A stretch of 24,325 nt of DNA, taken from positions 1 through 24,325 of the IMG/VR virus record IMGVR_UViG_3300027743_000087; one strand, written 5' to 3'. Below, piece after piece: positions 1 through 24,325 of this stretch (position 1 is the first letter of the stretch; each line of letters opens with the position of its first letter). Source of the DNA: a virus. Below the pieces are notes generated by a model, which made no database searches, had not been told where the DNA came from, and saw only the letters and a program-made list of their open reading frames with translations. A program made the translations under genes and the position numbers.

Positions 1-75
1 GATCTGTTTGGCGCACCTAGACTTACAGACCTTTCGACCGCCCCCCATCGAGTGAGATCAACCCACGTTCGCATG

Positions 76-408
76 TTATCGACCTTGTTCGGTTTTGCGG
101 CTGTGACACGGTTTACAGAGCGCTTGGAGATTGGCCCGATCCCAGAACACTGCGGGATCACCATAGTGCTTGACGATGTGGTCGACATCTAACGCTGCTT
201 GCACCATTCCACATTGCGCACACGTGAAGGCCGCATCGGTCAACACGTGCTGTCGTAGGTGCGCCCATGCTGCGGTGTAATACCACTTGCGCACGTCCCG
301 ATTCGGGCGCGTGTGTTCGAGCGCGACCGCATGCGGGGCACAGCGGCCCGTCGAGACGAGGGCACTGCAGCCGGGCACCACGCACGCACGCAGAGGCCTA
401 TTTGGCAT
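76..408 (-). CDS. HNH endonuclease
   Basis: A 110-residue HNH nuclease, expected to nick or cut double-stranded DNA. The HNH core is in the C-terminal half: C63-x2-C66, the D76-H77 of a DVDHI motif, N93, and C98-x2-C101-H102 followed by a basic tail. The N-terminus has a second Cys/His cluster (C9, C14, C23, H26) that could bind another zinc. In HK97-type phages a small HNH protein usually sits beside the terminase genes and helps the terminase cut at cos. Here it is the last gene of the minus-strand run at the left edge, while the large terminase is at the right edge, so the two would be neighbours if the genome closes into a circle. The ATG overlaps the end of the upstream 31-aa gene. The family call is firm; the packaging role is inferred. 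Confidence 0.9.
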   Translation of the reverse strand: MPNRPLRACVVPGCSALVSTGRCAPHAVALEHTRPNRDVRKWYYTAAWAHLRQHVLTDAAFTCAQCGMVQAALDVDHIVKHYGDPAVFWDRANLQALCKPCHSRKTEQGR

Positions 409-493
409 ACCAGGCCCGGCCGCAGACGGCGCAATACCACCAGGGCGGAATGCGTTCGATCAATCGGTCCTCTCCGCAATAGATACAACGCAT
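398..493 (-). CDS. 31-aa zinc-ribbon microprotein
   Basis: A very short ORF of 31 residues with two CxxC pairs (C3, C6 and C21, C24) around a Trp-rich centre, as expected of a minimal zinc ribbon. The ATG has a strong Shine-Dalgarno (AAGGGGA) just upstream, overlaps the stop of the preceding 57-aa gene (TAATG), and its own stop overlaps the start of the HNH gene. Correct spacing, a ribosome site and paired cysteines together make it likely real. No function can be assigned; tiny zinc ribbons of this kind are common between phage nuclease genes. Confidence 0.65.
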   Translation of the reverse strand: MRCIYCGEDRLIERIPPWWYCAVCGRAWYAK

Positions 494-666
494 TACTTCC
501 CCTTGCGGGCTTCCAGTCGCTTTAATAACGCGATGGCTTCGTCTCGACGGATCGGACTATTCGCCGATTGCACCATCCAGGAGATCAATGTGCCCAGCAC
601 GTCCGCGGTGCGGTCGGACTGCGTCTCGAGTGCGACGAGGAGCCGCTCGAGATCGCGTGTCCGCAT
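493..666 (-). CDS. 57-aa helical hypothetical protein
   Basis: A small protein of 57 residues, charged and apparently all alpha-helical (Arg/Leu/Glu-rich N-terminus, basic C-terminus ending KGK). I do not recognise it. It starts at an ATG overlapping the stop of the upstream 46-aa gene (TAATG) with a GGGAG ribosome site, and its TAA overlaps the ATG of the 31-aa zinc-ribbon gene. The unbroken chain of start/stop overlaps is the main reason to call it a gene. Confidence 0.6.
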   Translation of the reverse strand: MRTRDLERLLVALETQSDRTADVLGTLISWMVQSANSPIRRDEAIALLKRLEARKGK

Positions 667-806
667 TACGGTTGCACTCCCGGACAGGGCGAATCGGTAG
701 GCCGGCCTGCTTCCGATCCCACATCGATCCGCCCTTGAATCGCCACACCGCAGGCCACCAGGCCCACGAGCATAAGTATGCAGGCGATGTGTAAATATGC
801 GCGCAC
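666..806 (-). CDS. 46-aa membrane or lipoprotein-like protein
   Basis: The GTG start at 806 lies just after the stop of the XF1762-like gene, with a GGGG ribosome site, and gives 46 residues. Residues 3-22 form a hydrophobic segment containing LVAC, which could serve as a lipobox or simply be part of a membrane helix. The remaining 20-odd residues are polar and Pro-rich. A short lipoprotein with a Pro-containing tail is the general shape of a phage outer spanin, but there is no inner spanin or endolysin nearby to support that. An internal ATG (position 773) would give 35 residues. Function unknown. Confidence 0.5.
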   Translation of the reverse strand: MRAYLHIACILMLVGLVACGVAIQGRIDVGSEAGRPTDSPCPGVQP

Positions 807-809
807 GTG

Positions 810-1307
810 TTACCCCGTCATGCCGCGTTCGTCTCGTATCGCGCGTTCACTCCACGGTGCCCACCAGCGGCGCTTCGCTAGACCGTCAATCGGAAGCGCC
901 CGCTCGCGGCCTTCCCGACCCCACGCGCCGCCATCCGTCAGCCCGCCATCAATCCAGCCGGCGGCTTTCAGACTCACACCCGACTCGTCGGCGTGCGTAT
1001 ACGTGACAAGGTTCCGCGCACCCATCGCCCGTGCGGCCCGCGCGCATGCCCCATAGAGCATCGAACAGCCATTGGCGTGTCCCTCGACGACAGCGACCCG
1101 CAGCACCGCCAGCGTATGATCCGCCATGAGCAGTCGCGCGGGTAGCCCCACCAGCGCCACGCCGACGAGTTCCGGCTTCGACCACGGGCCGATCTCCGAC
1201 CACAGGCCAATCGCCCAGAGTGCCCCTTGTATGGCCGGCAGCCGTCGATGCACCCGCGCCACAAACGGCACGGCGCGCGTCACCGTCATCGGCCGCACGA
1301 CTAACAC
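810..1307 (-). CDS. XF1762-like protein (GNAT-like fold)
   Basis: This 165-aa protein matches my memory of the XF1762 family, small phage proteins with a GNAT-acetyltransferase-like core. Visible landmarks are RRLPAIQGALWAIGLW near the N-terminus, a central strand ending in RVAV, the segment ANGCSMLYGACARAARAMG (acyl-CoA-loop-like helix), LVTYTHADESGVSLKAAGW, and a Trp-containing C-terminus. The substrate of this family is unknown to me. The GTG start at 1307 is immediately after the TAA of the upstream gene; an ATG six codons further in is an alternative. It belongs to the leftward early operon. Confidence 0.75.
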   Translation of the reverse strand: MLVVRPMTVTRAVPFVARVHRRLPAIQGALWAIGLWSEIGPWSKPELVGVALVGLPARLLMADHTLAVLRVAVVEGHANGCSMLYGACARAARAMGARNLVTYTHADESGVSLKAAGWIDGGLTDGGAWGREGRERALPIDGLAKRRWWAPWSERAIRDERGMTG

Positions 1308-1580
1308 TTAGCCTTGCCCGTGCCGCACATCCGGGGGCGTGGGATCGGTTGGCCCCGTGGGTGTGGGCGTCGACGGCGGCGGCGTCGGGGTCGTCGGTGT
1401 GGGCGGCTTCGGTGTCGGTGTTTGGGCCATGTGTCCTCCTTCGGTTCGGATCATGTCTGCGATCCGACGTATGACCATCTCGCGCACGGGATCATTAGCG
1501 CCGGGAATGAACGGCTCGGGAGCATGGGATTCCACGAGATCCACGATGCGACGCGCGAGCGCGGCCAGCTCGTCGGTCAT
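1308..1580 (-). CDS. 90-aa protein with Pro/Thr-rich tail
   Basis: A 90-residue protein in two parts. Residues 1-50 are helical and acidic, and residues 53-80 are an almost pure Pro/Thr stretch of TPTP-type repeats. The tail resembles the extended linkers found in secreted or surface proteins, but there is no signal peptide. The ATG overlaps the stop of the upstream DNSLPGG-repeat gene (TAATG). An internal ATG at residue 51 could yield the Pro/Thr part alone. Function unknown. Confidence 0.6.
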   Translation of the reverse strand: MTDELAALARRIVDLVESHAPEPFIPGANDPVREMVIRRIADMIRTEGGHMAQTPTPKPPTPTTPTPPPSTPTPTGPTDPTPPDVRHGQG

Positions 1581-1948
1581 TACGCCTTCGGTTCTGCCGT
1601 TGGGGGGAGCGTGTTATCGGGCACGAGAATCAGGCCGACGCAGGCCAGCCACTTCACGACGAACTTGCGGCCCGGGACGATCGGCTGGCCCGAGACGTGC
1701 CCGCCACCGGGCAGCCCCTGCGAGGGATACGTCGGGGATCCGGGGAGCGTGTTATCGATGCCGGGCTGGCTGCCGGGTAAGCCCTGATCGGGGCGGCCGC
1801 TGCCGCCGGGCAGGCTGTTATCGATCGTCGGATCGAACGGGAACACCGGCAGGTTGACGGCGCCAGGCGGGAGGCCGCCGGGCAGACTGTTATCGGGGCG
1901 GCTACCGTCGCCGTCCATGAACGTAATCAAGGCCATTTTCGATTGCAT
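1580..1948 (-). CDS. DNSLPGG/QGLPGG repeat protein
   Basis: This 122-residue protein is dominated by a short repeat. DNSLPGG occurs at residues 19-25 and 43-49, DNTLPGS at 65-71 and DNTLPP at 111-116, alternating with QGLPGS (55-60) and QGLPGG (77-82). A hydrophobic stretch lies at about 95-110. At the DNA level the octamer CGATAACA recurs four times. The composition (Gly/Pro/Asn/Leu) suggests a flexible or turn-rich extended protein. The ATG has a good ribosome site (GGAAGGA). I cannot give a function; structural, decoy or surface roles are all possible. Confidence 0.65.
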   Translation of the reverse strand: MQSKMALITFMDGDGSRPDNSLPGGLPPGAVNLPVFPFDPTIDNSLPGGSGRPDQGLPGSQPGIDNTLPGSPTYPSQGLPGGGHVSGQPIVPGRKFVVKWLACVGLILVPDNTLPPTAEPKA

Positions 1949-1969
1949 GTGCGTCCTTCCGTTGCTGAG

Positions 1970-2398
1970 TTAATCGACTTCGACGATCACGATCTGATAT
2001 TGCGCTTCGACGAATTTCCTCCGCAGTTTATACGCCTCTGTGCGCGTCGGCTTCGACTTCACGTCTTCGACGATGACGTTGCCGGTGTGGACGTTCCGAT
2101 ACTGAAAGTCGGCGTGATACCAGCCGATCGTGTTCCACACGATCGGCGGGCCTTCGGTCGTCAGGTCGGGCACCATGAGGGCGAACCCGGGATGCACCTC
2201 CAGCGCCGCGATCTCGCCGGCTAGGACGAGCAGCTGCAGCTCCTGATAGCGGGCGGCTTCGCGCCGGCTGTCGAACCAGATGCCATCGATCTGCACTTTC
2301 GTGGCGTGGTATTTGTTCGCCTTCGCCATGCGCAGGGGGGCACGGGGATCTGGGTGATCCTTCAGAAACTGCGTCCACGCGTCGCGATCGGTGCTCAC
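1970..2398 (-). CDS. DUF1064 family nuclease-like protein
   Basis: This 142-aa protein carries the signature of DUF1064, a phage family predicted to have a PD-(D/E)xK nuclease fold. Markers are KYHATKVQIDGIWFDSRREAARYQEL near the N-terminus in family position (given here as two abutting blocks, KYHA...IDGI and FDSRREAARY), then WYHADFQY, then VIVEDVKSKPT, where the E/D and K fit the ExK half of the active site, then a basic helix. Such proteins probably process branched DNA in recombination or replication. I prefer the GTG start at 2398 over an ATG ten codons upstream, because it forms a GTGA overlap with the previous stop and has an AAGGGGAAG ribosome site. Confidence 0.8.
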   Translation of the reverse strand: MSTDRDAWTQFLKDHPDPRAPLRMAKANKYHATKVQIDGIWFDSRREAARYQELQLLVLAGEIAALEVHPGFALMVPDLTTEGPPIVWNTIGWYHADFQYRNVHTGNVIVEDVKSKPTRTEAYKLRRKFVEAQYQIVIVEVD

Positions 2399-2595
2399 GT
2401 CTTCCCCTTCTTGTGCATCCGAACGCATCGCAATTCATCGAGCACGCGGCCCGCGAGTGTCTCCGCGATCGCCAGGCTGCCCTCGGAGCCCTCGTCCACG
2501 AGCGCCCCACAGAGCCGTAACTGATCACCGGGCGACATGTTCTCGACGCGCTTCTTTAGGTCGATCAATCTGGCGGTGTCTTGTGTGGTGATCAT
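2395..2595 (-). CDS. 66-aa helical hypothetical protein
   Basis: Starting at the ATG overlapping the TGA of the preceding gene (ATGA at 2595-2592), this gives 66 residues, predicted helical, with a basic C-terminus (HKKGKT). A longer reading from 2652 would overlap the upstream gene by 60 nt and is less likely. I do not recognise the family. It sits directly before the DUF1064 nuclease gene with a coupled stop/start, so it may act with it. Confidence 0.6.
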   Translation of the reverse strand: MITTQDTARLIDLKKRVENMSPGDQLRLCGALVDEGSEGSLAIAETLAGRVLDELRCVRMHKKGKT

Positions 2596-2792
2596 GCGGC
2601 CGGCTCGCTCTCTTGGACGCGATCTAGTAGCACTACCACCATAGACGACCAATTCTTAGGCCGCAGGGCCTTCTTCGCCATTCGTGTCGCCCTGGCCACG
2701 CATACATGCACCTGGCCAGCCGTCACGGTGCCTCTGTGTGTGACGGGCGGCCGTTCGTCAAATTCAAACGTCACCGCATAGTTGACCGTCAC
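2592..2792 (-). CDS. 66-aa hypothetical protein
   Basis: A 66-residue protein beginning at a GTG that overlaps the stop of the upstream lipoprotein gene (GTGA at 2792-2789). The N-terminal half looks like beta strands (VNYAVTFEFDE, then THRGTVTAGQVHVCVARA), followed by a basic segment and a Val/Leu-rich strand. It may be a small beta-sheet protein. Function unknown; both its start and stop overlap its neighbours, as expected of a coupled operon gene. Confidence 0.6.
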   Translation of the reverse strand: MTVNYAVTFEFDERPPVTHRGTVTAGQVHVCVARATRMAKKALRPKNWSSMVVVLLDRVQESEPAA

Positions 2793-3355
2793 CGCGTGCC
2801 ACTCCAGCGCCGCGTGGTTTCAAATGGTAGCGGCCCCCAGCGGACTTCGGTGGGCGAATCACCCGGCCCGGGGCAGTGACTGCCCAACACGTCGACGATC
2901 CAGATCCCGGTATCGCCGGTGCTCGCCCGATACGCCACGATGTCGCGCGCCTTCGTGGCACAACTGGCGTCTTTGCACAAGTAACCCCAGCGGGCATCGC
3001 GGGCCTGCAGCAAGTGGATCACCCCGTCGAGAAACTGCCAGGCGGCTTCGCCGTCCACGAGCTGGCACGAGTGCGTGACTTGGTTCGGGTGCGCGGCGGC
3101 GTAGTCCCGGGCCACGCCTTCGCCATACGTCGGAAGTGGAAGGACTCCCGACGCGGGCGGTGGCGTCCCGGTGCCCGTGGGGGCGGGCGTGGGTTCGGTG
3201 TCGCTGCGATCCGTCGTCGCGGTGTTCGTGTTCGTGTTGCTGATGGTGATGTTGCCCGGGGCCGTCGTGCCGGCGGTGACGACGGGCGCCGGGTTCGTGA
3301 TGTGGAAATCGCACCCGGCAAGCGTGAGCGCGGCGACGAGGATCAGACTACGCAT
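2789..3355 (-). CDS. phage-encoded lipoprotein, conserved Cys-rich domain
   Basis: This 188-aa protein begins with a clear lipoprotein signal peptide: basic start, hydrophobic core and lipobox LAGC with the cysteine at residue 15. A linker rich in Thr/Asn/Pro follows, then a compact C-terminal domain with SCQ, AWQFLDGVIHLLQARDARWGY, cysteines in LCKDASC, a DIVAY strand, IWIVDVLGSHC and a Trp. I recall the W-F-x-D...D-x-RWGY...DVV-Y...HC pattern from other phage and soil-bacterial proteins of unknown function. An in-frame ATG at 3463, coupled to the previous stop by ATGA, would add 36 basic/aromatic residues before the signal peptide. A membrane-anchored phage lipoprotein could act in superinfection exclusion, but that is a guess. 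Confidence 0.7.
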   Translation of the reverse strand: MRSLILVAALTLAGCDFHITNPAPVVTAGTTAPGNITISNTNTNTATTDRSDTEPTPAPTGTGTPPPASGVLPLPTYGEGVARDYAAAHPNQVTHSCQLVDGEAAWQFLDGVIHLLQARDARWGYLCKDASCATKARDIVAYRASTGDTGIWIVDVLGSHCPGPGDSPTEVRWGPLPFETTRRWSGTR

Positions 3356-3459
3356 TGACGCCTTTCGCAATCGGCGGGCGAACCGCCGGATCTGCCACAC
3401 GTCCCACTTAAACACCAACCACCCGACGATCCCACGCGTGCCGCGCCAGCGATCCAGCG

Positions 3460-3768
3460 TCATCGCCCCGCCCGCGATCGCAGGCGCTGGAGATTCACCG
3501 TCGCCGCCCCAAATCCGACCGCCCCGACCGCAGACGCCACGACCGTGGCGAGTCTCGGATGCTCGTGCGAGAGGCGGTGCAGCAGGTAATGGATCCCGGC
3601 GATCGTCCCCACCTTCACGGCCACGAGGCGCACGGGCGAATTCGACAGCACGGGATTGGCTTCGGTGAAGTGCCCGGACTGCACGGCGACGAGCGTCGTC
3701 GTGAGATCCGCGCCCTGCCCGGACCAGAGGGCGACCTGCGCGAAGAGGGAGAGCATCAGGAGCGTCAT
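3460..3768 (-). CDS. small multi-pass membrane protein (DUF5658-like)
   Basis: A 102-residue protein with about three hydrophobic segments (residues 1-15, 47-62, 73-90). It has the motif ADLTTT...GHFTEANPVL, which resembles DUF5658-type small membrane proteins (D-x2-TT...E-x-NP). Its ATG overlaps the stop of the zinc-ribbon gene upstream (ATGA). The role is unknown. In this setting it might be a holin-like or membrane-modifying protein, but no endolysin is next to it, so that is not asserted. Confidence 0.65.
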   Translation of the reverse strand: MTLLMLSLFAQVALWSGQGADLTTTLVAVQSGHFTEANPVLSNSPVRLVAVKVGTIAGIHYLLHRLSHEHPRLATVVASAVGAVGFGAATVNLQRLRSRAGR

Positions 3769-4016
3769 CGGCCGCAGTCACTACAGACTTGGGCGTCGCC
3801 GCGATACGTCCAGGTATACGAGCCGCAGATCGGGCACTGCGGCGGCCGGCGACGTTCGACGATCTCCCGATATTCCGCAAAATAGTGGCGGAAGGCGTCC
3901 CGCAGGATCGCCTGATTGACGGGATCCGCACGCTGAAAGAGACGGGCGAGGGCGATCACGAAGCCGCCGCCATACCGCTGCATGGCGTCCAGGATCTCGT
4001 CGTCGGTGGCGCTCAT
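3765..4016 (-). CDS. 83-aa protein with C-terminal zinc ribbon
   Basis: From the ATG overlapping the preceding stop (ATGA at 4016-4013) this is 83 residues. The first 55 are helical and charged. The last 22 form a zinc ribbon: CPICG, eleven residues, then CSDCGR. A longer reading frame to 4124 exists but would cover the gene upstream. It may be a small nucleic-acid-binding or transcription-related protein. Both ends overlap the neighbouring genes. Confidence 0.65.
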   Translation of the reverse strand: MSATDDEILDAMQRYGGGFVIALARLFQRADPVNQAILRDAFRHYFAEYREIVERRRPPQCPICGSYTWTYRGDAQVCSDCGR

Positions 4017-4129
4017 AACCGCCGCTCCCGCCAGACGTCCCGGGCATACAGCCAGAGGGCGACGAGGAAGTAGGCGCCCAGCGCCGCGAGGATCCCGCCG
4101 ACGATCGCCACCGTCCAGGCCCACGTCAC
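4013..4129 (-). CDS. 38-aa single-span membrane protein
   Basis: The GTG at 4129 forms a GTGA overlap with the stop of the upstream gene and opens a 38-residue protein. Residues 3-28 are a continuous hydrophobic helix (AIVGGILAALGAYFLVALW), and the C-terminus is strongly basic (YARDVWRERRL), giving one membrane span with a cytoplasmic positive tail. Longer readings upstream lie in the frame opposite to the helicase-loader-like gene and are not credible. The function is unknown, though the size and topology suit a small phage membrane peptide. Confidence 0.55.
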   Translation of the reverse strand: MTWAWTVAIVGGILAALGAYFLVALWLYARDVWRERRL

Positions 4130-4467
4130 CGCTTCAGCCCCAGGCGGCGCGCGTGGGTAAAGGGCGACGTGCTCCGGTGCCGCTGCGCCTGATCCGCCGG
4201 CGACAACTGCGGCTCCGGTAGCGTCTGGCACCAGCGCTCCTCGATGAGCCACGTCGTCATCGACGGCACGATGTGCTGGCGCCATTGCTCCGAGCGTTTG
4301 TGCTGCTCGAGGGCATGGAGCATGACCGCATAGGGCACCTTGTTGAGCGCCTGGGCGAACGCGTTCCGTGCACTGGCACCGGTCATCCGCCGACTCGACG
4401 GATAGGTGGCCGCAAACTGCGCGAATTTATCCGTGTGCCGTTTTGAATCGATTCGTGTCCGGTACAT
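4126..4467 (-). CDS. helicase loader-like C-terminal domain protein
   Basis: This 113-residue protein resembles only the C-terminal region of phage replisome-organiser or helicase-loader proteins. The pattern is FAQFAATYP...A-R-AF-AL-K...L-ALEQHKRSEQW...IVPSMTTWLIEERW, corresponding to the familiar W-YP...A-AW-K...S-W...P-TWLN-RRW layout. Full proteins of this class normally have a further N-terminal DNA-binding domain. Here the region upstream is instead the mirror repeat and the CACNN array, and a stop codon lies just before the ATG, which has no clear ribosome site. It may be a naturally short loader or a truncated one. Its position next to the array is one reason to suspect a replication origin there. 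Confidence 0.55.
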   Translation of the reverse strand: MYRTRIDSKRHTDKFAQFAATYPSSRRMTGASARNAFAQALNKVPYAVMLHALEQHKRSEQWRQHIVPSMTTWLIEERWCQTLPEPQLSPADQAQRHRSTSPFTHARRLGLKR

Positions 4468-4550
4468 ATATATCTACTGAAAGGGTTGACCCAACAGCCA
4501 CCTTGCACCACTCCAAGTTTCACGATCTGCTCGTCTGGCATCTGTAGATC

Positions 4551-4605
4551 TTTTTTCTTTCTCTTTCTTTCTTTGGATACCTTTCTTTCTTTCTCTTTCT
4601 TTTTT
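4551..4605. repeat. perfect homopyrimidine mirror repeat (H-DNA type)
   Basis: Two 24-nt arms made only of C and T (4551-4574 and 4582-4605) are exact mirror images of each other, not inverted complements, around a 7-nt spacer GGATACC. Perfect homopurine/homopyrimidine mirror symmetry of this length is the classical requirement for intramolecular triplex (H-DNA). The flanking bases (c4550, a4606) break the symmetry, so the arms are sharply bounded. It abuts the CACNN array. The 83 bases between it and the gene ending at 4467 hold no convincing gene. Confidence 0.95.
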
Positions 4606-4621
4606 ATGTGCTGATATGGAA

Positions 4622-5579
4622 CACGTCACGGCACCTCACGACAATTCACACCACTTCTCGACGCCACGACGCGTCACGTCACCGCGCGACACTACGCCAC
4701 TCGGCGTCACTTCACGGCACTGGGCGCCACTTCACTGCGGCACACAACTCGGCGTCACTTCACCCCACCACTGAACAGCACAAAACACGACACGGCTTGA
4801 CGGCACTACACCGCACGACCGTGCACTGCGCGACACTTCACGACTCGACGTCAACACACCACAGACCCACGGCCCTGCGGCACACGACACGGCACGACTC
4901 GGCGTCACATCAAACCAGGGCGGATCACCCCACTGCGCGGCAAGTCAAAGCTCGACGGCACCTCACTTCAGCACACAGACACGACGAAACGCGACACAAC
5001 GCGCCTCGACGACACCACACGACAATGCACGCCCCGACACTGCCCCACACGACACACCACGGCACTGCTCGGCGTCACGGCACGTCATCACCCTTCACTT
5101 CGCTACGCCACGCCACATCCCTCGACGCCAGGCCACACCACGACATGACCAGCCAGTTCATTGCTCGACGACAAAACAACACACTGCAGATCGCCGCTCG
5201 ACGTCACGCCACCCCACCGCACCTCGCGCCACGGCGCACCGGCTCACAACGCTACACAACAGTACTTGGCGCCATCTCACCGCACCGCACAACCCAAGGC
5301 ACGGCACACCAGTTCACTTCGCCCCTCGACGGCATGACAGATCGTTTCACTGCATGTCACATCTCGACGCCGCTTCACGTCGCTCCAGCACGCTTCACAT
5401 CGCAGCACGCCAGTTCTCGACGCCAACGCACTTCAGATCAGCGCACTCCAGTCCACTGCCGAACACTGCACATCTCGGCGTCATCGCAGTTCAGAACCGC
5501 GCATTCCACTCCACTTCACCGCACCGCGCATCTCGACGTCACAACAACCCAACCCGCTGCAGAGCATCACTCGGCGTCA
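4622..5579. repeat. CACNN pentamer array with CTCGRCGN octamers
   Basis: About 958 bp without a believable gene, built from degenerate pentamers CACNN in register for long stretches. They are interrupted by an octamer CTCGRCGN (mostly followed by CA). Octamers start at 4657, 4700, 4748, 4796, 4844, 4898, 4951, 5005, 5068, 5121, 5164, 5197, 5325, 5363, 5416, 5474, 5532 and 5570. Fifteen of the 17 spacings equal 8+5k (33-63 bp, plus one of 128); the other two (54, 54) are one base off. The last octamer runs into the stop codon of the gene at 5577-5960. An apparent plus-strand reading frame of 456 codons (4608-5978) is a by-product, because ideal CACNN/CTCGRCGN units cannot contain a stop in any forward frame. 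Confidence 0.9.
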
Positions 5580-5960
5580 GCGGCCATCGTCCGGGAGGAG
5601 TTGGCGGATGACTTCGCCATCGGACGGGGCGATCACCGGCCCCAGCCCCATCTGACTCCGCAGGATTGGATTCCGCGGTACCGGCGCCTTGCGTTTGTAT
5701 TTCAAGACGAGTTGCCAGAACCGCATTTCCATCGTGGCGAGATTTACGATGCCCTTGAGTTGCTGGCCCATCTGCTCCGCGATCTTCCCGGAGATGGCAT
5801 CTCGCTCAAGTGCGTCGAATATCTGTTCGTGCTTCGCCGCGATCGCTTCAACGGTGCGGAGTTGCGGCGCGTTCGGCCGGAGCTTCGGCACCATCGGGGA
5901 GTCGTTCGAGGGTGTAGGTGTAACGGCCTTCCCCGTCGCTTCTTTCGCCGGCGTAGCCAT
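5577..5960 (-). CDS. 127-aa helical hypothetical protein
   Basis: A 127-residue protein of unknown family. Residues 1-35 are low-complexity (Pro/Thr/Lys-rich). Residues 36-90 are predicted long helices, with a segment AISGKIAEQMGQQLKGIVNL and then MEMRFWQLVLKYKRK, a pattern I associate with small uncharacterised phage proteins. The C-terminus is Pro-rich. The ATG has a near-perfect ribosome site (GGAGG, five bases upstream) even though it lies inside the 3' end of the 252-aa gene. The overlap is 113 nt in another frame. The stop codon is part of the last octamer of the CACNN array. Confidence 0.6.
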   Translation of the reverse strand: MATPAKEATGKAVTPTPSNDSPMVPKLRPNAPQLRTVEAIAAKHEQIFDALERDAISGKIAEQMGQQLKGIVNLATMEMRFWQLVLKYKRKAPVPRNPILRSQMGLGPVIAPSDGEVIRQLLPDDGR

Positions 5961-6606
5961 GTGTGCCTCCGTAGGTGAACAGGTGGTGTAAGTCGGTTTC
6001 CGAGACGGAGCGGCCGAGGACTTTCAACGTGAAGTCCAGGACGGCCGGCGGCTCGATGAATTCAAACCGCTTCAGGGCGTTCAGCGGTTCGCCGCGGGGG
6101 CCGCGCACATGGATCGCCTTGTCGCGCTCGCCATCCGCCTTCGTGATCGGATCCCCGTTCGGCCGGCGCACCGGCAGCCAGTATTCGTGCTCGTCGAGAT
6201 ACACGCCGTTAATCACGCGCGTGCTGAACGCGCGCTCCCCCTGGATACGTCCGACGAATTGCGCCGAGAGCACCCGTGCGCAGTCCTTCATGTGCGCCCG
6301 CACCGTCGCATACCGCATCACGATCACGCCCTCGTGGCGCTGAAACTTCAAAAGGCTGTATGCTTGGTCCGCTTCGCCCTCGCCGCGTTCGATGCTCGCG
6401 AGGACTTCTTCGTTGATCTCTTGGATCGAGAGCGCACCGGCCGGTTTCACTTTAGGTTGTCGCGCCGCTAGCCACGCCGCGACCACTTCCGGATCGGCCG
6501 GTGTCGAACCACACAGACTCGTCAGGAATGCCCACCGCACCCGATACCGCGTCCAGAGATCGCCGTAGTCGCGTTCCGTTGTCGCCGCTGCCGGTTTCTT
6601 TGTCAT
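5848..6606 (-). CDS. 252-aa early phage protein with Gly-rich C-terminal loop
   Basis: A 252-aa protein with an excellent ribosome site (AAGGAGGGAT) before its ATG. The N-terminus has ERDYGDLWTRYRVRW and a segment reading PADPEVVAAWLAARQP. The middle contains a region with GVIVMRYATVRAHMKDCA and strands rich in Val/Arg. Near the C-terminus is a Gly-rich loop, GGTHGYAGERSDGEGRY. I recall related proteins near recombination genes of other phages, ending in a G-x-RS-G-GRF loop that superficially resembles RAMP-type RNA-binding proteins; this is memory and inference only. It lies two genes downstream of RecT in the early operon. Confidence 0.7.
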   Translation of the reverse strand: MTKKPAAATTERDYGDLWTRYRVRWAFLTSLCGSTPADPEVVAAWLAARQPKVKPAGALSIQEINEEVLASIERGEGEADQAYSLLKFQRHEGVIVMRYATVRAHMKDCARVLSAQFVGRIQGERAFSTRVINGVYLDEHEYWLPVRRPNGDPITKADGERDKAIHVRGPRGEPLNALKRFEFIEPPAVLDFTLKVLGRSVSETDLHHLFTYGGTHGYAGERSDGEGRYTYTLERLPDGAEAPAERAATPHR

Positions 6607-6634
6607 CTATCCCTCCTTGGTTTACGGTTTCCCA

Positions 6635-6898
6635 TCACACCCCCACGCCGCGCCGGCCCGCATACACGCCGAACGCAAAGCGGCAGCGATCCGCATAGCG
6701 CGCCCGCGTGAGCAGTTCGATCCATAGCACCGGGTTATAGGCGAAGGCCCGCACACACTCCACGGGCGCATATGTCATCACCATCCCCACGACAGCGGCT
6801 TCGCCTTCGAGATCCGCGAGCATCGTGATCTCGTGATACCAGTCGAGAAAATCCGCGGGCGGCCGGATCGCCGGTTCCGCTTCAAAACGCCGCGTCAT
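6635..6898 (-). CDS. 87-aa hypothetical protein
   Basis: This 87-residue protein starts inside the last 17 nt of the RecT gene. It has a mainly helical, Ala/Val-rich middle (EITMLADLEGEAAVVGMVM) and an aromatic segment (FAYNPVLWIELL), and ends in a basic GRRGVGV tail. I do not recognise it. Proteins of this size directly downstream of RecT are often exonuclease partners or accessory factors, but no catalytic motif is visible here. It is soluble rather than clearly membrane-bound. Confidence 0.55.
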   Translation of the reverse strand: MTRRFEAEPAIRPPADFLDWYHEITMLADLEGEAAVVGMVMTYAPVECVRAFAYNPVLWIELLTRARYADRCRFAFGVYAGRRGVGV

Positions 6899-7928
6899 CG
6901 CCCGCCTCCGGAATGCGCGCGATCGTGAGGATGTCTTTTCCCCAGCGCGTGTCTTTCGTCGTCAGTCCGACGATCGCGTGATCGTGCTTCGCCATGATCG
7001 CGGTGTCTGCGTGATCGCGATCGAGCGTCGTGACGAGCTCGCCGCTGTCGAGCGTGATCGACCATTTCGTGAACGGCGTGCCTTTCCTGTTGGTTTTGGT
7101 TTCGTCGGTGATGTTGACGACACGGCCTTGCAGCCGATCGGGATCGTCGCTTTGGACGAATGGCCGCCACGCTTCAGGCACCTGATTCAAATTCGCCGGA
7201 GTCGCGGAGACTCCCAGCCCCGGATCGGCGATCACCGCGTCAGTCACGGCCGGCCCCGGCGAAGGTTTTAGACTTTTCGTGAGCGGGCGACGATCGGCCG
7301 CTTGCTCCATTTCCTCTTTCACATAGAGGCCGTGCAGTTGCTTCGGAAACGCTTTCCGCAATGCGAGCGCCTCGGCGCACTTCGCCAGCATGAGATGCGG
7401 CATGCGCTTCCACATGAAATCCTGATCGGGCTTGTATTCCGTCCACCGCGCCGTCGCCGTGAACGGCGCCCGCTGCCCCTGCACCAGGCGATACACCGTG
7501 ACGTGCGCCTCGAAGCTCGCCGTCATGGGCGTGCCCGCGAATGTCGCATCGTCGCTGCCGATACATTCGCCGGAATCGGCCGCGCGAATCCGCATGAAGT
7601 CGATCGAGGTGATCGGGGTGTAGCGGCCTTCGCGCCCGCGCTTCGTGAAGTGGATCAGCTTGTCGAGCGGGTGCACCCCTTGGCGGGCGTTGTCGTAGAG
7701 AAAGAGTTTCAGTTCTTCCGGCGTCGCATCCTTCGCGATCGTTTTCCGGATGAGTTCGAGTTCGTCGGCCGTCACGGCGGGGGCCGTGCTGGCGGGCATG
7801 GGTGCAAGTGCCAAACGATCCATATCAGCGGCCCCCTTTCGTAACTGTGCCAGTGCTGTGTTCACGCGCTCATCCTTCCGCTTCATGCGCTTTTCAATCC
7901 AGCGCACATCGACGAAGCGGCGGCCCAC
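6882..7928 (-). CDS. recT: RecT/Bet-family single-strand annealing protein
   Basis: A 348-aa RecT/Bet-type recombinase that anneals complementary single strands during phage recombination and replication. The family core runs from about residue 55 to 210: ELELIRKTIAKDATPEELKLFL, TSIDFMRIRA, a central beta region, and the hallmark W173-KRMPHLMLAKCAEALALRKAFP. After a Pro-rich linker, residues 265-340 (beginning LQGRVVNI, with alternating beta strands) look like an appended OB-fold domain, which is not usual for this family. The GTG at 7928 is five bases after the previous stop, but an ATG at 7823 (residue 36) has a stronger GAAAGGGGG ribosome site and may be the true start. No partner exonuclease is recognised. 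Confidence 0.9.
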   Translation of the reverse strand: MGRRFVDVRWIEKRMKRKDERVNTALAQLRKGAADMDRLALAPMPASTAPAVTADELELIRKTIAKDATPEELKLFLYDNARQGVHPLDKLIHFTKRGREGRYTPITSIDFMRIRAADSGECIGSDDATFAGTPMTASFEAHVTVYRLVQGQRAPFTATARWTEYKPDQDFMWKRMPHLMLAKCAEALALRKAFPKQLHGLYVKEEMEQAADRRPLTKSLKPSPGPAVTDAVIADPGLGVSATPANLNQVPEAWRPFVQSDDPDRLQGRVVNITDETKTNRKGTPFTKWSITLDSGELVTTLDRDHADTAIMAKHDHAIVGLTTKDTRWGKDILTIARIPEAGDDAAF

Positions 7929-7933
7929 GGTGT

Positions 7934-8272
7934 TTATTCTCCGGACGCTGTTTTGCGTGGACGCCCGCGCTTGCGTCCATTGGTGTGCGGCTCTTCGACT
8001 TTGGCGGTGCGGAATTTCCGCGTCGTGGCGAAGCCGTGCTTCGCGTAGCGGTCATCGCCCTGCGTCTCAATATCCCGCTTCACGTCGGATGCGCGCCAGC
8101 GGTACGGGTACTTCCGTGCAGGCTGGGGGTGGAAGAGTCCCTGTCGACACTTCCAGCGAATCGTAGACGGGGCCAGACCGTAGATCGCGGACACGTCATC
8201 GACGGTCAGCATCACATCGATGCCTTTGACCTGGGCATAGGCGGCGGGTTCAACGGTGAGCCGATGCGGCAT
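7934..8272 (-). CDS. HTH DNA-binding protein with AT-hook
   Basis: First gene of the leftward early operon, 112 aa from the ATG at 8272. Residues 20-60 hold a MerR/excisionase-type helix-turn-helix (LTVDDVSAIYGLAPSTIRWKC, with a Tyr/Arg wing); the middle is basic; and the C-terminus carries an AT-hook, KRGRPRK, which binds the AT minor groove. An upstream ATG at 8308 would place the start inside the operator and is unlikely. The 10-bp dyad lies just upstream, so the protein may repress its own operon or act as an excisionase-like factor. Which of these is not decided by sequence alone. Confidence 0.75.
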   Translation of the reverse strand: MPHRLTVEPAAYAQVKGIDVMLTVDDVSAIYGLAPSTIRWKCRQGLFHPQPARKYPYRWRASDVKRDIETQGDDRYAKHGFATTRKFRTAKVEEPHTNGRKRGRPRKTASGE

Positions 8273-8298
8273 AGTGACGAGGCCTCCGCAACGAGTAG

Positions 8299-8319
8299 TG
8301 ATTATCACCGTGATAATCA
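8299..8319. promoter_or_regulatory. operator dyad of the early promoter
   Basis: A perfect inverted repeat with 10-bp arms around one central base: TGATTATCAC, c, GTGATAATCA. It lies between the divergent integrase and early genes, just downstream of the -10 box of the leftward promoter, around the expected transcription start. That is the position of a classic repressor operator. The binding protein is not identified; the adjacent HTH/AT-hook protein is one candidate. Confidence 0.75.
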
Positions 8320-8328
8320 GAAGGAACC

Positions 8329-8358
8329 GTTCTACGCTTCATCATTGCGCTCTGTCAA
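8329..8358 (-). promoter_or_regulatory. leftward early promoter
   Basis: On the minus strand there is a perfect -35 box TTGACA (8358-8353), an 18-base spacer and a -10 box TAGAAC (8334-8329, four of six matches). It faces the early operon, and the operator dyad begins ten bases downstream of the -10. This would be the P-left-like promoter of the early genes. Confidence 0.65.
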
Positions 8359-8375
8359 CCTGCGTACGCATCAAA

Positions 8376-8384
8376 TGTTATAAA
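8376..8384 (+). promoter_or_regulatory. extended -10 promoter of the integrase
   Basis: On the plus strand TGTTATAAA forms an extended -10 (TGN plus TATAAA) about 50 bases before the integrase ATG. No good -35 is present, as is common for extended -10 promoters. It sits just to the right of the leftward early promoter (-35 at 8358), so the two divergent promoters could influence each other. Confidence 0.4.
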
Positions 8385-8433
8385 ATGGTGCAGAATGTAT
8401 AGGCGGTGCTCACGCCGCATGAAGGATTGATGA

Positions 8434-9636
8434 ATGGCCACACGACGCATTCCGATCGAAGCAGGGATCTCACGGCGGGGGCGGTGGCTCGTGGCGGTGG
8501 TGCGGATGGGATCGAAGAGCACTGCGGAGATCCCGCCACGTCAGCAGAAGTGGCCGCTCGGTACAGATCTCCGTGTCCTTCGCGCATGGCGGCACCGCCA
8601 GCAGGCGGAAATGCTCGAGCTTCGCGATCAGCAGATGAGTCCGAGCTCGGGCTCACTCGCGGGTGATGTGCCCGCGTTTCTCGAGCTCTTGCCGCAGTCG
8701 AGACGGCGGGAAGATTTCGCGGATCTCTTGCAGCACTGGATTGATTGCCCGCTCGGTGCCGAGCCGCGCAATACGATCACCCGCGATCAAATTCTCGCGC
8801 AACGATCGCGGTGGATCGACAGTGGTTCCAAGATCGTCACCGTCAATCACCGCTTCCGCGCATTACGAGCGCTCTATCACACGCTCGATGGGCTCGACGT
8901 GCGGCACCCCACCGATGGGATCACGTACTTGCGTCCACCGCGGCGGCGGCACCGCTTCATTCCGATGGAGTATGTGGCAGACATACTCGCGGCCATTCCC
9001 GATCGCGGGCGAGCGGTACGACACGGCACACGGCCAGCAGAGAGCGAGCTTAAGATCCGACTCCGCATCATGGCCTGGACTGGGATCCCCCCGATGCAGT
9101 TAGAACGCTTGCGTCCGCGTGATGTGGATCTCGTGCATGCGCGGATCACGTTGCCGCCGCGGCACAAGGGCACGGGCACTGGCGAGAAGCCGCTGACGCT
9201 CATGCCGCTCGCGGTGGACGCCTTCCGCGATTACGCCCGCTTGGGGTTATGGGGAAAGAAATTCTCGCGATCGTCCATGGGGAAATCATGGGCAGGCGGT
9301 ATCCGCCGAGTCACCGCCGCATTAGAGAAAGCCGCGAAGGATTCTGGCGATCGCACCGAGCTCGATGCGTTTCTCGATGCCATCCCACCGCAGTGCCGCC
9401 CCTACGATCTGCGCCATTCGTTTGCCACGGAGGCGTACCGGATCTCTGGGGATCTCGGAGCCGTGGGCGAATTGCTCCAACATGCGAGTCTGGAGACGAC
9501 GAAGATCTACACGGGCGGGGCGATCTCGGAACGGGTGAGCGCCACGATCGCGGCCATGGCCCACAAGCATCAGGGGCCCCGCTCCACACCAGAGGCCCCA
9601 CGGCTCAAGCGAGGATCGCTCCGCTCGGTGAAGTAA
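8434..9636 (+). CDS. int: tyrosine recombinase integrase, variant active site
   Basis: A 400-aa phage-type tyrosine integrase that should insert and excise the genome at attP. Residues 1-75 are a basic, probably arm-binding N-terminus, about 95-165 the core-binding SAM-like domain, and 205-370 the catalytic domain. Visible active-site elements are K245, R327 within YDLRHSF, H350 in LLQHASLETT and the nucleophile Y359 (KIYT). The first catalytic arginine (TG-x-R) is replaced by P219 (TGIPP), and the usual box II histidine is Y324. I recall other annotated integrases with this TGIPP-type box, so it need not be inactive. Start chosen from the AAGGA ribosome site. It is the only large plus-strand gene and points toward the attP. 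Confidence 0.9.
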   Translation: MATRRIPIEAGISRRGRWLVAVVRMGSKSTAEIPPRQQKWPLGTDLRVLRAWRHRQQAEMLELRDQQMSPSSGSLAGDVPAFLELLPQSRRREDFADLLQHWIDCPLGAEPRNTITRDQILAQRSRWIDSGSKIVTVNHRFRALRALYHTLDGLDVRHPTDGITYLRPPRRRHRFIPMEYVADILAAIPDRGRAVRHGTRPAESELKIRLRIMAWTGIPPMQLERLRPRDVDLVHARITLPPRHKGTGTGEKPLTLMPLAVDAFRDYARLGLWGKKFSRSSMGKSWAGGIRRVTAALEKAAKDSGDRTELDAFLDAIPPQCRPYDLRHSFATEAYRISGDLGAVGELLQHASLETTKIYTGGAISERVSATIAAMAHKHQGPRSTPEAPRLKRGSLRSVK

Positions 9637-9655
9637 TGGACGAACCGCCAGACGA

Positions 9656-9862
9656 TTAGAACGACGTGATCAGATCGTGATTCGCGTAGATAGTCAGGAG
9701 ATCTAACACCACCCTCCGGAGCGTTCGCCCGTCACGATTCGCCCGCCGCTTCACCGCGGCCCACAGTTTCGGATCAATGTCCCGCACCAGAAAATCCTGA
9801 CGCGTACGTCGTTCAAGCCGCCGCTTGCGCGGGCGGTGGGTCGCCTTGTTGCTCTTCCGCAT
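9656..9862 (-). CDS. ribbon-helix-helix regulator
   Basis: A 68-residue protein with a basic N-terminus (KRRLERRTRQ), then the ribbon strand FLVRDIDP and two helices (LWAAVKRRANRDGRTLRRVVLDLL), the fold of Arc/CopG-type DNA-binding proteins. It is convergent with the integrase (20 bp between stops) and its start faces the attP region. A dyad (ACGTGTG...CACACGT) lies 35 bp upstream of the start. It could be an excisionase or directionality factor, or a local repressor. Confidence 0.75.
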   Translation of the reverse strand: MRKSNKATHRPRKRRLERRTRQDFLVRDIDPKLWAAVKRRANRDGRTLRRVVLDLLTIYANHDLITSF

Positions 9863-9896
9863 AGGACTCCGGTGTCAGGAACCGCGGGTATCACAG

Positions 9897-9914
9897 ACGT
9901 GTGTTATCACACGT
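9897..9914. promoter_or_regulatory. dyad upstream of the RHH gene
   Basis: An inverted repeat with 7-bp arms ACGTGTG and CACACGT around TTAT, located between the RHH regulator's start and the first integrase arm repeat. It is a plausible operator for the RHH protein or an accessory site in the attachment complex. Confidence 0.5.
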
Positions 9915-10158
9915 GGGGGGCACGCACGGGGGCACGCACGCGATCCGTAATGTTAATATTTATTAACAATTCTCAACATTGTATATCACATCCGTGCGTG
10001 CCCCCAGGGGGTGGGTGATCACGGTAAGTTGTTGAAAAGAAAGGTGCGCCCGCCGTGATTCGAACACGGGGCCCCCGGTTTAGGAAGCCGGAGTCCACAT
10101 CTTTTACGCTTACTGTTGAAAGGGTTTAGCGAAAGGGGCACGCACGGGGGGCACGCAC
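9915..10158. other. attP: attP: arm-type repeats around a tRNA-derived core
   Basis: Five copies of a 12-bp element GGGGGCACGCAC flank the tRNA fragment. Two are in tandem at 9915-9939 (12-bp period), one is inverted at 9994-10005, and two are in tandem at 10135-10158. Between the left sites is an AT-rich palindrome (9951-9968, arms TGTTAATA/TATTAACA) that may serve a bending protein. This arrangement, arm sites on both sides of a tRNA-identity core next to the integrase gene, is the architecture of an intact phage attP. The binding assignments are inferred; the repeats are seen directly. The 90 bases after it, up to the first plus-strand gene, hold nothing I recognise. Confidence 0.75.
10043..10096 (-). 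other. 3' half of tRNA-Arg(CCU), attachment core
   Basis: On the minus strand this reads as the 3' half of a tRNA: anticodon loop TTCCTAA (anticodon CCU, U33 and purine 37 in place), 3' anticodon strand ACCGG, T-arm CCGTG-TTCGAAT-CACGG, then the acceptor strand CGGGCGC-A-CC. No D-arm or 5' acceptor strand precedes it, and the first anticodon-stem pair next to the loop is mismatched (C/A). The identity therefore seems to start at the anticodon loop, the usual crossover point for tyrosine integrases. It would restore the host tRNA on integration; it is not a functional tRNA gene here. Confidence 0.8.
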
Positions 10159-10248
10159 TTTCCCGATCCGGCTACTATTGCCCCCTATTTTTTGTGCGTT
10201 GAAATGACCACCGCCTCACGTGGGCGGGGCTCATGCTTTACTAGAGAC

Positions 10249-10356
10249 ATGGCGCGCGAGGCGCTCCTCTTGGAGCTGGTCTTGGCGGCGATTGAACGAA
10301 GGCCTCGTCACCGACGAGGCGGATCTGATCCGGCTGTATGCTGGGCTGCGCCGTGA
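10249..10356 (+). CDS. possible 35-aa protein before the 76-aa gene
   Basis: A 35-codon frame from an ATG at 10249 to a TGA that overlaps the GTG of the next gene (GTGA). Its first half is a helix-like stretch, ALLLELVLAAIERR. A different frame over the second half reads more like natural protein (GLVTDEADLIRLYAGL), so a frameshift, or a start at TTG in that frame, is possible. The gene is uncertain. Confidence 0.3.
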   Translation: MAREALLLELVLAAIERRPRHRRGGSDPAVCWAAP

Positions 10357-10583
10357 AGCTCCTCGACCTGTGGCAGATTCTCGATCACCCGCCCGAGCAG
10401 CCGGACTTCTACGTCGCCGTGCGCCAGTGGATCACCCACGACGGCGCCGCCTTCCGGGGTAACGTGGAGACGTTCGGGTTCCGGACGCTGGAAGGGGCGC
10501 GCGTCTTTCTCCAGGCGAAGGGGTTAACGCGGATCGATCGCCATCCGGACGACGAGCCCGCCGTCGTCGAGACCTGGATCTAG
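10353..10583 (+). CDS. 76-aa phage hypothetical protein
   Basis: A plus-strand gene of 76 residues from a GTG overlapping the preceding stop; an ATG at 10338 would add five residues. It contains LLDLWQIL, QWITHDGAAFRGNV, an F/L helix segment and a C-terminus DDEPAVVETWI, a pattern I recall in small phage proteins of unknown role that end in an acidic VVE-W motif. It lies between attP and the convergent 209-aa gene, in a short lysogenic-type cassette with opposite orientation to the virion genes. Confidence 0.65.
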   Translation: MKLLDLWQILDHPPEQPDFYVAVRQWITHDGAAFRGNVETFGFRTLEGARVFLQAKGLTRIDRHPDDEPAVVETWI

Positions 10584-10614
10584 GGCCGCTGCACGATCGG
10601 CGGCACAGCGGCCC
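10583..10614. terminator. hairpin between convergent genes
   Basis: A perfect 9-bp stem GGGCCGCTG/CAGCGGCCC with a 14-base loop lies between the stop of the plus-strand gene and the stop of the convergent 209-aa gene. It overlaps the end of the former. There is no run of T after it on either side, so intrinsic termination is likely but not certain. Confidence 0.5.
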
Positions 10615-10621
10615 CAGACAA

Positions 10622-11251
10622 CTACTCGGTCACGGGGGCGGCGTCGCGGGCTTTCTGATTGATGCGTAACAGCCGATGCCCATAGGCGCGCTCTTTCCGT
10701 TTGAACACGCGCGGCACACGGCGCCGGCCATCGGGGTGTTGCAGCGTCGTAATCGGGTCGTTCGCCTGGTCCGCGGCGATGGAGGCAGCATAGGCCGCTT
10801 TCGACGCTTCCCGCGCCTCCAGCTCGACTTGCGCGGGGTCCGGGGGCGGCTGCATGGTGCGGGCGGTCTGCTTCACGGCGTCCCGGGCGACTTTCCGGGC
10901 GCGGTTCGCGCGCTCGCCTTTGGGGGCATAGACGTTGCGCCGCGCGGGGAACGGATCGCGGAGGTGAAAGGAAAACGGTTCGATCGGGTCGCCGGCATCG
11001 AACGCGATGACATACCCCTGGACGGAGGCGGGCGTGAGAAACATGTAACGGCTGTCCTGCCAGGTAAACCGGATCGTCTGCGTATCCGTTTCGATCCGGG
11101 TCGCCTCCGGGATCGCGCGCGCGATCGCCTGGGTCACGACGCATTTATACGAATCGTTCCGCTTGGCTTTGGCGATGTCCTCCGGGGTCACGGTAATATG
11201 GAAGCGAGTCTTGCCTTTGAACGGGGCGGTGTCGGGCTGGTCGGCGGGCAT
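10622..11251 (-). CDS. 209-aa phage protein of unknown function
   Basis: The N-terminal half resembles a small phage protein family in which a strand-helix start (RFHITVTPEDIAKAKRNDSYKCVVTQAIARA) is followed by beta strands (TIRFTWQDSRYMFLTP) and an FDAGDPIEPFSFHL segment. I recall these from many phage genomes without a function. The C-terminal half is basic and helical with a low-complexity Ala/Asp/Gln part. The ATG has a GGAGA ribosome site. It has its own leader of about 200 bp with repeats, so it is probably transcribed separately from the tail operon. Confidence 0.7.
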   Translation of the reverse strand: MPADQPDTAPFKGKTRFHITVTPEDIAKAKRNDSYKCVVTQAIARAIPEATRIETDTQTIRFTWQDSRYMFLTPASVQGYVIAFDAGDPIEPFSFHLRDPFPARRNVYAPKGERANRARKVARDAVKQTARTMQPPPDPAQVELEAREASKAAYAASIAADQANDPITTLQHPDGRRRVPRVFKRKERAYGHRLLRINQKARDAAPVTE

Positions 11252-11270
11252 GGTGGCGTCTCCTTGTCAG

Positions 11271-11312
11271 CAGTGAAGTGTTTGTACTGGGGTAAGTACA
11301 AACACCTTACTG
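11271..11312. promoter_or_regulatory. 18-bp inverted repeat in the leader of the 209-aa gene
   Basis: Two 18-base arms (11271-11288 and 11295-11312) pair at 16 of 18 positions around GGGGTA; the inner 11 bp, TGTTTGTACT on the left arm plus the adjacent base, pair perfectly. It lies 20-61 bases before the ATG of the 209-aa gene on the transcribed strand. No T-run follows, so an operator or leader hairpin is more likely than a terminator. Confidence 0.65.
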
Positions 11313-11364
11313 CTGGCGGGAGTCCGCCGCAAGGGAAAAGATTAGCTGGTTAACAGAAGGCCCG

Positions 11365-11401
11365 ATTATGAGACATTGCGATTATTGCGATGGATTGCGA
11401 T
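11365..11401 (-). promoter_or_regulatory. candidate activated promoter with three direct repeats
   Basis: On the minus strand a -10-like box CATAAT (11370-11365, five of six) is preceded by three exact copies of ATCGCAAT (plus-strand ATTGCGAT at 11375, 11384 and 11394). They are 9 and 10 bp apart, one helical turn each, filling the -35 region. There is no consensus -35, which suggests an activator-dependent promoter for the 209-aa gene. Replication-type iterons are the alternative. Confidence 0.4.
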
Positions 11402-11454
11402 TTCGTTTCGCCTCGTGACCTGTCCTGTCACTTTCGCCCCTACATCTAGTGCCC

Positions 11455-11598
11455 TCACCCCGCCCGCGCAAGAATCAGCGACAGCATCCAGAACGCGAGC
11501 CCGACCGCCATCAGGTTGAAGCGTGACGGCACACTCAGCGACGCGAACACGAAGCAGAAGAACGCGATGAGGTGCAGGAGTAGGACCATCGTGATCAT
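11455..11598 (-). CDS. 47-aa two-span membrane protein
   Basis: Forty-seven residues with two hydrophobic segments (about 2-19 and 28-44) separated by a short polar turn containing VPSRFN. The ATG has a near-ideal ribosome site (AGGAGG, six bases upstream). I recall similar short two-span proteins after tail genes in other phages, with no known function. It is the last gene of the tail operon; it could in principle be a holin, but nothing specific supports that. Confidence 0.65.
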   Translation of the reverse strand: MITMVLLLHLIAFFCFVFASLSVPSRFNLMAVGLAFWMLSLILARAG

Positions 11599-11606
11599 GT
11601 CGCCTC

Positions 11607-11888
11607 CTATTCCGAGGGGCCGAAGCGTTCCGCGTATTCCTCCGGGCCGATCACCTCGATCGGCGCGCCCGTGTAGCGGCTGCTGATGACCCAGTCGCCC
11701 AGCTGGAGCACATACACGTGCCCGCCGGCATAGACGCGCGGCGTCGCCTCCGGGAAGACCGGCGGGAATGGATCGGTCACGGTCCCGATCGGGAGCGGCT
11801 GCCCGCTCACATATTGCTCCGCGTAGATCTTGAGCGGGCGTTCGGTGTGTGGCTGCTGATTCCCTTGGGGCGGATACGGAGCGGCCAT
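11607..11888 (-). CDS. 93-aa tail-tip-proximal hypothetical protein
   Basis: Starting at the ATG at 11888 (GAAAGG ribosome site; a longer frame would overlap the previous gene) it gives 93 residues. The start is Pro/Gln-rich (AAPYPPQGNQQP), the middle has Pro/Thr turns, and the end alternates beta strands (HVYVLQLGDWVISSRYTG, IEVIGPEEYAERF). The family is unknown. The position just after the tail-hub and tip genes suggests a small virion or accessory protein. Confidence 0.6.
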   Translation of the reverse strand: MAAPYPPQGNQQPHTERPLKIYAEQYVSGQPLPIGTVTDPFPPVFPEATPRVYAGGHVYVLQLGDWVISSRYTGAPIEVIGPEEYAERFGPSE

Positions 11889-11898
11889 GCGTGCCTTT

Positions 11899-12396
11899 CT
11901 ATTGCAACCAGAACGCGAAGGAAAAGACGTGGCCGTAGCCTGTCCCGATCGGCCACGGCGTGCCCGCGATGTCGCGGAGGATCCGCAGATAGTTCGTGCC
12001 CGCCGTGGCCTGCACAAAGCCGGTGCCGGTCACCGGCCCGACATAGGCCAGCGGCGCCCCGACCGTGTGCAGCGCCGTCCCGAACGTGTAATAGATGCGG
12101 AACGCCTGCGTCGTCACGCCGCTCAGCTCAGTGCCATAGAGGAACACCGTGATCGTCGCGAGCTTCCCGACGATGCTATAGCTGTAGGTGATCTGATCGG
12201 CCGCCTCGACCGTCCACACGCCCGCCTCCGGGCCATACCAGCTCGCCGAATACGCCACGTCGATCCGCGTGCCGACGAGGGCATCGACGGGATCGAGGAT
12301 GACCGTCTTGATGGCGGCTTTATTCCAGACCGAGCCGACGAGGTTCGAGCCGTCGTCATCTTGTAGTAGATTAAAGGGACCACGATCAATTGGCAT
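11899..12396 (-). CDS. 165-aa beta-rich tail-tip protein
   Basis: A 165-residue protein beginning MPIDRGPFNLLQDDDG and continuing as alternating beta strands rich in Tyr, Thr and Gly (for example SWYGPEAGVWTV and ITVFLYGTEL). There is no catalytic signature. Small beta-rich proteins in this position after the hub are often receptor-binding or tip proteins. Its first ten residues resemble the start of the preceding 38-aa gene (IDR-x-P-x-N). The ATG overlaps the stop of that gene. Confidence 0.65.
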   Translation of the reverse strand: MPIDRGPFNLLQDDDGSNLVGSVWNKAAIKTVILDPVDALVGTRIDVAYSASWYGPEAGVWTVEAADQITYSYSIVGKLATITVFLYGTELSGVTTQAFRIYYTFGTALHTVGAPLAYVGPVTGTGFVQATAGTNYLRILRDIAGTPWPIGTGYGHVFSFAFWLQ

Positions 12397-12512
12397 CAGA
12401 CTACCGCCCTTATATCGACATGTTGCACGGCTGGAGTATCGACCGCGCCCTGAGCGAGCCGGTGCGCCCTCGTCGTCGATAGCGCATTCCAGGGCGCGCG
12501 ATCAATCCCCAT
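12396..12512 (-). CDS. 38-aa protein with N-terminus like its neighbour
   Basis: A 38-codon frame whose ATG overlaps the stop of the hub gene (TGATG) and whose stop overlaps the start of the 165-aa gene (TGATG). Its start, MGIDRAPWNALS, parallels MPIDRGPFNLLQ of the next gene. A one-base shift after residue 12 would continue as DDEG, again parallel to DDDG in the neighbour. It is either a tiny real gene or the frameshifted remnant of a duplicated tip gene. Confidence 0.45.
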   Translation of the reverse strand: MGIDRAPWNALSTTRAHRLAQGAVDTPAVQHVDIRAVV

Positions 12513-15151
12513 CAGGCGTCCGCCTTTCGGATCAGCATTTGTAAGATCGCCTCGAACGATTGGCGCGCGTTACTCGCCGTGACCGTGAACTTCGGCAGCA
12601 AGCCCTTGATGCCCAGTTCCGAGATCGTCACGTCCTGAATCGGCAGCGACGCCTGAATCGCGGGCGACGACAGCACAATCAACACCGTCTTCCCGCTTTT
12701 CGTTTTGAGATCGCGCGTCGCATACGTCACGGTGACGAGCGGCCGGCTATACAGTTTGAGCTGCGCGTCGCACACCTGGATCAACGACGGTTCGGATCGC
12801 CGTTCATCGCTCCAGATGTGCTCATACACGCCATCGCCGCTGCCGTCGAGCGCCGCCATGGCACTCTGCGCCGCGAGATCGTCCCGCTGCACCCACACAT
12901 GGATCGGCGCACTGCGGAGGATCTGTTCCAGCACGCCCGTCACACCGACCAGGGCGGGCGCCACGGTGATCGTGCTGTTGTAGCTGACACTGGCCACGAG
13001 CGCCCCCGGCCCCGTCGCGGGAATGCCCGTCAGGCTGTTCGCCGTCTTCCCCGTGTAGCGGATCACTTGCTCGCCGTTGCCGACGACGGCCCAGCCGCCG
13101 GCCGCCGCGAAGGCCGCCGGATTCGCGACAATGATTTCCGTCACGCCCGCCGGGACTTGCCCATTGGGCTGCGTGAGGCTCGACGTGTCCGTGACCGGGG
13201 GCGCCGCGCCCAACACGCTATCGAGCGCGGCATCGGTGTAGGTCGTCGTCGTGTTGTCGCCGAGTGTGGCCAGCAGCCGTAACGCCGTCAGGCCCGCCGC
13301 CGTGCGGTAAATCTTGCGGCCCGTCACGGCCGACGCGCCGAGCGGGAGCGTCACGCGCACTTGCGCCGAGACCGCCGTGCTGGTGCCCGGCAGACTCGCG
13401 CCCGTGCTGGCGGCCGTATCGGTAAACGTCGTCGCCGTGTTATTCGCGATCGTGCCGACGAGATACCACCAGCCGACGCCTTCCCGATAAATGCGGCGCG
13501 CCGTGACGTTCGACGGCCCGGTCGGCACCTGCGACAGCGGGACGGTTTGTAGACTCGGCCCCGCGCTCGTGTCCACCGTGGGCGCGGCCGCGCCGAGCGC
13601 GTATTGCCCCCGGTCCACGAACAGCGCGTCCGGTCCGTTCGGATATTGCGTGAGCAAGCGCAACGCCGAGCCGTCGACCGTGGTGCGATAGATGTTGATA
13701 TGCGTCACCCGCGCATCCGTCGATCGACAGGTGCGCATCTCTTGCGTGGGCGCGGCCGACCCTTGATCCATCGGCCACACCGGTTGATCCCACCAGTGGG
13801 TCGGCCCCGGCAGCGTGGATCCCAGCGCGGTCTGATACCCGTAGGCGTAGTAATACCGCCCCGGCGCCAAGTGGGGCAGCTGGTTATTCCACGCGACGAA
13901 GTTCGGCTCCAGCGGGGGCGTGACCGGCGCGGGCGCCGTCGTCGTCACCGGCAGACTCGGCGGGGCGCCGGTCGTTTCTCCGATCGCCGTGACGAACGAC
14001 ACGGTATAGCGGTAGGTGCCCGGCGGCACGGCCCCGCCCGCCGTGGGGGCGCCCGCGACCAGCGCCGTCGCCGGGGCCGCGAGCGGGCCCACGGTGATCG
14101 CGGCGGTCGGACTGACGAGCGATTCGCCGCTCGCCGTCGTGAACGTGTAGCCGTAGCTGTGCGCGCCCGCCTCCATGCCCGCGCCGTCGAGCGGCGCGAG
14201 GGCAGGCGGGGCACTGGGCGCCGCGCCCGGGCCCACGAGGCCACCGCCGCCGCCGAGCTGGACGCCGGTATAGGTGAGAATCCGCGAGGCCGCCGCTTCC
14301 GGTGACAAGCCCGCGATCGCCTTCCCGCCCGCCGGGTTGAACATCGTCGCCTCGCGCACCGGGACGAGATCCGTGCCGGCGGCGATCGTCGTCGCGATCT
14401 GCGTGCTCGCGCCCTTCCCATAGACGCGCGTCCGCACTTGCGACTTGTCGTAGCTCCAGGTGATCGCCGGCTCGTGCAGGAAGCGGCCCGGCGTGTCGTC
14501 AATCGGATCGGGCGCCCCGCCCGGCGGCGTGACGAAGAAGTAGAGCGTGCGGAGTTCAAAATACCAGTAGGCGCCGATCAGCTTCGCGAGCGCCGTGAGG
14601 CAGCCTTTCATCCCGCCTTCGGATCCGTCGAAGGTGATCGTGACGGGCGGGAGATTCGCTTCCACGCCGGCACTCGAAAAGCCCGGGGCGAACGTCGCCA
14701 TCAGCGTTTGCGCGATCGTCGTGGCCGACACGTTCACGAACGGCATCAGCGGGCGGCGGCGATTCGCCCGCGCCGTGTCATCGATCGCCGTCACCGGATG
14801 CACCACCGTGGACGGCCGGCCCTTATACGTCTGCTCGACGGTTTGCAGCTCGCCGTTGAACAAGAGCACGGGCGCGTTGCTGTTGACCCACACTTCGATC
14901 GCCGCGCCCACCGTTGGGGCCGCCCCGATCAGCGTCAGCGCGCACGTGTTCGGCTCGTCATACACGCGGTCCTGAATCGTCATCGACTTGTAGAGCACGC
15001 GCGTGGGCGCATCCGGCCGCGCCACGTCGATCCCGCCGATGATCACGCGGATATGCGTCGGGCGTTCGGCGACGACATCCGCCGGGAGATACCCCAGCCG
15101 GAAGTTATTCAGGCGGGTATTCGGGCCGAGGACGGCGGGCATCGTCGGCAT
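12512..15151 (-). CDS. tail hub protein with inserted repeat domains
   Basis: An 879-aa protein from the ATG that overlaps the tape-measure stop (TAATG). Residues 1-300 look like a tail or baseplate hub: VTAIDDTARANRRRPLMPF, TTIAQTLMATFAPGF, a hydrophobic GAYWYFE and the strand-rich RTRVYGKGAST. A Gly/Pro-rich linker (about 298-320) leads to an Ig/fibronectin-like region with YRYTVSFVTAIGET. Three units with the motif IYR (about 487, 555 and 615), each followed by strands ending T-x-T-D, come next, and then a region beginning PAGVTEIIVANPAAF (about 667). The last 130 residues return to hub-like sequence (VWVQRDDLAAQS, then DVTISELGIKG). The inserts probably project from the tip and may bind the host. 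Confidence 0.8.
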   Translation of the reverse strand: MPTMPAVLGPNTRLNNFRLGYLPADVVAERPTHIRVIIGGIDVARPDAPTRVLYKSMTIQDRVYDEPNTCALTLIGAAPTVGAAIEVWVNSNAPVLLFNGELQTVEQTYKGRPSTVVHPVTAIDDTARANRRRPLMPFVNVSATTIAQTLMATFAPGFSSAGVEANLPPVTITFDGSEGGMKGCLTALAKLIGAYWYFELRTLYFFVTPPGGAPDPIDDTPGRFLHEPAITWSYDKSQVRTRVYGKGASTQIATTIAAGTDLVPVREATMFNPAGGKAIAGLSPEAAASRILTYTGVQLGGGGGLVGPGAAPSAPPALAPLDGAGMEAGAHSYGYTFTTASGESLVSPTAAITVGPLAAPATALVAGAPTAGGAVPPGTYRYTVSFVTAIGETTGAPPSLPVTTTAPAPVTPPLEPNFVAWNNQLPHLAPGRYYYAYGYQTALGSTLPGPTHWWDQPVWPMDQGSAAPTQEMRTCRSTDARVTHINIYRTTVDGSALRLLTQYPNGPDALFVDRGQYALGAAAPTVDTSAGPSLQTVPLSQVPTGPSNVTARRIYREGVGWWYLVGTIANNTATTFTDTAASTGASLPGTSTAVSAQVRVTLPLGASAVTGRKIYRTAAGLTALRLLATLGDNTTTTYTDAALDSVLGAAPPVTDTSSLTQPNGQVPAGVTEIIVANPAAFAAAGGWAVVGNGEQVIRYTGKTANSLTGIPATGPGALVASVSYNSTITVAPALVGVTGVLEQILRSAPIHVWVQRDDLAAQSAMAALDGSGDGVYEHIWSDERRSEPSLIQVCDAQLKLYSRPLVTVTYATRDLKTKSGKTVLIVLSSPAIQASLPIQDVTISELGIKGLLPKFTVTASNARQSFEAILQMLIRKADA

Positions 15152-16611
15152 TAGTTCACCAGCGATCCCCGTTGCACCTGACTCGTGATCGTGTCGCCGA
15201 CGCGCCGCGCGATCCCGCTTTCCGTGTCGACGATGTTGAACACATTGTTCACGGTCGGTGCCCGTTGCGCGAGGCCCATCGACAAGGCCCACGTGAGGAA
15301 GTCCGCCGGCGGCCCGCCGCCAATCGCCCCGCCGAGCATGCCGCCCGAGGGATGGCGCCGCTGGTATTCCGCGAACGTCGCCTCAAAGCTCCCGAGCGTG
15401 CCGTAGGTAATATTCCCGGTATTGATCCCCACGGGCGCGTTCCCCGGGGACATCTGCGTCATGCCCGGCGGCACGCCCGCCGACGCGCCCGTCACAGCCG
15501 CGATCGTCGCCGACGCCGTCACCGCCTTCGCCGTCACCGCATCCAGAGACGGGATAACTTGCGTATCGATCACCTCGGATGTAAAGCGCCATTCGGTGTT
15601 CCACGCTTTCGTATCGCCCACGTTCGTCTTAATCCATTGATCCAACGTCCCGAGCGCGGGCTCCGTGGCGGCCATCGTCGCGAGGTTCAACTTCATCTGG
15701 CGATCGAGCGCCTCCACTTGCGCCGCCGACAAGCCCATCGCCGTCGCGACCGTGGTTTGCGAGACGCCGAGACTGAGCGCGTTCATGCCGGCCGCGATCA
15801 CAGCGGGCGCCATCGTCGTCAGCGTCTGATGCCAGTGCCCGGTGGCTTCGTTCAGTTCGTCTTGTGCCGTCCGCACTTTTTTGAGTGCCGCGTCTTCCGC
15901 CTCGTGCCACTTCGCGAGGGTCGCCGCGTTTTCGGTGACGCGCCGGGTGTAATACTCGATCGCCTCCCGACTGATGCCGTAATGCTGGGCGAGTTGCTGC
16001 ACCGTGGAGCTATGGTTTTTCAGCTCCGCCGTAATCTGCGGCATGTCCGCCTTATGCGCCGCGATCTCGCGATTCCAGTCGGCGACACGTTGCGCGCCGG
16101 TGTTGAAGCTCTCGGCGACTTCGCGATTGTGCGTCTTGATAATCTGCATCGCCGTATCGAAATCTTTAATCTCCCGGCCGGCGATCTGTGTGGCGCGCGC
16201 CAGCACGTCCATCGCCGCGCCCGCACGCTGCGCATCGAACCCCGCCCACGCATCCACCGCCCCCGCGATCGCTTTATCCAGCCCCGTAAATTCGAGGGCC
16301 ATTGTCGTGATCTGGTAGGTCGCCGCGCCGACACTCGCCGCCAGCCCGAGCGACCCCCACAGGCCGAGCTTTTCAAACGTGAGGCCCGACACATTGCCGA
16401 GTTCCCGGATCGCCTGAATCTGCGGGCCGATGTGAATACCGAGGGCATTCAGCGTCTTGTCGGCCACGCCCAACCCGGCGCTCAAATCCCCCATCGCCGC
16501 ATTCGTGTGCCCCGACGCGCCCTCCATCTCTTTCAGCTTCACGACGGACTTATCGACCTCGAAGTAGAAGTCCGAAAAGTCCGCCGTCATGACGCCGGAC
16601 AGTTGCGCCAT
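15151..16611 (-). CDS. tape measure protein
   Basis: At 486 residues this sets tail length; at about 0.15 nm per residue the tail would be roughly 70 nm, short for a siphovirus. It has long helices (residues 140-290), hydrophobic segments near 85-115 and 270-300 for membrane passage, and a C-terminal NNVFNIVDTESGIARRVGDTI, a strand-helix pattern common at the end of small tape measures. The ATG shares its first base with the stop of chaperone T. The antisense frame of 480 codons over this gene is not credible. Confidence 0.85.
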   Translation of the reverse strand: MAQLSGVMTADFSDFYFEVDKSVVKLKEMEGASGHTNAAMGDLSAGLGVADKTLNALGIHIGPQIQAIRELGNVSGLTFEKLGLWGSLGLAASVGAATYQITTMALEFTGLDKAIAGAVDAWAGFDAQRAGAAMDVLARATQIAGREIKDFDTAMQIIKTHNREVAESFNTGAQRVADWNREIAAHKADMPQITAELKNHSSTVQQLAQHYGISREAIEYYTRRVTENAATLAKWHEAEDAALKKVRTAQDELNEATGHWHQTLTTMAPAVIAAGMNALSLGVSQTTVATAMGLSAAQVEALDRQMKLNLATMAATEPALGTLDQWIKTNVGDTKAWNTEWRFTSEVIDTQVIPSLDAVTAKAVTASATIAAVTGASAGVPPGMTQMSPGNAPVGINTGNITYGTLGSFEATFAEYQRRHPSGGMLGGAIGGGPPADFLTWALSMGLAQRAPTVNNVFNIVDTESGIARRVGDTITSQVQRGSLVN

Positions 16612-16742
16612 TAGACGGCCGCCTCCTGGGCCTGCTGCCGCGCGTGCAGATCTTCGATCAGCACTTCATAGACGGCTTGCGGCAACGCGCGCACGTCGTC
16701 GTAACTCATCCCCATGATCTTGCAGAGGGCGAGGGTCGTCAT
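16611..16742 (-). CDS. tail assembly chaperone T segment
   Basis: A 43-codon frame in the -1 phase relative to chaperone G, starting (if translated alone) at an ATG overlapping G's stop and ending at the tape measure start. It reads MTTLALCKIMGMSYDDVRALP and then a helix (VYEVLIEDLHARQQ). In tailed phages this part is normally made as a C-terminal extension of G by ribosomal frameshifting; here a -1 slip on the A9 run would join them into 162 residues. It bridges G to the tape measure during tail assembly. Confidence 0.75.
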   Translation of the reverse strand: MTTLALCKIMGMSYDDVRALPQAVYEVLIEDLHARQQAQEAAV

Positions 16743-17098
16743 GATGCGAGCGCGGGTGCCGGGGTCGTTTTTTTTTCCTCAACCGCGCGGCGAGTCGCGC
16801 GGAGGTGCGGCCCGAGCGCCTCGACGATCTCGTCCATCGTCGCCGTGTCGAGACTGCGCAATGTGTCGCGCCGTTCCTCGTTCGATTGCATCGGACTGTA
16901 GGGAATCGGCCGATCGTCCTCGCCGACAAACGACCAGCCGACGAGATACGCGAGGATGACGGCGAGCGTGCGCGGCACGGGTTCGCCTTCGAGGTCGAGC
17001 CCTTCGCCCGCGTTGAGTTCTTTTTTCACCGTGAGAAAATCGCCGCCCGACAGCGACAGGCGCATGATGTCGGATGAGGCGATACGACAGCGGCCCAT
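16739..17098 (-). CDS. tail assembly chaperone G
   Basis: A 119-aa protein between the tail tube and tape measure, the standard slot of the G chaperone. It is mostly helical after a short strand start (LSLSGGDFLTVKKELNAGEGLDL), with a central AVILAYLVGWSFV helix and an acidic middle. Its reading frame crosses a run of nine A (codons 108-111), then ends TTPAPALAS. A GGGGA-like ribosome site precedes the ATG. It is expected to coat the tape measure and recruit tube subunits; a fraction would become the GT fusion. Confidence 0.75.
   Translation of the reverse strand: MGRCRIASSDIMRLSLSGGDFLTVKKELNAGEGLDLEGEPVPRTLAVILAYLVGWSFVGEDDRPIPYSPMQSNEERRDTLRSLDTATMDEIVEALGPHLRATRRAVEEKKTTPAPALAS
16768..16776 (-). 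promoter_or_regulatory. A9 slippery site for -1 frameshift
   Basis: On the minus strand, GAGG is followed by nine A and CGACC. In the G frame the codons are gaa-aaa-aaa-acg; slipping back one base gives aac-gac-ccc and reads straight through 52 codons to the stop of T. The predicted GT product is 110 + 52 = 162 residues. The T-run on the plus strand also makes it a likely place for sequencing error. Confidence 0.75.
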
Positions 17099-17110
17099 GT
17101 GATCCCCGTT

Positions 17111-17389
17111 CTACCGCTCCGGCGGTCCCAAGTATGCCAACAAGCTCGTGTCCCCGATTTCGATCGCGTCGACGGGCCACATCCAAAACCCGCCCGGCCG
17201 AGGCGCCGTAAACAGGAGCGGCGCCTGGCGTGACTGGAACTTATCGATCCGCGTGATCGCGGCCGACAAGATCCAGTCACCGCCCGTGTCTTTCGTGCGC
17301 ACGATGCGCCAGCGCGCCACGACGATCGCCGTCCGGTGCCCCCACAGCACGGCGCCCGCGACGCCGGTGACCGCTAACGTGCTAAACAC
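17111..17389 (-). CDS. 92-aa phage hypothetical protein
   Basis: A 92-residue protein between the tail tube and chaperone G. It starts with a hydrophobic segment (about residues 3-17), followed by basic beta strands (RTAIVVARWRIVR) and DWILSAAITRIDKFQSRQAPLLF, then Trp-rich strands. I recall similar small proteins in this slot in other siphoviruses, with the D-W-x-L...A-x-V-x-x-x-D...Q-AP pattern. Function unknown. Confidence 0.65.
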   Translation of the reverse strand: MFSTLAVTGVAGAVLWGHRTAIVVARWRIVRTKDTGGDWILSAAITRIDKFQSRQAPLLFTAPRPGGFWMWPVDAIEIGDTSLLAYLGPPER

Positions 17390-17398
17390 GGGCGCCCG

Positions 17399-17860
17399 CT
17401 ACGCCGCGTCGGGTGCCGCCTGTCTGAGTCGGCGCGCCCGCGCGGCCTTCGCCGTGGCACTCAACACGCCGCCATTGAGCAGGAACGGGCCGGCCGCTTT
17501 CCAGGTGCCTGAAAGTTTTGGCGCAGAGAGACTCGAATCGATTGAGGCGTCCATATAGGCGGGGCCGGTCCAGAACACGAGCGGCTCCGTCGTGCTGGGC
17601 ACCAGCTTGAGTGTGCCGGGGGTATCCTGTTCGGCCGCCTCGAACAGCGCGAGTTCTTCCGAGTTAAAAAAACCACTGAGACTGCCCGACGAATCTTTCA
17701 TCCCCGGGAGCCAGACGCGGTTTACGTCACCGTAGCAACTGACATCCTCGAACTCTGTTTTAAATTCGGCGGTGAACGCATTCAGGGAGAGAATCGGCAC
17801 CGTTGTCGCGCCGCCCGTGGGATCCCATGACACTTCACCGTTGCGCCCGGAAATAATCAT
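17399..17860 (-). CDS. major tail tube protein
   Basis: A 153-residue protein with the tail-tube pattern: ISGRNGEVSW at the start, LNAFTAEFKTEFEDVSCYGDVNRVWLPGMKD in the middle, then GSLSGFFNSEELALF, all typical of siphovirus tube proteins (V/TP901 type). The C-terminal third has strands and ends in a basic Arg/Ala tail. It precedes the chaperone and tape measure genes, in the expected order, and follows the gp10-like neck protein. Confidence 0.8.
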   Translation of the reverse strand: MIISGRNGEVSWDPTGGATTVPILSLNAFTAEFKTEFEDVSCYGDVNRVWLPGMKDSSGSLSGFFNSEELALFEAAEQDTPGTLKLVPSTTEPLVFWTGPAYMDASIDSSLSAPKLSGTWKAAGPFLLNGGVLSATAKAARARRLRQAAPDAA

Positions 17861-17882
17861 CGCTGCACCCTCTCTCTTGTCG

Positions 17883-17897
17883 TTAACGCGCCGTTAA
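17883..17897. repeat. short dyad before the tail tube gene
   Basis: A 6-bp inverted repeat TTAACG-cgc-CGTTAA in the 42-bp gap between the gp10-like and tail tube genes. It could fine-tune expression of the abundant tube protein, but it is short enough to be chance. Confidence 0.3.
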
Positions 17898-17902
17898 GGA
17901 CG

Positions 17903-18385
17903 TCACGCCGCTTCGTCGTGCTTGGCGAGCAGTCCCACGGATTCCAGTAACATAGCGAGCTTCTGATACATCACGCGCCGATGCCGAATCATCGTCGGCA
18001 CAAACACGGGGCGCGGCACGCCCTTCACGCCGAACATCGTGCCGCGTGACCACTTCTTGCGTGTCTCGCGCGGCTTGAGCTTCCAGCCGTTCTCGTGCCA
18101 CCACGCGTGCGGCGACGTGCTCCGCACTTGCGCGGCCACGGCGAAGGCCCCGACCGCGAGCGGAAACACCTTCACGCCTTTACGTAACTGCCCCGGCGGA
18201 ATCTTGCGACCGTTCTTGCTCGTGCCCGGGCCGATCGGATACTGGCTCTCGACGTCTTTCGCCGCCGCATAGGCCGTGTCGAGCACGATCTGCGTCGCCT
18301 GCCCTTTGAGTTCTTGCGGCAGGTTGGCGAGCGCGTGCTTGAGTTCGGCGAGCCCCTGAATCGTCAACGTGGCTTGGATCGGCAT
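17903..18385 (-). CDS. HK97 gp10-like neck protein
   Basis: A 160-aa member of the HK97 gp10-like (tail-terminator region) family. Markers are TIQGLAELKHALANLPQEL near the N-terminus, an Ala-rich helix (DTAYAAAKDVES), the basic PPGQLRKGVKV, and AWWHENGWK, close to the family's H-x-x-E-x-G pattern. It joins the head-tail interface or regulates tail length. It lies between head closure and tail tube genes, as usual, with a very small gap to the former. Confidence 0.85.
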   Translation of the reverse strand: MPIQATLTIQGLAELKHALANLPQELKGQATQIVLDTAYAAAKDVESQYPIGPGTSKNGRKIPPGQLRKGVKVFPLAVGAFAVAAQVRSTSPHAWWHENGWKLKPRETRKKWSRGTMFGVKGVPRPVFVPTMIRHRRVMYQKLAMLLESVGLLAKHDEAA

Positions 18386-18703
18386 TTACATCACCAGCGG
18401 CACCGCGGAGCAGGCCATCTCAATGCCGCGCATGTCGACGTTATCGACGCTGGTGATCGCAAACGTTTGACTGCCTAACACCATCCGCGTCTGCGTCGTC
18501 ACGCCCGGGTGAAAATCCCCGCGCACCAGATACGTCGCGGAACTAATCGGCGTGCCGGCCGCCGGCTCGTAAAAGACGCCGATATTGTCGCCGGTGACTT
18601 GTGACAGGCTCACGTACCACGTCGCCGGGTCCAGATCGGTCCACGTCCCCGCCGGCCCCGGGTTTTGCAACGTCACGGCATGGCGCCAATCCCCGCGCGG
18701 CAT
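18386..18703 (-). CDS. head closure (head-tail adaptor) protein
   Basis: From the ATG overlapping the previous stop (TGATG) this is 105 residues: MPRGDWRHAVTLQNPGPAG, then a W-rich strand (WTDLDPATWYVSLSQVTG), then a pattern of beta strands with an RMVLGSQTFAITSV segment, consistent with SPP1 gp16-type head-closure proteins. A longer frame to 18856 would overlap the preceding connector. It seals the portal-connector channel after packaging. Confidence 0.75.
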   Translation of the reverse strand: MPRGDWRHAVTLQNPGPAGTWTDLDPATWYVSLSQVTGDNIGVFYEPAAGTPISSATYLVRGDFHPGVTTQTRMVLGSQTFAITSVDNVDMRGIEMACSAVPLVM

Positions 18704-19023
18704 CAGGCCACCGTGGGATCGCGATACGCCGCAAGCAGTTCGTAGATCATCGGCCACGGATTGGGCGGCTCGCCGTCGCCGCGCCATTCGTAATAGTGGG
18801 CGGTTAGCAAGTGGATCGCGTGTGTGACGGCCGCTGGTGCGCTCGCCGCATCCCACGACGGATCGGCCGCCGTGCCGAGATACGCCAGGATCGCTTCCTG
18901 CGCCGCCGCGAGTTTCTGCGCAATGTCCGCATCGTGCGCCGTGCCCATAATGCGCAGATGCACCTTCGCCTGATCGACCGTCCAGAGCGGCGGCAGCGTG
19001 ACGCGCGAGAATTCCAGCGTCAT
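18703..19023 (-). CDS. head-tail connector, gp6-like
   Basis: A 106-aa gp6-like connector: VDQAKVHLRIMGTAHDADIAQKLAAAQEAILAYL, followed by an HAIHLLTAHYYEWRGDGE segment and a C-terminal helix IYELLAAYRD. This L/I-x-H...D-x-x-I...A...Y-L pattern is the family signature. Six to twelve copies are expected to form a ring under the portal. Its ATG overlaps the portal stop (ATGA). Confidence 0.85.
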   Translation of the reverse strand: MTLEFSRVTLPPLWTVDQAKVHLRIMGTAHDADIAQKLAAAQEAILAYLGTAADPSWDAASAPAAVTHAIHLLTAHYYEWRGDGEPPNPWPMIYELLAAYRDPTVA

Positions 19024-20318
19024 GCCGCGGGCTCCGGTTCGGGCTCGGGTTCTGGCGCGGGTTCGGGTTCCGGTTCGGGTGCGGGCGTCGTGCGTTCCGC
19101 CAGGCTCGAGACGGGCCAGTTCTGCTGCTGCAGGTATGGCAGCTCGCCCCCGGGCACCGGCCCGAGGCCGTAATACGTCTCCCGGACTTCGTTCGGCGAC
19201 ATGCCCGAGACGATCGCGGCTTGCGCCGCTTGCACGCGCGTGAGCGTGTCCATCCAGATCAGCAACGTGTCATCGAATTCCAGTTTCAGATACGCCGGCA
19301 AGTTCAGCCCGTAACCCAGCGTCTTCGCGATCGCCGTCAGGTGCGGCTCCAGGCACTGGGACTTGTATTGGAGCTGCGAGGCTTCGGCGTTCGCATACGG
19401 CGGCTGCTTACTGCTGTTGAGGATCGAGATCGGCATCCGGAACACTTCGCAAATCTTTTCTTCCGTCCAGCCGAGCTGCTCGATCAGTTGCGAGTTCACC
19501 GCCGTCGCCGAGAACGGTTCAAACTTCATCCCGAAGTCCGCCACGATGATGCTGTTCGCCGTCTTCGCCTTCTCGGCGAGTTGCGCCTCGATGCGCGCGG
19601 CGGACATGGGATCGAGCTTCGTCGGCGCAATCAGGAACCCGCCGACGCGCCCGCCCTTCGCGAAGTGGTTGCTGCTGCTGCTTTGAATGACGTGCGCCTG
19701 GGACACGGCTGCGGCCGCCGCATAGAGCGGGGACACGCCTTGCAGCCGGTGATAGATGCAGTTGTAGCGGTCGTGAATGATGTCTTTCGCCGGCACGATC
19801 AGCGGCGGCGTATCGCTGGGAATGCCCGCGAGATCGTCCGGTTGCAGCTCGTAGTAGACGCTGCCATCGGGCGCGACGAGCACCTTCACGCGCGTCGGGT
19901 TCAGGATGTCGAGCTGATTCACGACGCCGCGCTCGTCGTAGTTCTTCAGCACGTAGACATTCCCGGTCAGCAAGCGCGACAGTGCCCACTGCTCGAGAAA
20001 TTGCTGATCGGTCTGATAGCGATTCGGCCGGCGCAACACCGGCGTATACGCGGGATTGACCGTCTCGGCCCAGAACCCGCGGTCGTCGCGTTCGAGCAGC
20101 AGTGGCGGCGCGATCTTGCTGATGTCCTGGGCGATGCCCGAGACGCAGCCGAAGACGCTGGAGTTACTCAGCGCCGCTTCGGTCGTCAGCGGATCGTTTT
20201 TCTGCCACGCGCCGGTATACGGCTCCTGCACCCACGGCGACCACAGATTGGCATTGGTCGCCGCGAGTGGGGGCGCCGCTTTCCGTGCGAGCGTCAGCTC
20301 ATACCCGAAGAGCTGCAT
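19020..20318 (-). CDS. portal protein (HK97 family)
   Basis: A 432-aa HK97-type portal: PEPYTGAW region near the N-terminus, SNSSVFGCVSGIAQDISKIAPPLL, RPNRYQTDQQFLEQWALSRLLTGNVYVLKN, DIIHDRYNCIYH, and a C-terminal VRETYYGLGPVPGGE. It forms the packaging ring. The last 20 residues are PEPEPE repeats from a hexanucleotide DNA repeat (19024-19086), probably disordered. It is placed after the capsid gene rather than between terminase and protease, an atypical order. No good ribosome site is visible. Confidence 0.9.
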   Translation of the reverse strand: MQLFGYELTLARKAAPPLAATNANLWSPWVQEPYTGAWQKNDPLTTEAALSNSSVFGCVSGIAQDISKIAPPLLLERDDRGFWAETVNPAYTPVLRRPNRYQTDQQFLEQWALSRLLTGNVYVLKNYDERGVVNQLDILNPTRVKVLVAPDGSVYYELQPDDLAGIPSDTPPLIVPAKDIIHDRYNCIYHRLQGVSPLYAAAAAVSQAHVIQSSSSNHFAKGGRVGGFLIAPTKLDPMSAARIEAQLAEKAKTANSIIVADFGMKFEPFSATAVNSQLIEQLGWTEEKICEVFRMPISILNSSKQPPYANAEASQLQYKSQCLEPHLTAIAKTLGYGLNLPAYLKLEFDDTLLIWMDTLTRVQAAQAAIVSGMSPNEVRETYYGLGPVPGGELPYLQQQNWPVSSLAERTTPAPEPEPEPAPEPEPEPEPAA

Positions 20319-20324
20319 GGCGGG

Positions 20325-22229
20325 TTAGTGCTTGCCGTTCTTCGCGAGCGGCTCGTCTGCGCCGCGCGTGGTGCCCGTGGGCGAGGGCCACGCGGTGGCG
20401 GTCAAATACTTCACGGTGTTCGCGCCCACGCGCTTCCACGTGATGTAGCGTTCCGCCCTGAGCGCCACGGCGTTCATTTGGAACATCGACGCATACACGG
20501 TCGTCGCATCGACCGGCGACATCGGCGCGCTGTCCATCTGCAACGAGGCTTCGGTCGAGGCGTCGATCGTCACCCCGCCATCGTCGGCCATCAGGATGTA
20601 TTGCGGCGCGAGCGCGACCACGTTCGTCGTCAGCGTGTTCGAGGTGATGAACTGGAGCCCCTTGTAGGTGCCGCCGCTGATCCCGATGCCGGGGAACTCC
20701 GGCGAGCCGTCCAGGTTCGTGCGGAACGACAGCGCCAGCGCGTTCGCCGGCGAGAGCAGGAACGTTAACCCGTCGACCGGAATGTTATTGGTCGCGAAGT
20801 GGTTGATCAGCCCGAGGATGTCGGCCAGCGGGTTCGTCGTCGCCGCCGCCGTGGGCGCCCCGTTCGTAATCGACGCCGGATTCACGCCCGCGACCGCCGC
20901 GACCGCCGGATTGATGAACTGCGCATCGAGATACGCGGCGATGTCTTTCACCAGCGAATCGCGGACCACGGCTTCGGCCGAGGGGTTGCTGAACCGCACG
21001 AGTTCCTGGGAGAGCACGACGATCGCCGCGACTTTGTTGAAGCCAAGACTCTCCATCGCGAAGGCCATCGCCGTGACGGGCTTCGGCTTCAGCTCGCCGA
21101 CCCACGCCACCGTGCCGCCGCCGGTTTGCGCCGGGACGTTCACGTTGAACGGCACTTTCCGCAGCCCGGCGATCTTCCCGATGATCGTCGCCGCCCGCAG
21201 CAGCGGCAAGAAATCGTCGGTGATGGCCGGATTCACCAGCGGCTTCGCCCAGGTCGCATCGGTCGTGTTGCCCGCCGCCACGGCCGCCTTGAGGGCGAGC
21301 GCGACTTCGGGCGTCGAATCGGCCCAGCGCTGTTCGGCATACGTGGCCGCGTTGCAGCCATCGAAGCGGCTCGCGAGTTTCGCGATGACGAACCGCGCCA
21401 TCTTGATCCCCGGCTCGACATTCGATCGCACGGACACGTGCCCGAAGTGCTTCGCCTCGAGCGGCAGCACCGGTTTCGCCGTCTCGACTTGGAGCTTTTC
21501 GAGGCCGCGCCACCGGACCAGATCTTCGTCAAACTTCTTGACCTCGAGCGCGAGCGCGTCGTGTTCGCTGGCTTCGCCGTCTTCGGACGTCCGGTTGTCA
21601 TCCGCGGCGGTTTTCATGATCTCTGCCATGCGGGCGACGTGCGCGGCGCGCTTGTTCTCGATGTTCTGGACGTGTTCGGCGGCGGTCTGCGTGGCCATAG
21701 TCTTCTCCTGCCGCGGCGGCGCCGCGAGCGATGTGGGGTAACCGGACGCGGCTCGGTGTAGTTCTTTGACGCGCGTGATCGTGGCGTCGACGTTCGCGGG
21801 AATCGTGACGGCGCTTAAGCCGCCCCAAATCCACTTGGTATGCCGGGTATAGGTGGTGCCAGGGATGCGCTGCGACGCTTTCGATCCCCAATCCACGGAG
21901 AGGCCGCGGACCAGCGGGGGCGTCGCCTTAAACGATTGCCAGGCTTCTTCGAGCCGATCGCGCACCGCGCCGGGCGTCTCACTCCGCGAGACGCGGGCGC
22001 GAATCCAAATGCCATCTTTCGTGGGGTGCGCCTCGAAGACTTCGCCGATCGGTTCTTTCCGGCCGTGATGCCACAGGAACGGCATCGGCAGCGTAAATTC
22101 GGCGCCGAACGGATCCATCACATCGCCCCACCGATCGGGCGTCGGCGTCGAGGCGACCCCTTCAATCACACGCTCGTCGTCGTCAATCGACTTGACGGAA
22201 AACAGCGCGTAACCCCGTTCGAGTTGCAT
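20325..22229 (-). CDS. fused prohead protease and major capsid protein
   Basis: A single 634-residue frame containing a prohead protease (1-160) and an HK97-fold major capsid protein (from about 178). The protease has FLWHHGRKEPIGEV (catalytic His at 55) and GLSVDWGS (Ser111) in family positions. The delta-like scaffold region (180-270) is helical and charged; the capsid domain includes the N-arm after about 280, VAWVGELKPKPVT, VLSQELVRFS and the P-domain-like LADILGLINHFA. An internal ATG at 21698 (residue 178) has a GGAG ribosome site and would give a separate 457-aa capsid precursor. Fusions of this kind are known in siphoviruses. It lies between the RHH gene and the portal. Confidence 0.9.
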   Translation of the reverse strand: MQLERGYALFSVKSIDDDERVIEGVASTPTPDRWGDVMDPFGAEFTLPMPFLWHHGRKEPIGEVFEAHPTKDGIWIRARVSRSETPGAVRDRLEEAWQSFKATPPLVRGLSVDWGSKASQRIPGTTYTRHTKWIWGGLSAVTIPANVDATITRVKELHRAASGYPTSLAAPPRQEKTMATQTAAEHVQNIENKRAAHVARMAEIMKTAADDNRTSEDGEASEHDALALEVKKFDEDLVRWRGLEKLQVETAKPVLPLEAKHFGHVSVRSNVEPGIKMARFVIAKLASRFDGCNAATYAEQRWADSTPEVALALKAAVAAGNTTDATWAKPLVNPAITDDFLPLLRAATIIGKIAGLRKVPFNVNVPAQTGGGTVAWVGELKPKPVTAMAFAMESLGFNKVAAIVVLSQELVRFSNPSAEAVVRDSLVKDIAAYLDAQFINPAVAAVAGVNPASITNGAPTAAATTNPLADILGLINHFATNNIPVDGLTFLLSPANALALSFRTNLDGSPEFPGIGISGGTYKGLQFITSNTLTTNVVALAPQYILMADDGGVTIDASTEASLQMDSAPMSPVDATTVYASMFQMNAVALRAERYITWKRVGANTVKYLTATAWPSPTGTTRGADEPLAKNGKH

Positions 22230-22264
22230 GCGTGCGCGGGAGTTTACGGCCGCGCCGCGGGAGG

Positions 22265-22450
22265 CTAGGGTTTTTGCATTTTAATTATGCGGTTGAGTTG
22301 CCGCCGGATGGCTTCCGCGACGCTGATGTCCTCGCGCCGCGCTTGCTTGCAGAGCGCGTCGAACTGTTTCGTCGGCAGGGTGAGACCCACGCGCGTGGAC
22401 GTGTCATCGTCGGCGATTGGCGGGCGCCCCAGCCGCCGTGGCGGCTTCAT
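22265..22450 (-). CDS. small ribbon-helix-helix protein
   Basis: A 61-residue protein whose ATG overlaps the terminase stop (ATGA). The N-terminus is basic with an AT-hook-like GRPP, followed by a ribbon strand (VGLTLPTKQFDALC) and two helices (ISVAEAIRRQLNRIIK), the CopG/Arc pattern. It is placed between the terminase and the capsid genes, where a DNA-binding protein is unusual; it may regulate the virion operon. Confidence 0.7.
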   Translation of the reverse strand: MKPPRRLGRPPIADDDTSTRVGLTLPTKQFDALCKQARREDISVAEAIRRQLNRIIKMQKP

Positions 22451-24291
22451 CCCATGACCTGCACGGAATAGTCCGGCATCGCGGCGTCGAGGCGCAGCCA
22501 GCCGCCGATCGCGGAGATCAGCGCGTCGATCGCGTCGATCTTGTTCGGCGACTCCGTTAGATCCTTCATCGGCAAGAGCGAATCATTCACGCCGCGCCGC
22601 ACCACCACATTGGACGCCTGCCAGCGGAGACACGTGTTGCCATCATGCCGGAAGCGCCGATGTTTGATCCGCGCTTCGAGTTCCCGCGCCGGGGGCGTGG
22701 TGGTCTTGGCGTTCTTCTGTTCCTGCCGGGCGGGAAAGCCGGCATTAAACAGCGCGCCCGCGAGCTGAATCGATCCGAATTGATCGAAGCAAATGTCACG
22801 GACGTCGAACTGGGCGCACCACGCGCGGAGATCCGTCTCGATGCGCGAGAAGTCGATCATCGTGCCCTCCGTCGTCACGAGTTCGCCACGTTCATGCCAC
22901 AGGCGATACTCCGGCACCGCTCGCGCCCGTTCCGCCACGACGTCGGCCGGCAGATAACACCGCACGAAGGCCACGAGCGAATCGTCGCGCGGAAACACCA
23001 GCGCCACCGCCGCGAGGTCGTCGAGCTGCGCGAGGTCCGCCCCGATCCAGCACGGCTGCCCCAGAAACTGATCCAGCCGCAGCGTCGGATCCGCGCAGGC
23101 GTCCCAATGCGTCATCGACAACCACGCCGACGCCGAATTCGCCCACTGCGAGCAGCACTTCACCTTGAACTCGCCTTCGAGGCCCGGGGTCTGCTGCGCA
23201 TCGAGGCAATAGCGTTGCATCTGATCCAGCAACGGCGTCACGCCGAGCATCGGATTCGCTTTGATCCAGAGCCGCGAATCGCGCCAATCGTCGCCGTCGT
23301 CTAGCGTATAGATCAGCCCGAGTAGGTGATCCGCCTGATACACGCCCTCCAGCACTTTCGTGACGGTCGTGCGCAGCGCATAGCCCACGGACAGCTGGTT
23401 GTAGCCCGCCGTCGTCGGACAGAGCAGTAGCGGATTGCGCCGCGCCCCCTGCGCCGACTTCAACACGTCATGCAACTCGAAGTGTTGCGCGTGCGATTCA
23501 TCCAAACAGATCACGCTCGGATTCAAGCCATCCTGCGTCGAGGCCTTCGCGTTGATCGGCTTCATGGTGCCAATGGACGTCTGTCCGTCCATCAAGCAGA
23601 TCGCATTGACGAACGTGCGCAAGCGTTGCCCGCGTAACCAGGACGACCGCGTAATCATCTGCTGCGCAATGCTGAACACGATCCGCGCTTGCGATCCCGT
23701 CGTTGCCCCACAGATCACCATCGGCCCGGGTTCGTCTTCCCGCAAGAGGTGATAGAGCGTGATCGCCGCCATCAGCGTTGATTTCGCCCCCTTGCGGCCC
23801 AGTTCCCAATACAGCGTCGTAAAGCGCCGCCGACTCGGATCCGTGCGATGCCGCCAGCCAAAGAGCGTGGTCAATAGGAAGATCTGCGCAGGTTCTAGCC
23901 GGATCGTGGGCGTGGCCCACTTCCCTTCGACGTGCGGGAGCTGCTCGACGAACGCACACACCGCCGCCGCCTGCGCCTCGTCCCAGCGATACGGCCACGC
24001 CCGATCCTGCTGCGCCTGCGCACGATCGCGTTCCTGCCGTGCACACGCGAGCCGCACCCACTTGCACGCGACGATCTCGCCGCTCCCGACCTTCGCGGCA
24101 TACGTCCGCGCAATGGTGGTATACGCCCGCCGTGTCACCTTGAAGCGATCGCGTTGGGCTGCGGGTGCGGGCGGTAACTCGGACGGATCGAGCTGGGTTT
24201 GCTCCGTCGTGCCACGCCGATCCTTTTCGGCCTTCGAGAGCCGCGGCCGGCCGACTGGATTCCGCGGCTGCTCAGAAGTCGTTGCAGGCAT
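22447..24291 (-). CDS. terL: terminase large subunit
   Basis: A 614-aa packaging motor of the HK97-like class. Walker A is GRKGAKST (165-172), Walker B VICLDE (260-265, D264 and E265), motif III CPTTAG (291-296); the nuclease domain begins at IGADLAQLDD (D419) and ends with NKIDAIDALISAIG. The core starts with VACKWVRLACARQERD; before it is a 50-residue Arg/Pro-rich N-terminal extension (GRPRLSKAEKDRRGT), longer than usual. No small subunit gene is present in the window; it may lie beyond the right edge. The ribosome site is weak. Confidence 0.95.
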   Translation of the reverse strand: MPATTSEQPRNPVGRPRLSKAEKDRRGTTEQTQLDPSELPPAPAAQRDRFKVTRRAYTTIARTYAAKVGSGEIVACKWVRLACARQERDRAQAQQDRAWPYRWDEAQAAAVCAFVEQLPHVEGKWATPTIRLEPAQIFLLTTLFGWRHRTDPSRRRFTTLYWELGRKGAKSTLMAAITLYHLLREDEPGPMVICGATTGSQARIVFSIAQQMITRSSWLRGQRLRTFVNAICLMDGQTSIGTMKPINAKASTQDGLNPSVICLDESHAQHFELHDVLKSAQGARRNPLLLCPTTAGYNQLSVGYALRTTVTKVLEGVYQADHLLGLIYTLDDGDDWRDSRLWIKANPMLGVTPLLDQMQRYCLDAQQTPGLEGEFKVKCCSQWANSASAWLSMTHWDACADPTLRLDQFLGQPCWIGADLAQLDDLAAVALVFPRDDSLVAFVRCYLPADVVAERARAVPEYRLWHERGELVTTEGTMIDFSRIETDLRAWCAQFDVRDICFDQFGSIQLAGALFNAGFPARQEQKNAKTTTPPARELEARIKHRRFRHDGNTCLRWQASNVVVRRGVNDSLLPMKDLTESPNKIDAIDALISAIGGWLRLDAAMPDYSVQVMG

Positions 24292-24325
24292 AGAATTTCA
24301 CGCCGTGCTTAATTTGCTAGATCGG

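Follow-up and report, generated by a model that had tools for sequence, protein, structure and literature searches.

The question raised by this locus is what kind of element is formed when a pentamer with three fixed and two variable letters is repeated over 958 bp of phage DNA and is punctuated by an octamer at distances that obey a simple rule. The DNA analysed, hereafter the window, is a stretch of 24,325 nucleotides from an uncultivated phage. The element is very probably a guide-RNA array belonging to a phage VIPR system, a kind of system that has been known since 2026. VIPR (Viral Interference Programmable Repeat) was described in a preprint of that year (bioRxiv 2026.04.26.720920 / PMC13142463), in which a phage RAMP and an accessory gene are combined with pentamer RNAs of the consensus GGY/NN or a related one. 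The NN pairs of these RNAs read DNA with one base skipped, the guides contain 9-16 repeats each, and the experiments are on E. coli and Pseudomonas examples (PMC13142463). The preprint distinguishes seven VIPR types, including 'staggered arrays' (PMC13142463). The preliminary description of the window knew of no named element with this grammar, a statement that no longer holds because VIPR guide-RNA (vrRNA) arrays were described in 2026.

The array and the two degenerate marks within it are located as follows.

4622 to 5579, minus strand: candidate guide-RNA (vrRNA) array, delimited by octamer positions, period-5 tests and an HMM.
4796 to 4803, minus strand: degenerate punctuation mark, CTTGACGG on the plus strand, with one mismatch, read from the sequence.
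5265 to 5272, minus strand: degenerate punctuation mark, CTTGGCGC on the plus strand, within a 128-bp interval, read from the sequence.

The minus (transcribed) strand consists of units of the form (NNGTG)k-NN-GYCGAG with a length of 8+5k, which appear on the plus strand as CACNN pentamers and CTCGRCGN. The exact CTCGRCGN octamers, 17 in number, span 4657 to 5570, and the CTTGACGG mark at 4796 divides a 96-bp interval between octamers into 48 + 48. When this mark is included, the spacing rule given in the preliminary description is reproduced: 15 of the 17 distances equal 8+5k (33-63 bp, one of 128 bp), and the other two are 54 bp, one base off. An HMM over related arrays gives the sense-strand pentamer as N N G(.58) T(.76) G(.99) and reduces the punctuation to G[CT]CGAG, with one extra NN before it. 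GYCGAG is the sole invariant end element seen in the array units. With the guide ends as read from the sequence, units U2 and U3 contain 11 NN pairs each, U4 contains 10, and several other window units contain 6-8. U2 and U3 together form a 58-bp tandem repeat, a duplicated unit pair.

The five-base period of the array is strong. The TG dinucleotide recurs at lag 5 79 times, as compared with 25.5 +/- 5.5 expected from first-order Markov resamples (z = 9.7), and the combined lag-5/lag-10 score of the array is 0.278, whereas the highest score among 120 control loci is 0.085. The VIPR locus of Escherichia phage phiSUSP1, used as a positive control, scores 0.207 in the same test (200-bp windows). 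The periodicity proposed earlier is thus real when compared with resampled sequence, and the array does stop at the upstream gene as had been described, since the last octamer (5570-5577) overlaps the stop codon (5577-5579) of a 127-aa gene. An Rfam search of the window yields no family match, and a tandem repeat search of the window yields no CRISPR repeats. A separate tandem repeat of the window (19028-19085, period 6/18) encodes a Pro-Glu repeat at the C-terminus of a portal-like protein.

Two genes on the same strand as the array adjoin it.

5848 to 6606, minus strand: RAMP (Cas7-like) protein of 252 aa, candidate Vipr, assigned by AlphaFold, Foldseek and array linkage in relatives.
5577 to 5960, minus strand: helical protein of 127 aa, candidate accessory (vap) protein, co-conserved with the RAMP gene and overlapping its end.

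The 252-aa gene product is predicted to be a RAMP of the Cas7/Csm3 fold. Its AlphaFold model is of moderate confidence (mean pLDDT 75.6). When this model is compared with the PDB by Foldseek, every one of the best 50 matches is a CRISPR effector subunit, in nearly all cases Csm3/Cas7, with a top E value of 5.9e-7 and with TM-scores to Csm3/Cas7 that are mostly 0.3-0.6. The protein contains a glycine-rich loop with the conserved sequence YGGxHGYAGERxDGEGRY. Searches of Pfam, NCBIfam and PADLOC with this protein give nothing useful, and no cas gene is detected among those window proteins near the array that were scanned. The 127-aa gene is usually co-conserved with the RAMP gene, and no copy of it is detectable in L285 and L263. 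The model of its product is helical and finds no match in the PDB by structure search; the possibility that it is a Cas11 was considered on account of its helices and was rejected for want of a structural match.

The pairing of the RAMP gene and the array is not peculiar to the window. A pattern scan of IMG/VR detects the same array grammar in approximately 10 other phage contigs, and the neighbours common to these contigs and the window are the 252-aa gene and, usually, the 127-aa gene. The RAMP gene and the array occur together in otherwise different settings, as in L023 and L074, where head and terminase genes are the neighbours. A profile of the 252-aa protein recovers 26-28 loci, nearly all with an adjoining array, and in some of them (L263, L284) arrays lie on both sides of the gene. 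Distant relatives in GenBank, from Microcystis phage Mae-JY09 and a human fecal phage, have adjoining period-5 arrays of quite different letters. When these two proteins were used as queries, 83 further loci were obtained (85 with the two records). In 78 of these 85 loci, which represent two more distant groups, a region of period 5 exceeds the 99th percentile of controls, in most cases no more than a few hundred bases from the gene. The three protein groups are homologous to one another by hhalign (E 1e-16 and 1e-14), and the best sequence match of the group 2 profile is type VII Cas7 (E 0.0016). The preferred unit length is 8+5k in groups 1 and 3, as compared with 6+5k in group 2. The pairing is therefore found in more than 100 phage loci, with letters that vary by group and a five-base step that is constant. 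The marks of the array are on the strand of the gene in all 104 loci tested, which argues that the array acts as RNA. Only 5% of the array units have a near-duplicate partner (0.7% in shuffles). This result agrees with the earlier statement that recent slippage is not the best explanation. The earlier statement that the unit is fixed in length and degenerate in its letters is also right. It had also been suggested that RecT, encoded in the same gene cluster, is the partner of the array; the constant partner is instead the RAMP gene, and RecT is a target gene in sister phages, as described below.

Several other features were observed at these loci. The group 2 arrays (L302-L357) consist of NNNGC pentamers and a six-base mark, AANGGC, with units of 26, 31, 36 and 41, and have RecE exonuclease, primase, DnaB and antirepressor genes among their neighbours. 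A small zinc-ribbon gene is flanked or abutted by arrays at L263:2748-3287, L284:5-400 and L116:772-1000, and a long low-complexity repeat of the GGAGACGGA type adjoins the VIPR locus at L284:841-1190. In Mycobacterium phage Donkeykong, the CDS of gp48 (L473:1004-1390), a 'hypothetical protein', overlaps a very strong period-5 region with a score of 0.399; gp48 adjoins the RAMP homologue gp49 and may represent a VIPR array that was annotated as a gene. A host search with the group-1 profile, which lacked a positive control, covered 297 genomes of the phylum to which L180, a Thermoanaerobaculia bin, belongs and gave no match, and a pattern scan of a genome collection gives single matches only, at a chance-like level.

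To read the variable letters, the decoding rule of the VIPR preprint was adopted, in which NN pairs are read and one target base is skipped between them (PMC13142463). Three neighbouring units of the window have convincing targets by this rule, and the recT gene of the window phage itself contains the homologous site.

5474 to 5531, minus strand: unit U2, matching the MRRKDERVNRA-type allele of the recT start (20/22 in L396, 19/22 in L393).
5416 to 5473, minus strand: unit U3, matching MQFKDDRINRA / MQFRDDRINRA at the recT start (21/22 in seven loci, 20/22 in L397).
5363 to 5415, minus strand: unit U4, matching NAMMKCETKA in another SSAP gene (19/20 in L385, L388 and L391).
7857 to 7886, minus strand: diverged homologue of the U2/U3 target site in the phage's own recT (16/22 and 15/22).

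The SSAP gene of L385, L388 and L391 that is matched by U4 also contains the U3 site. The bases skipped by U2 and U3 are codon position 3 of the recT target. When the patterns of U2 and U3 are merged and IMG/VR is scanned with skip 1, seven contigs are matched, six of them at one recT/SSAP start site with the codons MQFKDDRINR; a few chance matches are expected by rough estimate, but not at a single homologous site. In a separate check, 238 units were compared under four skip rules, with six shuffles each, with phage loci fetched by RecT similarity alone. Only two units beat all six shuffles by at least 2, U3 in L395 (21/22) and U2 in L396 (20/22). Both are units of the window itself, and both match with skip 1 at the recT start; the matches of U2 and U3 lie at homologous sites and do not count as independent events. 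Convincing targets are found for 3 of the 13 window units scored, and U1 has no match in the IMG/VR target scan. When pooled over the 238 units, skip 1 shows a weak excess only (z 2.4 for one phage set and 0.9 for another), which is explained by small collections. Guides that span the punctuation marks gain no matches when scored, so that the guide appears to be confined to one unit. Neither a reading in which all three fixed bases are skipped nor full-length contiguous pairing distinguishes real from shuffled units against 4 Mb of phage loci, and an excess of skip 3 proved to be an artefact of unmasked array copies. A side observation on the targets is that two SSAP proteins that do not resemble each other have a similar leader at the N-terminus, GRRFVDMRTIQRRMQFKDDRINRAL, in which the U3 target lies (L385, L387, L388, L390, L391).

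The closest relative found, L395, has several neighbour genes that are approximately 90% identical to those of the window phage. Between the same flanking genes it carries a different RAMP-like gene, a 176-aa accessory gene and an array of the YNNGG kind known from the preprint (L395:4246-6080), and its RAMP is 48% identical to one from Cyanophage Cy-LDV1. Two features of the window are related to this locus.

4277 to 4314, minus strand: site in the window rep gene, at codons ALEQHKRSEQW, to which a guide of L395 decodes.
4549 to 4602, no strand assigned: pyrimidine-rich (TTTC)n tract beyond the array, found also behind the different array of L395.

The L395 guide matches the window rep gene perfectly over the first 11 NN and at 22/26 over 13 NN, and other rep genes at 26/26 (L397) and 25/26 (L388). 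Because U3 decodes to recT of L395 and the L395 guide decodes to rep of the window, a guide of each phage decodes to an early gene of the other. The interval between the flanking genes is only approximately 170 bp in L388 and 280 bp in L391, and these are apparently empty sites; it is longer in L393 and L396. The comparison of this interval in relatives, proposed in the preliminary description as a test, therefore reveals the same kind of array, an apparently empty site or a longer interval.

Because the array lies directly behind the RAMP and accessory genes on the same strand, it is most likely co-transcribed with them. Each (NNGUG)k-NN-GYCGAG unit would be cut from this RNA as one guide, with GYCGAG marking the guide end. 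RAMP subunits would coat the RNA, one per pentamer, with the GUG bases kept unpaired, and the two variable bases of each pentamer would pair with DNA, one target base being skipped between pairs. U2, U3 and U4 would be directed to recombinase (recT/SSAP) genes of competing sister phages, and the phage's own recT has a different sequence at the U2/U3 site. The likely outcome would be transcriptional repression of the rival phage. We give about an even chance to a more specific proposal, that the window represents a type of VIPR whose punctuated code (NNGUG guides, GYCGAG ends, 8+5k) is peculiar to it, that the locus is exchanged between sister phages, that the exchanged VIPRs target each other's early genes (SSAP recombinase versus replication initiator), and that the owner escapes by substitutions at the targeted codons.

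The array might instead act as DNA, if a filament protein such as the phage RecT bound duplex or single-stranded DNA once per pentamer and thereby started recombination or replication. In its favour, a RecT gene lies in the same cluster, and 5 bp are bound per monomer in the structure of Listeria RecT (LiRecT) (PMC9772228). This explanation is very improbable, because the array does not follow recT: it is tied to the RAMP gene even beside head and terminase genes, it always keeps the strand of the gene, which a DNA site would not need, and its NN bases, read by the RNA code, agree with recT in other phages. Of the earlier suggestion that the spacing is read by a protein array, the protein array stands as the best explanation of the pentamer step, and the half-turn of DNA and the idea of RecA- or Chi-favoured DNA are wrong or unsupported.

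A structural or sponge RNA, in which the RAMP coats the array RNA and the NN letters are free of target information, would account for pooled target matches that barely exceed shuffles, and type IV-B Csf2/Cas11, which assembles on heterogeneous RNA (PMC7937560), provides a precedent. It is also very improbable, in view of the matches of three neighbouring units to sister-phage recombinase genes by a published rule and of the complete and nearly complete matches of the L395 guide to the rep genes of L397 and L388. Least probable is a functionless element, either a degenerate minisatellite left by slippage or a coding remnant (a 456-codon plus-strand ORF, 4608-5978). The plus-strand frame is open through the array and one 58-bp unit pair is duplicated, as such an origin would predict. 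However, a composition rich in C and A gives few stops, the 8-base punctuation shifts the frame, units seldom share letters, and the grammar is conserved in many diverged phages with differing N letters.

A guide-RNA array of a VIPR system thus remains the preferred reading, and the window adds an independent example of VIPR, which was recognised in the raw sequence of an uncultivated phage. This example indicates that a GTG framework, too, is read with the one-base-skip code, it names natural targets, the SSAP recombinase genes, and it presents two sister phages that carry different VIPRs at the same locus, each decoding to the other's early genes. Because the pentamer signature is easily detected, a search of phage contigs can reveal such arrays, from which the targets can be read.

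Among known systems, the Cas7 (Csm3) filaments of type III and type VII CRISPR resemble the window system in predicted fold and glycine-rich loop, and their arrays resemble it in being built of guide-like units whose boundaries are each marked by a constant element. In contrast, the step in the window is 5 nt rather than 6, the guides are gapped, and neither the CRISPR repeats nor the further cas genes of class 1 CRISPR-Cas are seen beside the cassette. Tas proteins are not RAMPs, and TIGR units are built differently from the window array. TIGR-Tas is, like the window system, a compact phage RNA-guided system with an array (PMC12045711). The closest likeness is to VIPR (PMC13142463), which shares with the window a phage RAMP, a small accessory gene and a flanking tandem pentamer array, as well as the one-base skip, the skipped base at codon position 3 and targets in competing phages. 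In the window, the RAMP with a glycine-rich loop is encoded in a virus record and has a Csm3/Cas7 match by Foldseek, the co-conserved 127-aa gene is the candidate for the accessory gene of a minimal locus, the one-base skip is seen for three units and weakly for the pooled set, and the targets are recT/SSAP genes of sister phages, with rep as the target of the L395 guide. The three fixed letters are GTG (NNGTG) rather than strict GGY, and so correspond to the 'related consensus' that the preprint allows. The units of the window are arranged head to tail, 8+5k apart, with a GYCGAG mark, whereas the best-studied guides of the preprint end in a structured 3' tail (PMC13142463). In phiSUSP1 (KT454805.2), ALH47069.1 is identified as the RAMP in the present analysis. 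The window RAMP and this SUSP1-type RAMP are only remotely alike in sequence (hhalign E 0.01, probability 4%), and the link between them, weak by sequence alone, is drawn from fold, layout and code. The phiSUSP1 locus has separate guides, in YNNGG arrays on both sides of the genes, and the window has one continuous punctuated array; the layout of genes and array is alike in the two phages.
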